Source of the DNA: Candidatus Baltobacteraceae bacterium
GTDB lineage: Bacteria; Vulcanimicrobiota; Vulcanimicrobiia; Vulcanimicrobiales; Vulcanimicrobiaceae
Direction of reading: 5' to 3'
Assembly: GCA_036488875.1 (NCBI GenBank)
Contig: DASXGW010000004.1
Span: 496,001 to 560,000 of the forward strand
Length of the DNA stretch: 64,000 bases
The position numbers were made by a program, and so were the translations under genes. A model generated the notes under the pieces. That model was not told the DNA's origin. It ran no database searches and saw nothing but the letters and a program-made list of their open reading frames with translations. Below are positions 1-64,000 of this stretch, piece after piece; position 1 is the stretch's first letter, and the number at the start of each line of letters is the position of its first letter.

Positions 1-242
1 ACGGCCAGCCGTTCGACGATTAGCGCGACAACGACGAACACGGCGATCACCGCGAGCGAAACGGTATTTTGAAAGTTTTGAGATTCGCGCGCCTGATCGG
101 CGACGAACGGCGAATCGTGCCGCCGCGTGAGGTAAATGACGGCCGTTGCGATGCTGCCGCCGAAGGGTATCCCCAGAATCCACAGGCAGCCGCACAGGTG
201 CGCCACGACGGCCCAGGTGCGTTCGCCCTTGGAGCCGTCCAT
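1..242 (-). CDS. DUF4870 family membrane protein, 3' end outside window
   Basis: The gene reads leftward off the window edge; 80 codons from an ATG at 242 are visible. The product begins MDGSKGERTWAVVAHLCG, has a first hydrophobic segment (about residues 10-35), then RHDSPFVADQARESQNFQ. That last stretch matches the DUF4870 pattern (a charged residue, S-P-F-V, x, Q-A, N-F-Q) between two membrane helices. A second helix starts at once (SLAVIAVFVVVALIV) and is cut by the edge. DUF4870 proteins are small inner-membrane proteins without an assigned biochemical role. The ATG is one base after the stop of the alpha/beta hydrolase at 244, so the two are probably co-transcribed downstream of HMG-CoA lyase. 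The C-terminus cannot be judged. Confidence 0.8.
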   Translation of the reverse strand, partial: MDGSKGERTWAVVAHLCGCLWILGIPFGGSIATAVIYLTRRHDSPFVADQARESQNFQNTVSLAVIAVFVVVALIVERLA

Positions 243-243
243 C

Positions 244-1059
244 TTATAAATTGGTCACGTGCATGAGGAAGCCGGCGACTGCGGCTTGCGACTGCGGATT
301 CTCCAGCAGCCCATTGTGCTTCGCGCCCACGATAGCAACGAAGCGCTTGTCCGGCGAGGCAGCGTAGCGTTCGAGCCGCGGCCCTTGCGTCGGGGGGATA
401 GCGTCGTCGCGGGTTCCTTGGAAGATCAACAGCGGTGCGCGGATGCGGCGCACCATCGCGACCTCGTCGGTTTCGCTCGCGGCTTGGGGCGTCAGGCGGT
501 ACGTGTGTTTGGGATCTTGATAACGCAGTACCGCGTTGAAATCGCTCCACGGTGCGGCGAGAACGTATCCCGCGACCTGACGGTTGAGCGCGACGTACTC
601 GGCGATGGCGGTGCCCATCGAGTAGCCGAACGGCACGATGCGCTTGACTTCGCTTCCGGCAAGGACCGAATCGTAGACGCGCAACGCGTCGGCGAGCAGA
701 TCGTCGTAGTGTGCCGTGCCGCCGCTGAATCCATATCCGCGGTAGTCGTACCACACCACCCGCGACGCGTGCCGCGCGAATCCGCGCGCCGCCCCATCGT
801 GAGCCTTCACCATATTGCCGCTGCCGCCGAACAGCACCACCACGGGACCGCGCTCGACTTTGCCGGTGTAACTGTACCCGCGCAAGATCGCGCCCTTGAC
901 GAACAACTCGACGCGCTTGCGTCCCGGCGCGTCTTGCCACTGCGCGAGCGGAGCTTTCGGCTGCGGCGAATCCATGTTGTTGTCGGCGTTGAACGTGATC
1001 GCGTGCGGCGCAGAAGCCGCGATCAAAAGGACGGCGAGCAGCGCGCTAGCGGCGCGCAT
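244..1059 (-). CDS. secreted alpha/beta hydrolase
   Basis: This 271-residue protein has an N-terminal signal peptide (about residues 1-20, hydrophobic and ending APHA). A serine hydrolase core follows, with the nucleophile elbow GYSMG at 145-149 (Ser147), a candidate acid in GTRDDAIPP (Asp219) and a candidate His in AKHNG (His248). The order Ser-Asp-His and the WYDYRGYGFSGG strand/loop before the elbow are typical of the BEM46/YfhR-like alpha/beta hydrolases. The substrate cannot be deduced; an ester or thioester is likely. The start overlaps the end of the HMG-CoA lyase gene by 14 bases and the stop lies one base before a DUF4870 gene, so it is the middle gene of a leftward operon. Confidence 0.85.
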   Translation of the reverse strand: MRAASALLAVLLIAASAPHAITFNADNNMDSPQPKAPLAQWQDAPGRKRVELFVKGAILRGYSYTGKVERGPVVVLFGGSGNMVKAHDGAARGFARHASRVVWYDYRGYGFSGGTAHYDDLLADALRVYDSVLAGSEVKRIVPFGYSMGTAIAEYVALNRQVAGYVLAAPWSDFNAVLRYQDPKHTYRLTPQAASETDEVAMVRRIRAPLLIFQGTRDDAIPPTQGPRLERYAASPDKRFVAIVGAKHNGLLENPQSQAAVAGFLMHVTNL

Positions 1060-1969
1060 CGGCCGCTTCCATCGCTTGATACGCCTTGCTGGTCAGATTA
1101 TGTCCGACGACGTTGGCGATGTACCGCGAGGCGGCGCGGATCTTCGCGAGATCGATGCCGGTTTCGATGCCCATTTGATGCAGCAAGTAGAGCACGTCTT
1201 CGGTGCCGACGTTGCCGGTCGCGCCCGGCGCGTAGGGACAGCCGCCCAGGCCGCCCGACGAAGAGTCGAACTTGGCGATACCGTGCTGGAGCGCTGCGTA
1301 GACGTTGGCAAGCGCGGTGCCGCGCGTGTCGTGGAAGTGAAACGCGATCAGCTCGAGGGGCACGTCGTGCAGCAGAAGCGGCATCAACTCGTCGATTTGG
1401 CTGGGCACGCCGACGCCGATCGTGTCGCCGATCGACAACTCGCTGCAGCCCATCTCCATGAGTTTCACGCAGACGTCGACGACCATCTGGGGTGTGACCG
1501 TGTCGCCGAACGGCGAGCCGAACGCGGTCGATACATAACCGCGCACCCACATGCCGTCATGCCGGCCGGCGCGCACGACGTCGCGAAACGTTTCGAGCGA
1601 TTCGTCGATCGTCATATTGATGTTGCGTTTGGTAAAGTGTTCCGACGCCGCGGTGAATACCGCGATTGCATCGGCGCCGGCCGCTTTTGCGCGCTCGTAG
1701 CCTTTGAGATTCGGCACGAGCACGGGATAACGCACGCCGGGCGCCTTTTCGATGCGTGCGAAAACGTCGGCGGCGTCGGCGAGCTGCGGAATCGCCTTGG
1801 GACTGACGAACGACGTCGCCTCGATCCAGCGCAGACCCGTCTGCGACAGCAGGTCGATGAACTCGACCTTCGCGTCGGCGGGGACGATCTCGCCTTCGTT
1901 CTGGAGCCCGTCGCGGGCGCCCATTTCGAAGAGCGTCACGGATTTGGGAAGAGCCATTGCTGCTCTCAT
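1046..1969 (-). CDS. mvaB: hydroxymethylglutaryl-CoA lyase
   Basis: This protein (307 residues, or 303 from the second ATG at 1957) cleaves HMG-CoA to acetoacetate and acetyl-CoA, the last step of leucine degradation. All key residues of the TIM-barrel HMG-CoA lyase family are visible: FEMGARDGLQNE near the N-terminus (Arg19, Asp20), the metal-binding pair His211/His213 in FHFHDTRG, and the catalytic cysteine loop GGLGGCPYAPGATGNV (Cys244). Length is normal for bacterial MvaB. It is divergent from the DUF885 gene and overlaps the downstream hydrolase by 14 bases. The biotin carboxylase and methylglutaconyl-CoA hydratase of the same pathway lie about 2 kb away on the same strand, which supports the leucine role over a mevalonate or HMG-related side reaction. 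Confidence 0.95.
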   Translation of the reverse strand: MRAAMALPKSVTLFEMGARDGLQNEGEIVPADAKVEFIDLLSQTGLRWIEATSFVSPKAIPQLADAADVFARIEKAPGVRYPVLVPNLKGYERAKAAGADAIAVFTAASEHFTKRNINMTIDESLETFRDVVRAGRHDGMWVRGYVSTAFGSPFGDTVTPQMVVDVCVKLMEMGCSELSIGDTIGVGVPSQIDELMPLLLHDVPLELIAFHFHDTRGTALANVYAALQHGIAKFDSSSGGLGGCPYAPGATGNVGTEDVLYLLHQMGIETGIDLAKIRAASRYIANVVGHNLTSKAYQAMEAADARR

Positions 1970-1972
1970 TAG

Positions 1973-1985
1973 ACCGCTGGGCGGT
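1973..1985. promoter_or_regulatory. small palindrome between divergent mvaB and DUF885 genes
   Basis: ACCGC-TGG-GCGGT is a perfect 5-3-5 inverted repeat in the short spacer between the two divergent starts. It could be an operator shared by both genes or a chance GC-rich palindrome. Nothing else supports it. Confidence 0.25.
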
Positions 1986-2016
1986 ATTGCCTGGATTCGG
2001 TCCGAAGGCCCGGAGC

Positions 2017-3777
2017 ATGATGAAGCGATGGCTGGCCCTGCTCCTCGGTGCCGCGTTGCTGGCAGCCGCTCCCGCGCCTGCCCAAGGTAGCGGCGCCAAC
2101 GCGCTCGACGCGCTGGCCGCGCAATACTGGCAGCGCGAGCTGCAGAACAATTACTACCTGCGTACCGAGATCGGCAAGCCGATCGAAACGATCCGTGCCG
2201 TCACGTACGCGAATGCGTCCGACGACGCCGCGTTTGCGCAACAGATGCTCAACGGTCTCGCCGCAATCGATGCCGCGAAGCTCGATCACGATCGCTGGCT
2301 GACCTACCGGACGCTGCAGTATCTCGCCGGTAACGACGTTGCGGGCAAACAGTATTACTGGCTCGCGCAGCAGGCAACGCCCTACGCCGGCGGCAGCCAG
2401 ATCGAGCAGATCGCCAACATCTTTACGTCGTTTACGTTCTCGAACGCGGGCGATGCCGCGCGCTACGAGTCGCTGCTGCATCAGTACGCGGCGTTCGTGA
2501 CGTCGATCGGCGACCTGCTCGAGGGCCAGCACGAGCGCGGTATCGTTCTGCCCAACGTCGAGAGCGAAGCGTCGGCGGCCGTTTTCGACGGCTACGCCAA
2601 ACTGACGCGCGCCGGTACGCTCGCTCCGGCGCAAAGCCGTTTGACCGCCCTCTCCCCAAGCGACGCGAGGGCGTTACGCGCATCGGCGACGAGCATCGCC
2701 GGCACCGAGATCGCGCCCGCGTTCGACGCCGTGGGCGCCTACCTGAAGGGCCCGTATCGCGTGGGTGCGCCGGCCGGCGTCGGTCTGCGGCAGTATCCCG
2801 GCGGCCTCGACTACTATCGCTATCTCATCTTCGCGAGTACGACGATTCACGTCGAACCTGAAACGCTGCACCAAACCGGAATGGAGCAGGTCGCGGCGAT
2901 CAACGCGAAGCTCGACGGCATTCGCCGGCAGCTCGGATTTCACGGCGACCTGGCGGCGTTCAAACACTTCCTCGCGACCGATCCGCGTTTCTTCGTCAAG
3001 ACGACCAGTGAGTTCGGCGATCGACTCGAAGTCTACGTGCGCCGCGCCGCCGCAGCGGTCCCGAAATACTTCTTGCATACGCCCACCGCGCCGTACGGCG
3101 TCGAGCCGCTGCCCAAAGAGCTGGCCGGTTCGCAGACGTTCGGTTATTACGATCCGCCGACGGCCTCGAAACCGTACGGCCATTACCTTTACAACGCGTG
3201 GCACCCGGAACGCACCTCGGATCTGGGCGCCGGCGCACTGATCTGTCACGAGCTGATTCCCGGGCATCATTTCCAAATCGCGGCGCAGCAAGAGAATACG
3301 GCGCTGCCCGACGTGCGGCACTACGATTTCTCGGAGACGGGATTCGTCGAAGGCTGGGGTGAGTACGCGTCGCAGCTCTGCTGGGATATGGGCGTCTACA
3401 CGACGCCTTATGACAAAGCGGGCCGCTTGATGCAAGATCTGATGGTCTCGACGCGGTTGGTCGTCGACACCGGAATGAACGCGATGGGTTGGAGCCGCGA
3501 GCGCGCCATCGCGTTCATGCGAGCGAACCTGACGATCAGCCAGGCGCAGATCGAGAGCGAAACGTTGCGGTATTCGACCGACATTCCGGGCCAAGCGCTT
3601 GCGTATAAAACCGGCGAGATGACGATGCTGCAGCTGCGCGACCACGCGCGCAAGGAGCTAGGCTCGAAGTTCGATATCCGGCAGTTCCACGCGTGGATTC
3701 TCGACAGCGGCGCAATGACGCTCGACACTTTGCGCGAGCACGTCGACTACGAAATAGCCAAAGCAAAGGGGACTTAG
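2017..3777 (+). CDS. secreted DUF885 family protein (putative zinc hydrolase)
   Basis: This protein of about 586 residues starts at one of two adjacent ATGs (2017 or 2020); an in-frame extension upstream to 1957 lacks signal-peptide character. The start MMKRWLALLLGAALLAAAPAPAQG is a clean signal peptide, so it acts outside the cytoplasm. The core carries HELIPGHHFQ (from about residue 411) and, about 30 residues on, FVEGWGEYASQL. These are the DUF885 signatures and resemble an HExxGH zinc site followed by a glutamate ligand helix. No substrate is established for the family; peptidase-like activity is an inference. The gene is divergent from mvaB and its stop codon overlaps the stop of the opposite-strand biotin carboxylase gene by 4 bases (TTAG). 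Confidence 0.85.
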   Translation: MMKRWLALLLGAALLAAAPAPAQGSGANALDALAAQYWQRELQNNYYLRTEIGKPIETIRAVTYANASDDAAFAQQMLNGLAAIDAAKLDHDRWLTYRTLQYLAGNDVAGKQYYWLAQQATPYAGGSQIEQIANIFTSFTFSNAGDAARYESLLHQYAAFVTSIGDLLEGQHERGIVLPNVESEASAAVFDGYAKLTRAGTLAPAQSRLTALSPSDARALRASATSIAGTEIAPAFDAVGAYLKGPYRVGAPAGVGLRQYPGGLDYYRYLIFASTTIHVEPETLHQTGMEQVAAINAKLDGIRRQLGFHGDLAAFKHFLATDPRFFVKTTSEFGDRLEVYVRRAAAAVPKYFLHTPTAPYGVEPLPKELAGSQTFGYYDPPTASKPYGHYLYNAWHPERTSDLGAGALICHELIPGHHFQIAAQQENTALPDVRHYDFSETGFVEGWGEYASQLCWDMGVYTTPYDKAGRLMQDLMVSTRLVVDTGMNAMGWSRERAIAFMRANLTISQAQIESETLRYSTDIPGQALAYKTGEMTMLQLRDHARKELGSKFDIRQFHAWILDSGAMTLDTLREHVDYEIAKAKGT

Positions 3778-5651
3778 GCGAGTTCGAGCAGGGGCGCGCC
3801 GCCGGCGACGATCGCGCCTTCTTTCACGAGAATCGCTTTGACGCTGCCGGCGATCGACGCTTCGAGGCGATGTTCCATCTTCATGGCCTCGAGCACGACG
3901 AGCAGCGCGTGCTCCTCGACGGCGTCGCCTTCGCGCACCGCGATCTTCACGATCTTGCCGGGCATCGGCGCGACGACGCGGCCGTCTCCGCCGCCGTGCG
4001 AACCGTGCGCGCCCTCCGCTGAGGGCGGCGAGGTCAGCTCGAAACGATAGCGGTGCGCGCTCGCGGCGATCGGCCGGCCGTTGAGCGACGGCTGCCGGTG
4101 TGCGACCGTCAGTTCGCCGTTGACGTCGCCGGATAGCTGCCAAACGGTTGAATCGCCGGTGGCGTCGGCAATGATGACGACGTTACGTCCCTCGATCGTA
4201 AAGCGCAACGGTATGCCGACCCCGCCGACGCGAAACGGCGCATCCGCGAGCAAGCTCGCGGCCGCGCTCACGATCGCGTCTTCGGGTACGACCGGGTTTT
4301 TGAAGATCGACTCGTCGAGGCGCTGCGCTAAAAAGCTCGTCGTCGTATCGCCGGCCCCAAACGCGTCGTCTCGGGCGATCCACAGCAGCAGCGGAACGTT
4401 CGTGCGCACGCCGCCGATGGCGAAGTCTTCGAGCGCGAGCTGGAGACGCGCGATCGCTTGTGCGCGATCGCTGCCGTAGACGATCAGCTTGGCGAGCATC
4501 GGGTCGTAGTAAACGCTCACTTCACTGCCGGTAGTGACGCCTGCGTCGAGGCGAATGCCCGGGCCTTCCGGCGGCGTCCACTGCGCGATCGTGCCCGTCG
4601 AGGGCAGCATGTTGTTGGCGGGATCCTCGGCGTAAATGCGCGTCTCGATCGCCCACCCGCGCGGGCGCACGTCGTCTTGAACGATCGTGAGTTTCTCCCC
4701 CGACGCAATGCGCAGCTGCCACTGCACGAGATCGACGCCGTAGACGAGTTCGGTCACCGGATGCTCGACCTGCAGCCGCGTGTTCATCTCGAGAAAGTAG
4801 TACGATCCGTCGCCGTCGAGCATGAACTCGCACGTGCCCGCGTTACGGTACTGCACCGATTGCGCCGCGCGCACCGCGGCCGCGCCCATCGCGGCGCGCA
4901 GCTCGGGCGAGAGCGCGACCGACGGCGCCTCCTCGACGATCTTCTGATGCCGCCGCTGAATCGAGCACTCGCGCTCGCCAAGGTGGATCGTGTGTCCGTG
5001 CGCGTCGGCGAGCACCTGAAACTCGATGTGACGCGGATCGCGCAGGTAGCGTTCGAGCAGCACCGCGTCGTCGCCGAATGCGGCCAGCGCTTCGCGTTTT
5101 GCCGCCGCGAGCGCTTCGTCGAACTGGGCGATGGCGTCGACGACCCGCATGCCGCGGCCGCCGCCGCCGGCACTGGCTTTGATGAGCAGCGGAAAGCCGG
5201 CTTCTTTGGCTTTCGCGCGCAGCGTCTCGAGCGTTTGGTCGTCGCCGAGGTAGCCCGGAACGGTCGGCACGTCGAACTCACTGACCCGCCGCTTGGCCTC
5301 GATCTTGCTGCCCATCGCCGCCATCGCTTGGGGCGTTGGTCCGACGAAGATCATGCCCGCGTCGAGAACCGCTTGCGCGAACGCGGCGCGTTCGGAGAGA
5401 AAGCCGTAACCCGGATGCACCGCGTCGGCCTTCATCGCGACACCCGCCGCGATGACCGCATCGATGTTGAGATACGATTGCGTTGCCGGCGCCGGACCGA
5501 CGCAGCGCGCGTCGTCCATCTCGCTCAAATGATAGGCGCGGTCGTCGGCTTGCGAATAGATGCCCAGCGGAGCGATGCTCATCTCGCGCGCGGCGCGGGC
5601 GACGCGCACCGCGATTTCGCCCCTATTAGCGATCAGCAGGCGGCGGATCAT
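3774..5651 (-). CDS. methylcrotonyl-/acyl-CoA carboxylase biotin carboxylase and BCCP subunit
   Basis: This 625-residue protein has the order biotin carboxylase N-domain (RLLIANRGEIAVRVARAARE at the start), ATP-grasp domain with the glycine-rich loop GGGGRGMRVV, biotin carboxylase C-domain, and a C-terminal biotinyl domain with EAMKMEHR; Lys591 is the biotinylation site, 34 residues from the end. It carboxylates biotin with ATP and bicarbonate and hands CO2 to a carboxyltransferase subunit, for which the gene at 13632-15215 is the obvious candidate. Pathway context (HMG-CoA lyase and methylglutaconyl-CoA hydratase adjacent) favours 3-methylcrotonyl-CoA carboxylase alpha; propionyl- or geranyl-CoA carboxylase is the alternative. 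It starts with a 4-base ATGA overlap on the hydratase stop. Confidence 0.9.
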   Translation of the reverse strand: MIRRLLIANRGEIAVRVARAAREMSIAPLGIYSQADDRAYHLSEMDDARCVGPAPATQSYLNIDAVIAAGVAMKADAVHPGYGFLSERAAFAQAVLDAGMIFVGPTPQAMAAMGSKIEAKRRVSEFDVPTVPGYLGDDQTLETLRAKAKEAGFPLLIKASAGGGGRGMRVVDAIAQFDEALAAAKREALAAFGDDAVLLERYLRDPRHIEFQVLADAHGHTIHLGERECSIQRRHQKIVEEAPSVALSPELRAAMGAAAVRAAQSVQYRNAGTCEFMLDGDGSYYFLEMNTRLQVEHPVTELVYGVDLVQWQLRIASGEKLTIVQDDVRPRGWAIETRIYAEDPANNMLPSTGTIAQWTPPEGPGIRLDAGVTTGSEVSVYYDPMLAKLIVYGSDRAQAIARLQLALEDFAIGGVRTNVPLLLWIARDDAFGAGDTTTSFLAQRLDESIFKNPVVPEDAIVSAAASLLADAPFRVGGVGIPLRFTIEGRNVVIIADATGDSTVWQLSGDVNGELTVAHRQPSLNGRPIAASAHRYRFELTSPPSAEGAHGSHGGGDGRVVAPMPGKIVKIAVREGDAVEEHALLVVLEAMKMEHRLEASIAGSVKAILVKEGAIVAGGAPLLELA

Positions 5652-6427
5652 TCGGCAAACCCCGGTGTGCGGCGTTCGAGAAACGCGCGTAACCCTTCTT
5701 GGCCTTCGGGCGAGACGCGTTGATTGGCGATCGCTTTGGACGTGATCTCGCGCGACTCTTCATACGTCGCGTCGAGCACGCGCCGTACCAATAGCTTCGC
5801 CGCGCTCACGGCGCGCGGGCCGGCGGTGCGCAGTTCGGCGATGATGCCGTCGATCGCCGCGTCGAGATCGTCGACCTTGACGACCTGGTGTACCAGCCCA
5901 ATCTGCAGCGCGCGATCCGCGTCGAAGCGTTCGCCGGTTAAGAATAGCGCGCGGGCGTGCGACGCGCCGATCTTTCCCAGCACGAACGGCGAGATCACCG
6001 CGGGAATGATGCCGAGCTTCACCTCGGTGAAGCCGAAGACCGTCTCGTCGCTGGCGATCGCGATGTCGCAGACGGCGGTGAGACCCGCCCCTCCGCCGAT
6101 CGCCGCGCCGTGGATGCGTCCGATTACCGGATGCGAGCAGTTGTCGATCGCGCGAAACATGTCGCTCATGCGTTCCGCGTCGATTTGATTCGCTTCGATG
6201 CTCAAGTCGAGCGATTCGCGCATCCAGTTGATATCCGCGCCGCCGCAGAAAACGCGCCCGTCGCCGGCCAGCACGACGGCGCGGACGTCGTCGGCCGCCG
6301 AGATGCGCGTGAACGCCGCGTGCAGCTCGCCGATGACGTTGGCGTTGAACGCGTTGCGCACGTCGGGGCGGGCGAGCGTGACGCGCGCGATCCCGTCGGT
6401 GACCTCGAGTGTGATCGTTTCAGGCAT
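5648..6427 (-). CDS. liuC: methylglutaconyl-CoA hydratase (enoyl-CoA hydratase family)
   Basis: This 259-residue crotonase-fold protein has the first oxyanion segment FCGGADINWMR (60-70), the second HGAAIGGGAGL (106-116), and the catalytic glutamate region FTEVKLGIIPAVISPF (Glu135). The GADxNWM variant of the first segment is the form seen in AUH/LiuC-type methylglutaconyl-CoA hydratases rather than general enoyl-CoA hydratases. It would hydrate 3-methylglutaconyl-CoA to HMG-CoA, between the carboxylase and HMG-CoA lyase encoded beside it. It is the first gene of a leftward pair and its stop overlaps the carboxylase start (ATGA). I saw no Shine-Dalgarno sequence before the ATG. The assignment to the leucine pathway rests on motif plus context. 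Confidence 0.85.
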   Translation of the reverse strand: MPETITLEVTDGIARVTLARPDVRNAFNANVIGELHAAFTRISAADDVRAVVLAGDGRVFCGGADINWMRESLDLSIEANQIDAERMSDMFRAIDNCSHPVIGRIHGAAIGGGAGLTAVCDIAIASDETVFGFTEVKLGIIPAVISPFVLGKIGASHARALFLTGERFDADRALQIGLVHQVVKVDDLDAAIDGIIAELRTAGPRAVSAAKLLVRRVLDATYEESREITSKAIANQRVSPEGQEGLRAFLERRTPGFAE

Positions 6428-6499
6428 GCGGGGGGCTGATTCGCCCTGCGGGTTCCCCGACCATGGCGAGCGAACTCATCCGGCCTGAGCTCGCTAGCG

Positions 6500-6505
6500 T
6501 ATACG
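6500..6505 (+). promoter_or_regulatory. putative -10 element of a leaderless cytochrome b transcript
   Basis: TATACG lies 7 bases before the GTG at 6513, and there is no Shine-Dalgarno sequence in the gap. The sixth base is G rather than the preferred T, and no -35 hexamer is visible, so this is a weak instance of the pattern seen at 8056 and 15241. Confidence 0.35.
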
Positions 6506-6512
6506 GTTTGAA

Positions 6513-7298
6513 GTGCCGCCAAACCACAAAACGACGATCTACCGCTACTCCGTCGTGACCCGCGCCAGTCACTGGCTGTGGGCGCTGGCGTTTGCGGTGC
6601 TGGTGTCGAGCGGATTACAAATCTTCAACGCGTCGCCGAACCTCGACGCCAGCGACAAGAGCAACCCGGCTCGGCGCGTGCTTGCGATCGGATCGCCGGC
6701 CGACGGCGTGGGAACGACCACGATCTTCGGCCATACCTTCACCACCACGGGAGTCCTGGGCTGGGTCGAGGACGGCATGGGCGGGCGCGGACCGCACGCG
6801 TTTCCGGCGTGGATCACGGTTCCCGGCTTTCAAGATCTCGCCGACGGACGGCGTTGGCATCTTTTCTTCGCGTGGATCGCGGCGTTGTGCTGGATCAGCT
6901 GGATTGTAGCCACCGCGTGGCGCGGCACCTTGCGCAAGATGATTCTGCGGCCGAGCGATTTGCCCAAACTCTGGCCGATGCAGGCGTACTACTTCAAACT
7001 GCGCAAAGAGCCGCCGCCCTACGACGTGTACAATCCGCTGCAGAAAGCCGCGTATACGGTCGTCGGATTCGTCATCGCGCCGCTCATCGTCATCACCGGG
7101 CTCGCCCTCTCGCCGGGCATCGACGCGATCGCGCAGCCGCTCACGGCGATCCTCGGCGGGCGGCAGTTCGCGCGCTTGTGGCACTTCGCCGCGATGCTCG
7201 CGCTCTTGGCGTTCTTCGCCATTCACGTCTTTCAAGTGGCGACGCAAGGCTTCTTGAATCAGATGCGTTCGATGATTACGGGCTGGTATGAAGCGTAA
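6513..7298 (+). CDS. cytochrome b subunit of a molybdoenzyme-type oxidoreductase
   Basis: This 261-residue polytopic membrane protein of the cytochrome b561/Ni-Fe hydrogenase b-subunit type has four to five helices. Candidate heme-ligating histidines are in SHWLWAL (helix 1), RRWHLFFAW (about residue 116), and LWHFAAM and FFAIHVFQ in the last helix. It would anchor and exchange electrons between the quinone pool and the periplasmic molybdenum protein encoded next, with which it overlaps by 11 bases. The GTG start at 6513 gives MPPNHKTTIYRYSVVTRASHW, a typical cytoplasmic lead-in to the first helix. It is divergent from liuC. The arrangement recalls the MsrPQ or thiosulfate reductase logic, but the membrane part is b561-like rather than the ferric-reductase-like MsrQ. 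Confidence 0.8.
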   Translation: MPPNHKTTIYRYSVVTRASHWLWALAFAVLVSSGLQIFNASPNLDASDKSNPARRVLAIGSPADGVGTTTIFGHTFTTTGVLGWVEDGMGGRGPHAFPAWITVPGFQDLADGRRWHLFFAWIAALCWISWIVATAWRGTLRKMILRPSDLPKLWPMQAYYFKLRKEPPPYDVYNPLQKAAYTVVGFVIAPLIVITGLALSPGIDAIAQPLTAILGGRQFARLWHFAAMLALLAFFAIHVFQVATQGFLNQMRSMITGWYEA

Positions 7299-8031
7299 TT
7301 TGTTTATCGCGACGTCGGTGTCGGCGGCGGCGCTCAGCGCGTGCGGACCGATCTCCAACGGGCTCAACAACAACGAGGCGTTCCGCCGGTTGCTCGAATC
7401 GGCCGAGCCGGTCAATCACGCGCTGATCGGCACGCGCGGGTTGGCGCGCGTGTATCGCGAGAGCGACGTCGACCGCGAGTTTCGCGTCAACGGTTTCAAC
7501 ACGCCCGCGGACGCAAACTATCAGCGACTCGTCGCGGGAAACTTCGCCGCGTACAAGCTCGTCGTCGACGGCGCGGCCGAGAACCGGCACGCGTTTTCGT
7601 TGGCGGAACTGCATGCGATGGCGCAGCAGACGCAGATCACGCGTCACGATTGCGTGGAAGGCTGGAGCGCGATCGGGAAGTGGAGCGGCGTGCGGCTCGG
7701 CGACGTGCTCGATGCGGTGCGGCCGCGCGGCGACGCGCGCTACGTCGTCTTCCACTGCTTGGACAACGACGGCCAGGGCAACATGTATTACGAAAGCCTC
7801 GATCTGCACCAGGCGCGCCATCCGCAAGCGCTGCTCGCGTTGCGTCTCAACGACGCGCCGCTCGATCCCGATCACGGGGCGCCCGTGCGCCTGCGCGTTC
7901 CCACGCAGCTCGGCTATAAGAGCGCCAAATGGATCGGCCGCATCGAGCTGGTCGGCAGTTTCGCCAATATCGCTTCGGGCCGCGGCGGTTATTGGGAAGA
8001 TCAGGGCTACGAGTGGTACGCGGGCATTTAG
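7288..8031 (+). CDS. molybdopterin-dependent oxidoreductase, predicted lipoprotein (sulfite oxidase family)
   Basis: This 247-residue protein has a lipoprotein signal MKRNLFIATSVSAAALSACG (lipobox cysteine Cys19). The rest is the oxidoreductase molybdopterin-binding domain of the sulfite oxidase/YedY family: TRHDCVEGWSAIGKWSGVRL carries the invariant cysteine that ligates molybdenum (Cys122), followed by VVFHCLDNDG, LLALRLNDAPLDPDHGAPVRLRVP and the YKSAKWIGRIEL closing strand. It would sit on the outer face of the inner membrane or in the periplasm and pass electrons to the cytochrome b encoded just before it. The substrate is unknown; a sulfoxide, sulfite or other small oxo-compound is reasonable. 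No dimerisation domain follows the Moco domain. Confidence 0.85.
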   Translation: MKRNLFIATSVSAAALSACGPISNGLNNNEAFRRLLESAEPVNHALIGTRGLARVYRESDVDREFRVNGFNTPADANYQRLVAGNFAAYKLVVDGAAENRHAFSLAELHAMAQQTQITRHDCVEGWSAIGKWSGVRLGDVLDAVRPRGDARYVVFHCLDNDGQGNMYYESLDLHQARHPQALLALRLNDAPLDPDHGAPVRLRVPTQLGYKSAKWIGRIELVGSFANIASGRGGYWEDQGYEWYAGI

Positions 8032-8055
8032 TCACACGGCAGGTACGGCCCGCGC

Positions 8056-8061
8056 TATAAT
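8056..8061 (+). promoter_or_regulatory. consensus -10 element (TATAAT) of a leaderless esterase transcript
   Basis: A perfect TATAAT is separated from the ATG at 8069 by 7 bases, which puts the expected transcription start at the A of the start codon. No Shine-Dalgarno sequence fits in between. No convincing -35 is seen. This is the clearest leaderless candidate in the window. Confidence 0.6.
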
Positions 8062-8068
8062 TCCCGTC

Positions 8069-9112
8069 ATGACACTGCGAGCAGTCGCGGCCGCTGCGGC
8101 GGCGGTGGCGATGTTGGCCGTTGCGCCGGCGCAGCCGGGCCTGCGCGAGCAACTGCGCGCGACCCAATCGGAGTATTACAAGCATCTCGTCGCGCTCGAG
8201 CCGATCGTCGGGCGCTACTCCGTGACCGACTATATGCAGCGGCTCGTCGACGACGCCGATGCGATGGATTCGCCCAACGACGTTCCCGACGGTTTCACCG
8301 CCGGCCAATGGCACGACTACGTGCTGCGCAAAGCGACCCTCGACGTGAGCTTGGCGCATCAAGTGCTCTCGCAGCATTATCAGCCGATGGAATCGATTCA
8401 CGGACTGGGCGAAGCGCTGGTTCGCTCGTCGCTCGACGGGACGATGCAGCCGGTCGCGGTCTACGTGCCGCCGTCGTATACGCCGGCGCATCCCGCGCCG
8501 CTCGTCGTGTTCTTGCACGGACATCCGCAGGCGGAGACGTCGTTGATGGCGCCCGATTACGTCGCGGCGCTTGCCGACGCGACGGGCAGCATCGTCGTCG
8601 CGCCGTACGGCCGCGGGTACTACGACTTTCGCGGCGCGATTGCCGACGTTTACGATACCGTTGCCGTCGCCGGCAAAGCGTTTGCGATCGACTCGCGCAA
8701 GCGGTACCTGGCCGGCTATTCGATGGGCGGCTTTTCGGTGTTTGAAGTCGCGCCGGTTCACGCCGACGTGTGGTCGGGGATCATGTGCATTTCCGGCGCG
8801 CTGCTAGGTCACGACGCGCACGCGGTGACTGCGATGCTTTCGCGAACGCCGTTTTACGTGCTCACCGGCAGCGACGACGATAGCATTCCCACCCAATATC
8901 CCACGGCGACCGCCGTCTACTTAAACGCCAGCGGCATACCGGTATCGTTCTACTCGCAGCCGCACGGAACGCACCGGATCGTAACCCTCTTGCCGATCTT
9001 CACGCAGGCGTGGGGCGACATGCACCGCGGCATCGTCCGGTCCCCGCCGCCGGCCCTGGGAGGAATGGCCCTGTTGTCGGCCCCGCCCAAGGGCGCGACC
9101 TTGAAGCCGTAG
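8069..9112 (+). CDS. secreted esterase-like alpha/beta hydrolase (PHB depolymerase/Esterase D type)
   Basis: This 347-residue protein starts MTLRAVAAAAAAVAMLAVAPAQPG, a signal peptide, so it is exported. The catalytic part has VFLHGHPQAETS (oxyanion loop), VAPYGRGYYDFRGA, the nucleophile elbow GYSMGGF (Ser218), a candidate aspartate in GSDDDSIP and a candidate histidine in QPHGTHR. The layout resembles the esterase/PHB depolymerase group. The ATG at 8069 was chosen because the signal peptide begins there and an in-frame extension upstream would run through the previous gene. TATAAT lies 7 bases upstream, so the mRNA may be leaderless. It is independent of the upstream molybdoenzyme pair; the substrate is unknown. 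Confidence 0.8.
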   Translation: MTLRAVAAAAAAVAMLAVAPAQPGLREQLRATQSEYYKHLVALEPIVGRYSVTDYMQRLVDDADAMDSPNDVPDGFTAGQWHDYVLRKATLDVSLAHQVLSQHYQPMESIHGLGEALVRSSLDGTMQPVAVYVPPSYTPAHPAPLVVFLHGHPQAETSLMAPDYVAALADATGSIVVAPYGRGYYDFRGAIADVYDTVAVAGKAFAIDSRKRYLAGYSMGGFSVFEVAPVHADVWSGIMCISGALLGHDAHAVTAMLSRTPFYVLTGSDDDSIPTQYPTATAVYLNASGIPVSFYSQPHGTHRIVTLLPIFTQAWGDMHRGIVRSPPPALGGMALLSAPPKGATLKP

Positions 9113-9161
9113 GCCGGGAGGTGCCGAAAAAGTGACATCGGTGCATTTCGCACTTAGGAAG

Positions 9162-9194
9162 ATGAGCAAGGGAGCCGAAGGCTCACCGGCGTGA
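9162..9194 (+). CDS. possible 10-codon leader peptide overlapping the next gene
   Basis: ATG at 9162 opens a 10-residue reading frame (MSKGAEGSPA) preceded by AGGAAG. Its TGA overlaps the GTG start at 9191 in the 4-base GTGA arrangement used by many real gene pairs here. It may be a translational coupling or attenuation leader, or chance. Confidence 0.3.
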   Translation: MSKGAEGSPA

Positions 9195-11368
9195 TCGTCA
9201 ACTCGAATCGCATGCCCGGAAACCTTCCGAGCCGTCCCACCCGCTTCATCGGCCACGCCGGTGAGGTGGCGCTGCTCATTGCCGCCCTCGACGAAACGCC
9301 CGTCGTCACGCTTACGGGCCCGGGCGGCGTCGGCAAGACGCGCACCGCGATCGAGCTGGCAAAGCGTACCGCCGGCTTTTTCCCCGATGGCGTGTGGTTC
9401 GTCAATCTCGCGCTGCTCGACGACGGCGCCGACGTCGTGCCGTTCGTTTGCGAGACGCTGCGCGACGTCGCACCGGTCGCGCACGATGCGGCGTCGTTTG
9501 CCGTCGCGCTCGGCGACCGGCAAGTGCTGCTCGTCTTCGACAGTTGCGAACACGTGCTGGAACAGACGGGCGAGTTGGTCACGTCGATCGTCGATTCGGC
9601 GCCGCGCGCACGGGTGATCGCGACGTCGCGCCAGCCGATGTCCGTGCCTCGCGAACTCGAACATCGCTTGAACACGCTCGCGCTCGACGACGCGGCCGAA
9701 CTCTTTTACGATCGTGCGCGCAACGCCGGCATCGAGCTCGGCGACTTCGAGCGGCCGGTGATCGCCACGATCGTCGAGTATCTCGACGGGATTCCGCTGG
9801 CGATCGAGCTGGCGGCGCCGCTGCTGCGTACGATGTCGACCGAAGAGCTGCTGCGGCATCTCGACGATCGCCTCGAGCTGCTCTCGCTCGAAAAGAGCGG
9901 CGCGCCCAGCCGGCAGCAGACGCTGGAAGCGATGCACGACTGGAGCCATCGCCTCCTCAGTGAGAACGCGCAGAAACTGTTCCTCCGGCTGGCGATCTTC
10001 GTGGGCGGCTGTACGCTCGAAGCCGCGATGCACGTCTGCGCGGACGAAGCGTTCAACGAAGCCCGCCTGAGCGAAGCGCTCGACGAGCTGGTCGTCAAAT
10101 CGCTGGTCGTCAAAGACGTCTCCGACGGCCGCGCGCGGTACCGCATGCTGGAGATCACGCGCGCGTACGCCCAAAACTGTCTGTTGCGCTCGAACGAATA
10201 CGACGAGGCCGCGCTGGCGCACGTCCGGTATTTCTCGCTGCTGGCGCGACGCTTCGAAAACATGCTCGACGCGCTGCCGATTCTGCAGTGGCAAGCGATG
10301 GTCACCGGCGAAGCGCAGAACTTCCGCGCCGCGCTATCGCTCGCACTGGACGCCGGTGACGTCGAGAGTCCGGCGGAGATCTGCGAGGCGCTGCATCACT
10401 GGCTGTGGACGCACGGGCCGGTGCACGCTGCGGATCTGACGCGCCGCATCGCAACGATTCTTGCGACGACGATGGAAGCGCGTGTCGAAGCGCCGCTGCG
10501 TTTGGCGCTTGCGGCGCTCTTACGCCGCAGTCAGCGCCCGCGCGCGCTCGAAGCCGCCAAGCGCGCGCACGATCTGTATCGCTCGCTGGGTGACGTCGTT
10601 CACCTCGCCGATGCTTTGCGCGCTACCAACGCCTTGCAGCACGCGGTGCTGGGCGCGCCGGCCATGCAGCTCACGGCCGAGCTCGCCCGCATGGCGAATC
10701 TGATGCTCGAGATGGGCAGCGTGCTGCGCGCCGCCGAGCTGCTCAACAATCTCGGCGTTGCTTACGCGGAGTCGCTCGACGACGCGCGGCTGCAAGATGC
10801 GGGCGTTTGTTTCGAGCGCGCCGCCGGCCTGATGGAGGCGCGCGGCGATCGCTTTCGCGCCGGCGTGGTGATGGGCAACAGCGCAATCAACGCCTTCCTT
10901 TCGGGCGATATCGAACAAGCCGTGCGCTGGAGCGAACGCGCCGTCGGATTCTTCGACGAGGTGCCGGACAGCATCGAAGCCGGACATCAGTGGTCGAACT
11001 TCGGCTTCCATCTCGCCGTCGTCGGGCGCTACGACGAGTCGCGCACGGCGCTGCGCAAAGGCATCGAGATCGCCCTCGAGCGCAACGACCGCGAAGGCCT
11101 CTCCGAAGTGCTCGAAAACAGCGCCTACTACTATCACGTCACGGGTGAGGATCGCCTGGCCGCGCGCCTGATCGGCTGCGCGCAGACGCTCATTCCGCGC
11201 GATCTCGCACGCCAGGCGCGCGACGGCGCGGTGCTCCAAGAGATTCTCGACAGTTTGCGCCAGAACTTAGGCGACGCGACCTACGAAGAAGAACGCGCGA
11301 GCGGCGCCGCTATCCCGATTGCGGAGGTTCTGCAAGAGGCCGAACGTTCGGTGCTGGCGCGTCACTAA
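9191..11368 (+). CDS. NB-ARC/AfsR-like ATPase with TPR region, no visible DNA-binding domain
   Basis: This protein of about 725 residues (or from ATG 9212) starts with NLPSRPTRFIGH and the P-loop LTGPGGVGKTR (GPGGVGKT at 43-50). A Walker B-like strand VLLVFDSCEHVL, ARVIATSRQPM and the GIPLAIELAAPLL motif follow, which together are the NB-ARC/STAND ATPase core of the AfsR/MalT-like regulators. The second half is helical repeats (TPR-like), used in this family to sense ligands or partners. Relatives usually have an N-terminal OmpR/BTAD or a C-terminal LuxR helix-turn-helix; neither is present, since the ATPase begins almost at residue 1 and the protein ends soon after the repeats. It may act through a partner. 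Its stop overlaps the opposite-strand EamA stop by 4 bases. Confidence 0.75.
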   Translation: MIVNSNRMPGNLPSRPTRFIGHAGEVALLIAALDETPVVTLTGPGGVGKTRTAIELAKRTAGFFPDGVWFVNLALLDDGADVVPFVCETLRDVAPVAHDAASFAVALGDRQVLLVFDSCEHVLEQTGELVTSIVDSAPRARVIATSRQPMSVPRELEHRLNTLALDDAAELFYDRARNAGIELGDFERPVIATIVEYLDGIPLAIELAAPLLRTMSTEELLRHLDDRLELLSLEKSGAPSRQQTLEAMHDWSHRLLSENAQKLFLRLAIFVGGCTLEAAMHVCADEAFNEARLSEALDELVVKSLVVKDVSDGRARYRMLEITRAYAQNCLLRSNEYDEAALAHVRYFSLLARRFENMLDALPILQWQAMVTGEAQNFRAALSLALDAGDVESPAEICEALHHWLWTHGPVHAADLTRRIATILATTMEARVEAPLRLALAALLRRSQRPRALEAAKRAHDLYRSLGDVVHLADALRATNALQHAVLGAPAMQLTAELARMANLMLEMGSVLRAAELLNNLGVAYAESLDDARLQDAGVCFERAAGLMEARGDRFRAGVVMGNSAINAFLSGDIEQAVRWSERAVGFFDEVPDSIEAGHQWSNFGFHLAVVGRYDESRTALRKGIEIALERNDREGLSEVLENSAYYYHVTGEDRLAARLIGCAQTLIPRDLARQARDGAVLQEILDSLRQNLGDATYEEERASGAAIPIAEVLQEAERSVLARH

Positions 11369-12222
11369 GTCAGCGCGACCCACATTCCTATCAGCACCAA
11401 AAACGATCCCAGCAGTTCGCGCCACGTGAAGACTTCGCCGCCGAGCGCGATACCGACGGCGACGGCGATCACGGGAATCACGAGCGACGAAAGTCCGACG
11501 ATCCAGACGGCGATGCGCTGCAGCAGCCAAAGATTCAAGAAGAACGGAATGCAGCTGCCTAAGATCGAGAGGTAGAGCAGCGCGGCGATCGACGGCGGCG
11601 TCGCGGCATTGGCCCACGTCACGCGCTCGGTAGCGATGCCGAGGAGAAACACCCCGATGCCGGAGATCAGCATCGCCGGCGGCAAGGTGAGCAGCGGCGG
11701 AGATCCGGAGTGACGCCGCGCGTACACGTTGCCGAACGCCGAGACCGCGGCCGCGCCGATTGCCGCCAGCGCGAAGAGCGGGGAGCCGCGCACTTGGCCG
11801 CCGAGCGAAATCGCGGCGACGCCGCCGAATGCAACCGCGGCGCCGATCCAAACGCGCGGTGTCGTGCGTTCGTTTGCGAGCGCGTGCCCGAACGCGAAGA
11901 CGAAGAACGGCAGGGTTCCGAACAAAACGGCGACCAGCCCCGAATCCAACCGCGTCTCCGCCGTGTACGTGAGAACGTAGTTGAGCCCGAACAGGAACAC
12001 GGCCAGTACCGCGATCAGCTTCCACGGCGGCTTCCCCTTCGTACCTGCAAGCGCGGCGATCGCATACATTGCTGTGCCGGCGATGATAAAGCGGAGCCCC
12101 ACGCCGGTTAGCGGCGGGACGTAGTGGAGCGAGACCTTGATGCCCAGCCAGGTCGTGCCCCAGATCGCGCACATCGCGCAATAGGCACCGACGATGGCGG
12201 CACGGTTTTCGCCGGACTGCAT
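11365..12222 (-). CDS. EamA/DMT family transporter
   Basis: This 285-residue protein has about ten hydrophobic segments and two internally similar EamA halves (AIWGTTWLGIKVSLHYVPP in the first; LGSCIPFFLNLWLLQRI near the end of the second). Drug/metabolite superfamily carriers of this type move small metabolites across the inner membrane; the substrate is not predictable. It is monocistronic as far as I can see: convergent with the NB-ARC gene (stops overlap as CTAA) and divergent from the 48-residue protein at 12249. No obvious ribosome-binding site precedes ATG 12222. Confidence 0.9.
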   Translation of the reverse strand: MQSGENRAAIVGAYCAMCAIWGTTWLGIKVSLHYVPPLTGVGLRFIIAGTAMYAIAALAGTKGKPPWKLIAVLAVFLFGLNYVLTYTAETRLDSGLVAVLFGTLPFFVFAFGHALANERTTPRVWIGAAVAFGGVAAISLGGQVRGSPLFALAAIGAAAVSAFGNVYARRHSGSPPLLTLPPAMLISGIGVFLLGIATERVTWANAATPPSIAALLYLSILGSCIPFFLNLWLLQRIAVWIVGLSSLVIPVIAVAVGIALGGEVFTWRELLGSFLVLIGMWVALT

Positions 12223-12235
12223 CGAATGGCCGAGG

Positions 12236-12241
12236 TATGGG
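12236..12241 (+). promoter_or_regulatory. weak -10-like hexamer 7 bases before the 48-residue gene
   Basis: TATGGG sits 7 bases before the GTG at 12249, the same distance as TATAAT at 8056 and TATACT at 15241. It matches only the TAT of the consensus, so confidence is low. Confidence 0.25.
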
Positions 12242-12248
12242 ATTAACC

Positions 12249-12395
12249 GTGAAATGCCCTCTATGCGGCGAGATCATCGCCGGTGACGACGAAGATTCGC
12301 TGGTGGCCGTCGCCGACAAGCACGGCGACGAGCGGCACGGCGGCATGCGCGCGCCGCGCTCGATGGTCTTGGGCGCCGCCCGTAAGACCGACTAA
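12249..12395 (+). CDS. 48-residue zinc-finger-like protein
   Basis: The GTG at 12249 opens a frame that starts MKCPLCGEIIAGDDEDSLVA and continues with VADKHGDERHG, then a basic tail ending AARKTD. A CPxC knuckle plus two histidines spaced H-x4-H in a predicted helix could form a C2H2 zinc site, as in DUF1059-like small proteins. The frame fills the gap between the divergent EamA gene and the convergent lipoprotein gene almost exactly: its TAA is two bases from the opposite-strand stop. No function is known. It might be a small DNA- or protein-binding factor. Confidence 0.7.
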   Translation: MKCPLCGEIIAGDDEDSLVAVADKHGDERHGGMRAPRSMVLGAARKTD

Positions 12396-12397
12396 AC

Positions 12398-13615
12398 CTA
12401 CTTCGTAAACAGCTCGCCGACCGAGGTTGAGCTCGCGTCGGTCGTACCAAGACTGCCGAGCTTCCAGTTCTGCTCGACGAATCGCAGCGTGCTGCCGCCG
12501 TTTTGGAATACGGCGTGCGCAACGTAGCCGTTGCGCGCGAACGGCGAAATGGCGATGAGTGGAACGCGGAAGCCGAGTCCGAGAACATCAAGCTGCGGCG
12601 GCGCGATGGGATCGTAGAACTGTCCGTTGCCCGCGTCGTTCCAGACGACGACGATCGCCGTTTGGCTCCAGTACTTACTATGCCGCACCGCCGTGACGAC
12701 GGATTTCACCCACTCCGGGCCGCCATCGCTGCCTGAGGCTGGATCGTCGGAGTTCGCTACGCTGGGCGTCACCCAGGAGACCGATGCGAGCGTTCCGTTT
12801 TTCAAGTCCGAGAAGACGTTCGTCTCCGGAATGCTGACGTTGCGTTTCCAATCCGGGCCCGTGCGAACGTACCTGATATACGCCCATGGGTTCCATTGCG
12901 AGTTCGGTGCCGCGTACCATTTCCACGTAACGTGATGCGCGTCGAGCAGATTGGCAATGGTCGGATAACTAAAGCACGGGAAGGGTCCGTGCGGATCGAC
13001 CTTGCCGCGGCGCAGAACAGTCGACGTCGTTCCGGCCGGCGCGTCGCAGTCGAGCTTGTTGGGCACGCCGATCACGTACGTGCCGGGCGCTACCTTCGTC
13101 GATCCTGCAATCAGATATTGCATCGCAACGAAATCGCCGAAATAGCTCGACGAGAACGTGTGGTCGCCGATCGTGAATGCCTTCGCTAGTTGCCAATACG
13201 GCTTTGTATCGGCGGGGCGCACGTACGTATAGGGACAAACCGGTTTCGAACTATCGAGGAGATCCCACCCGTTCATTTCCCCGTGGTTCCATGCGGTAAC
13301 CGATGAGGACAGCCCGTATCCTTCGATCGAACACGGCGGTGCCGACAGTGGAACCGCTTTTAGCGCAACCTCCCGGCCGTCGTGGGTGCGTCCGGTCGAC
13401 GCCGTATCCGTGCCCGGAAACGCTTCGAAAAGATCGTTGAAGCTGCGATCGGCCTGCACGATGAAGATCACGTTGCCGATCGATCCGGGGCCGGCAGCAT
13501 TCAAGCGACGCGCGGCGTCGAGCGGCGGCGTCGTTGAAGCGCCGTCACCGCCGGGTGCGCAGGCTGCGAGAACGGCGATTACGGCGATCCATGCGAGCGA
13601 TCGAACGTGCGTCAC
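12398..13615 (-). CDS. phospholipase C/AcpA-like lipoprotein with altered active-site residues
   Basis: This 405-residue protein starts from a GTG at 13615 with a good ribosome site (GGGGAGG, about 7 bases before). It has a lipoprotein signal (VIAVLAAC, Cys19) and the phosphoesterase family layout: IFIVQADRSFNDLF, TAWNHGEMNGWD, a conserved PFPCF block, and VVVWNDAGNGQFYD. In catalytic members the first motif is QENRSF and the late one D-D; here they read Q-A-D-R-S-F (55-56) and W-N-D (326-327). Three of the metal-binding positions known from AcpA are therefore changed. It may be a non-catalytic binding protein. Compare the intact paralogue at 55568. It is downstream of the carboxyltransferase gene, with a 16-base gap. 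Confidence 0.8.
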   Translation of the reverse strand: MTHVRSLAWIAVIAVLAACAPGGDGASTTPPLDAARRLNAAGPGSIGNVIFIVQADRSFNDLFEAFPGTDTASTGRTHDGREVALKAVPLSAPPCSIEGYGLSSSVTAWNHGEMNGWDLLDSSKPVCPYTYVRPADTKPYWQLAKAFTIGDHTFSSSYFGDFVAMQYLIAGSTKVAPGTYVIGVPNKLDCDAPAGTTSTVLRRGKVDPHGPFPCFSYPTIANLLDAHHVTWKWYAAPNSQWNPWAYIRYVRTGPDWKRNVSIPETNVFSDLKNGTLASVSWVTPSVANSDDPASGSDGGPEWVKSVVTAVRHSKYWSQTAIVVVWNDAGNGQFYDPIAPPQLDVLGLGFRVPLIAISPFARNGYVAHAVFQNGGSTLRFVEQNWKLGSLGTTDASSTSVGELFTK

Positions 13616-13631
13616 GGCGAACCTCCCCTCG

Positions 13632-15215
13632 TTACATTCTGAAGATGCCGAAGTGCGTTCGCGGCAGCGGTGCGTGCGCGGCGGCGTCGAGTCCGATGGC
13701 GATGACGCGGCGGGTGTCGAGCGGATCGATGATGCCGTCGTCCCACAACCGCGCCGTCGAATAATAGGGGCTGCCTTCGCGCTCGTACTTTTCGAGAATC
13801 GGCGCTTCGAACTTGGCCTTCTCGTCGGCCGGCATCTCACCTTTGACGGTGGAGAGCACGCTTGCGGCCTGTGGGCCGCCCATCACGCTGATGCGGGCAT
13901 TGGGCCACATCCACAACTGGCGCGGCGAATATGCGCGCCCGCACATGCCATAATTCCCAGCGCCGAAGCTGCCGCCGATCACCACCGTAAACTTTGGGAC
14001 TTCGGCACAAGCCACGGCCGTGACGAGCTTGGCGCCGTCTTTGGCGATGCCGCCGTTTTCGTATTCCTTGCCGACCATGAAGCCGGTGATATTCTGTAGG
14101 AAGAGCAGCGGCGTGCCGCGCTGCACGCACAACTCGATGAAGTGCGCGCCCTTGAGCGCGCTTTCGCTAAAGAGGATGCCGTTGTTGGCCAAAATGCCGA
14201 CCGGATGGCCTTCGATGCGCGCGAAGCCGCAGACGAGCGTCGTGCCGTAGCGCGCTTTGAACTCGTGAAACTCCGACGCGTCGACTAAGCGTGCGATGAT
14301 TTCCCGAACGTCGTAGCCGATGCGGCTGTCGCTGGGAATGACGCCGTAGATGTCGCGCGGATCGTATTTCGGCGGCTGCGGATCGGTGCGGTCCCACTGA
14401 CCGGGAAGTTCGAGATGCAGGTTGCGCACGATCTCGCGCACGATGCCGATCGCTTGCGTGTCGTCGTTGGCGAAGTGATCGGCAACGCCCGAAACGCGCG
14501 TGTGCACGTCGGCGCCGCCCAGCTCTTCAGCGGTGACGATTTCGCCGGTCGCGGCTTTGACCAGCGGCGGACCGCCGAGAAAGATCGTCCCTTGGCCCTT
14601 GACGATCACCGCTTCGTCGCTCATCGCGGGCACGTAAGCGCCGCCCGCGGTACACGAGCCCATCACGGCCGCGATCTGCGGAATGCGTTTGCCCGACATG
14701 CGCGCTTGATTGTAAAAGATACGTCCGAAATGCTCGCGATCGGGGAACACGTCGGCCTGCAGCGGCAAGAACGCGCCGCCCGAATCGACGAGATACATGC
14801 ACGGCAGATGATTCTGTTCGGCGATCTCTTGCGCGCGCAGATGTTTCTTGACCGTCATTGGATAGTACGTTCCGCCTTTGACGGTTGCGTCGTTGGCGAC
14901 GATGACGCAATGCTGTCCTTCGACGATGCCGATGCCGGTCACGATGCCCGCGCACGGCGAATCGCCGTTATACATGTCGTAGGCAGCCAGCGCCGAAAAC
15001 TCCAGGAAATCCGAGCCCGGATCGATCAAACGTTCGATGCGCTCGCGCGCGGTGAGCTTATTGCGCTTACGGTGCTTCTCGGTGGCTTCGGGGCCGCCGC
15101 CTGCGCGCACCGCGATCAGGCGCTCGCGCAGTTCGGCAACCAGGCTCGCTAGACGCGCGTCGTTGCGCGCAAACTCTTCGGATCGCCGATCTAAACGCGA
15201 TTCTAATGTAGCCAC
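13632..15215 (-). CDS. acyl-CoA carboxylase carboxyltransferase subunit (methylcrotonyl-CoA type)
   Basis: This protein of about 527 residues has the two crotonase-like halves of a biotin-dependent carboxyltransferase: [29 protein letters not shown]-type N-terminus, then [15 protein letters not shown] with the first oxyanion loop, and in the C-half [17 protein letters not shown] and [34 protein letters not shown]. The last stretch and the NxxGFM motif are typical of the methylcrotonyl/geranyl-CoA carboxylase beta branch. It should pair with the biotin subunit at 3774-5651 although it lies 8 kb away. The GTG at 15215 ([18 protein letters not shown]) fits the family N-terminus; a TTG at 15236 is possible but less likely. 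A TATAAC box on this strand at 15244-15239 would give a short leader. Confidence 0.92.
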
Positions 15216-15238
15216 GAACCGAGCGATTCGCCGCAAAT

Positions 15239-15246
15239 GTTATACT
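15239..15246. promoter_or_regulatory. overlapping divergent -10 elements (TATAAC minus strand / TATACT plus strand)
   Basis: GTTATACT reads TATACT rightward (15241-15246), 7 bases before the ATG at 15254. It reads TATAAC leftward (15244-15239), about 24 bases before the GTG at 15215. The two hexamers share four base pairs, so polymerase binding in one direction should exclude the other. No -35 boxes are evident. Confidence 0.55.
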
Positions 15247-15253
15247 ACATGCA

Positions 15254-16705
15254 ATGGCAGCGCAGACTCGAGTCGATTTCGGCGGCATCCTTCGCCCGTC
15301 GGGGCAGTTGGATTCCGCCACGGCTTTGCAACCGTTCCGCGGAGCGCTCGACGAGCGCCTGGCGGCGCATCTGCTGCGCCGCGCGGGCTTCGGCGGCACG
15401 CCCGACGAGATCCGCCGGTACGCTTCGATGTCGGCCGGCGATGCGGTCGAATCGCTCGTTCGTTTTACGTCGAGCTCCGCCGCTGCGCAGCCGACGCTCT
15501 TCGATCGCCGTCCGTACATGCGCGAGCTCGCCAGTCTCGAGGGCAACGAAAAAAAACAGTTGCAGAATCGGCTCGTCCACGGCGACGTGCTCGCCCTGGA
15601 AGACCTGCGTCTGTGGTGGCTCAACCGCATGTTGACGACGCAAGCGCCGCTGCAAGAAAAGTTGACGCTCTTCTGGCACGGGCATTTTACGACGTACATT
15701 AATTTCAGCAGCATGATGTACGGTCAGAATCAGCTGTTCCGTCAATACGCGCTGGGGAACGTGCGCGCGCTCGCGCACGCGGTGTCGAAAGATCCGGCGA
15801 TGGTTCTGTACCTCAACAATAACAGCAACGTCGCCAAGCATCCCAACGAGAACTACGCTCGAGAGCTGATGGAGCTCTTCACTTTGGGCGTAGGGCACTA
15901 CACCGAAGACGACGTGCGCGAAGCGGCGCGGGCGTGGACGGGTCTGCGCTTCGATCGTTTCACCGAGACCGTCTGGTTCGGCGAGGCGCAGCACGACGAC
16001 GGTACCAAGACGTTCTTGGGGCACACCGGCAACTTCACCGGCGACGACGTCGTCGACATCATCTTCGATCAGCCGCAGTGCGCGCGATTCTTCGCCAACA
16101 GCCTGCTGAGCTATTTCGTCTACAACGATCCCGAGCCGGAACTGATCGACGGCGTCGCGGCGCTTTTGCGCAAGCACCAGTTCGAGCTCGCGCCCGTGAT
16201 GTCGGCGATTTTCCGCAGCAACCTATTCTACGGCGATCGCGCCTATCGCGCGCTGGTAAAGAGCCCAACCGAGTTTGTCGTGGGAACCTATAAGGCGCTG
16301 GGACTCCCGCAGATCGAGACGTCCGCCGTAGCGGCTTCCAAGCAGATGGGACAGACGCTGCTGCAGCCGCCCAACGTCGCCGGCTGGCCGGGCGGAGCGA
16401 ACTGGATCACCAGCGCGACCATGATCGCGCGCCAGAACTTCGCCGTGCGCATGGTCAACTCGCAGACGCTCGCGGCATCGTCGTGGCTGCAGCAAATTCC
16501 CATGCAGCCGGCGCAAGCCGCGCACGAGATACTTTCGGCGATCGTGCAGCAGGACGCCGCGCCCGCGTCGCGCTTCCAACTCGAAGGTGTGATGGCCGGC
16601 TCGGGAACGGCGTCGCTCAAGTCGCTTTCGCCGGAAAATCTGCAACAGCGCATCGGGCAAGCGGTTGCGCTCGCGATGGCGATGCCGGCGTACCAGCTCA
16701 ATTAG
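15254..16705 (+). CDS. DUF1800 family protein
   Basis: This 483-residue protein begins MAAQTRVDFGGILRPSGQ and shows the DUF1800 core: HLLRRAGFGGTPDEIRRY, LFWHGHFTTYI, NENYARELMELFTLGVGHYTEDDVREAARAWTG, and CARFFANSLLSYFVY. DUF1800 genes are nearly always followed by DUF1501, as here (7-base gap with a ribosome site). The function is unproven; the family is often proposed to take part in cell-surface or exopolysaccharide-related processes. No signal peptide is evident on this start. TATACT sits 7 bases before the ATG, suggesting a leaderless mRNA from a promoter overlapping that of the divergent carboxyltransferase gene. Confidence 0.92.
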   Translation: MAAQTRVDFGGILRPSGQLDSATALQPFRGALDERLAAHLLRRAGFGGTPDEIRRYASMSAGDAVESLVRFTSSSAAAQPTLFDRRPYMRELASLEGNEKKQLQNRLVHGDVLALEDLRLWWLNRMLTTQAPLQEKLTLFWHGHFTTYINFSSMMYGQNQLFRQYALGNVRALAHAVSKDPAMVLYLNNNSNVAKHPNENYARELMELFTLGVGHYTEDDVREAARAWTGLRFDRFTETVWFGEAQHDDGTKTFLGHTGNFTGDDVVDIIFDQPQCARFFANSLLSYFVYNDPEPELIDGVAALLRKHQFELAPVMSAIFRSNLFYGDRAYRALVKSPTEFVVGTYKALGLPQIETSAVAASKQMGQTLLQPPNVAGWPGGANWITSATMIARQNFAVRMVNSQTLAASSWLQQIPMQPAQAAHEILSAIVQQDAAPASRFQLEGVMAGSGTASLKSLSPENLQQRIGQAVALAMAMPAYQLN

Positions 16706-16712
16706 GGAAGAT

Positions 16713-17933
16713 ATGAAACGCGGTAACTTTCTCCTCGGAACGATCTCCGGACTCACGGTCTCCGCGACGGCCAATCACGTCTTCGCGCGCGCTCTCGCGC
16801 AGACGCCGCTGGCGGGGCTGCCGGGTTCGCAAGGCCGCTGCCTGGTGCTGATCAACTTGGGCGGTGGAAACGACGGCCTCAACTGCGTCGTTCCGCACGG
16901 CGATCAGCGCTACTACAACCTGCGCCCCACATTGGCCATCTCGCAATCCGAGGTGCTCGCGATCGACGCGCACATGGGCCTCAATCCCAAGATGTCCGCG
17001 TTCAAGTCGATGTACGATAAGGGCAACGTCGCGATCGTGCAAGGCGTCGGCTATCCGAATCCCGACTACTCGCATTTTCGTTCGACCGAGATTTGGCAGA
17101 CGGCCGCGCCCGACCGCTACGAGCACACCGGTTGGCTGGGACGCTATTTCGACGAAGCCGGATTGCCGCCGGACAACCTTTTCAACGGCGTCGCGATCTC
17201 GCAAACCGTTCCCGAAGTGCTCGCTTCGAACAAGACCGACATCCCGGCGATTCCCAATTCCGCGGGATACGGTTTGGCGTTCGACCGTTCGCCGGAGCTG
17301 AGCCAGGCGTTCAAACAAGACGCACGCGACGCGTCGTTGCCGTTTAAATCGCCGTATCTCGCGCACGTCATGGAGATCGAAGACCACGCGCAGCGCGGTT
17401 CGGAAGAGCTTCCGAAATTGATCGGCGGCTATAAGACCGACGCGTCGTATCCGGCGACGCCGCTCGGACGCAGCCTGGCACTGGCCGCGCAGATCGTCGG
17501 CAGCAATCTCGGCACGCGCGTCATCTATGTCGAGCACGCTTCGTTCGACACGCATCAAAATCAGCGGCCGGGTCAAGATCGCATGCTGATGCAGTTTTCC
17601 GATGCCATCTCGGCGTTCTATCAAGATCTCGCGGCTCACGGCAACGACAACCGCGTCCTGACGATGACCTTCAGTGAGTTCGGACGCCGCGTCGCGGAGA
17701 ACGCCAGCCGCGGCACCGATCACGGCCAAGCGTCCCCTCTCTTTCTCATCGGAGGCGGCGTGAAAGGCGGTCTCTACGGCGACGTGCCCGACCTCGGCAG
17801 CCTCGACAACGGAAACCTGCGCTGGACGACCGACTTCCGCAGCGTCTACGCCACCGTCCTCGAGCGATGGCTAGGGCGACCTGCGTCACCGGTTCTGGGT
17901 GGGGCGTTCCCGGCGATCCCGGTCCTGGCGTAA
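16713..17933 (+). CDS. DUF1501 family protein
   Basis: This 406-residue protein starts at ATG 16713, preceded by AGGGAAG. The N-terminus MKRGNFLLGTISGLTVSATANHVFARALAQ is a signal-like segment. The DUF1501 core is clear: VLINLGGGNDGLNCVVPHGDQRYYNLRP, YPNPDYSHFRSTEIWQTA, VIYVEHASFDTHQNQRPGQDRMLMQF, MTFSEFGRRVAENASRGTDHGQASPLFLIGGGV. The fold is related to alkaline phosphatase/sulfatases, but activity is not established. It is the second gene of the DUF1800-DUF1501 operon and is exported while its partner apparently is not. The upstream part of the reading frame before 16713 overlaps DUF1800 and looks non-coding. Confidence 0.92.
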   Translation: MKRGNFLLGTISGLTVSATANHVFARALAQTPLAGLPGSQGRCLVLINLGGGNDGLNCVVPHGDQRYYNLRPTLAISQSEVLAIDAHMGLNPKMSAFKSMYDKGNVAIVQGVGYPNPDYSHFRSTEIWQTAAPDRYEHTGWLGRYFDEAGLPPDNLFNGVAISQTVPEVLASNKTDIPAIPNSAGYGLAFDRSPELSQAFKQDARDASLPFKSPYLAHVMEIEDHAQRGSEELPKLIGGYKTDASYPATPLGRSLALAAQIVGSNLGTRVIYVEHASFDTHQNQRPGQDRMLMQFSDAISAFYQDLAAHGNDNRVLTMTFSEFGRRVAENASRGTDHGQASPLFLIGGGVKGGLYGDVPDLGSLDNGNLRWTTDFRSVYATVLERWLGRPASPVLGGAFPAIPVLA

Positions 17934-17965
17934 ATCTCCGACTTTTCACACAGGTGTAGGTTTGG

Positions 17966-17990
17966 TTGGGGTGCAATGAACCGACCCCAA
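17966..17990. promoter_or_regulatory. inverted repeat overlapping the padR start
   Basis: TTGGGGT (17966-17972) and ACCCCAA (17984-17990) form perfect 7-base arms around an 11-base spacer; the last A is the first base of the presumed ATG. This position suits an autoregulatory operator or an RNA hairpin hiding the start. Confidence 0.5.
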
Positions 17991-18400
17991 TGAGACCCAC
18001 TGCTGATCGGGTGATATCGATTGGCGCGCGCGAAAGCGGCCTTCCGCCGAAGGGGACGCCAAAAAACTATCTCATGGCGTGGCTGCTGGTCATGCTTGCC
18101 GATCACCACTTGCACGGATACGAAATCACCAAAGAACTCAACGAGAAGTTCGATATCGTAACCGACGCCGGCACCGTGTATCGGGCGCTGCGTCAGCTCG
18201 AGCGCGACGGGTACATCTCGTCCTGGTGGGATCCAAAAGAGCAAGGACCGGCGCGGCGGTTCTACGCGCTGACGGAATCGGGCAACGCTGCGCTGCGGAT
18301 GTGGAGCGAAGCGCTCGACGCGTACCGCACGAATCTCGAGACGTTCTTCGCGCTGTACGAACATCGTCACGAGTTGTCGACCGCAGTCAAACACGCCTGA
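17990..18400 (+). CDS. PadR family transcriptional regulator
   Basis: This protein is about 136 residues long from ATG 17990 (a TTG at 17966 is in frame but lies inside the inverted repeat). The winged-helix core is visible: MAWLLVMLADHHLHGYEITKELNEKF, then TDAGTVYRALRQLERDGYISSWW and the wing ARRFYALTESGNAALRMW, followed by a C-terminal dimerisation helix. PadR proteins repress small target sets in response to phenolic acids, drugs or unknown ligands. Its TGA overlaps a CTG that appears to start the metallo-hydrolase, so padR, the hydrolase and an acetyltransferase form one coupled set. The inverted repeat at its start suggests self-regulation. Confidence 0.9.
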   Translation: MRPTADRVISIGARESGLPPKGTPKNYLMAWLLVMLADHHLHGYEITKELNEKFDIVTDAGTVYRALRQLERDGYISSWWDPKEQGPARRFYALTESGNAALRMWSEALDAYRTNLETFFALYEHRHELSTAVKHA

Positions 18401-19194
18401 ACTCTTCGATACTTTTTCTCGGTAGCGGTGGTGCGCGTTTCGTCGTCGCGCGTCAGCTTCGCGCGTCCGGCGGTATGTGGATGCGCTTCGGCACGACGCA
18501 GATTCACGTCGATCCCGGCCCGGGCGCTCTCGTGCGCGCGCTTTCGCACGTGCCGCCCTGCAATCCGCGCGAGCTCGAGGCGATCGTGCTTTCGCACAAG
18601 CACCTCGATCACGCCGGCGACGTCAACGCGCTGATCGAAGCGATGACGTCGGGCGGCTTTCGCCGCCGCGGCGCGCTGATGGCGCCGCCCGACGCGTTCG
18701 AAGGCGAGCCGGTCGTGCTGCCCTACGCGCAGCAGTTCGTGCAGCGTCTCGAGCGCCTCGCGCCAAGCGGCGGCCCGTATCACATCGGCCCGGTCGAGCT
18801 GCGCACGTCGATGGCGCACGTGCACGCCGTGCAAACCTACGGCCTGCACTTCGCGTACGAAGGATTGCGCGTGGCGTACCTGCCGTGCGGGCGCTACTTC
18901 GACGAGCTCGCCGGCGACTACGCGCGTCGCAATCCCGATGTGCTGATCGTCAACGTCTTGCGCTTCCGCGACGAGATGAACGTCGATCATCTCACGTGGG
19001 AAGACGCGCGCAGCATCGCGCTGGAAATCCGCCCCAAGGTGACCGTTTTTCAGCATTTCGGAACGAAGATGCTCGAGGCCGGCCCGGAGCGGCTCGCGCA
19101 GGAGCTCGAGGACGAGATCGGGCGACGCGTGATCGCGGCTTACGACGGTTTGCGCTTAGATTTGGACACGGAAGTCGCCGCCGTTGGCGATTGA
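18397..19194 (+). CDS. metallo-beta-lactamase fold hydrolase, apparent CTG start
   Basis: This protein of about 265 residues opens SILFLGSGGARFVVARQ (first beta strand of the fold), has the metal motif VLSHKHLDHAGDVN (HxHxDH), and a later histidine in TVFQHFGTKM. No ATG, GTG or TTG precedes the first strand close by in this frame. The next ATG (in GGMWMRFG) would delete the essential strand. The CTG at 18397 overlaps the padR TGA as CTGA, the same 4-base geometry used by ATGA and GTGA junctions elsewhere here, so CTG is the best start. The hydrolysed substrate is unknown. The 3' end overlaps the next acetyltransferase by 11 bases. Confidence 0.8.
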   Translation: MNSSILFLGSGGARFVVARQLRASGGMWMRFGTTQIHVDPGPGALVRALSHVPPCNPRELEAIVLSHKHLDHAGDVNALIEAMTSGGFRRRGALMAPPDAFEGEPVVLPYAQQFVQRLERLAPSGGPYHIGPVELRTSMAHVHAVQTYGLHFAYEGLRVAYLPCGRYFDELAGDYARRNPDVLIVNVLRFRDEMNVDHLTWEDARSIALEIRPKVTVFQHFGTKMLEAGPERLAQELEDEIGRRVIAAYDGLRLDLDTEVAAVGD

Positions 19195-19609
19195 GATCCT
19201 ACGCGTGCAGCCCGATGCGGTTGCCGAGTTCTATCGCGGCGCCGAGCGGGAAGCGCTCAAAACGTTCTACGGCTTTTCCGTGATCTGGCACGAGCAGACG
19301 CACGATTTCGTCGCGCGCGACGGCGAGCGCGTCGTGGGCGCCGCGACGATTCGGATTTGCGCGTCGCTCGGGCACGTGGAAAAGGTCGCCGTCGCTGAAG
19401 ACGCGCGGCGCCACGGCGTCGGACGCCGGCTGCTCGACGCGGCCGACGACCTAGCGAAATACTATAACTGTCACAAGATGACGGTGCTGGTCCCGCATCG
19501 CAGCGCGGCTCAGGAGTTCTTCGAGGCGTGCGGCTATCGCGAGGAAGCCGTTTTGCCGCAGCACACGTTCAAGCTCGACATGACCGCGCTGCGCAAGTTC
19601 TTGCTCTAG
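19184..19609 (+). CDS. GNAT family N-acetyltransferase
   Basis: This 141-residue protein starts at TTG 19184 inside the end of the hydrolase gene. The GNAT core shows as GHVEKVAVAEDARRHGVGRRLLDAADDLA (acetyl-CoA binding R/Q-x-x-G-x-G/A motif: RRHGVG) and KMTVLVPHRSAAQEFFEACGYREE. The substrate is unknown; it may be the enzyme controlled by the PadR regulator two genes upstream. The stop overlaps the opposite-strand stop as CTAG. Confidence 0.85.
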   Translation: MAIEILRVQPDAVAEFYRGAEREALKTFYGFSVIWHEQTHDFVARDGERVVGAATIRICASLGHVEKVAVAEDARRHGVGRRLLDAADDLAKYYNCHKMTVLVPHRSAAQEFFEACGYREEAVLPQHTFKLDMTALRKFLL

Positions 19610-20850
19610 CGCGGCGGAGGCTGGTTCGGATGATTGTTCTGGTGCCGCTCTTCCCGGCGCTCTTGGTGCTGCTCTTGACGTTGGCCGTGTTGTTGCTGCG
19701 GCGGCGGCGCATATTGGCGCGGCGGCGGCGCGTATTGACGCTGCGGCGGCGCGTACTGACGCTGCGGCGGCGCGTATTGTCCCTGCGGCGGAACGTATCC
19801 GCGCGGCGGCCCGGGAGCGTATTGACCCGGCGCACCGGGATATTGCGGGGCGAAGCGCGTCGTCACCGGCGCGCGCACGAAGCCGCCGGCACGATTTCCG
19901 CGCAACTCCGCTTGAAACTGCGGATGCGCGTTGAGCGAGCCGTTGTAGAGATACACCGAACCGTCGCGACTGGTCGCGGTAACGACGGGACCGCCGCCTT
20001 CGACTTGGGCTTGGGTCGTGTTTTCGTTGCCGCGCAGTTGCGTGCCGTTCGAGAAGTTCGACATCACGCGGCCGCTCTCGCTGTGGGCGCCGATCTGCGC
20101 GGCGCCGCGAACGCCGAGCGCCACGTTGCCGTGCTCTGAGTCAAAGCGCGCGAGTCCCGGCTCGAACGATCCGTTGTTGTAGACGATCGATCCGTACCGG
20201 CTCGTCGCTTCGATTTGGTGCGACGTGCAGTTGTTGAAGATCATGTTGCTCGTCGCGCTGCGCGCGCGCAGGCGGTCGAAATTCGAATCGGTCGCGACGA
20301 TGCGGCCTTTGAGCGACTCGAGGTACCCGCTGCCGCTGACGCGGTTGAGAAAGATGCCGCCGCTGTGCGCTTGCGCCCAGAAAACGCCGCGATAGTCGTT
20401 GAGCGTCACGCGGCCTTTGTCGACGTGCGCCATCACGAGCGCCGTGCCGCGCGGAACCGTGATCGTCGTGTTGCCGTTGCCGCGCGCGCTGATGCCGTCG
20501 TGTTGCTGACCTTGGAGCGGCGGGAGCACGAACGGTTCGGCCGGCAGCGAGACCGGGCCGTACGCCGTTTGAACCGTGTGCGAACCGCCTGGAAGCTGCC
20601 GCTGGATGTACGGATCCACGGCGTTGGGTTCCAGATGCTGCACTTGAACCGTCCCGTCGGCGCTGACTTGCACGTCGGGGCGATCCCACGTCTGCACGGT
20701 GACGTTGCCGGTTCCCAGCTGCACGTCGACGACGGGGTTCGGCCCAACGGCGATCTGCTCGTCGGCGCGCGCTTGCGCCGCGAGGGTCGTCGCCCAACAG
20801 GACAGGGCGAGGAGGAAGGTCGCCGCTCCACGCCACCATTGGTTCCGCAC
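19606..20850 (-). CDS. exported DUF4097-like beta-repeat protein with Q/P/Y-rich repeat tail
   Basis: This protein is about 414 residues from GTG 20850, or 426 from the ATG at 20886 that overlaps the kinase stop. A signal peptide (RNQWWRGAATFLLALSCWATTLAAQARA) argues for 20850, and TACAAT lies 6 bases before it. The middle (VVDVQLGTGNVTVQTWDRPDVQV, then repeated short strands such as SGSGYLESLKGRIVATDS and STSRYGSIVYNNGS-type segments) resembles DUF4097/adhesin-like parallel beta repeats. The last 100 residues carry four copies of QYAPP(Q/P)R and then a Gln/His/Arg-rich end, low complexity and probably extended. It is the last gene of the sigma-membrane partner-regulator-kinase array, so it is probably their target or sensor partner at the envelope. 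Confidence 0.75.
   Translation of the reverse strand: MRNQWWRGAATFLLALSCWATTLAAQARADEQIAVGPNPVVDVQLGTGNVTVQTWDRPDVQVSADGTVQVQHLEPNAVDPYIQRQLPGGSHTVQTAYGPVSLPAEPFVLPPLQGQQHDGISARGNGNTTITVPRGTALVMAHVDKGRVTLNDYRGVFWAQAHSGGIFLNRVSGSGYLESLKGRIVATDSNFDRLRARSATSNMIFNNCTSHQIEATSRYGSIVYNNGSFEPGLARFDSEHGNVALGVRGAAQIGAHSESGRVMSNFSNGTQLRGNENTTQAQVEGGGPVVTATSRDGSVYLYNGSLNAHPQFQAELRGNRAGGFVRAPVTTRFAPQYPGAPGQYAPGPPRGYVPPQGQYAPPQRQYAPPQRQYAPPPRQYAPPPQQQHGQRQEQHQERREERHQNNHPNQPPPR
19692..19796. repeat. five tandem 21-bp units inside the DUF4097-like gene
   Basis: Units begin at 19692, 19713, 19734, 19755 and 19776 and are 21 bp each, differing at a few bases. They encode the heptad QYAPPQR and variants on the minus strand. 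Copy number may vary between strains by slippage. It is not a CRISPR, since there are no spacers. Confidence 0.85.
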
Positions 20851-20856
20851 GGACTC

Positions 20857-20862
20857 ATTGTA
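20857..20862 (-). promoter_or_regulatory. putative -10 element before the DUF4097-like gene
   Basis: On the minus strand TACAAT is followed after 6 bases by the GTG at 20850. It would allow a leaderless internal transcript of this gene separate from the kinase. It may instead be chance within the kinase-adjacent sequence. Confidence 0.4.
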
Positions 20863-20882
20863 TCGGCGGCCGGCTGGGGTCA

Positions 20883-22310
20883 TCATTGGGAATCCGCTAG
20901 AGGTGCCGTCATGCGGGGGAGGGTCACGGTAAACAGGGCACCGCCCGCCGGGCTGCGGGCCACCGAGACCTCGCCGTTGTGCACGCGAGCGATCGAGCGG
21001 ACGATCGCCAGTCCGAGGCCGGTCCCCGGCACGGTCCGCGAGCGCGCCTTGTCTGCCCGGTAGAAACGATCGAAGACGTGGGGCAGCTCCTCGGTCGGAA
21101 TCCCCGGCCCGCTGTCGCCGACCTCCACCCAAGCGCGCCCTTCGTCGCCCCCCACGCGGACGTCGACGCCGCCCTTTTCGGTGAACTTGATGGCGTTGTC
21201 GACGAGATTGGAAACGAGCTGGCGCAGCAGTCCCGGCTCGCCGTACACCGTCGGCGTGGCCTGGTGCTCGAACTCGAGCGTGAGGTGCTTTTCGGCCGCG
21301 CGCGGTTCGGCACCGCGCACGACTTCGTTAGCGACTTGCGCTAACGACGTCGGTTCTTTGGGAATGTCGTCGCCGCGATCGGCCTTCGCCAAGGTCAGCA
21401 TGCCGTTGACCATCGCAGCCAGCTGCGCGCTCTCTCCCGCGATCGTTTCGAGACTTTCACGCAGCACCGCCGGATCGCGATCGCCCCAGCGCATCAGCAT
21501 CTGTGCGTTGGCGTTGATCGACGTCAGCGGCGTTTTGAGCTCGTGCGACGCGTCCGAGATGAACTGCCGCTCGCGCGCGAACGCTTCGGATAGACGCTGC
21601 AGCAGGTCGTCGAAGCTTTCGGCCAGCTTGCCGATCTCGTCGGTCCGCCGGCGGTGATGCGAGCCGAGCCGGCGATCGAGTCCCTCCGAACCGATCTTCC
21701 GCATGGCGTCGGAGAGCTCGTTGATCGGCGTGGTGGCTTGCGACGCGAGCACGATCGAAAAGATCACGACGGCGAGCGCAGCCGCGCCGAGCGTGATCGC
21801 GATGGCGCGTATCGCGCGCGCAAACGTCAGATTGAGCGTGTCGATTGGTTCGGCGACGTGAATGACGGCGGAGCTCCCGCCTTCGTGCACGTAGCGATCT
21901 TCCACTAAGAACGGTCGCCCGCCGATGGCGATTTGCCGATACGCGGTATCGTGCTTGGCGTTTACGGACGGATTCGTTGGGATCGTGTCGTCGCCGAGGT
22001 TGGTGCTTCTTGCCAGCAGGTAGCCGTCTCGGGCACGATCGACCTGGATGAACGTGTTCGCGGAGCTCCAGTTGGCGAGATTCGCGCTGCTGAGGATGAA
22101 CTGAAGCGATTGCGACGAGCTGTCTTCGGTGACGAAGGGATTAGCCGACGTGGAAAACTGCACGATCGAGCGCATCGTCGAGTTGACCGACACCTTGACT
22201 TGGTCGTAGAGAATGCCTTGCAGCCGCCACGCGATGATGCCGCTGGTCAGCGCGAGCACCACGATCAGCAGCGTCGCGTACCAAACGGCGATCCGCCATT
22301 TTAAAGACAT
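20883..22310 (-). CDS. sensor histidine kinase
   Basis: This 475-residue protein has two membrane helices (IAVWYATLLIVVLALTSGIIAW at the start; AIAITLGAAALAVVIFSIVLAS near 170-190) flanking an extracytoplasmic sensor loop of about 140 residues. HAMP follows, then the phosphorylation box ISDASHELKTPLTSINANAQML with His256, and the ATPase with N (LVDNAIKFTEKGG), G1 (VGDSGPGIP), F (FDRFYRADKA) and G2 (GTGLGLAIV) boxes. All catalytic motifs are intact. It is the partner of the response regulator encoded 8 bases upstream. Its TGA overlaps an ATG of the next gene. Clustering with an ECF sigma factor and DUF4097 proteins points to envelope sensing. Confidence 0.95.
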   Translation of the reverse strand: MSLKWRIAVWYATLLIVVLALTSGIIAWRLQGILYDQVKVSVNSTMRSIVQFSTSANPFVTEDSSSQSLQFILSSANLANWSSANTFIQVDRARDGYLLARSTNLGDDTIPTNPSVNAKHDTAYRQIAIGGRPFLVEDRYVHEGGSSAVIHVAEPIDTLNLTFARAIRAIAITLGAAALAVVIFSIVLASQATTPINELSDAMRKIGSEGLDRRLGSHHRRRTDEIGKLAESFDDLLQRLSEAFARERQFISDASHELKTPLTSINANAQMLMRWGDRDPAVLRESLETIAGESAQLAAMVNGMLTLAKADRGDDIPKEPTSLAQVANEVVRGAEPRAAEKHLTLEFEHQATPTVYGEPGLLRQLVSNLVDNAIKFTEKGGVDVRVGGDEGRAWVEVGDSGPGIPTEELPHVFDRFYRADKARSRTVPGTGLGLAIVRSIARVHNGEVSVARSPAGGALFTVTLPRMTAPLADSQ

Positions 22311-22318
22311 TTAGGAGC

Positions 22319-22984
22319 CTAGTCTTTGATCGTGTAACCGACTCCGCGAACGGTCGTGATGAGCTTGTCGTCGAAGCCGTCGTCGATCTTGCCTCGCAAG
22401 TAGCGGATGTACACGTCGATCAAGTTGGAATCGCCCAAAAAATCGCTGCCCCACACGCCGTTGAAGAGCTCGTCGCGCGTGTGGACTTTGTTGCGGTGCA
22501 GCAGCAGGTACTCGAGCAGCGCGTACTCCTTGGCCGTGAGCGCGATCGGCTTCCCGCCGCGCTGGACTTCGTGGCGATCGCGGTCCATGATCACGTCGCG
22601 ATATTCGATGACGTTGGTTTGCGGCGAACGCTCGCGCAGCCGCGCGCGAACGCGCGCTAGAAGCTCTTCGGTCGAAAACGGTTTGGTGACGTAGTCGTCG
22701 GCGCCGACGTCCAAGCCGGCAACGCGATCGGGTACCCGGTCCTTGGCGGTGAGCATGATGATCGGCACCTTGCTCTTGGCGCGAATGCGCTTGCAAACTT
22801 CGATGCCGTCCATGCGCGGGAGCATCAAGTCGAGAACGACGAGATCGGGTTCCTTGAGGGCTTTTTCGAGACCGCTCAGTCCGTCGCGCGCGACGTCGAC
22901 TTCGTAGTTCTCGTGTTCGAGCTCGAGTTGCAGGACGCGGCTGATCGCCGCGTCGTCCTCGATGACGAGAATCTTATAGGGCAT
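22319..22984 (-). CDS. OmpR-family response regulator
   Basis: This 221-residue protein has a receiver domain with the acidic pair EDD near residue 10, phospho-acceptor Asp52 in LVVLDLMLPRMDG, Thr in IMLTAK and Lys in YVTKPF. A winged-helix DNA-binding domain follows (VIEYRDVIMDRDRHEVQRGG, LTAKEYALLEYLLLH, LIDVYIRYLRGKID, ITTVRGVGYTIKD). It is the cognate regulator of the kinase that follows. GATAAT lies 8 bases before its ATG, so it may have its own near-leaderless promoter at the end of the preceding gene. Confidence 0.95.
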   Translation of the reverse strand: MPYKILVIEDDAAISRVLQLELEHENYEVDVARDGLSGLEKALKEPDLVVLDLMLPRMDGIEVCKRIRAKSKVPIIMLTAKDRVPDRVAGLDVGADDYVTKPFSTEELLARVRARLRERSPQTNVIEYRDVIMDRDRHEVQRGGKPIALTAKEYALLEYLLLHRNKVHTRDELFNGVWGSDFLGDSNLIDVYIRYLRGKIDDGFDDKLITTVRGVGYTIKD

Positions 22985-22992
22985 GAAGCCGG

Positions 22993-22998
22993 ATTATC
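22993..22998 (-). promoter_or_regulatory. putative -10 element of the response regulator gene
   Basis: GATAAT on the minus strand is separated by 8 bases from ATG 22984 and overlaps the last codons of the upstream membrane-protein gene. It could start a transcript with at most one or two leader bases. Confidence 0.4.
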
Positions 22999-23374
22999 TG
23001 GCCCTCTGTCCTACCCTCTGCGAGGCGAGCGTAAAAGGTTGGGATCCGGTGAAAAACGTCAGCCAGAACGCCGTCGCGGCACCGGCCCCCAGCCAGGCCA
23101 AGGTCGTCACGTTCGAGAGCGGTCGCGCGACCGTCGAAACGATCGTTTCGATCGTGTGGACGAAGAGCGCTCCGCCGCCTATCGCGATCAGCGCGACGAG
23201 CCAAACGATAACGGCGGCCATCGCGCCGAAGAGCGTGACCTCCAAAACCGAGAACATCGGGGCCGGACGGTAAGCCGTCGCCGTGAGAATCGAAGCGCGT
23301 AGGTCGGCCGGCGGCTCCTCCAGCGGGAGCGCGAAGAGGGCCCGGTCGAGCGCGTCGTCGTCGCGGTACATCAT
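22994..23374 (-). CDS. small membrane protein, probable sigma-factor partner
   Basis: This 126-residue protein starts MMYRDDDALDRALFALPLEEPPADLRASIL, a short cytoplasmic helical region. Two membrane helices follow (VTLFGAMAAVIVWLVALIAIGGGALF; VTTLAWLGAGAATAFWLTFF). It starts inside the stop codon of the ECF sigma gene (ATGA overlap), the usual place for an anti-sigma factor. I see no zinc-binding HxxxCxxC of ZAS anti-sigma factors, so the anti-sigma role is inferred from position and topology only. Confidence 0.75.
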   Translation of the reverse strand: MMYRDDDALDRALFALPLEEPPADLRASILTATAYRPAPMFSVLEVTLFGAMAAVIVWLVALIAIGGGALFVHTIETIVSTVARPLSNVTTLAWLGAGAATAFWLTFFTGSQPFTLASQRVGQRAR

Positions 23375-23925
23375 TGGTCGGTTACCTCCGCCCCGCTCAG
23401 AAGCCTGCGCAGCTGCTCCTTCGCGCGGAATAAATGTGTTTTTACCGTACCCATCGGCAGTCCCAACACTTGCGCGATTTCCTCGTATTGACGGCCCTGC
23501 AAGTGATAGAGGGTGATGACCGTGCGGTATTTTTCGGGGAGTGCGTCGATCGCGGTCCGCAGCCGTTGGGCTTCGTCGAGCGCAATCGCTTGCTGCTCGG
23601 GTCCCGGCCCGGCGTCGGCGCGATCGGGCATCTCCTCACTAGAATAACGTTTGCGGCGGTTCAATCGGTCGCAGCAGGCGTGATAGGCGATTGCAAAGAT
23701 CCAGGTCGAGAACTTGGCACCCGGCTTAAAGGTCCGCAGGCTGCGAAAGGCCTTGAAGAACGCCTCTTGGGTGGCGTCCCGGGCCTCCTCGACGTCGTGC
23801 AGAGTGCGGAAAGCTAGGTGGTAGACCGCTCGGTCGTACCGCTCCACGAGTACGGCAAACGCGTCCGGGTTGCCCCGGACGGCCATAGCGACCAGGTCGC
23901 CATCGGCTGCTTCGGGCTGCGTCAC
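23371..23925 (-). CDS. ECF RNA polymerase sigma factor
   Basis: This protein is about 184 residues from GTG 23925 (MTQPEAADGDLVAMAVRGN); a TTG at 23937 is also possible, and longer starts run through an intergenic repeat. Region 2 is AFAVLVERYDRAVYHLAFRTLHDVEEARDATQEAFFKAFRSL with STWIFAIAYHACCDRLNRRKR. Region 4 is LPEKYRTVITLYHLQGRQYEEIAQVLGLPMGTVKTHLFRAKEQLRRLL. It heads a leftward array: sigma, membrane partner, response regulator, kinase, DUF4097-like protein. It lies back to back with a second array (24082-25617). Together they look like an envelope-stress regulon. Confidence 0.93.
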   Translation of the reverse strand: MTQPEAADGDLVAMAVRGNPDAFAVLVERYDRAVYHLAFRTLHDVEEARDATQEAFFKAFRSLRTFKPGAKFSTWIFAIAYHACCDRLNRRKRYSSEEMPDRADAGPGPEQQAIALDEAQRLRTAIDALPEKYRTVITLYHLQGRQYEEIAQVLGLPMGTVKTHLFRAKEQLRRLLSGAEVTDQ

Positions 23926-23985
23926 TTTCCTGTCCAAGAGAACTGCCGACACGCCCAAGGTACACGCGCGCGAGCGAATTGTTTC

Positions 23986-24035
23986 GCCCTTCGTTCCTCG
24001 ACTTCGGCGCTTCGCGCCTGCGCTCGGGATGACAG
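23986..24035. repeat. REP-like intergenic repeat (the 'CHPER' type)
   Basis: The sequence ends GCGCTCGGGATGACAGGATC and contains a small hairpin GGCGC-TTC-GCGCC (24006-24018). On the minus strand it reads in one frame as CHPERRREAPKSRNEGR, close to the mistranslated CHPERSEG-type peptides that mark a very widespread bacterial intergenic repeat. It sits between the divergent sigma array and the 24082 array. Spurious gene starts upstream of the sigma gene run through it. Confidence 0.7.
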
Positions 24036-24081
24036 GATCGGGCACGAAACATGGGGGGCGCGCCGGCCGTACCTAGGACAA

Positions 24082-24201
24082 ATGAACACGCACCTCCACT
24101 CCGCCCCGTCCCCGCGCCCGACCTTCGACTTTAGCTGGCGCTCCGGCTTCGCCTTCGCCGCCCCCCGCGCGGCAAAGCCGCTGGGGTCCCCCCTACCGTG
24201 A
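24082..24201 (+). CDS. 39-residue ORF coupled to the DUF4097 gene
   Basis: The ATG at 24082 opens a 39-residue frame (MNTHLHSAPSPRPTFDFSWR, then a Gly/Ala/Phe and Pro-rich end). Its TGA overlaps the GTG of the DUF4097 gene (GTGA). The coding part contains a GCGGC-AAA-GCCGC hairpin and GGGGTCCCC close to its end. TACCTA is 6 bases before the ATG, a poor -10. It may be a small envelope peptide or a translational leader controlling the next gene. No homologue is recognised. Confidence 0.5.
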   Translation: MNTHLHSAPSPRPTFDFSWRSGFAFAAPRAAKPLGSPLP

Positions 24202-25007
24202 GCCGGTCGTCCGTGGTTGCGGCGCTCGTCGCCGTCGAGGTCGCCATCGTGGCGATCGCGCTCTACGCGATCGGCTTCGGCCGTCCGGGAGCGGCAATGG
24301 CCGGAATGCGGCACTACGACTTTGCCGGGAAACCGTTTCCGGCGCTGGCGGCGGGAACGGCTCCGCACGTTACGATCGACGATCCGCAATCGACCGTCGA
24401 GGTCAAAACGTCGAGCGACGGGATGGTGCACGTCACCGATCTCACCAATGTGCAAGGGTTGCGCTTCCCCGGCGATAGCGGGATTCCGCCATTGAGCGTC
24501 TCGCGCACCGCCGACGGCGTTGCGATTTCGCGGCCGCGTCACGAACGATTCTTCTTGATGGGCATGTCCGACGAACGCATCGAGGTCGACGTGCCGGAGG
24601 CGTCGCGTTTGGAGATCACGCACTCTGAAGGCGACGACGTTACGGGCGTTACCGGAGGCGTGTACGTCCGCTCGCAAGACGGTCACATCGGTCTCAACGA
24701 CGTTAAGGGCACGGTCGACGCGCACAGCGACGACGGATCGATTCGCACCCACGGGCTTGCGTTGACCGGTGACAATAGCATGTCGACCAACGACGGCAGG
24801 ATCGAGCTCGGATTCGCTCCGGGAGCCGATCTCAACGTCGAGGTTGGAACCGACGACGGACGCATTACCGTCGACGGAAACCGCGTCGGTCGCGACAGCG
24901 ACGACGACGCGGCACACTACACGATGCGTCTCGGGAACGGCAGCGCCAGTCTGCGCGCGACGTCACGGGATGGGTCGATCCACATTACCACGAACGGAGC
25001 GCTCTAG
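24198..25007 (+). CDS. membrane-anchored DUF4097 protein
   Basis: This 269-residue protein has an N-terminal helix (VVAALVAVEVAIVAIALYAIGFG) and then a long outside domain of short repeating strands: HVTIDDPQSTVEVKTSSDG, GVYVRSQDGHIGLNDVKGTVDAHSDDGSIRTHG, NDGRIELGF, TDDGRITVDGN, SRDGSIHITTNG. The recurring (S/T)xDGxI pattern is the DUF4097 beta-solenoid signature, as in LiaG/YvlB-type proteins of envelope-stress loci. It starts by a GTGA overlap from the 39-residue ORF and is followed after 4 bases by a membrane protein. It is divergent from the sigma/two-component array that ends in another DUF4097-like protein. Confidence 0.85.
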   Translation: MSRSSVVAALVAVEVAIVAIALYAIGFGRPGAAMAGMRHYDFAGKPFPALAAGTAPHVTIDDPQSTVEVKTSSDGMVHVTDLTNVQGLRFPGDSGIPPLSVSRTADGVAISRPRHERFFLMGMSDERIEVDVPEASRLEITHSEGDDVTGVTGGVYVRSQDGHIGLNDVKGTVDAHSDDGSIRTHGLALTGDNSMSTNDGRIELGFAPGADLNVEVGTDDGRITVDGNRVGRDSDDDAAHYTMRLGNGSASLRATSRDGSIHITTNGAL

Positions 25008-25011
25008 CGCC

Positions 25012-25617
25012 ATGGAACCAGAAATCGTCGTCCCAGTCGCATTTTTCTTCTTCGTCATCGGACTGCCCGTGACGTTAGCAATCGTTTCGCGCTACATGGC
25101 GCATCAGGAACGGATGGAATACATTCGCCGCGGCATGGTGCCGCCGCCGATGTCGCCCGATCCGCGCATGATGCGTAAAGCGATGAAGTTCGGAGCGTGG
25201 CCGCCCGGGCCGCCGCCGGCACCGGGGACGTTTGCCGCGCCGTATTACGATCCGAGTTACTACGCGCAACATCAACTGCGCCGCGGCATCCAAGTCGCGT
25301 TCATCGGATTGGCGCTGCTCATCGGCCTGTCGTTCATCGGCTATCACGGCGGAACGTACGTCTACGGCCCGTGGCTGCTCGGCGGTCTGATCCCGATGTT
25401 CGTCGGTATCGCGCAGATTATCGGCGCGGTGCTCAGCGGCGCCCAGCTCGGCAACGTCAGCGTGAGCGTCGGTCCGCAGCAGACGGTGCAAGGCGCGCAG
25501 CCGCCGCCGGCCGCGTCGGCTGGAAGCGTTCCGCCGTCGGGTCCGTATGCAGGCTGGCGTCCGGGACCAATCCCCGAGATCGAGAAACCGCCGAGCCCTC
25601 CCGATTACCGTCCGTAG
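25012..25617 (+). CDS. DUF6249-like membrane protein
   Basis: This 201-residue protein from ATG 25012 has a first membrane helix (VVPVAFFFFVIGLPVTLAIVSRYM) and a cytoplasmic HQERMEYIRRGMVPPPMSPD segment that resembles the ERxAxIExGM pattern of DUF6249. Two further helices follow near 90-140 (QVAFIGLALLIGLSFIGYHGG; YGPWLLGGLIPMFVGIAQIIGAVLSG), then a Pro-rich tail. The function is unknown. It is the last gene of the 39-residue ORF/DUF4097 set and is followed by a hairpin terminator. Confidence 0.8.
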   Translation: MEPEIVVPVAFFFFVIGLPVTLAIVSRYMAHQERMEYIRRGMVPPPMSPDPRMMRKAMKFGAWPPGPPPAPGTFAAPYYDPSYYAQHQLRRGIQVAFIGLALLIGLSFIGYHGGTYVYGPWLLGGLIPMFVGIAQIIGAVLSGAQLGNVSVSVGPQQTVQGAQPPPAASAGSVPPSGPYAGWRPGPIPEIEKPPSPPDYRP

Positions 25618-25651
25618 GACTCGGGGCAGTCGCGCCCTCGCCAAAGTAAAA

Positions 25652-25675
25652 GCCCGTCGGTTCAGGCCGACGGGC
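25652..25675. terminator. bidirectional hairpin terminator
   Basis: GCCCGTCGG - TTCAGG - CCGACGGGC gives a 9-bp perfect stem. The minus-strand side is followed by TTTTACTTT, a good U-tract; the plus-strand side only by TTATC. It can end both the 25012 gene and the small minus-strand gene at 25716. Confidence 0.85.
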
Positions 25676-25715
25676 TTATCTGCTGTTCAGAAGATGAAAA
25701 TTTAAGGAAGACGAT

Positions 25716-25856
25716 CTACCTGCAGGATACCAGTGCCATTGCCCATCCGGCGGTTGTGCGGGTCCTGACGAGATATCCGTCCGCAGTCCGGTCGTAAACC
25801 TGGTAGCCGGCTCGAAGGGCGTCGGCTAGCGACTTGAAGACGATAAGACCTGCCAT
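25716..25856 (-). CDS. 46-residue protein of unknown function
   Basis: This gene is too small for default gene finding but is one of the best-supported translation units here. It has ATG 25856 with a perfect ribosome site (AAAGGAGG, 8-base spacing), a sigma70-like promoter upstream (see 25889-25917) and a hairpin terminator with U-tract 40 bases after the stop. The product starts MAGLIVFKSLADALRAGYQV, continues with YDRTADGYLVRTRTTAGW and ends ALVSCR. The shape suggests a compact alpha/beta fold (strand, helix, strand, strand). It has no signal peptide or membrane helix, so it is cytosolic, and it stands alone between two operons. I recognise no named family. Confidence 0.8.
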   Translation of the reverse strand: MAGLIVFKSLADALRAGYQVYDRTADGYLVRTRTTAGWAMALVSCR

Positions 25857-25888
25857 CTGCGGACCCTCCTTTCCATTCTTTATTGCTC

Positions 25889-25917
25889 TCTATACCGTAT
25901 AACGGTTAAAGTCGCAA
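25889..25917 (-). promoter_or_regulatory. sigma70-type promoter of the 46-residue gene
   Basis: On the minus strand TTGCGA (25917-25912) is followed by a 17-base spacer and TATAGA (25894-25889). The start of transcription would be near 25882, giving a leader of about 25 bases that contains the GGAGG ribosome site. Confidence 0.65.
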
Positions 25918-25919
25918 GG

Positions 25920-25950
25920 TTGTGCAGCGAAATTCGCGGAGTTTTATAAA
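25920..25950 (+). promoter_or_regulatory. possible pyrK promoter
   Basis: TTGTGC (25920-25925), a 19-base spacer and TATAAA (25945-25950) would start transcription near 25957, 16 bases before the GTG at 25973. TATAAC at 25898-25903 is an alternative -10 for a longer leader. Confidence 0.4.
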
Positions 25951-25972
25951 AATTCGGCGAAAACGCGCGGCT

Positions 25973-26797
25973 GTGACGACTCTGGACCTGCCCTCGCGCG
26001 TGCACGCTACGCTGGTGACCGACCGGCGCGAACTCGCCCCCGGCGTGGTCTTACTCGAGCTTGACGCGCCGGAGTTAGCAGCCGCGACGCTGCCGGGGCA
26101 GTTCGTCATGGCGATTCCTCCCAGCGGCGAAGCCGCGGCGACGGCGCTGGGCGTTTACGAAGCGGAGATGCGGCGCGCGAGCCTGCTGTTTTTCATAACG
26201 GGAAAGCGCACGCGCGAACTCGCCGAGCTGCACGTCGGCGAGCGGCTCGACGTCCTAGGACCTTTGGGCAACGGTTTCGACCTGAGCGGTTCGCCGCGGC
26301 ACGTGGCGATCGTCGCCGGCGGCGTCGGCATCGCATCGGTGCTCTTACCGGCGCAAGCGCTGATTCGCGCGGGAGCGCGCGTGCAGCTGTTTTACGGCGC
26401 ACGCACCGCCGCGCTGCTCGTCGAGGCGCAGCGCTTTGCCGATGCCGGCTGCGAAGTCGCGCTATCGACCGACGACGGCACCGCAGGATATCACGGTTAC
26501 GTCACCGATTTGCTCGAGCGTTCGCGAAAGCACGACGTGGTCTTGGCCTGCGGTCCGTCGCCGATGCTGCGCGCGGTCGCGCGCGTTGCCGCCCAGATCG
26601 GCGTGCGCGCGCAGCTATCGCTGGAAGAAACGTTCGCATGCGGCGTCGGCGGCTGCTGGGGGTGCGTGGTACCGATCGTGCGCACGAGCGCACAGGCTCC
26701 GAGTTTTCCGCCCGCATCGGAAGGCGGCAGCGACGTCGTGAACGCGCGCATCTGCAAAGAAGGCCCGGTCTTTTGGAACGACGAGCTGAGATGGTAG
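25973..26797 (+). CDS. pyrK: dihydroorotate dehydrogenase electron transfer subunit
   Basis: This protein is about 274 residues from GTG 25973 (MTTLDLPSRVHATLVTDR); an earlier GTG at 25922 adds an atypical basic stretch. The FAD-binding barrel has ATLPGQFVMAIPP, the NAD part has VAGGVGIASVLLPAQAL and VLACGPSPMLRAVARVA, and the C-terminal iron-sulfur loop has FACGVGGCWGCVV plus a later cysteine in ARICKEG (C-x4-C-x2-C...C), the [2Fe-2S] ligands of PyrK. It lets the class 1B PyrD use NAD as electron acceptor. It overlaps pyrD by 7 bases and heads the pyrKDFE operon for the last steps of UMP synthesis. Confidence 0.93.
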   Translation: MTTLDLPSRVHATLVTDRRELAPGVVLLELDAPELAAATLPGQFVMAIPPSGEAAATALGVYEAEMRRASLLFFITGKRTRELAELHVGERLDVLGPLGNGFDLSGSPRHVAIVAGGVGIASVLLPAQALIRAGARVQLFYGARTAALLVEAQRFADAGCEVALSTDDGTAGYHGYVTDLLERSRKHDVVLACGPSPMLRAVARVAAQIGVRAQLSLEETFACGVGGCWGCVVPIVRTSAQAPSFPPASEGGSDVVNARICKEGPVFWNDELRW

Positions 26798-27753
26798 AGA
26801 CTCAACCGAGCTTAGCGATCAAGCTGGGCAAGCTCGAGCTGCCGTATCCGACCTTGATGGGCAGCGGCTGTTACGGATCGGGCGAAGAGTTCGCGCAGTT
26901 TACCGACTTGCGCAAAATCGGCGCCGTCGTGCTCAAGAGCGTGACGCGTCTGCCGCGCGTGGGCAATCCGACGCCGCGGCTGGTTCACACCCCGGCGGGC
27001 ATGCTCAATGCCATCGGCTTGCAGAATCCCGGTATCGATTGGTACCTCGAGCACGAGGTGCCGAAGTACGGGCGGCGTCCCTGGCGCGTGATCGGCAGCG
27101 TCGCGGGATTCTCCGTCGACGACTACGCCTACGTCTGCGAGCGCCTCGCCGCGCGCGACGAAATCGCGGCAATCGAACTGAACATTTCGTGTCCGAACGT
27201 GGCAAGCGAGGGCGAGACGTTTGCCTGCGATCCGAACTTGACGGCTAAAGTCGTGCGCACGTGCCGCGGGCTGACCGACAAAACGCTCATCGTCAAGCTG
27301 TCGCCCAACGTCACCGACATTACCGCGATCGCGTTCGAAGCCGAAGCCGCCGGTGCCGACGCGCTTGCCGTCATCAACACGGTGCGCGGCATGGCGATCG
27401 ACGTCGACACGTGGCATCCGCGTCTCGGAAACGTCACCGGCGGCTTATCGGGGCCGGCCATTCGGCCAATCGCCGTGCTGGCGGTCTACGAAGTCGCTCG
27501 CGTGGTCACCATTCCGATCGTCGGTCAAGGCGGCATCGAAACGACGCGCGACGCGCTCGAGTTCTTGCTCGCCGGCGCGACGGCAATCAGCATCGGCACG
27601 GCCAACTTTACCGATCCGCGCGTTCCCGAACGCATCGTCGAGGAGTTGCGCGAATATCTTTTGAACCGCAATCTGGCCTCGATCGGCGAGATCGTAGGCA
27701 AGGCAAACGTCGGTTTTGCCACCGCACACGAATACGAAGGAGACCAAGGATAA
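26791..27753 (+). CDS. pyrD: dihydroorotate dehydrogenase, class 1B catalytic subunit
   Basis: This 320-residue protein from ATG 26791 is a TIM-barrel flavoprotein. AIKLGKLELPYPTLMGSGCYGSGEE begins the FMN barrel, LNISCPNVASEGETF holds the catalytic cysteine used by class 1 enzymes, LIVKLSPNVTDIT and ALAVINTVRGMAID follow, and GGLSGPAIRPIAVLAVYEVA and GQGGIETTRDALEFLLAGATAISIGTANF are the phosphate-binding end. Together with PyrK it oxidises dihydroorotate to orotate with NAD. Its stop is followed by pyrF after 3 bases. Confidence 0.95.
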   Translation: MVETQPSLAIKLGKLELPYPTLMGSGCYGSGEEFAQFTDLRKIGAVVLKSVTRLPRVGNPTPRLVHTPAGMLNAIGLQNPGIDWYLEHEVPKYGRRPWRVIGSVAGFSVDDYAYVCERLAARDEIAAIELNISCPNVASEGETFACDPNLTAKVVRTCRGLTDKTLIVKLSPNVTDITAIAFEAEAAGADALAVINTVRGMAIDVDTWHPRLGNVTGGLSGPAIRPIAVLAVYEVARVVTIPIVGQGGIETTRDALEFLLAGATAISIGTANFTDPRVPERIVEELREYLLNRNLASIGEIVGKANVGFATAHEYEGDQG

Positions 27754-27756
27754 CCC

Positions 27757-28467
27757 GTGGCGCAACTCATCGTCGCACTTGACGTCGCCGGCGCCGACGA
27801 GGCCGAGCGCCTCATCGATCAGCTCTACGAACTCGACGTCATCGTGAAAATCGGCATCGAGGCGCTTTACGGCTATCCCGAGCGCATCTTCGCGTATTGC
27901 GAGGCGCGCGACGTTCGCACGTTCATCGACGCCAAGCTGCACGACATTCCGCGCACGGTCGAGGCCGCGATGCGCCAACTGGTTCGCCCGAACGCGCACA
28001 TCATCAACGTTCACGCGCTCGGCGGGTTGGAGATGATGCGGGCGGCCGTCGACGCCGCCAACGAGCGCGCGAGCGAGCTCGGCATCTCGGTGCCGCACGT
28101 TTTTGCGGTGACGATTCTCACCAGCATCGCTTCCGAAGATTTGCTGGAGCTGGGTCTGGGCGGCGGCCCGGGCGAAAACGCGACGCGTCTCGCGGCGCTC
28201 GCACGCGACGCCGGGTGTTCGGGCGTGGTCAGCAGCGCGCACGAAGTCCGCGATCTCAAAAGGTTCTTCGGCGACGATTTTCTCACGCTCACGCCGGGCA
28301 TTCGTCCGGCCGGAACGGCGCACGGCGACCAGAAGCGCGTGATGACGCCGGCGCAAGCGGTCGCTGCCGGCGCCGACTATCTCGTCGTCGGGCGGCCGAT
28401 CACGCAAGCCGAAGATCCGCTGGCCGCCGCGCGCGCCGTACTCGACGAAATGCACGCGCCCGTATGA
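27757..28467 (+). CDS. pyrF: orotidine 5'-phosphate decarboxylase
   Basis: This 236-residue protein starts at GTG 27757. The catalytic array reads FIDAKLHDIPRTVEAAMRQ (the D-x-K-x-x-D-I-P-x-T motif with the Asp-Lys-Asp charge relay), and the phosphate-gripping end reads LTPGIRPAGTAHGDQKRVMTPAQAVAAGADYLVVGRPIT. Length is normal for the short bacterial form. It converts OMP to UMP. It overlaps pyrE by 4 bases (ATGA). Confidence 0.95.
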   Translation: MAQLIVALDVAGADEAERLIDQLYELDVIVKIGIEALYGYPERIFAYCEARDVRTFIDAKLHDIPRTVEAAMRQLVRPNAHIINVHALGGLEMMRAAVDAANERASELGISVPHVFAVTILTSIASEDLLELGLGGGPGENATRLAALARDAGCSGVVSSAHEVRDLKRFFGDDFLTLTPGIRPAGTAHGDQKRVMTPAQAVAAGADYLVVGRPITQAEDPLAAARAVLDEMHAPV

Positions 28468-29033
28468 TGACCGCTACCGATTTGACGCAAGCCCTCGCCG
28501 AACGCGGCGCGCTGCTCGAAGGCCATTTTCGGCTGAGCTCGGGCCGTCACAGCAACCGGTTCGTCCAAAAGTTCCGCATTCTCGAGGAGCCCAAGCTCGT
28601 CGAGCCGATCGCGCGTTCCATCGCCGATGCGTTTCGTGCGACGCAGCCCACCGTCGTGGTGAGCGCCGCGGTCGGCGGCATCGTGCTCGGCTACGAAGTC
28701 GCGCGACAACTCGGTACCAAAGCGATCTTCATCGAGAAAGAGAAGGGCGCGCCGGCCTTGCGCCGCGGCTTTACGCTTGGCCCCGGCGACCGCGCGCTCG
28801 TCGTCGAAGACGTCGTTACCACCGGACTTTCCGTGCGCGAAGTCATGGACGTGGTGCGGCAAACCGGCGCGCACGTCGCCGGAGTTGGGATTATCGTCAT
28901 GCGCGCGCCGGCGGATTTCGGCGTGCCGACGCACGCGCTGCTGGATCTGCCGATCGTGTCGCACGATCCCGACGCGTGTCCGCAATGCGAAGCCGGCGAA
29001 CCGATCGACGATCCCGGATCGCGGCGCGCGTGA
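28464..29033 (+). CDS. pyrE: orotate phosphoribosyltransferase
   Basis: This 189-residue protein from ATG 28464 begins GALLEGHFRLSSGRHSNRFVQKF, the orotate/PRPP-binding front of PyrE. The PRPP loop is RALVVEDVVTTGLSVREV. The C-terminus carries CPQCEAGEPIDDPGSR, a CxxC pair common to the long-tailed PyrE subgroup. It makes OMP from orotate, feeding PyrF. It is the last pyr gene; an acetyltransferase follows by a GTGA overlap. No pyrB, pyrC or carAB is in the window. Confidence 0.93.
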   Translation: MMTATDLTQALAERGALLEGHFRLSSGRHSNRFVQKFRILEEPKLVEPIARSIADAFRATQPTVVVSAAVGGIVLGYEVARQLGTKAIFIEKEKGAPALRRGFTLGPGDRALVVEDVVTTGLSVREVMDVVRQTGAHVAGVGIIVMRAPADFGVPTHALLDLPIVSHDPDACPQCEAGEPIDDPGSRRA

Positions 29034-29491
29034 ACGTCGCCGTTCGGCCCGCAAACGCCGCCGACCGGCAGTTCATCGAGCGCCTTGCGGAGCGTACCGT
29101 CATGGACAGCGTCGCGGCATTTCGCCATCCGCAAGAGCTGATGGTCCATTTGGCGCTCACCCGGCTACTCGAAATCGTGGAAAATCAATCGCACGTAACG
29201 TTCGTGGCCGTCGCCGACGGCGTTCCGGCCGGGTTTCTCCTGTTGCTCGACGACCTGCCGGACGAGGTCACGTCGACACCCCAAGCATTCGTCGCCTACA
29301 TGGCCGTGGAACCCGGGCTGCAGGGCCGAGGCGTGGGCAAAGCGCTGCTCGACGCGGCCGAGAGTGAGGCAAAACGGCGCGGCCTGCCGTATATCTCCCT
29401 AATGGTGACCGAGGACAATACCGCGGCACGCCGGCTCTACGAGCGCGGCGGCTACGTCACGGAGCGCAGGCTGCTGTGCAAGCCTCTGTAA
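29030..29491 (+). CDS. GNAT family N-acetyltransferase
   Basis: This 153-residue protein from GTG 29030 overlaps the pyrE stop (GTGA). GNAT features: VNVAVRPANAADRQFIERL at the start, AFVAYMAVEPGLQGRGVGKALLDAAESEAKRRG (acetyl-CoA loop GLQGRGVGKALL), and YISLMVTEDNTAARRLYERGGYVTERR. This is the RimI-like arrangement, but no substrate can be named. It is probably a passenger of the pyr operon. Confidence 0.88.
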   Translation: MNVAVRPANAADRQFIERLAERTVMDSVAAFRHPQELMVHLALTRLLEIVENQSHVTFVAVADGVPAGFLLLLDDLPDEVTSTPQAFVAYMAVEPGLQGRGVGKALLDAAESEAKRRGLPYISLMVTEDNTAARRLYERGGYVTERRLLCKPL

Positions 29492-30603
29492 GCAGCTCGC
29501 TCGCGCGGCGCGTGGGCTGGATCGTTGCGGCGATCGTCGTCGCGTCACTAGCGTGGTGGCTTGCGGTGCGCATCCCCAAGACGATCGCGATCTTCGTTAT
29601 CGCCGCGTTTATCGCGTTCGGCGTCGGACCGATCGTCAACCGTCTCGAGAAGCGAATGCCCAAGCCGGTCGCGATCGGGATCGTCTTCCTGGGGCTGCTG
29701 GTGATCATCGCCTTGCTCATCGGCATCGTCGTGCCGTTGACCGTCGAGCAAATGCAAACGCTCGCGAGCAACTTACCCGGTTATGCGGCGACGTCCCAAG
29801 ACTGGGTGACGAACCTGGAACTCTCGATTCAGCAGCACTTCCCGCAGCTCAACCTTCCGACCGGCGGCATCAACGTTCAGAAGATCGGAAGCGGCCAGGC
29901 GACGGCAGTCGTGACGGGCCTCATTTCCGGCGTCGGCGCGATCGCGGTCAACACCGCCACCGGCTTCTTCGTGGCGTTTTCCGCGGTGATCTTATCGATA
30001 TTCTTCTTGCTCAACGACTCGCAAATCGCCGAAGGCTTTGCGACGATGTTCCCACCGAAGCGGCGCAACGACGCGCGCAGTCTGGCCGCGGAAGTCACGA
30101 CGCTCTTCGGCAGTTACATCTCGGGGCAAGTCACGGTCAGCGCGATCACCGGCTTGGTCATCGCGCTGATCACCACGATGTTCGGTTTTAAATTCTCACT
30201 CATCATCGGCATCGTCTCGGCGGTCGCGTATGCAATTCCGATCATCGGCATGCTCATCGCCCAGATCGTCGCCATTCCGCTGAGCATCCCGCAAGGGTGG
30301 GGCGTGGTCATCGGCGTTCAAGTCGTGATGTTCGTGATGGCGCGCATCAGCGACAACGTGCTCGTTCCCAAGATCATGGGCGAGTCGGTCGGGGTCTCGC
30401 CGATCGTCGCGTTCTTTGCGGTGTTCGCCGGCGGCGAACTCTTCGGCATTCCCGGGTTGATTCTGGGCATTCCGGTCGCCGCGCTGCTCAAGATTCTCTG
30501 GCGCTACTTCGTGGCGCCGTGGATACAATCGCAATATAAAGAACCGGAGCCGTTGCCCGCTCCGGCTCCGCCGCTACCGTTACCGCAAAAAGAAACGGTG
30601 TAA
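29476..30603 (+). CDS. AI-2E family transporter
   Basis: This 375-residue membrane protein (PF01594 type) has about eight helices with the family marks PKTIAIFVIAAFIAFGVGPIVNRLEKRMP, a long central loop, GSYISGQVTVSAITGLVIALI, YAIPIIGMLIAQIVAIPLSIPQGW and ISDNVLVPKIMGESVGVSPIVAFFAVFAGGELFGIPGLILGIPVAA. Members range from autoinducer-2 exporters to Na+/H+ antiporters, so the substrate is open. The C-terminus is a Pro-rich cytoplasmic tail. It starts 16 bases inside the acetyltransferase gene and its stop is one base from the opposite-strand racemase stop. Confidence 0.92.
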   Translation: MQASVSSSLARRVGWIVAAIVVASLAWWLAVRIPKTIAIFVIAAFIAFGVGPIVNRLEKRMPKPVAIGIVFLGLLVIIALLIGIVVPLTVEQMQTLASNLPGYAATSQDWVTNLELSIQQHFPQLNLPTGGINVQKIGSGQATAVVTGLISGVGAIAVNTATGFFVAFSAVILSIFFLLNDSQIAEGFATMFPPKRRNDARSLAAEVTTLFGSYISGQVTVSAITGLVIALITTMFGFKFSLIIGIVSAVAYAIPIIGMLIAQIVAIPLSIPQGWGVVIGVQVVMFVMARISDNVLVPKIMGESVGVSPIVAFFAVFAGGELFGIPGLILGIPVAALLKILWRYFVAPWIQSQYKEPEPLPAPAPPLPLPQKETV

Positions 30604-30604
30604 C

Positions 30605-31327
30605 TTACAGCGTAGCCGCCGTCGTTCCGACGGCGTGCCGCAGCGCCGCGCGCGCGAGGAGCCGGGTCGAGTCGAGCGTCGGCAGCGGCGCGTTGTCGTC
30701 GTTGACGATCAAGGGGATTTCCGTGCAGCCCAAGACGACCGCGTCGCAGGCGTCTTCATTTTTCATGCGGCCGATCGTGTGCTGAAAATAGACGACGGCT
30801 TCGGGTTTGAAGAGACCGTGCACGAGCTCGTCCATGATGATGCGGTGAATCTCTTGCCGTTCGGCGGCATTGGGGCGCACGAACGCGATGCCCCGCTTCG
30901 ACAGCACCGCCGGATACACGTCGCTCTCCACGAGGTACCGCGTCCCCGTTAACGCTAAGCGCGTGTATCCGAGTGCCGAAGCTTCGGCGGCGACGACTTC
31001 GCCGATATGCAGCCACGGCAGCGGCGAACGCGGCGCGACGTAGCCGAACGCGCGATGAATCGTGTTGTCGGGGCAGATCAGAAAGTCGGCGCCCGCCTTT
31101 GCCAGCTTCTCCGACGATGCGAGCATGATCTCGGCGACGCCGCGCCAGTCGTCGCGGTCGATTCGCGACACGTACTCGGAAAACGGCGCCGAGTGCATCG
31201 AGATCTCCGGATGATCGTAAACGCGCGAAAACTGCTCGCCCTCTTCGCAGATCGTGCGATAGCAGAGCGACGCGCCTTCGGCCGAACAGGCGACGATGCC
31301 AATATGCAGCGGCTTTACTTGTGCCAC
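30605..31327 (-). CDS. aspartate/glutamate racemase family protein
   Basis: This 240-residue protein from GTG 31327 starts two bases after the argS stop. It is a two-domain PLP-independent racemase with both catalytic cysteines: Cys85 in FLICPDNTIHRAFG and Cys201 in VVLGCTEIPLIV. The opening HIGIVACSAEGASLCYRTI fits the aspartate racemase branch. It may make D-Asp or D-Glu for peptidoglycan or interconvert a related acid. Coding beyond 31327 in the same frame lies inside argS and is a shadow. Confidence 0.9.
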   Translation of the reverse strand: MAQVKPLHIGIVACSAEGASLCYRTICEEGEQFSRVYDHPEISMHSAPFSEYVSRIDRDDWRGVAEIMLASSEKLAKAGADFLICPDNTIHRAFGYVAPRSPLPWLHIGEVVAAEASALGYTRLALTGTRYLVESDVYPAVLSKRGIAFVRPNAAERQEIHRIIMDELVHGLFKPEAVVYFQHTIGRMKNEDACDAVVLGCTEIPLIVNDDNAPLPTLDSTRLLARAALRHAVGTTAATL

Positions 31328-31329
31328 GA

Positions 31330-33018
31330 TTACATCGCTTCCGGAGCGCTCACGCCGGCGAGGGCGAGCGCGCGTGCCAAGACGTTCTTGGTGGCGATGC
31401 ACAGTCCCAGCCGCGCAGCGCGGGTCGCAGAGTCGTCGGTGAGAATGCGGCACTCGGTGTAAAACTGGTGAAAGTCCGAGGCGACGTCGCGCGCGTAGCG
31501 CGCCAGCCGGTGCGGCGCGAGCGCTTCGGCGACCCCGCGCACCGTCTCGGGAAACTCCGCCAGTCGCCGTACGAGCGCGAGCTCCGCGGGGTGCGTCAGC
31601 GCGGTCAGCGATGGTTTGGAACGCGCCGCCGCGACGTCGTCGTCCGACGCGTTGCGCAGGACCGACGAGATGCGCGCGTGTCCGTACTGCACGTAATACA
31701 CCGGGTTTTCGTTGCTTTGCTCGCGCGCGAGCCTCAAGTCGAAGGTCAGGGGCGATTCCGCCGAGGGAAGAATGAAGAAGAAGCGCGCGGCGTCGACGCC
31801 GACTTCGTCGACGATCTCGTCGAGTGTGATGATATAGCCGGCGCGTTTGCTCATGCTCACTTGTTCGTCGCCGCGCATCAGCGTAATTTGCTGTGCGATC
31901 AGCACGTGCACCGCGTTGGGATCGTAACCGAGCGCCGACGCGAGCCCACGCAGCCGGCCGATGTAGCCGTGATGATCGGGTCCGAGAATGTCGATGACGC
32001 GGTCGCCCCGCTGCATCTTCTGGTAGTGATAGGTCACGTCCATCGCAAAATACGTCGGGCGCCCGTCGCGGCGAACGAGCACGCGATCTTTGTCGTCGCC
32101 GAACTCGGTCGCCCGAAAGAAGAGCGCGCCGTCGGCCTCGTAGGTGTGGCCCCGCTCGCGTAAGCGCTCGATACCCTCGCGAATCGTTCCGGCGTCGTGC
32201 AGCTCTTTTTCGCTCTGCCACAAGTCGTAGTGCGCGCCGAAGCGCTGCGCCGTTCTGCGCTGCTCCGCGACCAGCTCGTCGCGGCCGAATTGCGAGAAGT
32301 ACGGCAGCCAATCCGGCTCCTGAGCGGCGATCCACTTGTCACCGTCGCGCTGCGCGATCGCGCGCGCGATCGGAATCAGGTAATCGCCGGGATAGCCCTC
32401 TTCGGGAAACGGATAGTTCGCATCGGAGAGCTGGCGATACCGCGCGTAGAGCGAACGGCCCAGCGTGTCGAGCTGGCCGCCGGCGTCGTTGATGATCCAC
32501 TCCACGAACACGTCGTAGCCGGCGAAACGCATCGCGTTGGCCAAGGTATCGCCCAACGACATCGAGCGGCCTTGCACCACGACCAGCGGCCCCGTCGGGT
32601 TCGCGCTTCCGAACTCCAGCGAAATGCGTTTTCCGTTGGACGGAAACTGACCGTAGCGCTCGCCGTCGCGCAGAATCTTGCCGACGACGTTTTGCCAGAC
32701 GCCCGGGATCAACCGGAGATTGATGAATCCCGAAACCGGCTCGATGCTGCTGAAGAGCTCGCCCGCGTCCGAGTCGCGCACGTCGGCGGCGATCTGCGTC
32801 GCCACGTCTTGCGGCGAACGCCGCGCGGCTTTCGCCAGCGAAAACGCCACGTTGGTCGCGAAATCGCCGAACTCGGGCCGGCGCGGCGCTTCGAAGCCGA
32901 CCTTCACCCCGGAGGCGTCGGGATACCGCTTCGCAATCGCGCCCTGGACGGCCGATGCAAAGTGTTCGAGCGCGTGCTCGGGCAACGCCGGTGCCCCTTC
33001 AGTGGTGATACGGCTCAT
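31330..33018 (-). CDS. argS: arginyl-tRNA synthetase lacking the canonical HIGH motif
   Basis: This 562-residue protein from ATG 33018 has the ArgRS N-terminal additional domain (GFEAPRRPEFGDFATNVAFSLAK), class I Rossmann core, and C-terminal anticodon-binding domain (RISSVLRNAS..., ending YTECRILTDDSATRAARL). The substrate-facing segment reads LEFGSANPTGPLVVVQGRSMSLGD, where ArgRSs usually have H-V-G-H; here it is Val146-Val-Val-Gln149. The second signature is SMSKRAG (about 387-393). Tight operon placement with rlmH and dprA, the full length and the lack of a second argS here argue that it is functional. See findings. Confidence 0.9.
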   Translation of the reverse strand: MSRITTEGAPALPEHALEHFASAVQGAIAKRYPDASGVKVGFEAPRRPEFGDFATNVAFSLAKAARRSPQDVATQIAADVRDSDAGELFSSIEPVSGFINLRLIPGVWQNVVGKILRDGERYGQFPSNGKRISLEFGSANPTGPLVVVQGRSMSLGDTLANAMRFAGYDVFVEWIINDAGGQLDTLGRSLYARYRQLSDANYPFPEEGYPGDYLIPIARAIAQRDGDKWIAAQEPDWLPYFSQFGRDELVAEQRRTAQRFGAHYDLWQSEKELHDAGTIREGIERLRERGHTYEADGALFFRATEFGDDKDRVLVRRDGRPTYFAMDVTYHYQKMQRGDRVIDILGPDHHGYIGRLRGLASALGYDPNAVHVLIAQQITLMRGDEQVSMSKRAGYIITLDEIVDEVGVDAARFFFILPSAESPLTFDLRLAREQSNENPVYYVQYGHARISSVLRNASDDDVAAARSKPSLTALTHPAELALVRRLAEFPETVRGVAEALAPHRLARYARDVASDFHQFYTECRILTDDSATRAARLGLCIATKNVLARALALAGVSAPEAM

Positions 33019-33460
33019 TGCGCGCGATCTTCGCCGCCCGGTAGAGTTGTTCCAGCACGATGGCGCGTGCCCACTCGTGTAAGAACGTGAGTTCGGAAAG
33101 CGACCAGACGAACTCGGCGCGCTCGCGCAGCGCGCCCGTCGCACCATACGTTCCGCCGATCACCAAGGTGAGACGTTGCGCGCCGCTGCGACCTACGTCG
33201 CCGATGCGCACCGCCAGCGCTTCACTGGAGAGCTGCGTCCCGGAGCGATCGACGAGCCAAATGCGATCGTCCTCGCGCAGATGACGCGCGATGCGCTCGG
33301 CTTCTTCGCGCATCGCCGCGTTCGGATCGCGCCCGTTTCCGGCGCGCACTTCGATCTCGTCGTACGCGTGATAGGCGCCCAGGCGCGCGCGAAAATCTTC
33401 GCACGCGCGCGCGACGTACGGCGTGCGAATTCGGTCGACGGCGACGACGCGTACGATCAT
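32999..33460 (-). CDS. rlmH: 23S rRNA pseudouridine-1915 N3-methyltransferase
   Basis: This 153-residue SPOUT methyltransferase methylates pseudouridine 1915 in helix 69 of 23S rRNA on the assembled ribosome. Family signatures: LVIGGTYGATGALRERAEFVWSLSELTFLHEWARAIVLEQLYRAAKI (the knot with the SAM-binding GG-x-YG loop) and the near-invariant C-terminus NEPYHH. It starts with a 4-base overlap (ATGA) on dprA and overlaps argS by 20 bases. Confidence 0.95.
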   Translation of the reverse strand: MIVRVVAVDRIRTPYVARACEDFRARLGAYHAYDEIEVRAGNGRDPNAAMREEAERIARHLREDDRIWLVDRSGTQLSSEALAVRIGDVGRSGAQRLTLVIGGTYGATGALRERAEFVWSLSELTFLHEWARAIVLEQLYRAAKIARNEPYHH

Positions 33461-34320
33461 TTACGCACTATAGCACCGTCGATCGCGATTGCGTCGCGCA
33501 GCTCGAGCAAGGTGAGCGCCGCCATGACTGCGGCGGCATCCGCGCCGGCTTGGACGACGAGGTCGTCGATGGCGGCCGGTCCCGCCTCGAGCGCGCCGAG
33601 CAGCGTTCGCGCGAGCGGATCCTCGTCGAAGACCGGATCGTCGAACGGCAGCGGCAGCGGTTTATTCAAGCCGATCGCCTCGAGAACGTCGGCGGCGTTG
33701 CGAGCCAACGTCGCGCCGTCGCGAATGAGCGCGTGGCAACCCGCAACGTGGCGCCGATCGACGTCGCCGGGCACCGCGAGCACCGGAACTCGTCCCGCCG
33801 CCCAACTCGCCGTGTTGAGCGCACCGCTGCGAGCGGGTGCTTCGATGACGACGACGGCGTCGGAGAGGGCGGCGACGATGCCGTTGCGCTGGAGGAACTG
33901 ATGCGGCAGCGCGGCGCGCTCCGGCTCGAAGGGCGAGAGCACGGCGCCGCCGGCGGCGACGATGCGTTCGGCCAACGGGCGATTGCGTTCGGGGAAGAAC
34001 CGGTCGTGGCCGCAGCCCAGCACGCCGACCGTCGGTGCGCCCGCCTCGAGCGCCCCCTCGTGAGCCGCGGCGTCGATGCCCAGGGCCAACCCCGAGACGA
34101 CGCAGCAGCCCGCCCTGCCGAGCTCGGCGGCGAACTCGCGTGCCACGCGGCGACCGTAGCTGGTCGCGGCACGGGTGCCTACGACGGCTACGCAGGGCCG
34201 AGCGAGGCCGGCCGGGTCCCCGACGCTCCAGAGGCCGACGGCGGTCGCCTCAAAGCCGCGCTGGCCCCGCAGCGCCTCGAGCGCGGCGCGGGGCAAGAAG
34301 AGGGGGCGGTCGATCGGCAT
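33457..34320 (-). CDS. dprA: DNA processing protein DprA
   Basis: This 287-residue protein has the Rossmann-like DprA core: VAVVGTRAATSYGRRVAREFA, CCVVSGLALGIDAAAHEGAL, TVGVLGCGHDRFFPERNRPLAERI, FLQRNGIVAALSDAVVVIEAPARSGALNTASWAAGRVPVLAVPGDV. It ends with a winged-helix domain (LLGALEAGPAAIDDLVVQAGADAAAVMAALTLLELRDAI). No N-terminal SAM domain is present. DprA loads RecA on incoming single-stranded DNA during transformation; with comM at 43194 this hints at natural competence, though no uptake genes are in view. It is divergent from the DUF5679-like gene. Confidence 0.93.
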   Translation of the reverse strand: MPIDRPLFLPRAALEALRGQRGFEATAVGLWSVGDPAGLARPCVAVVGTRAATSYGRRVAREFAAELGRAGCCVVSGLALGIDAAAHEGALEAGAPTVGVLGCGHDRFFPERNRPLAERIVAAGGAVLSPFEPERAALPHQFLQRNGIVAALSDAVVVIEAPARSGALNTASWAAGRVPVLAVPGDVDRRHVAGCHALIRDGATLARNAADVLEAIGLNKPLPLPFDDPVFDEDPLARTLLGALEAGPAAIDDLVVQAGADAAAVMAALTLLELRDAIAIDGAIVRK

Positions 34321-34395
34321 CGCCCCTCAATCCCGCCTTCGGGGGGAATCGACAAGGCCCGAGGGAATAGCCAGGCCCGAACGGAGGTACCGCAG

Positions 34396-34545
34396 GTGGC
34401 AGCAGAAGCGTATTGCGTGAAGTGCAAGACCAAGCGTGAAATCAAAGACGCGGTCCAGATCACGATGAAGAACGGTCGCCCCGCAACCGAAGGCAAGTGC
34501 CCGGTTTGTGGAACGAAAATGTTCAAAATAGGAGCCGCCAGCTAA
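34396..34545 (+). CDS. DUF5679-like zinc ribbon protein
   Basis: This 49-residue protein from GTG 34396 has a good ribosome site (GGAGG, 8-base spacing). The product MAAEAYCVKCKTKREIKDAV carries CVKC and, near the end, CPVCGTKMF, forming a C4 zinc ribbon as in DUF5679. The function is unknown; small proteins of this kind are common in Actinobacteria, Chloroflexi and candidate phyla. It is followed by a strong terminator, so it is a single-gene unit. Confidence 0.85.
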   Translation: MAAEAYCVKCKTKREIKDAVQITMKNGRPATEGKCPVCGTKMFKIGAAS

Positions 34546-34571
34546 AAAGCTCCGCGGCCGCAATTATCAAG

Positions 34572-34598
34572 GAGCCGTCCTATGCGACGGCTCTTTTT
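34572..34598 (+). terminator. rho-independent terminator of the DUF5679-like gene
   Basis: GAGCCGTC - CTATGC - GACGGCTC gives an 8-bp stem followed by TTTTT. The U-tract runs directly into the -35 region of the nrdR promoter. Confidence 0.9.
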
Positions 34599-34626
34599 GC
34601 TTTTACTACCGGTAGTAACGTATAAT
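34597..34626 (+). promoter_or_regulatory. nrdR promoter
   Basis: TTGCTT (34597-34602), an 18-base spacer, and a perfect TATAAT (34621-34626). The transcription start is expected near 34633, about 21 bases before the nrdR ATG. A 16-base palindrome occupies the spacer. Confidence 0.75.
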
Positions 34627-34649
34627 GCGAGTGCCCACTACATGTGGGG
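34603..34649. promoter_or_regulatory. paired NrdR-box-like operators
   Basis: Box 1 is TTACTACCGGTAGTAA (34603-34618, a perfect palindrome between -35 and -10). Box 2 is CCCACTACATGTGGGG (34634-34649, at the start of transcription). Both are 16 bases and share ACTAC, and their centres are 31 bp apart, three helical turns, the usual spacing of NrdR box pairs. Occupancy should block the promoter, giving autoregulation. Confidence 0.65.
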
Positions 34650-34653
34650 TATT

Positions 34654-35106
34654 ATGACTTGTCCAACTTGCCGCAAGAGTGAGACCCGAGTCGTCGATTC
34701 GCGCGACGACGAGACCGTCGTGCGGCGGCGGCGCGAGTGCCTCGATCCGCGCTGCAAGCACCGATTCACCACGTACGAGCGCATGGAAGCTCCGCGGCTC
34801 TTCGTCGTCAAGAAGGACGGACGGCGCGAGCAGTACAGCCGCGACAAGATCTTGGCCGGCCTGCGCAAGGCCTGCGAAAAGCGGCCGATCTCGGAGAGCC
34901 AGATGGAAGCGGTCGCATCGGATTTGGAACGCGAGCTCTTCGCGCGCGGCGAGAGCGAGGTTCCCTCGACGATGGTCGGTGAGAAGCTGATGGAATCCCT
35001 CAAGAAACTCGATCCCGTGGCGTACATCCGCTTTGCCAGCGTGTACCGCTCGTTTCGAGACATCGAGAGTTTTCGGGAAGAGTTATCGACACTTCTTTCC
35101 AAGTGA
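34654..35106 (+). CDS. nrdR: transcriptional repressor NrdR
   Basis: This 150-residue protein from ATG 34654 represses ribonucleotide reductase genes in response to ATP/dATP. The N-terminal zinc ribbon reads [17 protein letters not shown] (Cys3, Cys6) and then [19 protein letters not shown] (Cys29, Cys34). The ATP-cone follows ([60 protein letters not shown]). The second cysteine pair is spaced C-x4-C, where the family normally has C-x2-C. The longer upstream frame covers the promoter and is not coding. Its TGA overlaps the dut GTG. Confidence 0.93.
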
Positions 35107-35555
35107 CAACCCCAATGGTTCGCGTCGCACTCAAGCGCTTGCCCGAAGGCGAAGATTTGCCGCTTCCCGCGTATATGACCGAGCACGCCGCGGGCGCCGA
35201 TCTTTGCGCGGCTCTGCGCGACGAGTTGACGCTGCTGCCCGGAGCGCGCGCGCTGATACCGTGCGGCTTTTCGATCGCGCTGCCGCCGGGGTACGAAGCG
35301 CAGGTTCGCCCGCGCAGCGGCTTGGCGATTCGCAGCGGCGTGACGTGCCTCAACGCGCCGGGAACCATCGACGCCGATTATCGCGGACAAGTACAAGTGG
35401 TGCTGGCGAATCTCGGATCCGAGCCGGTCGTCGTGCGGCGCGGCGATCGCATCGCGCAGCTAATCGTTGCGCCGGTCTCGCGCGCGTCGTTCGAGGTGAT
35501 TGAGGAGCTCCCTGAAACCATGCGCGGCGAGGGCGGATTCGGGTCTACCGGATGA
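35103..35555 (+). CDS. dut: dUTP pyrophosphatase
   Basis: This 150-residue protein from GTG 35103 (or ATG 35115) has all five dUTPase motifs in order: [50 protein letters not shown] and [10 protein letters not shown]. It hydrolyses dUTP to dUMP, keeping uracil out of DNA and feeding thymidylate synthesis. The GTG overlaps the nrdR stop (GTGA), linking two nucleotide-balance genes in one operon. Confidence 0.95.
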
Positions 35556-36526
35556 AGGTGTATATCGTCGGCAAAGGCGCCGTGGGAACGTACTTCGGCG
35601 ATCTGCTGACGCGAACCGGCGTCGAGGTCGAGTACGCGTCGCGCGCGCTTTCCGACGTGCGCCTGTTCGACGCCGACATCGCCTTGGTCACCACCAAGGC
35701 GTACGATACGGATTCGGCGGTCGAGACGCTGCGTAAAGCCGTTCAATATCCGCAGAAATGCGTTTTCGTCACGCCGCAAAACGGCGTGGGCAACGAAGAA
35801 AAGCTCGCAGCGGCGTTCGGCGCCGATAACGTGGTCGCGGCCGCGCTGACGACGCCCGTCGATCGCGATCGCGACGGCCACGCCGTGGCTCGAAAAGAAG
35901 GCGGCCTCGCGCTCTCGCCGATGGGGACCAACGCCTACAACTGGCTCATCGCGACGTTCGCCGCGGCCGGCATGAACGTCAAAGTGGTCGAGGATTGGCG
36001 TTCGCTCAAATGGAGCAAACTCGCGCTCAACGTCGTCGCCAACGCGAGCTGCGCGATTCTCAACGTACTGCCGAATCGGCTCGTGCACTTCGATAGTATA
36101 TTCACGCTCGAGATTCGCATGGTTCGCGAGGTTCGCGCGGTGATGGCGGCTATGAACGTCGCGGCCATCGACCTGCCGCGCTATCCGGTGCGCGCGCTCT
36201 TTGCGATCGCGCAGCTGCCCAGTCCCGTCGCGCGGGGGCTGCTCGCGCGCAGCATCGCGGGCGCTCGGGGCACCAAGCCGCCGTCGCTGCTGCTCGACTT
36301 GCGGTCGGCCAAGCCCCAGACCGAAGTCGAGGTGCTCAACGGCGCCGTCGCGGCCGCGGGCCGCGAGCGGGGAGTTCCGACCCCGGTCAACGCCGTCTAC
36401 GCCCGCGTGCTCAACGACATCGCCCACACGCCGCCGCTGTGGGCTAAGTACCGGGAACGTCCCGATACGCTGGAAGGCGAAGTGCTCGCCGAGATGAAGC
36501 GTGCAAAGGCGCTCTCAAAGCGCTAA
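35552..36526 (+). CDS. 2-dehydropantoate 2-reductase family protein
   Basis: This 324-residue protein starts by an ATGA overlap on dut. [22 protein letters not shown] is the NADPH Rossmann loop, [14 protein letters not shown] the N-x-x-G segment, and [18 protein letters not shown] carries the catalytic lysine and the N-x-x-x-N residues of ketopantoate reductase (PanE/ApbA). It reduces ketopantoate to pantoate for coenzyme A, or a related 2-ketoacid. Operon neighbours give no further hint. Confidence 0.85.
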
Positions 36527-36527
36527 T

Positions 36528-37376
36528 ATGCGAGATCCGAACGTACCCGAGTCGCTCGAAGGCTGGTGGATTCTCCACCGGATGTTCGCGCTCGACCGCC
36601 GCGCGTGGGACGCTTTGCCCGAAAAGCGCCGCAATAAGTATTGCGGTCACGCCATCGACTTGATCGACCACCTCAAAAACACCGAAGACGGGGACTTGGG
36701 TTTGGCGCAGCTGGTGGGCGGTAAGGGCGATTTGATGCTCACGCACTACGCGCGAACGTTCGAAGGGTTGTCCTACGCGCAAACGCTCATCGACAAGCTC
36801 GAGCTGCGCGACTTTCTGCAGCCGCGTTTCTCATACGCGTCGGTGCTCGAGCTCGGGCTGTACGACGCCACCGGCAAGATTCACGCAGAGCTCGGCGAGC
36901 GCGGGCTCGCGCCGCAATCGACCGAATGGAAGGCGGCGTTCGACGAACTCGTGCGCAAGCAAGCCGAGAACCCGCACGTCGCTCCGCGCTTGTGGGCGCG
37001 GATTCCGGAGCGCCGCTACGCGTGCTTCTATCCGATGAACAAGCGCCGCGGCGAGGTGCAGAACTGGTATTTGCTCGGTTTCGACGCACGCGCGAAGATG
37101 ATGAGCGAGCACGGCGTCGTCGGACGCTCCTATCACGGCCAGGTGACGCAGGTGATCTCCGGCTCGATCGGCTACGACGACTTCGAATGGGGCGTCGATC
37201 TCTACGCCGACGACCCGATCGTCTTCAAGAAACTCATCTACGAAATGCGCTTTGACGAGGTCAGCGCGCGTTACGCCGAGTTCGGCTCGTTCTGGTCGGG
37301 ACTGCAGTTCTCGCCGCAAGAGCTCGGCGTTTTACTAGACGGCGACGCCGTGCCGCAGTTGACTACAAAGGCTTAA
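36528..37376 (+). CDS. hemQ: coproheme decarboxylase (chlorite dismutase family)
   Basis: This 282-residue protein from ATG 36528 starts one base after the reductase stop. The conserved half has ACFYPMNKRRGEVQNWYLL, where Tyr168 corresponds to the radical tyrosine of HemQ, and SEHGVVGRSYHGQVTQVISGSIGYDDFEWGVDLYADDPIVFKKLIYEMRFDEVSARYAEFGSFWSG with the proximal His195 in the H-G-x-x-G-R motif. True chlorite dismutases lack the YPMxKRR element, so HemQ is favoured. It converts coproheme III to heme b, implying the coproporphyrin-dependent heme route. Its 3' end overlaps the opposite-strand acetyltransferase by 14 bases. Confidence 0.9.
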   Translation: MRDPNVPESLEGWWILHRMFALDRRAWDALPEKRRNKYCGHAIDLIDHLKNTEDGDLGLAQLVGGKGDLMLTHYARTFEGLSYAQTLIDKLELRDFLQPRFSYASVLELGLYDATGKIHAELGERGLAPQSTEWKAAFDELVRKQAENPHVAPRLWARIPERRYACFYPMNKRRGEVQNWYLLGFDARAKMMSEHGVVGRSYHGQVTQVISGSIGYDDFEWGVDLYADDPIVFKKLIYEMRFDEVSARYAEFGSFWSGLQFSPQELGVLLDGDAVPQLTTKA

Positions 37377-37776
37377 AGAAGAAGATCTCCGGATCGCCGG
37401 GATCGAGATTCTCGAGCCTGCCGGTTTGGGTGAAACCGCGTTTGTCGAGCAAGCCTTGCATTGCCGCGTTCGACGCGTTGGTCGACGTGTAGAGATTGTG
37501 TCCCGCGTTGAGATTTTCAACGTGCTCGATGAGCGTCGAGGCGATGCCCTCGTGCTGGTGCGCCGGGTCGACGCCCAGCATCCACAAAAACGGACGGGCG
37601 TAAAAGCCGCGATCCCAAACCACGAATCCGGCAACCGTACCGTCGATCTCGGCTACCAGGCACTCCTTGGTTCCCAGCGCGTGACGGATGAACGAAAGAT
37701 GATGGTTGTAGTGCAGTGCGTGCGGCATCTTTTCGAGCAGCGGAAACTCTTCTTGGTGCGCTTGACGAACGTTCAT
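37363..37776 (-). CDS. GNAT family N-acetyltransferase
   Basis: This 137-residue protein from ATG 37776 has GAGGA 8 bases before it. Core features: CLVAEIDGTVAGFVVWDRGF, PFLWMLGVDPAHQHEGIASTLIEHVENL (acetyl-CoA loop AHQHEGIAS, with Q-x-x-G-I-A) and NAAMQGLLDKRGFTQTGRLENL. The substrate is unknown. It lies 14 bases downstream of the GH92 gene and may be co-transcribed with it. Confidence 0.85.
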   Translation of the reverse strand: MNVRQAHQEEFPLLEKMPHALHYNHHLSFIRHALGTKECLVAEIDGTVAGFVVWDRGFYARPFLWMLGVDPAHQHEGIASTLIEHVENLNAGHNLYTSTNASNAAMQGLLDKRGFTQTGRLENLDPGDPEIFFFKPL

Positions 37777-37790
37777 CGATCTTTTCCTCG

Positions 37791-40700
37791 TTAGGGCGCG
37801 GCGACGGTGTAGGGACCGTTGCCCAGAAAGATGGGAGCGCTTACGCGGCCGGTCGCGACGTCGACGGTGACCAACGAGTTGTCGCGACGCGCGACGACCA
37901 GTGCCGTCTTGCCGGCGCCGGTAAAAACGATCCCGTACGGCGCGCCGCCGACCGTAATGGGTGTTTTTGCCGCATTGGTCGCGACGTCGATCGGCGTGAT
38001 CGTCGAGTTGGCATAGTTGCTGACGTATGCGAGCGCGCCGCTGGGGTTCACCGCGACGAGCATCGGGCTGACGCCGACGGCAATCGCGGGCAACGCTCGC
38101 CGCGTCGCGACCTCGACCGGCATGACGGTATTATCGCCGTTGTTCGCGACGTAGAGCGTTTTGCCGTCGGGCGTTATGGCAATGCCCATCGGCCGTCCGC
38201 CGACGGGAATCGGCGTTTGCGCGGAGCGCGTCGCGACGTCGACCGGCGTCACGGCATTCGCGCCGGTGTCGGTCACGTAGAGCGTCTTACCGTCGGGCGC
38301 TATCGCGATCGCGCGCGGGTTCGCTCCCACTTCGATCGGTTTTCCGGCCGTCAAACCAACGAGATCGATCGACTGGACAGTGCCGTCGTCGGCGTTGGCG
38401 ATCCAGGCCGCGTTCCCACCGGGTGCGATCGCAATACCGTTGGGACTCCGTCCGGTCTTGATCGTCGCGATGACGCTCTGCGCAACCGTGTCGACGACGC
38501 TGATCTGCGAGGTATCGCGATCGCACACGTACAGTCGCGTGCCGTGCAAGATCGCGTCGCGGGGTCCTTGTCCGACCGCGATCTGCGGACCCACGACCCC
38601 GGTAACGAGGTCGACCGGCACGACCGTGTTGCCGAAACGATTCTGCGCCCACGCGACGGCGTGCGGCGTCGCGCCGTCGACGCGTACCACGAGCGTTTGC
38701 TTTTCGAGCAGCGCGCCGTTGGCGGCGGCTCCGCCGAAGACGATTCCGTAGTATCCGCCTGCGAGCGACGTACCGGCCGTCACGTCGAGATCGATAGGCA
38801 AGCTTTTGCCGGCGGCGACGCCCGCGGCACCGTCGGACATATTGACGTGCAACCCCGGCGGTACGGTCGCGGCCCAGTGCAGATCCTGCGCTTGCGTACC
38901 CGCGGTATTGTCGAGCACGACCTGTGCTGCGACACGATTGCCCGCTTTCACGGTGACCGCCGGCACGTCGATGCCGACCGAGGTTGCCGGTGCGAAACGA
39001 ACCGGCGCCGTCGCGTACGACGGCGGCGCGTTCTCCGGCGCGATTCCCCACTGTGTGTTCGGCGCCGCGCCGAGATCGAAATCGACGCGCAACGTTCCGC
39101 GCAGCGCCACGTCGACCCACGCGTTCTGCGACGGCTGACCGTTGACGCGCAGCGCTTGAACGTACGGCGTCGACGCCGATGCGTTCGGAGCTTCGACGTC
39201 GATCGTGGGCCCGTCGGCCGGCGAATGAATCACGACGCTGGTAAAGAGCGGGCTTCCGACGTCGAGCAGACGCACCGACGGATTTTGCGGATACAACCCC
39301 ATCGCGCTCCAGACGTACCAGGCGCTCATCGTACCGAGATCGTCGTTGCCGGGCAATCCGTCGGGCGTGGGTCCGTAGAGCGTCGTCAACGCCCGACGCA
39401 CGATCTCTTGCGTGCGCCACGGTTGGCCCGCGGAGAGGTACGCCCAGGGACTGCCGAGGCTCACTTCGTTGCCGAGCCACGCGTAGGGTTTATTTTGATC
39501 GGCGTTGATCTGCGTGAAGAACGCATCGAGCTTCGCGTCCGCGGCGGCGTTGCCGCCCATGCCGGCGATGAGGTCGTGAAGGTCTTGCGGCACCATCCAC
39601 GTGTACTGCGCGGCGTTGCCTTCCTGGAAGCCGCTCTGCCCGTTATCCGTAATCGGCGCCTGCATGAACGCGCCGGTTGCGTCGCGTCCGGCCATTTCGC
39701 CGGCAGCGGTGTCGAAGAGCGTCGCCCAGTTCGCGGAGCGTCGCATGAAATCGTCCTCGATGGCCTGCTGGTGAAGCGCTCGCGCGAAGCGCGCAATCGA
39801 AAAGTCGTCGAGCGCGTACTCCAGCGTTTCCGACGCGCCGTTGGGTACCGGTGCAACCGACGTCGTGTGCGTGTTCACGACGAAACCGCGGTGCAAGTAA
39901 TCGTCCTCGAGCTCCCAGCGAGGCACGTACCAACCTTGACCGGGCGGTCCGGCGATCGTCGACGCACCTTTGACCATCGCGTGCAGCGCTTTGCGTACCT
40001 GAAAGTCTCGCGCGCCGAACGCATAAGCGCCCGCGATCACGGGATCGATCGAGTCGCCGCCCATCACGCTCGACGGACCGTTGACCAGCGCCCAACGCGG
40101 AAGCCAGCCGTTCTCCTGTTCCGCCGCATCGGTGAGCGACTCCATCATGTCGCTGGTCTCACCCGGTGCCAATAACGCGAGCAGCGGAACCTCGGTGCGA
40201 TAGATGTCCCAATCGGAGAAGTTGGCGTACTCGGCGTGATGCGCCCGCGCGACGTGAATGCGCCCGTCGAAGCCGGGATAGCGTCCGTCGACGTCGCTGT
40301 AGAGGTTGGGATGCAGCAGCACGTGATAGAGCGCGGTGTAGAACGTGCGCTGTTCGTCGGGCGTGCCGCCCGCGACGCTCACGCGGCTCAAGTAGTCGTT
40401 CCACGAGGCCGCCGCGCGCGCCGCGACGGCGTTGAAATCCCAGCCGGCATTCTCGGCTTGCAAGTTGCGCGCCGCGCCGCCGGTGTCGACGAATGAGAGT
40501 CCCACCTTGACGTTGACGACCGGATTGCTCGTCGTATCGAACGTGACGTACGCGCCGCTTTGTGGACCGGAGCTTTCGTCGGAGCCCGGCGTGACGGTTT
40601 TGGCTTTCCACGTGCCGTGTGCGGCGAACGGCCGATCGAAGCGCGCGACGAAGTAGATTTTGTACTGGTCGGCCATGCCGCAGAAGAAGCCGCTCGTCGC

Positions 40701-41243
40701 GGATCCGGAGAGTTGATCCGGTCCGTCGACGTGAACGTACGCCGCGGTCACGCCGGCTTGATTCGAAGCGACGTTGAACAGCAGATCGGCTTGCTGGGTC
40801 GATGGAAACGTGAAGCGTCCGATCCCCGTGCGCGGCGTTACGGTGAGCTCGGCTTTGATCGGCGTGCTTCCAACCGAGACGGCGTACGTGCCCGGAGACG
40901 CGGTTTCGCCGTCGTGACTGAACGGCTGCTTTGCGTTGGCCGGATCGTCGATCGCGCCGGTCACCGGCAGGATGCCGAAGTCACCGAACACGCTGCATCC
41001 AGGGCCGCTCAGATGCGTGAGGCTAAATCCGGTGATCGCTTTGTCGGTGTATTCGTAACCGCCGCCTGCGTTCTGCGACGGGGTGTCGGGACTCCACTGC
41101 ACCATACCGAACGGAACGTCGGCGCCGGGAAACGTGTCGATCGGTCCGCCGATCTTCGTGCCCGACGTGCCGACGAACGGGTCGACCAGCGTCGCCGGTG
41201 CAGGCGTTGCCAGCGCGAGCAAAAGCGTCAACGTTCCAAGCAA
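37791..41243 (-). CDS. secreted GH92 glycosidase fused to NEW3 domain and seven-bladed YVTN propeller
   Basis: This protein has about 1150 residues. The start chosen is TTG 41243, because GGAGG lies 8 bases before it and [20 protein letters not shown] then forms a signal peptide. Residues to about 710 are glycoside hydrolase family 92 (alpha-mannosidase): [99 protein letters not shown]. Around 750-850 a NEW3-type beta domain follows. From about 859 to the end are seven YVTN-type blades (e.g. [38 protein letters not shown]). It would act outside on mannose-containing glycans, with the propeller for binding. The fusion is unusual. Confidence 0.88.
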   Translation of the reverse strand: [1150 protein letters not shown]

Positions 41244-41307
41244 ATGGAAGTCCTCCGTGCGATGCTCTACGACGCATCGCAACGAAGGTCATTTGCGGAA
41301 CTCCAGA

Positions 41308-41397
41308 TTAGCGCTTAACGAGCGATCGCCAAGGAAACGCGGATCGATATTCGTCGCGCAGCGTAGCGCGGAACAAGAACGCAAACAGTTTTCGCAT
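41308..41397 (-). CDS. possible 29-residue small protein upstream of GH92 gene
   Basis: ATG 41397 has GGAGG 9 bases before it and opens a 29-residue frame (MRKLFAFLFRATLRDEYRSA, then FPWRSLVKR). The product is basic and amphipathic. It precedes the GH92 start by 64 bases and follows an inverted repeat at 41422. It could be a small protein or a leader peptide; chance cannot be excluded. Confidence 0.4.
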   Translation of the reverse strand: MRKLFAFLFRATLRDEYRSAFPWRSLVKR

Positions 41398-41421
41398 CGG
41401 CGGCACCCTCCGCTCCGGTCG

Positions 41422-41443
41422 TACCCTAAGTGTGAACAGGGTA
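41422..41443. promoter_or_regulatory. inverted repeat TACCCT-N10-AGGGTA
   Basis: Perfect 6-base arms separated by 10 bases, 22 bp in all, lie between the YXWGXW terminator and the 29-residue ORF/GH92 unit. One helical turn between arms suits a dimeric repressor. The minus strand also reads TAGGGT here as a possible -10. Confidence 0.4.
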
Positions 41444-41477
41444 TCGGCCTCTAGAGGAGTTATCGGCAAAATGCGAA

Positions 41478-41502
41478 GGCGCCCCGCGTGGAGCGGGGCG
41501 CC
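41478..41502 (-). terminator. terminator of the YXWGXW gene
   Basis: GGCGCCCCGC - 5-base loop - GCGGGGCGCC is a 10-bp perfect GC stem, followed on the minus strand by TTCGCATTTT. It ends the 41524 gene about 20 bases after its stop. Confidence 0.8.
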
Positions 41503-41523
41503 GTAGGTTGCGCTTAGGTTAAA

Positions 41524-42615
41524 CTAGCCGTTCGGCGGCCGTTTGTTCGTGTGCTCTTGGCGCGTTACGTGCGCGTTGGCCGTTGCCTGGTGCGCGCGAA
41601 CCGTTGCGGTGCGCGCGTGAACCGTCGCGGCTCGAGCGCGAACGCGTGAGGCTTGCGTGTGGACCTGCTGGTTGTGGATCCGAGCAGCTTGAGCGTGGGC
41701 TCGAGCGGCTTGGGCGTGGGCGCGCGCCGCTTGGGCGTTGTCCCGGGCAGCGCGGACCTGATGGCCTCGAGCTGCAGCAGTGTTGGCGCGAGTGCGCGCG
41801 GCTGAGGCGCGAACCGCGGAGCGCGTGCGGACCATCCGATCGGCGGCGCGCCGGTCGGCGGCCGTGACCGCGCTAAAGTGGGGCAGCGCGCGCGTCGTGC
41901 GGATCGGATGCGAAACCGCTGCGACTTGCGGATGCCCGTGGTTGTAACGCACGTAGAGATTGCGGTCTTGGCCCGCAATTCGTGCGTGCTCTACTTGTAC
42001 CGTGGTCGGCGCGACGTGCCGTTCGCGCATCACGGCGAGTTCTCTCGCGGTGGGACGCACCCGTACGCCGCCCGGTCCGTTGAACGCGTACCGGACACCG
42101 TTGCGGGTCACGACGACGTTGCGACGGTAGACGTTGGTCACGAATCGGCGATTGACGTTCGTCACAGCCGTGTTGTAGAGGAAGGCGCCGTTATTCCAGT
42201 ATCCGCCGTTGTAGCCGACACCGGGATAACCGAAGCCGTAGTCGATGCCGCCGTAGTAGCCGACTTGCGGCGCCCAATAGCCGTTGTTCCAACCGTACGA
42301 GCCGCCGTACGAGCCGCTATCGTAACCCCAGTATCCCGGAGTCCAATACAGCCCGCTGCTCGGCGGCGTGACGTACGTACCCGGAACCCAGTAGTAACCG
42401 GCAGCGCCGTACGCCCAATAACCCGGTTGCCACACTTGGCCCGGCGTGGTGAGCATCGGTTGCGAATAGTAAGGCAGAGGCGGCGGCGGCGTTCCTATGT
42501 TAAAGCCGATAAATACCTGCGCTTGCGAGGTGAGCGGAATCGCGGGCAGCAGCAGAGCGGCCGCCAGCGCCGCTGCCTTGGTTATCCACGAGACCGGAGA
42601 TGTAGACGTATTCAT
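41524..42615 (-). CDS. YXWGXW repeat protein, secreted, with Ala/His/Arg repeat tail
   Basis: This 363-residue protein has a signal peptide (ITKAAALAAALLLPAIPLTSQAQ). Residues about 50-160 are aromatic/Gly repeats of the YXWGXW type: GQVWQPGYWAYGAAGYYWVPG, GLYWTPGYWGYDSG, GWNNGYWAPQVG, NGGYWNNGAF. A segment NVNRRFVTNVYRRNVVVTRNGVRYAFNGPGGV follows, then from about 250 a helical low-complexity region rich in A-R-A-H repeats (ARAHAQAARAHAQAARIHNQQ). It is probably surface or periplasmic; the function is unknown. It has its own terminator. No ribosome site is evident before ATG 42615; the 159-base stretch upstream holds no gene. Confidence 0.8.
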   Translation of the reverse strand: MNTSTSPVSWITKAAALAAALLLPAIPLTSQAQVFIGFNIGTPPPPLPYYSQPMLTTPGQVWQPGYWAYGAAGYYWVPGTYVTPPSSGLYWTPGYWGYDSGSYGGSYGWNNGYWAPQVGYYGGIDYGFGYPGVGYNGGYWNNGAFLYNTAVTNVNRRFVTNVYRRNVVVTRNGVRYAFNGPGGVRVRPTARELAVMRERHVAPTTVQVEHARIAGQDRNLYVRYNHGHPQVAAVSHPIRTTRALPHFSAVTAADRRAADRMVRTRSAVRASAARTRANTAAARGHQVRAARDNAQAARAHAQAARAHAQAARIHNQQVHTQASRVRARAATVHARTATVRAHQATANAHVTRQEHTNKRPPNG

Positions 42616-42774
42616 GGTCTCAGGGTCTTACCAGCGGGCTCGCCTGCACTAAACGAGGCTAGCGCATCGTCAATTTGCTTAGGGGGCAACCGGCTCCACG
42701 AGGCGCGTTGCGCTCGGCTCGACCTCTATTAGCGCACGGTGAAAAAACGCGTGGGCTCGGCCGAATCGCCGCGA

Positions 42775-43149
42775 TCAGCGTTTTGCGTAGGTACGTGCAC
42801 CGAGGAAATCGACGACGACGCACTCCTCGTCCCCGACGATCCAAGCGTCGTGACCCGGCGCGAGATACATCACGTCGGCCGGCCCGTATTCCATTTCAAC
42901 TCCGTCATCGGTCACGACTTTCATCCATCCGGAGATGAAATAGCAGAGGTGCTCGGCCTGACAGCTGTCCGTTTGTGCGATGGGTTTGACGCACTCCGAC
43001 CATTTCCAGCCGGGTTGAAAGTGAGCGAGTCCAATTGGCGTTCCGCCGACCGTGACGACGTCGACCGTCCCTTTATCGAACGTTCGCGTCTCGTCGGCAT
43101 GGTCGAAGGATTTCTTCTCGAGGCTTTTGGTCCCAGTCTGTGCGCTCAT
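42775..43149 (-). CDS. cupin domain protein
   Basis: This 124-residue protein from ATG 43149 has a strong ribosome site (AGGAGG) and a TATTAT -10 at 43181-43176. The single cupin barrel shows as GLAHFQPGWKWSECVKPIAQT, CQAEHLCYFISGWMKVVTDDGVEMEYGPADVMYLAPGHDAWIVGDEECVVVDFLG. One of the usual metal-binding histidines is present (AEHLCYFISG) and GHDAWIVG supplies another. The role is unknown: sugar, oxalate-like or regulatory binding. It is downstream of and co-directional with comM's end region but has its own promoter, so it is monocistronic. Confidence 0.85.
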   Translation of the reverse strand: MSAQTGTKSLEKKSFDHADETRTFDKGTVDVVTVGGTPIGLAHFQPGWKWSECVKPIAQTDSCQAEHLCYFISGWMKVVTDDGVEMEYGPADVMYLAPGHDAWIVGDEECVVVDFLGARTYAKR

Positions 43150-43193
43150 GGGTGCCTCCTTCGTTAGGGGAATTGATAATAGCACGGCGTCGC

Positions 43194-44729
43194 TTATGCC
43201 GCTATACCAAATCGCTCGAGACTGCGGTACTGCACCGCTTCGGCGACGTGCTCGCAAGCAATGACGTCGCAGCCGGCCAAATCGGCAATCGTACGCGCGA
43301 CGCGCGCGATCCGATCCAACGCGCGAGCCGAGAACTGCCGTTTCGCGCTGGCGCGAGCGAGGAGCTTCACCGCCGAATCGTCGAGCGCGCACCATCGGCG
43401 CATCGCATTGGCGGGAATCGCGGCGTTACAGGTTACCTGCGCGTTTTCGAACCGGCGCTGCTGCCGGACGCGCGCGGCGACGACCCGTTCGCGCACGGCG
43501 TGCGAGCGCTCGCCGCCTTCGTAGCGGATCATGTCGTCGAACGGGACGCGCGCGATCTCAACCTGCAAGTCGATGCGATCGAGCAGCGGCCCCGAAAGTT
43601 TGCCGGCGTACTTCGCGACGGCGCCGTCGTCGCATCGGCACTCGGCACTGCGCACGCCCCGATAGCCGCACGGACACGGATTCATCGACGCCACCAGTTG
43701 GAAGCGCGCCGGATACGTAAAGGTGCCGGCCGATCGCGCGATGGTCACGGTCCCCTCTTCGAGCGGCTGGCGCATCACTTCGATCGCACTGCGCGAAAAC
43801 TCGGGCAGCTCGTCGAGAAAGAGCACGCCGTGGTGGGCGAGCGAGATCTCTCCGGGCTTGGCCGTCGCGCCTCCACCGACGAGCGCGGTCTGCGAGATCG
43901 TGTGGTGCGGAAAACGAAACGGGCGCGCACGCACGATCCCGCCGTCACCGCGCAGCAGTCCGGCAACGCTATAGATCTTGGTGACGTCGAGCGCTTCGTC
44001 GAGCGACATCGGCGGAAGGATCGGCGGTAAGCGCCGGGCGAGCATCGTCTTTCCGCAGCCCGGAGGTCCGACGAGCAGCACGTTGTGACCGCCGGCGGCG
44101 GCGATTTCGAGCGCGCGTTTGGCCGGGCTCTGCCCGCGAACTTCGCAGAGATCGCCGTGCACGAGCGCGTCGGCAAGCTCCAATGCGGGCGGCGACGTCC
44201 GCGAGCGCCAGCGCGCGCCGTTGCCGCCGACGACCGCGATCGCGCTCTGCAATGAGTCGACGGCATAGAGCTCGATGCCGTCGACGAGCGCGGCTTCGGC
44301 CGCGTTCGACTCGGGCACGATGAGTTTCGTGAAGCCGGCGCGGCGAGCGCCGAGCACCATCGGCAAAATCCCGTTGACCGGCTGCAGCCGTCCGCCCAGT
44401 GCGAGTTCGCCCAGCGCGATGTATTGCTGGAGGGCGAGACGGTCGATTTGTTCGTCCATCGCGATCAGCGCCAGCGCGATCGCCAAATCGAACGCCGGTC
44501 CGGCCTTGCGCACGTCGGCCGGCGCCAAGTTCACGATCAGCTTTCCGCCCGGATAGAGGAAACCCGAGTTGAAGATCGCCGAACGCACGCGGTCGGCGGC
44601 TTCACTGAGCGCGCGGTCCGGCAACCCGACGATGCGCAGTCCGGGCGTACCGGGGGCGCTGTCGGCCTCGACGCGGACGACGTAGCCTTCGATGCCGAGC
44701 ATCGCGGCGGAGAACGCAAGCGAAAGCAT
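43194..44729 (-). CDS. comM: ComM/YifB family Mg-chelatase-like AAA+ ATPase
   Basis: This 511-residue protein has an N-terminal Lon-like/ChlI domain (GIEGYVVRVEADSAPGTPGLRIVGLPDRALSEAADRVRSAI), an AAA+ core with the P-loop LLVGPPGCGKTMLARRLPPILPPM, HHTISQTALVGGG, Walker B GVLFLDELPEF, and SMNPCPCGYRGV with the cysteine cluster, and a C-terminal helical lid. In naturally competent bacteria ComM is the branch-migration helicase that extends heteroduplex during transformation. Together with dprA at 33457 it fits a transformation pathway, but YifB homologues also occur in non-competent species. Confidence 0.93.
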   Translation of the reverse strand: MLSLAFSAAMLGIEGYVVRVEADSAPGTPGLRIVGLPDRALSEAADRVRSAIFNSGFLYPGGKLIVNLAPADVRKAGPAFDLAIALALIAMDEQIDRLALQQYIALGELALGGRLQPVNGILPMVLGARRAGFTKLIVPESNAAEAALVDGIELYAVDSLQSAIAVVGGNGARWRSRTSPPALELADALVHGDLCEVRGQSPAKRALEIAAAGGHNVLLVGPPGCGKTMLARRLPPILPPMSLDEALDVTKIYSVAGLLRGDGGIVRARPFRFPHHTISQTALVGGGATAKPGEISLAHHGVLFLDELPEFSRSAIEVMRQPLEEGTVTIARSAGTFTYPARFQLVASMNPCPCGYRGVRSAECRCDDGAVAKYAGKLSGPLLDRIDLQVEIARVPFDDMIRYEGGERSHAVRERVVAARVRQQRRFENAQVTCNAAIPANAMRRWCALDDSAVKLLARASAKRQFSARALDRIARVARTIADLAGCDVIACEHVAEAVQYRSLERFGIAA

Positions 44730-44764
44730 ATCGCTGCATCCTCTGCGCGCAACGGGCGCGACGA

Positions 44765-45496
44765 CTAGGGTGAAGCGGCGCTCGTGTGTCCGGCTAGCGA
44801 GTCGGAGGACAGCTTCAAGGTCGTTTGAAAGACGGTCGTTGAAATGCCCTGCATCCCGGCGTTTTTGCGTTCGGTGGCGTATTCGTCGACGGAGATGGGC
44901 ACTTGCATTCGTCCGTTGTACGTGAGCTTCGTTTGAACGTCGGTCGTGACGGCGCCGAAGCCGTGCCCCTCGACGTGGCGCGTCTCGTCGATCGCCAATA
45001 CGCCGTCGTCGTTTTTGGCTATCGTGTAGTCGGCTTTTATGCTGACGCCGCCGGCGTCTGCCGAGACGGGCCAGTGATTGTTGGCATCGACCTTCGTAGG
45101 ATCGACGAAGTTGGCGCCCAGAAAGCGCAGCAAGGTGAGCTCTTCGCTATTGGTTGGTTTAGTCGGGTCGCAGGCGACGAGGGTGTTTCCGTAAACCGCA
45201 CACGTTACGGCCGCGGCGTTTCGTGTATCGCTTCCCTGTTCGCTTACGACGACCACGAGTCCGCGGTCGGGCGCTTCGCGCATGATGTCGGCGGTGATCG
45301 TTCCGTGGTCCGCGAGGTGTCCCGTGAAGCTGTGCGCGCCGGACGAACCGGGATCGCTCGTGACGGTTCCGTTCTGTTTGGATTCGTACGTGAACGAGTA
45401 CACGAGATGGCGAAGGGGCGCCGTATCGGCGACGACGTAGGCAGTCATGGCAAAAAGCATCGACGCGGTACATTCGAGGAGTAACGTGGGAACCAT
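44765..45496 (-). CDS. secreted protein of unknown function
   Basis: This protein is up to 243 residues from ATG 45496; ATG 45460 is an alternative giving 231. The N-terminus (LLLECTASMLFAMTAYVVA) is a hydrophobic export signal with few charges. The rest is beta-rich: HLVYSFTYESKQNGTVTSDPG, ADIMREAPDRGLVVVVSEQG, VSIKADYTIAKNDDGVLAIDETRHVEGHG, KLTYNGRMQVPISVDEYATERKNAG. It ends before comM and is divergent from the endonuclease-fold gene; the longest start would overlap that gene's ATG. No domain is recognised. Confidence 0.65.
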   Translation of the reverse strand: MVPTLLLECTASMLFAMTAYVVADTAPLRHLVYSFTYESKQNGTVTSDPGSSGAHSFTGHLADHGTITADIMREAPDRGLVVVVSEQGSDTRNAAAVTCAVYGNTLVACDPTKPTNSEELTLLRFLGANFVDPTKVDANNHWPVSADAGGVSIKADYTIAKNDDGVLAIDETRHVEGHGFGAVTTDVQTKLTYNGRMQVPISVDEYATERKNAGMQGISTTVFQTTLKLSSDSLAGHTSAASP

Positions 45497-46247
45497 GCGA
45501 GTGCTCGGAGTCAACGTTCGATCGGGCGGCAGCCGCGGCACGGCCGGCGCGCTCGTCGATCGCTGCCTTTCGCACGAAGCGGAGGTCCTCGTTTTTTCGG
45601 AGTTTCGCGATAACGCGACCGGCGCATATCTGCGCCGCAGCCTCGGCAAACACGGGTACGCGCATCAAGCCGCGACCGAGGGTCACCGCGGCAACGGCGT
45701 TTTGATTGCGTCGACGCGCGAGTTTTCAGCTATTGCCAATCCCTTTGGGCTGCCCGACGACGAATATCCCAATGCCGTCATCGAGGCCCGGTTCGAAAGC
45801 GTGCGCGTCTTCGGCGTCTATCTGCCGGGGCAGGACCGCAAGCGTCCGCATCTGCGCTGCTTGATCGCGACCGCCGCGCGCTATAACGAGGGCGGCGTCG
45901 ACGCAATCTGTATTGGTGATTTCAACTCCGGACGCAACGAAACCGACGTCGAGATCAACCTCGGCCGCAAAACGCTCAAAGACGAGTTCAGCACGGCCGA
46001 TCTCTACGCCGAGCTCGAACGGTATTGGACCGAAGCTTGGCTGCACTTCCATCCCGACAGGCGCGAGTTCAGCTGGTATCCGTTTCGCAAAGCGCCGCCC
46101 GAGCAGCGCCGCAACGGCTGGCGCATCGACAAAGCGTTCGTATCGCAGTCTTTATTGCCGAAGCTGACCGGCGCGCAATACGATCACGGGTTTCGTTTGG
46201 AAGGCCTCACCGATCACTCCGGCTTGATCGTCGATCTAGACGACTAA
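45495..46247 (+). CDS. endonuclease/exonuclease/phosphatase family protein
   Basis: This protein is about 250 residues from ATG 45495; GTG 45486 with GAGGAG nearby is equally possible. The fold marks are RVLGVNVRSGGSRG (strand 1), AEVLVFSEFRDNATG (metal-binding Glu), HRGNGVLIASTRE, AICIGDFNSGRNETDVE (GDFN) and EGLTDHSGLIVDLDD (the S/D-H pair). This DNase I-like superfamily includes nucleases and phosphodiesterases; the substrate here is unknown. No signal peptide. Its stop overlaps that of the opposite-strand PDZ/GAF gene as CTAA. Confidence 0.85.
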   Translation: MRVLGVNVRSGGSRGTAGALVDRCLSHEAEVLVFSEFRDNATGAYLRRSLGKHGYAHQAATEGHRGNGVLIASTREFSAIANPFGLPDDEYPNAVIEARFESVRVFGVYLPGQDRKRPHLRCLIATAARYNEGGVDAICIGDFNSGRNETDVEINLGRKTLKDEFSTADLYAELERYWTEAWLHFHPDRREFSWYPFRKAPPEQRRNGWRIDKAFVSQSLLPKLTGAQYDHGFRLEGLTDHSGLIVDLDD

Positions 46248-47968
46248 GCCAACTCGACCGCGCTAGGGCGCATCAGCGCTCGAAGCTCGAGATTCTCGAC
46301 GCGCACGTAGGCTTGCGCCGCCGTCTGGCAGAGCGTTTCGAGGACTTCCTGCTCGTCGGGGTCGAGGTTGGTGCCGTCGCGATGCAGTCCGTAGAGGGCG
46401 AAGCCGCGGAGATCGTCGCCTTCGAAGATTGGGATGGCGATCGTGGGCGACGTTCCCGATTCCACGAGCTCGGCCTTAACGGCTTGCCGAAAATCGCCGA
46501 GCTGAATCCGGGCGCGTTCGGTGGTAAGAAAGCGTACGACGTCGTGCTCGCGGTCAAAGTCCGTTCCGTGATTCCAGCCGAGCGACGCCACGGCCGAGTA
46601 GCGATCGCCGTCGGTGCGAAACAATGCCGCCATCGCAAGCTCGAGCTTTTCGTAGGGATCGTTCACTAGCGCTCGATCGATCGTGTCCTCGCGATCGGCG
46701 CGAAGCAGCGTGCGAGCGAGGCGCTTGAGGTAGTTCTCCGCTTCGTGCTTGCGCCGGTAAACTAAGAAATCCACCGCGTTTTCAATCGCGCCGTACAGCC
46801 GATGCATCGCGATGCCCAAACAAATTGTCACCAGCGCGTCGATAGCGAGTGCGATCCGAAGCCCGTTGAGGTAGACGCTGGTAACCCAATCGACCGTCGC
46901 GATGATGCCGACGATTAGCGTCGTGATCGCGCCGTAAACGACGGTGCGGCTGATCGCAAAGCGCACGTCGATGACGTGGCGCCGCAAGATCGCATACATG
47001 AGCGTAATCGGCATTATGACGGTGAGCGTACCGGCAAATGTTCCGAGGAAAAAATTTCCAGGAAGCAAGCGCATAAAATTCGCTACGACGCCCACTACGA
47101 TCCCGAATGTCACCCAACCGAAGCGTGCCCGATCGGCAGGCCGCATGCCGGCTAAACGCCCCAACATTACGAGGACGACGACAACGGCAGTGACCAGGTT
47201 AACGTTGCGGACGAGCGCACCGCCGAAAACGCCCGCCGACACGCTGGCCGAAACCATGTGAACGACTTCCAAACTGACGGACGCCATGCTTCCCAAACAG
47301 ACGAGCCCAAAGGCAATGCTCCGCCAGCCGCCGGGTAACGACGCGTCCGGAAATACCAAAGTGAAAAGCAGCAGGGCGGCCGTGCTCAAGAACTGTCCGA
47401 GTTGCAGCGGAAGCATCGCAGCGAGATATTTTGCCGGCGATAACGACAGTAACGCGTCGCTCGACGCGGCGGCCGGCGACGTGAGTACGCAGAAGGCGAA
47501 AAGCAGCCAAGTCATCAGCGAGGGCCGTAAGATGACCAGTGCCGACCCAACGAACAGAAACACGCCGTACGCGAAGACGCGCAGCAGTATGAAACCGATT
47601 GCGCCATAGAGACTCTCCGCGCGCGGCCCGGGGCGGGCAACGAGTTCGAACGGCACTTCGCGGCCGTTGCGCACGATGCAGCCGCGAACCGGCGAGGTGC
47701 CGTAACCGGCCGCCTGAAAGGTCGGGAAGAGCGTTTCGAAGTCGTGCAAATTTAGGCAGCCGAGGGTATCGCCGTCGCGTAATCCGGCACGCGCAGCCGG
47801 CGATCCGGGATCGATGGTAACGTGCGCGGACGAGATCGGCGTTCCGATATCTCCAGCGTGCAGACCGGTGTAGGCCGTCGTGTAGCCGCCGAACATCGGT
47901 GGGACGACAACGCCGAAGAAGACGAGCGAGATCCCAATGGCGACAATCGCGTTGAATACGCGCGGCAT
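46244..47968 (-). CDS. PDZ - polytopic membrane - GAF protein
   Basis: This 574-residue protein from ATG 47968 has an initial helix (FNAIVAIGISLVFFGVVVPPMFGG), then a PDZ-like outside domain (HVTIDPGSPAARAGLRDGDTLGCLNLHDFETL, VRNGREVPFELVAR). Seven to eight membrane helices follow (about residues 125-400), then a linker with AVDFLVYRRKHEAENYLKRLARTL and a cytoplasmic GAF domain (TIAIPIFEGDDLRGFALYGLHRDGTNLDPDEQEVLETLCQTAAQAYVRVENL). The membrane/linker/GAF layout is like sensor kinases of the MalK/NatK or 7TM group, but the protein stops after GAF with no kinase. It may sense and signal through a partner. It is divergent from a sodium-solute symporter. Confidence 0.75.
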   Translation of the reverse strand: MPRVFNAIVAIGISLVFFGVVVPPMFGGYTTAYTGLHAGDIGTPISSAHVTIDPGSPAARAGLRDGDTLGCLNLHDFETLFPTFQAAGYGTSPVRGCIVRNGREVPFELVARPGPRAESLYGAIGFILLRVFAYGVFLFVGSALVILRPSLMTWLLFAFCVLTSPAAASSDALLSLSPAKYLAAMLPLQLGQFLSTAALLLFTLVFPDASLPGGWRSIAFGLVCLGSMASVSLEVVHMVSASVSAGVFGGALVRNVNLVTAVVVVLVMLGRLAGMRPADRARFGWVTFGIVVGVVANFMRLLPGNFFLGTFAGTLTVIMPITLMYAILRRHVIDVRFAISRTVVYGAITTLIVGIIATVDWVTSVYLNGLRIALAIDALVTICLGIAMHRLYGAIENAVDFLVYRRKHEAENYLKRLARTLLRADREDTIDRALVNDPYEKLELAMAALFRTDGDRYSAVASLGWNHGTDFDREHDVVRFLTTERARIQLGDFRQAVKAELVESGTSPTIAIPIFEGDDLRGFALYGLHRDGTNLDPDEQEVLETLCQTAAQAYVRVENLELRALMRPSAVELA

Positions 47969-48052
47969 TTTAGTATCTGCACCGGCGCTTGCCGTCGGTC
48001 CTTTTCGAGCGGCTCGAAGGTCTCGGCGACGATCGCAGCCTAATCGTGGACC

Positions 48053-49828
48053 GTGCACTTAACCCGGCTCGACCTCATTATCGTCGTGCTGTCGCTCGGC
48101 ATAACGTTCGTGCCGGCGATCGTCCTGGCGCGCCGCGCCGGAAAAGACATCACCGAGTTCTTTGCGGCGGGTAGGCAAGCGCCGTGGTGGCTGATCGGTA
48201 TCTCGCTCGTCGCGACGACGTTCTCGACCGACACGCCCAACCTGGTCACCAATCTCGTACGCGACGGCGGCGTCGCGGAGAACTGGGTCTGGTGGTCGTT
48301 CCTACTGACCGGAATGGCGACGGTTTTCTTCTACGCGCGATTGTGGCGGCGCAGCGGCGTGCTGACCGATCTCGAGTTTTACGAGCTGCGTTACGCCGGG
48401 AAAGCCGCCTCGTTCGTGCGCGGATTCCGCGCGATCTATCTCGGCCTGTTCTTCAACTGCGTGATCATCGCGACGGTGAACCTCGCGGCGGTGAAGATCG
48501 CCGGCATTCTCTTTGGCTGGCCGCGTTGGGAAACGCTGCTGATTTGCGTGATCGTGCCCATCATCTTCGCGGCCACGGCGGGATTGTGGGGCGTCATGGT
48601 GACCGACATGATTCAGTTCTGCATCACGATGACGTCGGCGTTTGCCGCGGCGTATTTCGCCATTCACGCGCCGGGCGTCGGCGGACTGCATGGATTGATC
48701 GCGCACGTTTCGGCAACGGCGCCGTCCCTGTTGTCGCTTCTCCCGAACTTTGCCGACTGGCCGACCGCATTAGCGATCTTCATTATCCCGCTGACCGTGC
48801 AGTGGTGGTCGGTATGGTACCCGGGCGCCGAGCCGGGGGGCGGCAGTTACGTCGCGCAGCGCATGCTGGCCGCGCGCAGCGAGTCGGACTCGATGCTCGG
48901 CACGCTGGCCTTCTCGGCGATGCACTACGCGTTGCGGCCGTGGCCGTGGATCGTGGTCGCGCTCGCGTCGACGATCGTCTATCCCACCTTGCACGACATT
49001 CAAGCGCGCTTCCCGCACGTGGCGCCAAGCCTCATCGGCAACGACATCGCGTATCCGGCGATGCTGGTCTTCTTACCGTCGGGATTTGCCGGTTTCATGG
49101 TCGCCGGCATCTTCGCGGCATACCGTTCGACGATCGAGACCCACCTGAACTGGGGCACGTCGTATCTCGTGCACGATTTCTACCAGCGCTTCGTACGAAA
49201 AGATGCGACGCAGCGCGAGCTCGTGCTGGCCGGCCGCATCGTCACCGCCGCGCTGATGGGTGTGGGCGTCGTCTTCACGCTGTACTTGGACAACGCCAAG
49301 GACGCGTTCAACCTGCTGCTTTCGATCGGCGCCGGGACGGGCCTGATCTACCTGCTGCGCTGGTTCTGGTGGCGCATCAACGCGTGGAGTGAGGTAAGCG
49401 CGATGCTCGCGTCGTTCGTGGTGTCGGTCGGGTTCTTCATCGCCGGCAAGGCCGGGCATCCCGCGGCGAGCACGACCGTGCTGCTCGTGACGGTCGCCAT
49501 CACCACGGTCGTTTGGCTCGTCGTTACGTTTGCGACCCCGCCCGCGCCGGACGCCGCGCTCGAGGCATTCTATGCCAAAGTGAGGCCGATGGGTCCGGGC
49601 TGGTCCCGAATCCGTTCGGCGGCCGGCCTTCCGCCGTCGCCCGACTCGCCCGCCCAGGCCCTAGGGGGCTGGGTTTTGGGCCTGGCTGCTATCTACGGAG
49701 CCCTGTTCTCGACCGGGGCCTTCGTTTACGGACATCCGGGCACCGGAGCGCTCTGGGGGGCGGTTTCCGTAGCAGGAGTTATTGGATTGGTAACAATTGT
49801 CCGTCGAACGTTTACATCGAGCGCTTAA
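48053..49828 (+). CDS. sodium:solute symporter family transporter
   Basis: This protein of about 591 residues from GTG 48053 has about thirteen to fourteen helices with SSS family features: ITEFFAAGRQAPWWLIGISLVATTFSTDTP (helices 1-2 with the unwound segment), GLWGVMVTDMIQFCITM, YAMPAML-like and FLPSGFAGFMVAGIFAAYRSTIETHLNWGTSYLVHDFYQRF (helix 8, with the Ser/Thr of the sodium site). It is probably a solute importer driven by Na+; the substrate is unknown. It is divergent from the PDZ/GAF protein, which could be its sensor. TAATCG lies 6 bases before the GTG. Two long C-terminal helices extend beyond the core. Confidence 0.9.
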   Translation: MHLTRLDLIIVVLSLGITFVPAIVLARRAGKDITEFFAAGRQAPWWLIGISLVATTFSTDTPNLVTNLVRDGGVAENWVWWSFLLTGMATVFFYARLWRRSGVLTDLEFYELRYAGKAASFVRGFRAIYLGLFFNCVIIATVNLAAVKIAGILFGWPRWETLLICVIVPIIFAATAGLWGVMVTDMIQFCITMTSAFAAAYFAIHAPGVGGLHGLIAHVSATAPSLLSLLPNFADWPTALAIFIIPLTVQWWSVWYPGAEPGGGSYVAQRMLAARSESDSMLGTLAFSAMHYALRPWPWIVVALASTIVYPTLHDIQARFPHVAPSLIGNDIAYPAMLVFLPSGFAGFMVAGIFAAYRSTIETHLNWGTSYLVHDFYQRFVRKDATQRELVLAGRIVTAALMGVGVVFTLYLDNAKDAFNLLLSIGAGTGLIYLLRWFWWRINAWSEVSAMLASFVVSVGFFIAGKAGHPAASTTVLLVTVAITTVVWLVVTFATPPAPDAALEAFYAKVRPMGPGWSRIRSAAGLPPSPDSPAQALGGWVLGLAAIYGALFSTGAFVYGHPGTGALWGAVSVAGVIGLVTIVRRTFTSSA

Positions 49829-49830
49829 TT

Positions 49831-49870
49831 CTCCACAGATTGCACAAGATGAACGTCGCATGCTGTGGAG
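49831..49870. promoter_or_regulatory. inverted repeat CTCCACAG-N24-CTGTGGAG
   Basis: The arms (49831-49838 and 49863-49870) are perfect 8-base inverted copies in the only gap before the ABC importer operon, 31 bases ahead of the TTG start. It may be an operator pair or a stem with a long loop. There is no U-tract, so it is not a terminator. Confidence 0.45.
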
Positions 49871-49901
49871 AACACGGCTCCCTGACCGTAAGGAGAACGC
49901 C

Positions 49902-50870
49902 TTGAATTACCGCTTTTTTACCGTTGGAGCGCTACTCTCGCTTGCCTTGGCGGCGTGCACGAGCTCGAGTTCCACGGCGACGAATTCGGCTGCATCGGCG
50001 GGCGGCTCGGCCGCTCCCGGCGGGAAAACCATCGGCGTCTCGATTCAGAATCGCGAAGCGCAGTTCTACCAGGACATGGAGGCCGGGATGCGCCAGGAGG
50101 CGCAAAAATACGGCTATTCGCTGATCGTCGTCGACGCCAATCGCGATAACGCCAAACAGCAGAGCCAAGTCGAAGACTTCATCTCGAAGAAAGTCGACGC
50201 GATCGTGTTGACGCCGTTCGACTCGCAAGCCATCGGCAGCGCGATCGTGGAAGCGAACAACGCGAACATTCCGGTCTTCACGGCCGACATCGCGAGCACG
50301 AGCAAGCAAGGCAAGGTCGTCGCGCACGTGGCCAGCGACAACGTGCAGGGCGGATATCAAGCGGGCAAGCTCATGTGCGCCGCCGTCGGTACGTCGGGAA
50401 GCGTCGCGATTCTCGACGAGCCCGAGGTCACGAGCGTGCAAGATCGCGTCAAGGGCTTCAAACAGGCACTCGCGCAGGCTTGCCCCGGCGTGACGATCGT
50501 TGCGGATATCGATTCGGGAGGTTCGCGCGACAAAGCCAACAGCGATGCCGGCGACATTCTGCAAGCGCACAAGGATCTCAAAGGCATCTTCGGCATCAAC
50601 GACGATTCGGCGCTCGGCGCCCTCACGGCGGTGAAGGCCGCGGGCGAAACCGGCAAAATCGCGATCGTCGGATTCGATGCCGATCCCGAAGCGCGTAAGG
50701 CAATTGCTGCCGGCGGCATGTACGGCGACGCCATCCAGTTTCCCACGAAGATCGGCGCGACGACGATCGACGTGATTCACGACTACCTGGGCGGCAAGAC
50801 GCCGCCCGCATTCGTGAAACTCGGAACCGGTACGTTCACGCAGTCGGACGCCAAGAAAGCCGCGCCCTGA
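49902..50870 (+). CDS. sugar ABC transporter substrate-binding lipoprotein
   Basis: This 322-residue protein starts at TTG 49902 with AGGAG 6 bases before it. It has a lipoprotein signal (FFTVGALLSLALAACTSSS). The type I periplasmic-binding fold follows: KTIGVSIQNREAQFYQDMEAGMRQEAQKYGYSLIVVDANRDNAKQQSQVEDFISKKVDAIVLTPFDS, HVASDNVQGGYQAGKLM, VAILDEPEVTSVQDRVKGF, GIFGINDDSALGALTAVKAAG. It belongs to the RbsB/XylF-like group for pentoses and related sugars; ribose cannot be separated from others by eye. It heads an operon with the ATPase and permease. Confidence 0.92.
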   Translation: MNYRFFTVGALLSLALAACTSSSSTATNSAASAGGSAAPGGKTIGVSIQNREAQFYQDMEAGMRQEAQKYGYSLIVVDANRDNAKQQSQVEDFISKKVDAIVLTPFDSQAIGSAIVEANNANIPVFTADIASTSKQGKVVAHVASDNVQGGYQAGKLMCAAVGTSGSVAILDEPEVTSVQDRVKGFKQALAQACPGVTIVADIDSGGSRDKANSDAGDILQAHKDLKGIFGINDDSALGALTAVKAAGETGKIAIVGFDADPEARKAIAAGGMYGDAIQFPTKIGATTIDVIHDYLGGKTPPAFVKLGTGTFTQSDAKKAAP

Positions 50871-52375
50871 GCGATACGCCCCTGCTCGATATGCGTCATA
50901 TCGCCAAGAGCTTTCCTGGCGTAAAGGCGCTCTCCGACGTCTCGCTGACGCTCGAAAGCGGTGAGGTGCTGGTCCTCGTCGGTGAAAACGGCGCCGGCAA
51001 GTCGACGTTGATGAAGATTCTCGCCGGCGCGCAGCGTGCGGACCACGGCGAGATTCTCGTCGACGGCGCGCCCGTGCAAATCGATTCGCCGCGTGCCGCC
51101 GAGCGTCTGGGGATCGGCATGATCTATCAGGAGTTCACGCTGGTTCCGCAACTTACCGCGCCCGAGAACATCGCGCTTGGCAGCGAACCGGTGCGCGGTG
51201 GTTTTCTCGACGAGCGAGCCGCGATCGCGCGCGCGAAAGCAACGCTCGAGGAACTCGGCGTCGACGTCCCATTGAACGTTCCGACCTCACGGCTCTCCGT
51301 CGGCCAGCAGCAGCTGGTCGAGATCGCCAAAGCGTTGGCGCGCCACGCGCGCATCATCGTGATGGACGAGCCGACGGCGGCGCTTACCGATCGCGAGATC
51401 GAGCGGCTGTTTACGATCGTACACCGCTTGCGCGATTCGGGCGCCGGCATTATCTACATCTCGCATCGTATGGAGGAGCTTCCGCGGATCGCGGATCGTG
51501 TGACCGTGCTGCGCGACGGGCGCGCCATCGAAACGCGCCGCGCGGCCGATTTTCCGGTCGACGAAATCATCCGCGCCATGGTCGGACGCACGCTCGACGC
51601 ACAGTTTCCGCCGCTTCCGGAGGTCGCCGCAGACGCGCCGGTCGCGCTGGAGGTAAAAGATTTACGGCGTGCACCGGCGGTACGCGGCGTCTCGTTCGCG
51701 GTGCGGGCCGGTGAGATTCTCGGCATTGCCGGACTCGTCGGAGCGGGACGCACCGAGATTCTACGCGCGGTCGCCGGAGCCGACGTTCCCGATGCCGGCG
51801 AGGTGACGGTCAACGGCAAGCGCGTGCGCATCGTCAAGCCGCACGATGCGATCGCCGCCGGTTTGGCGTTCATCACTGAAGATCGCAAGGGTCAGGGACT
51901 CGTGTTGGGCATGAGCGTACGCGAGAACGTGACGCTCGCGCATCTGCGCGACTACGTCGATCGCGATTTGCTGGTCGACGGCCGCCGCGAGCGTGCGGCG
52001 GCGGAGAAGATGGTCGAAGACCTGCACGTACGCACGCCGTCGATCGAACAGCTCGTGCGCAATCTTTCGGGCGGCAACCAGCAGAAGGTCGTGCTGGCGA
52101 AGTGGCTGCTCGGACAGGCGCGGGTTTTTCTTTTCGACGAGCCGACGCGCGGTATCGACGTCGGCGCGAAGGCCGAGATCTATCAGCTGATGCTGCATCT
52201 GCTCGCCGGCGGCGCCGCGATCGTCATGGTCTCGAGCGAGCTTCCCGAAGTGCTCGGCATGGCGCACCGCATTCTCGTGATTCGCGACGGTGTCATCGCG
52301 GCCGAGTTTTCACGCGCCGACGCGACGCCCGAGAAGGTCATCGCCGCCGCAACCGTTTCCAGGAGTGCCGCGTGA
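50867..52375 (+). CDS. sugar ABC transporter ATP-binding protein, apparent CTG start
   Basis: This protein has about 502 residues and is a tandem ATPase of the RbsA/MglA/XylG type. First half: Walker A VGENGAGKSTLMKIL, signature LSVGQQQLVEIAKAL, Walker B IIVMDEPTAALTD. Second half: degenerate GLVGAGRTEILRAVAG, LSGGNQQKVVLAKWL, VFLFDEPTRGIDVGAKAEI. Family N-termini usually read M-x-x-x-P-L-L-x-M-R-x-I-x-K-x-F-P-G. That matches exactly if translation begins at CTG 50867 (MSDTPLLDMRHIAKSFPG), which overlaps the previous TGA as CTGA. The first ATG (50891) would drop eight of those residues. The stop overlaps the permease GTG. Confidence 0.92.
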   Translation: MSDTPLLDMRHIAKSFPGVKALSDVSLTLESGEVLVLVGENGAGKSTLMKILAGAQRADHGEILVDGAPVQIDSPRAAERLGIGMIYQEFTLVPQLTAPENIALGSEPVRGGFLDERAAIARAKATLEELGVDVPLNVPTSRLSVGQQQLVEIAKALARHARIIVMDEPTAALTDREIERLFTIVHRLRDSGAGIIYISHRMEELPRIADRVTVLRDGRAIETRRAADFPVDEIIRAMVGRTLDAQFPPLPEVAADAPVALEVKDLRRAPAVRGVSFAVRAGEILGIAGLVGAGRTEILRAVAGADVPDAGEVTVNGKRVRIVKPHDAIAAGLAFITEDRKGQGLVLGMSVRENVTLAHLRDYVDRDLLVDGRRERAAAEKMVEDLHVRTPSIEQLVRNLSGGNQQKVVLAKWLLGQARVFLFDEPTRGIDVGAKAEIYQLMLHLLAGGAAIVMVSSELPEVLGMAHRILVIRDGVIAAEFSRADATPEKVIAAATVSRSAA

Positions 52376-53370
52376 CGCAGTCGAGAAGCTACTGGCTGCG
52401 CGTGGCCGGCGCCGCGCTCGCGTTCGTGATTCTGGTGACGATCGTCAACGTCGCATCGCACGGAGCGTTTTTGCAGCCGAGCAACCTCGTGCGCGTTCTG
52501 CGTCAGATCACGTACAACTGCTTGCTGGGCGTCGGCCAAACGTTCGTGATCGTCACCGCAGGTATCGATCTATCGGTGGGTTCGCTCGTCGCGCTGACGG
52601 GCGTGGTCGGTGCGCGCTTTGCCAACAGTCTTCCGTTCGGCGGTTTTCCGCTGATCGCCGCCACCTTGATCGTGACGGTCGCCGTCGGCGCGGCGGCGGG
52701 CTGGATCAATGCGTTGCCCGTCGTGAAACTCAACTTGCCGCCCTTCATCACGACGCTCGCGATGCTCGAGATGGCGCTGGGCGCCTCGTTCATCCTGTCG
52801 CACGGGCGTCCGGTGGCGCTACAGTCGAGCGACTTTCAAAACACGGGCATCGGCTCGTTCCTGGGCGGCGTCACGAGCGCGCTCCACTTGCCGAACATCC
52901 CCGTGCCGGTCGTTTGGATGGTCGCGATCATCGTGCTCGCTTCGGTGCTGCTCACCCGGACGCGATTCGGGCGCTACGTGTTCGCCATCGGCGGAAACGA
53001 AGAAGCGGCTCGGCTCGCCGGCATCAACGTCGCGCGGGTGAAGACGCTGGTCTACGTGATCAGCGGGTCGTGCGCGGCGATCGTCGGATTTCTCTATATG
53101 GCGCTGTTCTCGTCGGGTTCGCCGCAGACCGGAACCGGCGACGAGCTGCTGGAGTCGATCGCCGCCGTCGTGGTCGGGGGAACCAGCTTGATGGGCGGTC
53201 GCGGCAGCATCGTCGGAACGTTTTTCGGCGCGCTGCTGATCGGCGTGCTGTACAATGCAATGAACCTCCTCAACGTCGACTCGTACTTACAAAAAGTAGT
53301 CCTCGGGGCGGTCATTCTCTTGGCCGTCATTCTCGACGAACTGCGCAAGCGGTACATCGCGAAGACGTAG
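52372..53370 (+). CDS. sugar ABC transporter permease
   Basis: This protein has about 332 residues from GTG 52372 (GTGA overlap with the ATPase stop) and eight to ten helices of the BPD_transp_2 (RbsC) family: NLVRVLRQITYNCLLGVGQTFVIVTAGIDLSVGSLVALTGVVGA, INALPVVKLNLPPFITTLAMLEM, GRYVFAIGGNEEAARLAGINV, ISGSCAAIVGFLYMAL, TGDELLESIAAVVVGGTSLMGGRGSIVGTFFGALLIGVLYNAMNLLNVDSYLQKVVLGAVIL. It forms the membrane channel of the importer. It is the last gene; a hairpin repeat follows. Confidence 0.94.
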   Translation: MTQSRSYWLRVAGAALAFVILVTIVNVASHGAFLQPSNLVRVLRQITYNCLLGVGQTFVIVTAGIDLSVGSLVALTGVVGARFANSLPFGGFPLIAATLIVTVAVGAAAGWINALPVVKLNLPPFITTLAMLEMALGASFILSHGRPVALQSSDFQNTGIGSFLGGVTSALHLPNIPVPVVWMVAIIVLASVLLTRTRFGRYVFAIGGNEEAARLAGINVARVKTLVYVISGSCAAIVGFLYMALFSSGSPQTGTGDELLESIAAVVVGGTSLMGGRGSIVGTFFGALLIGVLYNAMNLLNVDSYLQKVVLGAVILLAVILDELRKRYIAKT

Positions 53371-53391
53371 CATATTAGAATTCTGTAAGAG

Positions 53392-53407
53392 CGGGACTTT
53401 AGTCCCG
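53392..53407. repeat. REP-like hairpin CGGGACT-TT-AGTCCCG
   Basis: A perfect 7-bp stem with a 2-base loop lies 21 bases after the permease stop, with no U-tract. GGGACTTTAGTCCC-type palindromes are common dispersed elements in related genomes. It could stabilise the 3' end of the importer mRNA. Confidence 0.5.
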
Positions 53408-53455
53408 GCTTCGTCCCAAGAATGACCGCTTGCTTGACGAAGCAGGCTTAGCACC

Positions 53456-55100
53456 TTGGCCGACCTGGAACGAATTCGTCTGCTCGACGGCGTGAGCGCA
53501 AAAGACGCGCGCGTCGTAGCGCTATGGGCGCCTGCGGGATTCGGCAAAAGCACGTTGGTGCGGCAGTTCTCGCGCCGCTTCTTTCAGGCGCGAGTGATCG
53601 ATGCGTCCGGTGTGGTTTCGGACGGCGAGTTCGCGTGGCGCGTCGTTCGCGCGTTCGACGCGCGGGCCGATGGTGAATCACCTGAGTACGACGGACGAGA
53701 CGACGCCTGGATCGAGCCGGCTCGCCGCGCGTGGCGCGCGCCGTTCGCGGGTGTCGTCGTCTTCGAGAATTGCGAGCGCCTCGCGCAAATCCACGGCGGC
53801 GAGCAGTTGCTGCGCGACCTGCTGGCCGTGACGCCGCACCCGCGAACGGTCGTCTGCTGCGCGCGGATGCCCATCGAGCTGGGTTTCGCACGGTTCGCTC
53901 TGCCGCAGGAAACCTACATATTCACCGAAGCCGAGCTCGCCTTCGATCGAGCGGAAGTGCAGCGCGTGCTCGGATGTTCCGGCGATCAAGCCGCGCTGGT
54001 TTGGGAGGTCACGGCGTGGATGGCCTCTCTGCGTGCGGATGATCGCCCGCGTCGCTCGCGAGCGGCCGCTCGACGAAGTCTGTTCGCGGCTCGAATCGGC
54101 GAGCTTCGATTCCCTGTACGACTACTTGCTCGAGCACATCTTCGAGGTGATTCCCGAGGATTCGCGCTCGTGCTCGATCGCGTTCGCCGCGATTCCGCGG
54201 TGTACGCATCAAGATATCGTCAAACTCTACGGCGTCGCCGCCGACACGTTACGGCAGCGCGCGCTGACGAGCGGTTTGGTCGCCCTTCGCGACGGCGCGT
54301 ACGAGCTGCATCCGCTCGTGCGCGCGTCGATCTTGCGGCGTTATGCCGCGGTTGCGGTCGAACGCCTGTGCAGCGCCGCGGAGGCATGGCGCGCCGAGCA
54401 TCCCGAACGCGCCGCGCTGCTCTACTTGGAAGCCGGCGAAGCCGGCCACGCGGCAAGCGTGCTGCAATCGACGATTCCGGATGGTGCGGGCGTCGTCGTG
54501 TCGCCGGCGGTTCACGCGCTGTGCCGGCGCATTCCGCGAACGGTGCTGGTACATTATCCACGTCTATGGTCGGACGCGATGACCGACGGCAACGCCGATC
54601 TCATCGAGCCGCAGCGTTACCGCCTCATCGTCGGATCGCAGGCGCTTTTCTGCGGGCGGGAGCGCGTCGCGTTGACGAACCGGGAGACGGAGCTCCTCTG
54701 CTATCTCGGCATGCACGGCGCGGCGGCGAGCATCCACGAGTTGGCCGAAGCGATGGTCCCGCACAAGGATTCCGCTTCGGCGGGACTGATGCTGCGCGTC
54801 TTGATCGCGCGCGTGCGCAAGCGTTGCGGTCGAGAAATCGTGGTGCACGAGGACGACGGCTATCGCCTCGGAGCGCACGTCACCGTCGCCTGCCGCGAGA
54901 TTCTGCGCCGTTTCGCGCTCTTGAGAAACGATCGGCTCTCCGAATCCGAGATTGCGGCACTACGGAGGGATCTCACCGAGGTACGGTTGTGGGCGGAAGG
55001 AACCGCGCCCGCCTGGGAGTGGGCGCGCGAACTCGAAGACTACGTGCGCGGTTTGGAGGTTAAGCTCGTGGCGCGATTGGAAAGGACGCGCGCCTCGTAG
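53456..55100 (+). pseudogene. MalT/AfsR-like regulator split by a +1 frameshift
   Basis: The first frame (from TTG 53456) encodes about 190 residues of a STAND ATPase: WAPAGFGKSTLVRQF (P-loop), GVVVFENCERLA (Walker B-like), RTVVCCARMP and LVWEVTAWMASLR. From about 54035 homologous-looking sequence moves to the frame read from GTG 54033: MIARVARERPLDEVC, helical repeats, and a C-terminal OmpR/BTAD-type winged helix (RVALTNRETELLCYLGMHG, LMLRVLIARVRKRCGREIVVHEDDGYRLG). Removing one G in the GCGGATGATC segment would join them as one protein of about 548 residues. Possible explanations are a real inactivation, a sequencing or assembly error, or two coupled proteins. Confidence 0.75.
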
Positions 55101-55102
55101 CG

Positions 55103-55513
55103 CTACGCCTTCGTTCGGTCCCGGCGCAGCGCCAGGATGGCGATCTGCGTTCTACGCTGCAGCGCGAGCTTGCGAAGAATGTTCGAGACGTGGTTTTTCA
55201 CGGTTTTGGCACTGAGCTTGAGACGCTCGCCGATTTCCTTGTTGGAATCGCCCTGCGCGACGAGATTGGCGACCTGCGCCTCGCGCTCGGTTAGGTGCTT
55301 TTGGAATGGGAAACCGCCGTCGCCGCGGGTGGGGACGGCGTGCGCCCGTCGCGCCGCCTTCGACTCTTCGAGGAGACGGCCGATCGTCACGTCGCGCAGG
55401 CTGGCGCTCTGGAGAACGTCCCAAAGCGACGGATGCGTCTCGCGGATGAGCTCGGCGACCGTACGCAACGTCGACGAACCCGTGGGCTTTCGCGCGGAGC
55501 GTCCCTCTCCCAT
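55103..55513 (-). CDS. LuxR-type helix-turn-helix regulator
   Basis: This protein is about 136 residues from ATG 55513; GTG 55534 would add seven residues. The C-terminal LuxR helix-turn-helix is complete: LTEREAQVANLVAQGDSNKEIGERLKLSAKTVKNHVSNILRKLALQRRTQIAI. The N-terminal half (RTVAELIRETHPSLWDVLQSASLRDVTIGRLLEES) has no receiver aspartate motif and no ligand domain that I recognise. TACCTT is 9 bases before the ATG, and tandem TGTAAC repeats lie further up. Its stop is two bases from that of the frameshifted regulator. Confidence 0.85.
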   Translation of the reverse strand: MGEGRSARKPTGSSTLRTVAELIRETHPSLWDVLQSASLRDVTIGRLLEESKAARRAHAVPTRGDGGFPFQKHLTEREAQVANLVAQGDSNKEIGERLKLSAKTVKNHVSNILRKLALQRRTQIAILALRRDRTKA

Positions 55514-55539
55514 CGTAGGAACAAGGTACTGCACCGGGA

Positions 55540-55556
55540 GTTACAGGGGTGTTACA
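55540..55556 (-). promoter_or_regulatory. tandem TGTAAC direct repeats upstream of the LuxR gene
   Basis: On the minus strand TGTAAC-ACCCC-TGTAAC: two identical hexamers with an 11-bp period. Direct repeats one helical turn apart are the hallmark of OmpR/PhoB-type regulator sites. They lie between the phosphoesterase stop and the LuxR start. Confidence 0.4.
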
Positions 55557-55567
55557 AAAGGCCTAGG

Positions 55568-56977
55568 CTAGTCGTTGTCGGGCGCCTTCATCGATTGGGC
55601 GTGATTGATAAAGAACGCCGGCGGCTCGTTGGTTTGGATGGCCTTGAACTTGCGCGGCGTTTGGGTGAAATCGAAGCTGTCCTCGAGGGAGGTTGCGCGC
55701 ACGTCGGTCGTGTGGAGCGACGCCAAACCAAACGTCCGCTCCAGGAACTTCAAAATGCTGCCGAACTCGTACGGGGTGTGCGAAACGTATCCGTGCTTGG
55801 CGTACGGTGAGATGATGATGCACGGGACGCGGATGCCCAGGCCCACGTAATCGAGCTGCTTCGGGGGCGCGTTGTCGTAGTAACCGCCCCAATCGTCCCA
55901 CAAGACGATGATGGCGGTCGATTTCCAATACTTGCTCTTACCGATCGCATTGACCACGTCGCCCACCCATTGCGGGCCAAGGTTACTCGTGGTGATCGGA
56001 TGGTCGGACCAATCCAAGTCGGGAATCACCCACGAAACCGCCGGAAGTTCGCCTTTAGCGGGATCGGTGAGCGCCTTGGTCTCCGGCGAGACGACGTTCT
56101 TCCAATCCGGACCGAGATAGACTTTTCTGATCGCGCTAAAAGCCGACCAAACGAGACCACCAAACGCCGTGTCGTCGTTGATCGAGGGAGCGTAGTACTT
56201 CCACGAGACCTTCTTCGCGTCGAGCGTGTCCGCGATCGTTCCATATTGCGTGAAGCACGGGAACGGTCCGTCGTCGCTGAGCTGCCGCTGCCTATTGACC
56301 AGGACCGTCGTCGTGATCGAGGGTGCCTCGCAGCCCCAGGGTGGTCCCGGCAGGGGTATGTCAACGAGCGAATGTGTCGGATCGATTTGCGTCGTGCCTG
56401 CGATGAGATCTTGATGCGCGGTAAAGCTCGTACCGAACTCGGTCGGGAACATGTGATCGACCAGCACGTAGTCTTGAGCCATCGTGCGATACGGCGCGAT
56501 CTCGGCGTGATCCAGATACGCATAAGGAACCGTGCCGGCCGGCGGCCCGAAGCCCTCCGTTCCGGTGCCCTCGAGGTCGAAACCGTTCATCTTTCCGTGA
56601 TTCCAACCGGTGATCGCCTCTCTCCAAAGGTGACCGAGGTCGCACTCCTGCGTACCGCCGACCGGAAAGCAATCGCCGTTGTACGTCATTTGATGCAGCA
56701 AGACTTTTTTGCCGGTGTGGAGGTAGCCGAACGTCGGCGCGTCCGCGCCCTTCCATCCCGCGAAAAGGTTCTCGAAGCTGCGGTTCTCTTGCACGATGAT
56801 AACGACGTGCTTGATGTAGTTCCCCGGCGCCAAACGGGCCTCAGATAGCGGCGCGTCTTGCGGAACGCTAGGCGTGATCCCGGCCTTACTCCCGCACCCC
56901 CACAACATCCCAACGAAAAAGACTGAAAGCAAAGCTTTCGCGACCAGGTTCGCACGCGATGTCATGAGAGAAATCAA
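55568..56977 (-). CDS. phospholipase C/AcpA-like phosphoesterase lipoprotein
   Basis: This 469-residue protein starts at TTG 56977, with ATG 56965 as alternative. Lipoprotein signal: LLSVFFVGMLWGCGS. Catalytic motifs are intact: HVVIIVQENRSFENLF (Glu64, Asn65), GWNHGKMNGFD, DYVLVDHMF, and STAIIVLWDDWGGYYDNAPP (Asp361, Asp362). It should hydrolyse a phosphodiester or phosphomonoester at the outer face of the membrane. This is the intact counterpart of the altered paralogue at 12398. It is the last gene of the long leftward run that contains the APC permease and USP genes. Confidence 0.88.
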   Translation of the reverse strand: MISLMTSRANLVAKALLSVFFVGMLWGCGSKAGITPSVPQDAPLSEARLAPGNYIKHVVIIVQENRSFENLFAGWKGADAPTFGYLHTGKKVLLHQMTYNGDCFPVGGTQECDLGHLWREAITGWNHGKMNGFDLEGTGTEGFGPPAGTVPYAYLDHAEIAPYRTMAQDYVLVDHMFPTEFGTSFTAHQDLIAGTTQIDPTHSLVDIPLPGPPWGCEAPSITTTVLVNRQRQLSDDGPFPCFTQYGTIADTLDAKKVSWKYYAPSINDDTAFGGLVWSAFSAIRKVYLGPDWKNVVSPETKALTDPAKGELPAVSWVIPDLDWSDHPITTSNLGPQWVGDVVNAIGKSKYWKSTAIIVLWDDWGGYYDNAPPKQLDYVGLGIRVPCIIISPYAKHGYVSHTPYEFGSILKFLERTFGLASLHTTDVRATSLEDSFDFTQTPRKFKAIQTNEPPAFFINHAQSMKAPDND

Positions 56978-56980
56978 AGC

Positions 56981-57643
56981 CTAGAAGTCCTTTTGAGTCA
57001 ATCCGACGTTCGTTTTCAGATCCGTGATGCTCTGATCGAGCACGATTTGGTCGCCGGAGAATAGGATTTGCCGCACCGGGAAGTGCGTATCTTCCGAAAG
57101 ATAGAGGCGCTGCTCGCTGATGCCGTCGTTCTTCGAGGGATCGGCCAGTTTGAGATCGAGCATGTCGGTCATCACGCCCCCGATCTTCCCGCCCTTGAAC
57201 TGCGTGAGCGTGCCGGCCGTGGCGGCGTAGCGGTTGACGATCACGTTGAGCAATCCGTCGGGGATCGTGAAACCGCGAATCGACGTGGCGCGCGGATCGT
57301 GAACCGATACGGTGAGATGGAGGCCGGCGAGAATGCCGCCCTGATGTCCGCTTACGGTGTCGCCCCCGGACCACACGCCGCCCGAGCCCTGCCCGTCGCC
57401 CGACAGGATGAGCGTCTTGGCGAAGTTCGGCTTCATGAAGGAATATTGATACAGGCGATCCTGCGTTTTGTTGCCGAGCACTTCGTGCGACTGAAGCTTG
57501 CACGTGTAGTCGTTCGTCGTGGCCCACGCGGTGTTGAAGGCGGTAATGGCCGGCGCGGTGTTGTCAGCGCGCGCCGCGGACACCGCGAGTACCGTAAGGA
57601 TCGCCGCCGCGGCGACGATGGAAAAGGACCGAAGTGCGAGCAT
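56981..57643 (-). CDS. exported LolA/DUF1571-like protein
   Basis: This 220-residue protein from ATG 57643 has GGAGG 4 bases before it, overlapping the previous stop as TAATG. Signal peptide: SFSIVAAAAILTVLAVSAARA. The mature part is a beta-rich sheet with TWATTNDYTCKLQSHEVLGNKTQDRLYQYSFMKPNFAKTLILSG, MLDLKLADPSKNDGISEQRLYLSEDTHFPVRQILFSGDQIVLDQSITDLKTNVGL, resembling the DUF1571/outer-membrane lipoprotein-sorting (LolA-like) fold. It may bind a lipid or lipoprotein in the periplasm. It is followed after 3 bases by the phosphoesterase gene. Confidence 0.75.
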   Translation of the reverse strand: MLALRSFSIVAAAAILTVLAVSAARADNTAPAITAFNTAWATTNDYTCKLQSHEVLGNKTQDRLYQYSFMKPNFAKTLILSGDGQGSGGVWSGGDTVSGHQGGILAGLHLTVSVHDPRATSIRGFTIPDGLLNVIVNRYAATAGTLTQFKGGKIGGVMTDMLDLKLADPSKNDGISEQRLYLSEDTHFPVRQILFSGDQIVLDQSITDLKTNVGLTQKDF

Positions 57644-58290
57644 TATTCCTCCGTAGGATTCGCAATGGCGGCCGATTGCAATCCGCCGCCTTCATCAATG
57701 AGAAGCGTTCCGTGTTTTCCTTCTACGCCGATGAGGACATCGCATTTTGCATCCGCCGCGATCTCTTCGATCGTTCGTCCGAGCGGTGCGCCGCTGTACT
57801 TGCCCTCCCGGTAGGAGCCCAGAATGATCAGGTCGGCCTTCTCACGCTTGGCAATGTCGAGAACCGCCTGCTTCGTGGAGCGTGCCTTGATCGTCTCCGC
57901 ACGGAAAGTAACGTTACTGCTATTGGCAATCGTTTCGGCCGCGCCTAGGGCGTCGAGGGCCGCCCGCTCCTCCTCGGGCATTTCGGCGTCCGGCGGGAGC
58001 GTGTAGGGCACTTCGACGATATAGATCGCGAGCAGCTCGGATCGCTCGCCTCGCGCCAGCTTGACGGCGAGTGCCATCATGTGCGCCGAGTTGATCTCGG
58101 GTGAAAAGACGACGATGATGCTGCCGACCATGCGTTCGAGCTCGCTTGCAGCCTCGGCCGCAATCTTCATGACGTACGACGCCGGCGGATGCAGCATCCA
58201 GTATAGGGTCGCAAAGACCGTAGCGGCGATCACGCAAGCGATGACTACGCCCGCGAGCGTGACGTGCACCGACGAACTCTCGTAGATCAC
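57643..58290 (-). CDS. universal stress protein anchored by an N-terminal membrane helix
   Basis: This 215-residue protein has a membrane helix at about 8-32 (VHVTLAGVVIACVIAATVFATLYWM). A USP domain follows: IIVVFSPEINSAHMMALAVKLARGERSELLAIYIVEVP, AETIKARSTKQAVLDIAKREKADLIILGSYREGKYSGAPLGRTIEEIAADAKCDVLIGVEG, with the G-x2-(G)-x9-G-type ATP-binding loop recognisable. Most USPs are soluble; here the anchor and the place after an APC permease and a 61-residue membrane protein (ATGA overlap) suggest it sits on the permease. The last 15 residues form a flexible tail. Confidence 0.85.
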   Translation of the reverse strand: MIYESSSVHVTLAGVVIACVIAATVFATLYWMLHPPASYVMKIAAEAASELERMVGSIIVVFSPEINSAHMMALAVKLARGERSELLAIYIVEVPYTLPPDAEMPEEERAALDALGAAETIANSSNVTFRAETIKARSTKQAVLDIAKREKADLIILGSYREGKYSGAPLGRTIEEIAADAKCDVLIGVEGKHGTLLIDEGGGLQSAAIANPTEE

Positions 58291-58472
58291 GGCGCGGTTT
58301 TTCGAGCTCGGACGATGAGCGACAAACGGTGAACGCCCAGCACGACCATGGCCGCGCCGAGAACGATGCCCGGCAAGGTCTCGATGCGCACGCCGAATGC
58401 AAGCGTACGGACCGCAACGACGACGCCCGCGAGCGCCGTCGCGCCGGCCAAGAACGCGCGATAGGCGATCAC
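58287..58472 (-). CDS. 61-residue two-helix membrane protein
   Basis: GTG 58472 overlaps the permease stop (GTGA) and its own stop overlaps the USP start (ATGA). The product MIAYRAFLAGATALAGVVVA... has two hydrophobic helices joined by the loop FGVRIETLP and ends with a basic RARKTAP tail. No family is recognised. Translation coupling on both sides makes it a likely stoichiometric partner of the permease and the anchored USP. Confidence 0.8.
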   Translation of the reverse strand: MIAYRAFLAGATALAGVVVAVRTLAFGVRIETLPGIVLGAAMVVLGVHRLSLIVRARKTAP

Positions 58473-60103
58473 GGGGCTGCCGCCTGCGCGCGCCGCTCGT
58501 CGCTGGCCTTGACGTTGGCGACGTATTCGTCCATGAGTTCGAGTTCGCCGGCGTTGCGCAGGATGTCGACTTGCGACTTACGCCAGTCGCGTCGCTGCGA
58601 ACGCAGCACCGGAAGCCGCTTGCGCTTGCGATAGATAAAGTAGAGTACGATGCCCAGCACCAGCCAGCCCGGGCCGAAGATTCGGCCGAGCGGGTGCGTC
58701 TGCAAGGTGAACATCAGAATCGAGAAGATGCCGAGGAAACCGAGCACGCCGACGACCGGGAACTCGACGCGTTCGCCGCGGAACGTGAACGGGATGTTGA
58801 GCGGAATTTTGAACTTTCGCGGGCTGAGCGGATCCGTTAACCGCAGCGCGATGAGCGCGAGAAAGACGAACGAGTAGCTCGTCGCGGCGCCGAAGGCGTA
58901 CAGGTCGGCGAGAAAGTCCAGTCCGCCCTCACCGTGAAAGAATTTCGCGTAGGTCGAGACCGCCATGGGATCGAGCGAAGGCAGTGCCGCAAAGATGAGC
59001 TCCAAGATCGCCAAGCCGCAAAACGCGAGAATCGAGATTGCGGGCGTGCGGTAACGGGGGTGGACGCGCTGAAAGATCGACGGAAGCAGATTCGTGTGGC
59101 TCATCGCATACGCAATACGCGAGCTTCCAAAAACGCCGGAGTTCGACGAAATCGTCAACAGCACGGCGCCCAGGATCGGGACGTAAAAGGCGGCGAGAGC
59201 GCCGAAGTACGGCACCTGCGCGGCCAGCAACGCGACGGCTTTACCTTGGTTATCGGCGCCGCCCGGATACGTGGAGGGGAAGATCTGCCAGAACTGAACG
59301 GGATGGCCGGCCGCATCGACGATTGGATGCCACGGCACGAAGCCTAACGCTAAGTTCGAATAGGCCAGCGCATAGATCAGAATCGTCAAGATCAGCGCGA
59401 CCGACGTTCGCGGAATGATCGACGCGGGACGCTGCGTCTCTTGAGCGGCCTGCGAGATCGACTCCAACCCCACGAAAGAGATGATCGCAAGCGACGTTCC
59501 AAGCATAAGGTGCTCCGGCGACGGCCAGTCGACGCGCATCGTGTGGATGAGGAGATCGGGCCGGAACGCGAACAAGAAGCCGAAGCACAGAATGCAGGTT
59601 TCGCTGGTGACGTCGAGCGCCGAAACGAAGCCTTGAAAGGCGGTGCTTTCGCGAACGCCGACGACGTTGAGCCCGCACAGCGCCATGATCACCGCAAGCG
59701 TCACAAGGAAGTGCGTCCACGGATGCGACGATCCGACCAGCACCGGAATGAGCTGGCCGAGATAGTCGATCGCGGTCCAAGCGAAGAGCGTGATGTCGAT
59801 GGTGAAATCGAGCAGCACCGCCCAGCCCGCAATGAAGCCGAAGATATCGCCCAGCCCGCGCAGGACGAAGTATTGGCCTCCGCCGGCAACGGGATACGTC
59901 GCGGCCAGTTCCGTGTATGCCAGACCGATGCAGACGTAGACGATGCCGGCAAAGAGAAACGCCACGTTGGTGGCGCCGGCGGCGGCGCCCAGCACGAGGC
60001 CCAGGCCGATGAAAATGTCGGCCCCGACGTCGGAATAGCCCCACGAGAACGAGCCCCAGGGCGTAACGCTGCGACGCAGCTCGGGTTTTGGAGTTGAGGC
60101 CAT
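58469..60103 (-). CDS. APC family amino acid permease
   Basis: This 544-residue protein has twelve or more helices with APC superfamily motifs: SFSWGYSDVGADIFIGLGLVLGAAAGATNVAFLFAGIVYVCIGLAYTELAATYPVAGGGQYFVLRGLGD, FVGLESISQAAQETQRPASIIPRTSVALIL, SNSGVFGSSRIAYAMSHTNLLPSIF. The cytoplasmic C-terminal tail of about 60 residues (YRKRKRLPVLRSQRRDWRKSQVDILRNAGELELMDEYVANVKAS) is charged and helical. It is probably an amino-acid or polyamine importer. It lies downstream of a Ser/Thr kinase (7-base gap) and is coupled to the 61-residue protein and the USP. Confidence 0.92.
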   Translation of the reverse strand: MASTPKPELRRSVTPWGSFSWGYSDVGADIFIGLGLVLGAAAGATNVAFLFAGIVYVCIGLAYTELAATYPVAGGGQYFVLRGLGDIFGFIAGWAVLLDFTIDITLFAWTAIDYLGQLIPVLVGSSHPWTHFLVTLAVIMALCGLNVVGVRESTAFQGFVSALDVTSETCILCFGFLFAFRPDLLIHTMRVDWPSPEHLMLGTSLAIISFVGLESISQAAQETQRPASIIPRTSVALILTILIYALAYSNLALGFVPWHPIVDAAGHPVQFWQIFPSTYPGGADNQGKAVALLAAQVPYFGALAAFYVPILGAVLLTISSNSGVFGSSRIAYAMSHTNLLPSIFQRVHPRYRTPAISILAFCGLAILELIFAALPSLDPMAVSTYAKFFHGEGGLDFLADLYAFGAATSYSFVFLALIALRLTDPLSPRKFKIPLNIPFTFRGERVEFPVVGVLGFLGIFSILMFTLQTHPLGRIFGPGWLVLGIVLYFIYRKRKRLPVLRSQRRDWRKSQVDILRNAGELELMDEYVANVKASDERRAQAAAP

Positions 60104-60110
60104 CGAGTAG

Positions 60111-61385
60111 CTAGAAAATGACTCCGATTGCGGTGCGTTCGAGTGCGTTGATCGTGTATTCCGCGTGAGCGAAGGCTTCCTGGAGGCCGAACTCGCGGAA
60201 GGTCTTGAGGGATTCGTTGAGCCGGTTTACCGCGTCGCGCAGCTCCGTCCGGTCGCGCTTTCCGTCGGCGGATTTCTGTAAAACCATGGCTCCGAATTTC
60301 AGGGCCGTCTTGGCGTATTCGACTTCGTTGCCGTTTGCTTTGAGCTCGTGCATCGCGACCAAATAGGCGTCGCGGGCCTCTTCGTAGTTACGCCGCCGCG
60401 TGGCGATCATTCCCTTGAGGACGTTCTCCAACGCGTCGCTGCGGTTGCGCGCCGGGGCCAGCGCGCGATCGAGTGCTTGTCGCAGCATCGGATCGGTGGG
60501 TGTTTTCCGGTCGGCCGGAGTGAACGTTCGCGGCGGCTTGTTCTTGGCGGTCGGCGGCGGCTGCGCGCCCATGAGCGCACAGACGTCCTCGTGAAATTCG
60601 TGCGCCGTCTGGTAGCGCAAGCCGGGATCGCGTTCGATCGCGCGCAGGATGACGCGCTCCAAATCTTCAGGAATGTTGCGATTGATCTCGCGCGGCGACG
60701 TCGGGATGTCGTGCACGTGGGAGTACATCGTCGCGACGATATCGTCGCGGTCGTTGCGAAACGGCAACGTACCGGTGAAGATTTCGTACATCACGATGCC
60801 GACCGAGTAGAGATCGCTGCGCGCGTCGGCGGGCTTGCTCAAGAATCGTTCCGGCGCCAAGTAGGATATCGTTCCCACGATCTGTCCCGTGCGCGTGGTC
60901 TGCGTGACGTCGCTGGCGCGGCGCGCCAAACCGAAGTCCATGAGCTTGACGTGCTTGCCGCCTTCGACGATCATGACGTTCGACGGCTTGATGTCGCGGT
61001 GGATCACGCCCTCATCGTTGGCGTAATCGAGTGCCTCGAGGACTTCGGCGATGTAGAGCAGCGCCTGTTTGTAGCCGAGCTCGCCGCTCTCGAGCGACGA
61101 CAGCGTCTTGCCGCGGATGAGCTCCATGACGATGTAGTAAATGCCGTCTTCTTCGCCGGCGTCGTAGACCGCCACGACGCGGGGATGATTCAATCGCGCC
61201 ATCGCGCGGGCTTCGGAAAGCAGCCGCGCGTTGGTGTCGTCGGAGCGATCCATCAGGACCTTGATCGCAACGTCTCGCCCGAGCGTACGATCGTTGGCGC
61301 GGTACGTGTCGGCCGTGCCGCCCCTGCCGATTAGCTCGATCACTTCGTATCGACCGCCGAGCGTCCGTCCTTGGAGATGGTCCAT
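60111..61385 (-). CDS. serine/threonine protein kinase (Hanks type), soluble
   Basis: This 424-residue protein has an intact kinase domain: glycine loop LIGRGGTADTYRA, Lys42 in VAIKVL, catalytic HRDIKPSNV (His129-Asp131), DFG at 150-152, LAPERF, and the DVWS-like SDLYSVGIVMYEIFTG. After about residue 270 a linker and a helical region follow (ARNRSDALENVLKGMIATRRRNYEEARDAYLVAMHELKANGNE, possibly one TPR pair). No membrane helix or PASTA repeats, so it is cytosolic. It is sandwiched between yraN (5-base gap) and the permease, whose long charged tail could be a substrate. Confidence 0.92.
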   Translation of the reverse strand: MDHLQGRTLGGRYEVIELIGRGGTADTYRANDRTLGRDVAIKVLMDRSDDTNARLLSEARAMARLNHPRVVAVYDAGEEDGIYYIVMELIRGKTLSSLESGELGYKQALLYIAEVLEALDYANDEGVIHRDIKPSNVMIVEGGKHVKLMDFGLARRASDVTQTTRTGQIVGTISYLAPERFLSKPADARSDLYSVGIVMYEIFTGTLPFRNDRDDIVATMYSHVHDIPTSPREINRNIPEDLERVILRAIERDPGLRYQTAHEFHEDVCALMGAQPPPTAKNKPPRTFTPADRKTPTDPMLRQALDRALAPARNRSDALENVLKGMIATRRRNYEEARDAYLVAMHELKANGNEVEYAKTALKFGAMVLQKSADGKRDRTELRDAVNRLNESLKTFREFGLQEAFAHAEYTINALERTAIGVIF

Positions 61386-61390
61386 ATAGC

Positions 61391-61723
61391 TTAGAAGGCG
61401 TTTCTATGGAGGCTCGGGCGATTACCGTCTATGGTGACGACGTCAAACCGTATCTTGGCAGTCGGAGCCACGAACTGCGCGTACTCCTCGGCAATGCGCC
61501 GCAGCGTTGCGCGTTTGCGCGCATCCACGGCACCCAGCGCCGAGCCGAAGGAGGCCGTGTCCCGTCGTTTGACCTCGACCACAACCAGGGTCGACCCGTC
61601 GAGGCAGAGTGCGTCGATCTCTCCGCCCGGCAGCCGCAGGTTGCGCTGCAGAACCCGGTATCCGGCGGCGGTCAGGAACGCCGCTGCGAGATCTTCGCCC
61701 GTCCGTCCCTTTGCAGCGCTCAC
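61391..61723 (-). CDS. yraN: YraN family (UPF0102) endonuclease-like protein
   Basis: This 110-residue protein from GTG 61723 overlaps the rnhB stop (GTGA). The restriction-endonuclease-like core is present: GRTGEDLAAAFLTAAGYRVLQRNLRLPGGEIDALCLDGSTLVVVEVKRR (the G-E-x-D...E-V-K motif). The family is usually linked to rnhB as here; it is thought to act on DNA, but no role is proven. Confidence 0.93.
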   Translation of the reverse strand: MSAAKGRTGEDLAAAFLTAAGYRVLQRNLRLPGGEIDALCLDGSTLVVVEVKRRDTASFGSALGAVDARKRATLRRIAEEYAQFVAPTAKIRFDVVTIDGNRPSLHRNAF

Positions 61724-62439
61724 GCCGGAGCGGCTTCGGCGACCGCCTCGAGCTCCTCGAGGGTTTCGAGTCCGAGGGAGAGCTGCGCGTCGCGAACGCG
61801 GGCCCAGTTGGCGCGATGGTGGACGCTCGGGCCGTGTTCCCGTAAGGCCTCCATGTGCAGCGGCGTCGAGTAGCCCTTGTGCAGCGCGAACCCGTAACGC
61901 GGGTCCTCACGATCGAGCTCGACCAGCAGTGCGTCGCGGTAGACTTTCGCGACGATCGACGCCGCCGCCACGACCGCGCAGCGCGCGTCGCCGCGCACGA
62001 GCGGTTCTTGCGGACCGGAAAACGAGCGTATGCGCACGGCGTCGGTGATGAGATAGTGAATCTCGCATCCCAAGCCCTCGATGGCGCGTTCCATCGCCAG
62101 AACGCTGGCCCAGTAGATGTTCAGCCGGTCGATCTCGCCGACGCTGGCAGCGCCGATCGACCACGCGATTGCGTCGCCCTTTATCTGCTCGGCGATCTCG
62201 GCGCGCAGATCGGGGCGCACCTGCTTGGAATCGTTGAGACCTTTGATGAGCAGCGGCTTGTCGGCCACGACGCAAGCGGCGACGACGGGTCCAGCGAGCG
62301 GACCCCGACCGACTTCGTCGATCCCGCCCACCAGCGTGAATCCGCGCGCGCGTGCCGCGTATTCGAACTGGTGCAGACGATGCAGGCGCCGGCGCTCGCG
62401 CTCGTAGGCGTTGCGCGTTTTGCGCTGTCTAGGCGTCAT
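61720..62439 (-). CDS. rnhB: ribonuclease HII
   Basis: This protein is about 239 residues from ATG 62439, inside the end of the GTPase gene (11-base overlap). Catalytic pattern: VGGIDEVGRGPLAGPVVAACVV (Asp-Glu), LNDSKQVRPDLR, YLITDAVRI (third acidic site) and VVAAASIVAKVYRDALLVELDREDPRYGFALHKGYSTPLHMEALREHGPSVHHR. It removes ribonucleotides from DNA:RNA hybrids. The N-terminus has a basic helical extension of about 30 residues. Confidence 0.95.
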   Translation of the reverse strand: MTPRQRKTRNAYERERRRLHRLHQFEYAARARGFTLVGGIDEVGRGPLAGPVVAACVVADKPLLIKGLNDSKQVRPDLRAEIAEQIKGDAIAWSIGAASVGEIDRLNIYWASVLAMERAIEGLGCEIHYLITDAVRIRSFSGPQEPLVRGDARCAVVAAASIVAKVYRDALLVELDREDPRYGFALHKGYSTPLHMEALREHGPSVHHRANWARVRDAQLSLGLETLEELEAVAEAAPA

Positions 62440-63238
62440 CGCCGTCCTCCGGGTTCTCCAGCGAGATTCGCCCAAACGTCCCGTCGTTGAACGCGCGCAC
62501 GTACGATTGCGCCGCATTGTGGAAGTCGGCGTCGCCGCCGCGCCGCACGAAACCGCGTGCGGCGGCGAACTCGTCGAGCGTCGGAATCTTGCGCGAGCGG
62601 TAGCGATCCGCCGTCCACGACTCGAACGCGCGCACCACTTCTTCGGGATCGTAGCGCTCGCGCGGGACGGCGCCGCATATCGCGAGTTTCCACTGCGACG
62701 TTTTCGTCGCGATTTTCGGAACGAGAATTCCGGGTGTGTCCATCAGCTCCACGTTGGGAGGGAGGCGAAACCATTGCAACTGCCGCGTGACCCCGGCGCG
62801 GTCCTCCGTCTTGGCGGCCGCGCGGCGCAAGAGCGCGTTGATGATCGACGACTTGCCCGAATTGGGAATGCCCACGATCAGCGCGCGAGAGACGCCTTTA
62901 CGGGCTTTTGCGAGCGCGAGTATGGCGGTGCGCACGCGGCCCGCGTTCTGCGGCGACCGGCCGTCGATGGCAATCGCGGTGAGACCGTCGCGTTCGAACC
63001 GATCGATCCACGCCGTGGTGACGTGCGGATCGGCCAAGTCGTGCCGGTCGAGCACGAGCAGACGGGCTCGTCTGCCTACGAGGCGATCGAGTGCGGGGTT
63101 GCGCCCACTACGTGGTACCCGCGCGTCGACGACTTCCACCACGATGTCGATGAGCGCCAGATATTCGGCGATCTTGCGCATCGCTCGCGCCATGTGGCCC
63201 GGATACCACTGGATGACGCGCTCCGCACCGCCTGTCAC
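62429..63238 (-). CDS. RbgA/YlqF-like circularly permuted GTPase with altered G4 motif
   Basis: This 269-residue protein from GTG 63238 overlaps the lepB stop (GTGA). The permuted order G4-G5-G1-G3 is clear: IQWYPGHMARAMRKI at the start (typical YlqF), VDIVVEVVDARVPRSGRNP, G4 LLVLDRHDLADP, G1 LIVGIPNSGKSSIINAL, G3 ELMDTPGI. RbgA helps mature the 50S ribosomal subunit. G4 normally reads N-K-x-D; here it is D-R-H-D. The final aspartate that reads guanine is kept. Length and all other motifs are normal. Confidence 0.88.
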   Translation of the reverse strand: MTGGAERVIQWYPGHMARAMRKIAEYLALIDIVVEVVDARVPRSGRNPALDRLVGRRARLLVLDRHDLADPHVTTAWIDRFERDGLTAIAIDGRSPQNAGRVRTAILALAKARKGVSRALIVGIPNSGKSSIINALLRRAAAKTEDRAGVTRQLQWFRLPPNVELMDTPGILVPKIATKTSQWKLAICGAVPRERYDPEEVVRAFESWTADRYRSRKIPTLDEFAAARGFVRRGGDADFHNAAQSYVRAFNDGTFGRISLENPEDGDDA

Positions 63239-63744
63239 AGCGCGCCTACGCTCGATAGCGGCCAGAGACCGGCCATGGCGCGACCCATGAGATGGTCGTC
63301 GGCAATCGGTCCGAAGACGCGCGAATCCTCGCTAACCGCGCGGTTGTCGCCGAGCACGAAGACTGACCCCGGCGGTACCGTGACCTCGGCGAAGCTCCGA
63401 TTGTCGGAATAGCGTACGTACGGCTCGAGCAGCGGCGAGCCGTTGAGAACCACCGTGCCGCGATCGACGCGCACGCGGTCGCCGGGCAGCCCGATGACGC
63501 GTTTGATGAAGAGGCCGCGCGCGTCGCCGTCGCGGCGAAACGCGACGATGTCTTGTCGTCGCGGGACGCCGACGCGGTACGCAAACGTGTTGATCAGCAC
63601 GTATTCACCCGGCGCGATGTGCGGCTCCATCGACATGCCCGACACTTGGCGCGGCGCCATGAAGAACGCCGCTGCCAGCAGCGCGAGAACTGCAAGCTGC
63701 AGCGTTATACGTGCGAGCGAGCGCCATTGCAGCAAGGCAGACAC
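63235..63744 (-). CDS. lepB: signal peptidase I
   Basis: This 169-residue protein has one N-terminal membrane helix (ITLQLAVLALLAAAFFM), then the S26 catalytic dyad: Ser38 in VSGMSMEP and Lys81 in LFIKRVIGLPGDRV, and box E VFVLGDNRAVSEDSR. It is short but complete. It cleaves signal peptides at the outer membrane face of the inner membrane. It overlaps the GTPase start by 4 bases. A second copy lies directly upstream. Confidence 0.93.
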   Translation of the reverse strand: MSALLQWRSLARITLQLAVLALLAAAFFMAPRQVSGMSMEPHIAPGEYVLINTFAYRVGVPRRQDIVAFRRDGDARGLFIKRVIGLPGDRVRVDRGTVVLNGSPLLEPYVRYSDNRSFAEVTVPPGSVFVLGDNRAVSEDSRVFGPIADDHLMGRAMAGLWPLSSVGAL

Positions 63745-63762
63745 AGGCGCTCTAGTTCGTGA

Positions 63763-64000
63763 CTATAAGACGCGTGCCTGGGATGGCGGCCAGAAGATGA
63801 GAAACGCGCGACCCGTAAAGCCGCCGGTTTCGCCTTTGCGGGGACCGGTCGTGAATCCGCCGCCGTCCTGCGCGAAACCCCAAATGTGCGAATCTTCCGA
63901 ATCGTTGCGGTTGTCGCCGAACATGATATAGCAGTGCGGCGGAATGGTGTTGGGCGCCGTCCACATCGATTTCGGCGGGATATTGGCCGACGCCGAATCC
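63763..64000 (-). CDS. signal peptidase I, second copy, 5' end outside window
   Basis: Only the C-terminal 78 codons are visible. They include IPPHCYIMFGDNRNDSEDSHIWGF, the conserved GDNRxxSxDSR-like box E of signal peptidase I, and end GRAFLIFWPPSQARVL. The ATG at 63966 is internal; the frame is open to the window edge. The stop is 18 bases before the next lepB start. Two tandem signal peptidases suggest divided substrate sets. Confidence 0.85.
   Translation of the reverse strand, partial: DSASANIPPKSMWTAPNTIPPHCYIMFGDNRNDSEDSHIWGFAQDGGGFTTGPRKGETGGFTGRAFLIFWPPSQARVL

Follow-up and report, generated by a model that had tools for sequence, protein, structure and literature searches.

A divergent gene block in the 64-kb window (the whole stretch of DNA analyzed) probably encodes a self-amplifying ECF sigma factor circuit, in which the sigma factor drives both arms of the block together with a two-component system. 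We put the probability of this reading at roughly two in three. A role in envelope stress is probable by analogy with the protein families involved. The proposal, which is computational throughout, draws on gene content, conserved gene order, tight spacing, paired promoters, and the presence of the same promoter ahead of relocated genes of the rightward arm. Binding of the sigma factor by its membrane partner, envelope damage as the signal, and transcription through to the two-component genes are the parts that we infer. A phylum with few cultured members would thereby gain a concrete stress circuit: its promoter code is of the SigW type, the core of its regulon is predicted, and so is its hierarchy, with the sigma factor above the two-component system.

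Gene content and architecture of the locus

Every gene named in the original prediction is present in the segment from 19606 to 25617 (Table 1). The leftward order is ECF sigma factor (SIG), membrane partner (MEM), OmpR-type regulator (RR), kinase (HK), and exported DUF4097 protein (DUFexp), with Pfam bearing out all of these but MEM. The three rightward elements, the 39-residue ORF, the anchored DUF4097 protein (DUFmem), and the DUF6249 protein, were likewise all found. The successive leftward spacings are -4, +9, +8, and -1 nt, the last being a 1-nt overlap of the HK and DUFexp genes, and the sigma and MEM genes overlap by 4 nt in most loci. As judged from this layout the five leftward genes are a single tight operon, and their co-transcription is expected. 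SigW was the second-best NCBIfam model for SIG (134 bits). The best models for RR, MtrA and PhoB, both fell under their cut-offs. No match to RNA families was detected anywhere within the 64-kb window.

Table 1 Features of the divergent block (window coordinates)
Feature	Position	Strand	Description
DUFexp	19606-20883	-	Exported DUF4097/Toastrack protein, 425 aa; Pfam PF13349
HK, sensor histidine kinase	20883-22310	-	475 aa; HAMP-HisKA-HATPase by Pfam
RR, OmpR/PhoB-type response regulator	22319-22984	-	221 aa; Response_reg and Trans_reg_C by Pfam
MEM, small membrane protein, candidate anti-sigma factor	22994-23374	-	Alignment, AlphaFold, weak NCBIfam matches
SIG, ECF sigma factor	23371-23952	-	GTG start; Pfam Sigma70_r2 and Sigma70_r4; NCBIfam SigW
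Leftward SigW-type promoter	23961-23985	-	GAAAC 23985-23981, 16 nt, TGTA 23964-23961
Dispersed repeat copy	23998-24035	.	Between the two -35 boxes; ~25 further copies in genome
Rightward SigW-type promoter	24046-24071	+	GAAAC 24046-24050, 17 nt, CGTA 24068-24071
FxGWGP microprotein remnant	24082-24201	+	39 aa; conserved C-terminus reduced to RPTFD
Dispersed repeat	24131-24191	.	Occupies place of relatives' GWGP[RK][LI]-stop
DUFmem	24198-25007	+	Membrane-anchored DUF4097/Toastrack protein, 269 aa; GTG start
DUF6249 membrane protein	25012-25617	+	201 aa; Pfam PF19762

Conservation across the family

The gene block, from an uncultured bacterium of the Eremiobacterota, is real and family-wide, and its order is kept far beyond chance. 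SIG-MEM-RR-HK-DUFexp is contiguous in 25 loci including that of the window, the other 24 being mostly from different genera, and a divergent DUF6249 gene lies opposite the sigma gene in 27/27 loci having all five leftward genes. RR is ~79-94% identical in family relatives. Proteins other than RR and the sigma factor often share no more than 35-60% identity from one locus to another, indicating that the conservation is not mere recent ancestry. The original prediction had been staked on conservation of the gene order and on co-regulation of the two arrays: the order recurs in the 24 other loci, and co-regulation is predicted from the promoter type common to both arms. The block was not found in the other genus member sampled, a draft of 340 contigs and 90% completeness.

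Divergent SigW-type promoters

The pattern GAAAC-N15-18-CGTA was found toward the sigma gene in 30/34 loci, toward the other arm in 32/34, and in both directions together in 29/34, as compared with a mean of 0.13 and a maximum of 2 of 34 in dinucleotide-shuffled controls. It agrees with the SigW consensus, TGAAAC-N16,17-CGTA (PMC2375139). In the window the leftward -10 element (TGTA) is one mismatch from CGTA and the GTG start of the sigma gene falls 12 nt past its first base. In most loci the -10 element is followed after 12-13 nt by the start codon of the sigma gene, so the sigma message is predicted to be leaderless. Where DUFmem genes have been relocated (G014 and G006), the same promoter is retained 33-34 nt upstream of the start. 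No SigW-type promoter was detected within 300 nt before MEM, RR, HK, or DUFexp (35-39 loci each), which is consistent with one long operon. No sigma-70 consensus promoters were found in the region.

When a strict form of the pattern was run over 96 family genomes together with a reversed control, matches were well above the control and many were at this locus. Beyond it, the candidate targets marked by the matches are an ABC ATPase (G000:C12) and, in genus g33, a family of secreted proteins. For the other DUF4097 genes of the genome (L087-L089), matches to the promoter pattern occur somewhere in 2/3 loci, and no conclusion is based on these.

MEM as a candidate anti-sigma factor

The membrane partner had been predicted to lack a ZAS motif. 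MEM contains no Cys and hence has neither a ZAS motif nor a lipobox. The ZAS motif is not universal among anti-sigma factors and is therefore not essential. In an alignment of 34 members, conservation is concentrated in a cytoplasmic stretch, DxLDRALFALPLEEPPADLRAxIL, which consists of two short helices and is followed by hydrophobic helices. The AlphaFold model has helices at residues 6-15 and 23-33 and then long hydrophobic helices. Only two NCBIfam models matched more than one MEM member. Both are anti-sigma models, each matched 6 members, and the matches fell short of the cut-offs (best E values 0.0018 and 0.021). Searches against Pfam and PDB sequences gave nothing recurrent and no family above cut-off, and a fold search with the MEM model gave no meaningful match to a solved fold. 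An anti-sigma domain would be expected to be longer than the cytoplasmic part of MEM (~42 aa). We consider MEM a candidate non-zinc anti-sigma factor.

Toastrack and DUF6249 proteins

Both of the DUF4097-type beta-helix proteins that had been called exceed the curated PF13349 cut-off of 22.9 bits (DUFexp, 25.0 bits; DUFmem, 31.7 bits), and the DUF6249 protein scores 37.9 bits against a PF19762 cut-off of 33.0. Within the two families PF13349 matches 15/25 DUFexp members and 19/19 DUFmem members. DUFexp has a hydrophobic N-terminus, a right-handed beta-helix modeled by AlphaFold with pLDDT values of ~92-98 across residues 41-320, and a disordered Pro/Gln/Tyr-rich repeat tail. Its best PDB match is 4QRK (E 6e-7), which has been named as a Toastrack reference (PMC11237479). 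DUFexp relatives are present in 41/60 genomes.

A conserved microprotein and its broken copy

The predicted 39-residue ORF exists, but its sequence shows it to be what disruption has left of a small conserved gene. At the same place relatives encode 28-45-aa proteins that end in FxGWGP[RK][LI]-stop, and this conserved peptide led us to reject the reading of the window ORF as a chance ORF. The window ORF fails the FxGWGP-x-[LIF]-stop signature: RPTFD alone is kept and the remainder is covered by a dispersed repeat having 90% identity to a copy at G000:C4:171854-171914. The sequence TGGGGTCCC at the end of the ORF was also considered as out-of-frame GWGP codons, a reading rejected because the stretch belongs to that repeat. 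In the window genome the copy at the ECF locus is broken by a repeat, whereas the copy at a GntR-ABC operon is intact.

The wider FxGWGP family was found in 77/149 Eremiobacterota genomes, often ahead of GntR-ABC operons, and its genes lie mostly directly 5' of regulator or membrane-protein genes. No Pfam or NCBIfam model matched the family. RNA structure near the microprotein stop codon, examined as a test for attenuators, gave mean z values of -0.58 (ECF type) and +0.05 (others), so that a conserved terminator or sequestering hairpin is unsupported there. About half of the Eremiobacterota genomes sampled thus encode small proteins of one family, whose C-terminal signature is nearly invariant. 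We tentatively suggest that the FxGWGP[RK][LIF]-stop peptides may be an undescribed class of regulatory microproteins in this bacterial class, encoded by the first cistron of several regulated operons (ECF/Toastrack, GntR-ABC, and one PadR-linked). Through the fixed C-terminus they would either bind a partner common to all of them or, as a nascent-chain leader, tune the next gene.

Proposed circuit and alternative readings

In the proposed circuit MEM would hold the sigma factor at the membrane until an envelope signal relieves it, whereupon sigma-RNA polymerase would fire the two back-to-back SigW-type promoters. Leftward firing would make more sigma factor and MEM from the leaderless message and, further along the operon, the OmpR-type two-component system and the exported Toastrack protein. 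Rightward firing would give the membrane-anchored Toastrack protein and the DUF6249 membrane protein; ahead of these, many relatives encode the FxGWGP microprotein that is broken in the window genome. The circuit is likely to act through its Toastrack and DUF6249 proteins. This arrangement would put the two-component system below the sigma factor, whereas in Streptomyces the hierarchy runs the other way and CseBC drives sigE.

A hierarchy like that of Streptomyces would instead have the two-component system sense the envelope and its regulator activate the sigma operon. MEM would then have an accessory role at the membrane and would not be an anti-sigma factor. The gene order does equal that of sigE-cseA-cseB-cseC (ECF, membrane-associated accessory, RR, kinase; PMC6767563) and MEM lacks a strong anti-sigma match. 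However, the promoter upstream of the sigma gene is of the ECF type and is twinned with a target promoter; SigmaE, by contrast, does not act on the promoter of sigE (PMC6767563). Moreover, RR scores only 189 bits on the CseB equivalog model (cut-off 350), no further conserved block was seen by eye in the intergenic region, and sigma-MEM-DUF6249 stands without adjoining two-component genes in G006 and G038, where the promoter pair or the rightward half is kept. We therefore regard this hierarchy as unlikely.

The two halves might also be independently regulated neighbors (sigma-MEM-DUF6249 and RR-HK-DUFexp) that are merely adjacent. They are apart in G006, and RR-HK-DUFexp is found without the sigma gene both there and in f3, another family within the class, showing that the two modules are separable. 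Against mere adjacency, which seems improbable, the array in family f1 is contiguous in 25 loci, with overlaps or short gaps. The suggested relationship to Lia/Psp loci finds no support past the shared domain: neither a PspA_IM30 nor a PspC homologue was found in the 97.6%-complete genome, using searches that were positive in 9/14 and 7/14 control genomes, respectively. A Psp/Lia-type system with the Toastrack proteins as PspA partners is accordingly very improbable.

Comparison with known systems

The claim that a combination of ECF sigma factor, two-component system, and Toastrack proteins is undescribed was too strong, although a literature search found no description of the exact four-part combination of the window. 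An ECF sigma factor and a two-component system already share one operon in Streptomyces sigE-cseA-cseB-cseC (PMC6767563), and Ravi et al. 2024 report Toastrack genes in contexts that include sigma factors and in others that include two-component systems (PMC11237479). In B. subtilis, SigmaW controls yvlABCD, which includes the Toastrack protein YvlB, at least in part (PMC12791056).

The layout of the wider FxGWGP family resembles B. subtilis ytrGABCDEF, in which genes for a small protein, a GntR repressor, and an ABC transporter form one operon. The likeness drawn here is one of operon layout. YtrG is a small transmembrane protein, whereas the FxGWGP proteins look soluble.

The S. coelicolor sigE-cseA-cseB-cseC unit (ECF39) shares with the window an ECF sigma factor, a membrane-associated second gene, a response regulator, and a kinase in one operon and in the same order, and it serves envelope stress, the probable role of the window locus. 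It has no anti-sigma factor, and CseB drives sigE there from a promoter that is not of the SigmaE kind. In the window the sigma factor seems instead to drive its own gene together with the two-component system. By motif only, the same ECF type being present on both arms, the promoter of the sigma gene looks like the sigma factor's own target. CseA is a lipoprotein, unlike the Cys-free MEM, and the S. coelicolor unit lacks both the Toastrack and the DUF6249 arm.

B. subtilis SigW and yvlABCD share with the window the TGAAAC/CGTA promoter elements, and there an ECF sigma factor controls a Toastrack protein, as is predicted for the window. The yvlABCD unit lacks a two-component system, however, and YvlC is a PspC protein, a type absent from the window genome. 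The Lia system (liaIHGFSR) and the Toastrack operons of Psp partners resemble the window in having a Toastrack protein beside a two-component system. The window genome differs in lacking PspA/LiaH and PspC, and its control appears to be centered on an ECF sigma factor.

Gene content and conservation of the two arrays

The window comes from a 3.7 Mb draft genome (G000) and holds two divergent arrays. Both DUF4097 (Toastrack) proteins and the DUF6249 protein exceed the curated Pfam cut-offs, and the top solved-structure match to the predicted fold of the exported DUF4097 protein (DUFexp) is 4QRK, a structure named as a Toastrack reference by Ravi et al. (PMC11237479). Coordinates, Pfam and fold match thus agree with the gene-by-gene description of both arrays in the original prediction. 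From the ECF sigma gene (SIG) to DUFexp, the intergenic gaps are -4, +9, +8 and -1 nt. Beyond the rightward array, a 46-aa ORF on the minus strand (25716-25856) is preceded by a good ribosome-binding site and followed by a strong intrinsic terminator (25677-25650), and looks like a real small gene.

Features of the two arrays and the region between them
Feature	Position	Direction and order	Remark
DUFexp, exported DUF4097 protein	19606-20883	leftward, 5th	Pfam
HAMP-type kinase (HK)	20883-22310	leftward, 4th	
OmpR/PhoB-type regulator (RR)	22319-22984	leftward, 3rd	
Small membrane protein (MEM)	22994-23374	leftward, 2nd	
ECF sigma (SIG)	23371-23952	leftward, 1st	
Leftward promoter elements	23985-23981 and 23964-23961	leftward	GAAAC and TGTA (one mismatch)
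Dispersed repeat	23998-24035		between the two -35 boxes; distinct from repeat in 39-aa ORF
Rightward promoter elements	24046-24050 and 24068-24071	rightward	GAAAC and CGTA
39-aa ORF	24082-24201	rightward, 1st	
DUFmem, anchored DUF4097 protein	24198-25007	rightward, 2nd	Pfam
DUF6249 protein	25012-25617	rightward, 3rd	Pfam

Conservation was assessed on the regions surrounding homologues in related genomes. Gene order is kept beyond the window genome: SIG, MEM, RR, HK and DUFexp are co-oriented and contiguous in 25 loci, the window included (the relatives share ancestry and are represented by draft genomes, usually a single one for each species, so locus counts are not independent events). All 27 loci holding the five leftward genes have a divergent DUF6249 gene, and 14 of them additionally a divergent DUFmem gene. 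Several loci (such as L043, L047, L070-L073 and L077) are incomplete because contig ends break them. The SIG-MEM-DUF6249 and RR-HK-DUFexp modules can be separated: G006 has SIG-MEM with divergent DUF6249 at one site and RR-HK-DUFexp at another, G038 has only the former module, and family f3 of the class only the latter. Searches with DUFmem, DUFexp and MEM found nothing in the 340-contig draft of the genus mate, which also yielded no close homologue of SIG.

Divergent SigW-type promoters

Of 34 loci, 30 carry GAAAC-N15-18-CGTA between the arms in the orientation facing SIG, 32 carry it facing the rightward arm and 29 have both, compared with shuffle controls of 0.065 (mononucleotide) and 0.13 (dinucleotide, maximum 2) per 34 loci. 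The spacer is usually 16 on the rightward side and 17 on the sigma side. The motif matches the SigW consensus, TGAAAC-N16,17-CGTA (PMC2375139). SigW is also the second-best NCBIfam model for SIG. The SIG start codon is 12 or 13 nt past the first base of CGTA in most loci, so the sigma message is predicted to be leaderless. The same elements lie 33-34 nt upstream of the start of out-of-locus DUFmem genes in G014 (L050) and G006 (L052), and were not found ahead of MEM, RR, HK or DUFexp (35-39 loci each). The simplest reading is one sigma-driven operon leftward and one rightward.

The repeat between the window's -35 boxes has about 25 further genome copies, several in a tandem-like cluster (G000:C1:68532-69038); in a relative (L059) this spot is taken by a different tandem repeat. 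Outside the locus, strict SigW-type promoters lie a few nt upstream of a secreted protein family of about 310 aa in one genus (L163, L164 and L173, from G104, G105 and G033), a candidate sigma regulon member. Another strict match in the window's own genome (G000:C12:145632-145660, L170) lies close in front of the gene for an ABC transporter ATPase.

The membrane partner

MEM lacks cysteine and so has neither a zinc anti-sigma (ZAS) motif, as originally noted, nor a lipobox. Conservation peaks in its first 40 residues (DxLDRALFALPLEEPPADLRAxILAAT), a stretch predicted to form two short helices, followed by long hydrophobic helices. When all 34 family members were scanned against NCBIfam, the only models matched by more than one member were two anti-sigma models (six members each, best E 0.0018 and 0.021, below the model cut-offs). 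Pfam, PDB sequences and a fold search gave nothing useful. That MEM is an anti-sigma factor is something we infer, and consider well placed; placement in a family is not claimed, because the scores fall below the cut-offs.

A family of FxGWGP microproteins

The less expected part, compared with the locus, is a family of microproteins. Many relatives with a longer gap have, at the site of the 39-aa ORF, a 28-45-codon ORF (start codons chosen by rule) that overlaps or directly precedes DUFmem or DUF6249 and ends in TFxGWGP[RK][IL]-stop, mostly RPTFxGWGP. The window ORF reads MNTHLHSAPSPRPTFD and then diverges from its relatives. Its segment 24131-24191 is 90% identical to one other genome site and similar to several more, and is thus a dispersed repeat, which occupies the expected site of GWGP[RK][LI]-stop. 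The repeat takes the place of the C-terminus, and the KTLP-type N-terminus seen in close relatives has also been lost; the ORF is thus a remnant of the conserved gene.

A stop-agnostic TFxGWGP pattern was found in 20 places in 60 genomes (reversed pattern, 0), with the stop exactly two residues later in 17 and three residues later in one. The looser GWGP-x-x-stop pattern matched in 77 of 149 phylum genomes (reversed control, four matches); it fixed six of nine C-terminal positions wholly or partly, and conservation there is partly imposed. Phe, absent from the search pattern, stands two residues before GWGP in all 61 distinct sequences, in which synonymous positions of the F, G, G and P codons vary. 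Close pairs differ mostly synonymously (L112/L113, pS 0.36, pN 0.01; L090/L091, pS 0.19, pN 0.00; L139/L140, pS 0.18, pN 0.06). Of the 64 places retrieved (some occurring twice in the count), 35 have a GntR-type regulator gene just downstream, followed by ABC transporter genes wherever reading was extended (for example, G000:C4:29746). Independent support for the proposed family comes from the Phe residue, the variation among codons, the stop-agnostic scan and these neighbourhoods. Four examples had no match in Pfam or NCBIfam.

An intact G000 copy outside the window, MTRFTTARPDSEMAREARTPVRLPEQMSAGLFQGWGPKF (G000:C4:29746-29766; L139:5747-5767), precedes genes for a GntR-type regulator, an ABC ATPase and two permease-like proteins; the genus mate (L140) has a near-identical peptide, also ahead of a GntR-type gene. 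Elsewhere, a microprotein overlaps a regulator gene judged from sequence to be PadR-type (L158, G097:C482), and others precede a small membrane protein (L099, G034:C80) or a gene resembling a STAS-domain protein (L154, G041:C12). In L107 (G035:C23) a TFGGWGPK peptide runs about 10 residues beyond the usual stop, and the stop position is thus not absolute.

Proposed circuit and comparison with known systems

All results for the locus, promoters and microproteins derive from sequence. We give a probability of about two thirds to an autoregulated SigW-like circuit, in which MEM as membrane inhibitor would restrain SIG, SIG would drive its own operon with both arms switched on together, and the two-component system would sit beneath the sigma factor. 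The genome encodes neither PspA nor PspC; the locus is therefore not a Psp/Lia system, and the relation to such loci raised originally is not supported beyond the shared domain. The combination of ECF sigma and two-component control with paired DUF4097 proteins had been thought undescribed, a claim that stands only in part: Toastrack genes in the company of sigma factors and of two-component systems have been reported before (PMC11237479), and Streptomyces sigE-cseABC (sigma group ECF39; PMC8999054), the closest architecture, has the same gene order as SIG-MEM-RR-HK (PMC6767563). The direction of control is opposite, however: in Streptomyces, sigE is activated by CseB from a promoter that is not among the targets of SigmaE itself, and the system lacks an anti-sigma factor (PMC6767563), whereas here the sigma factor is proposed to act above the two-component system. 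In promoter and effector logic, Bacillus SigW and yvlABCD come closest (PMC12791056).
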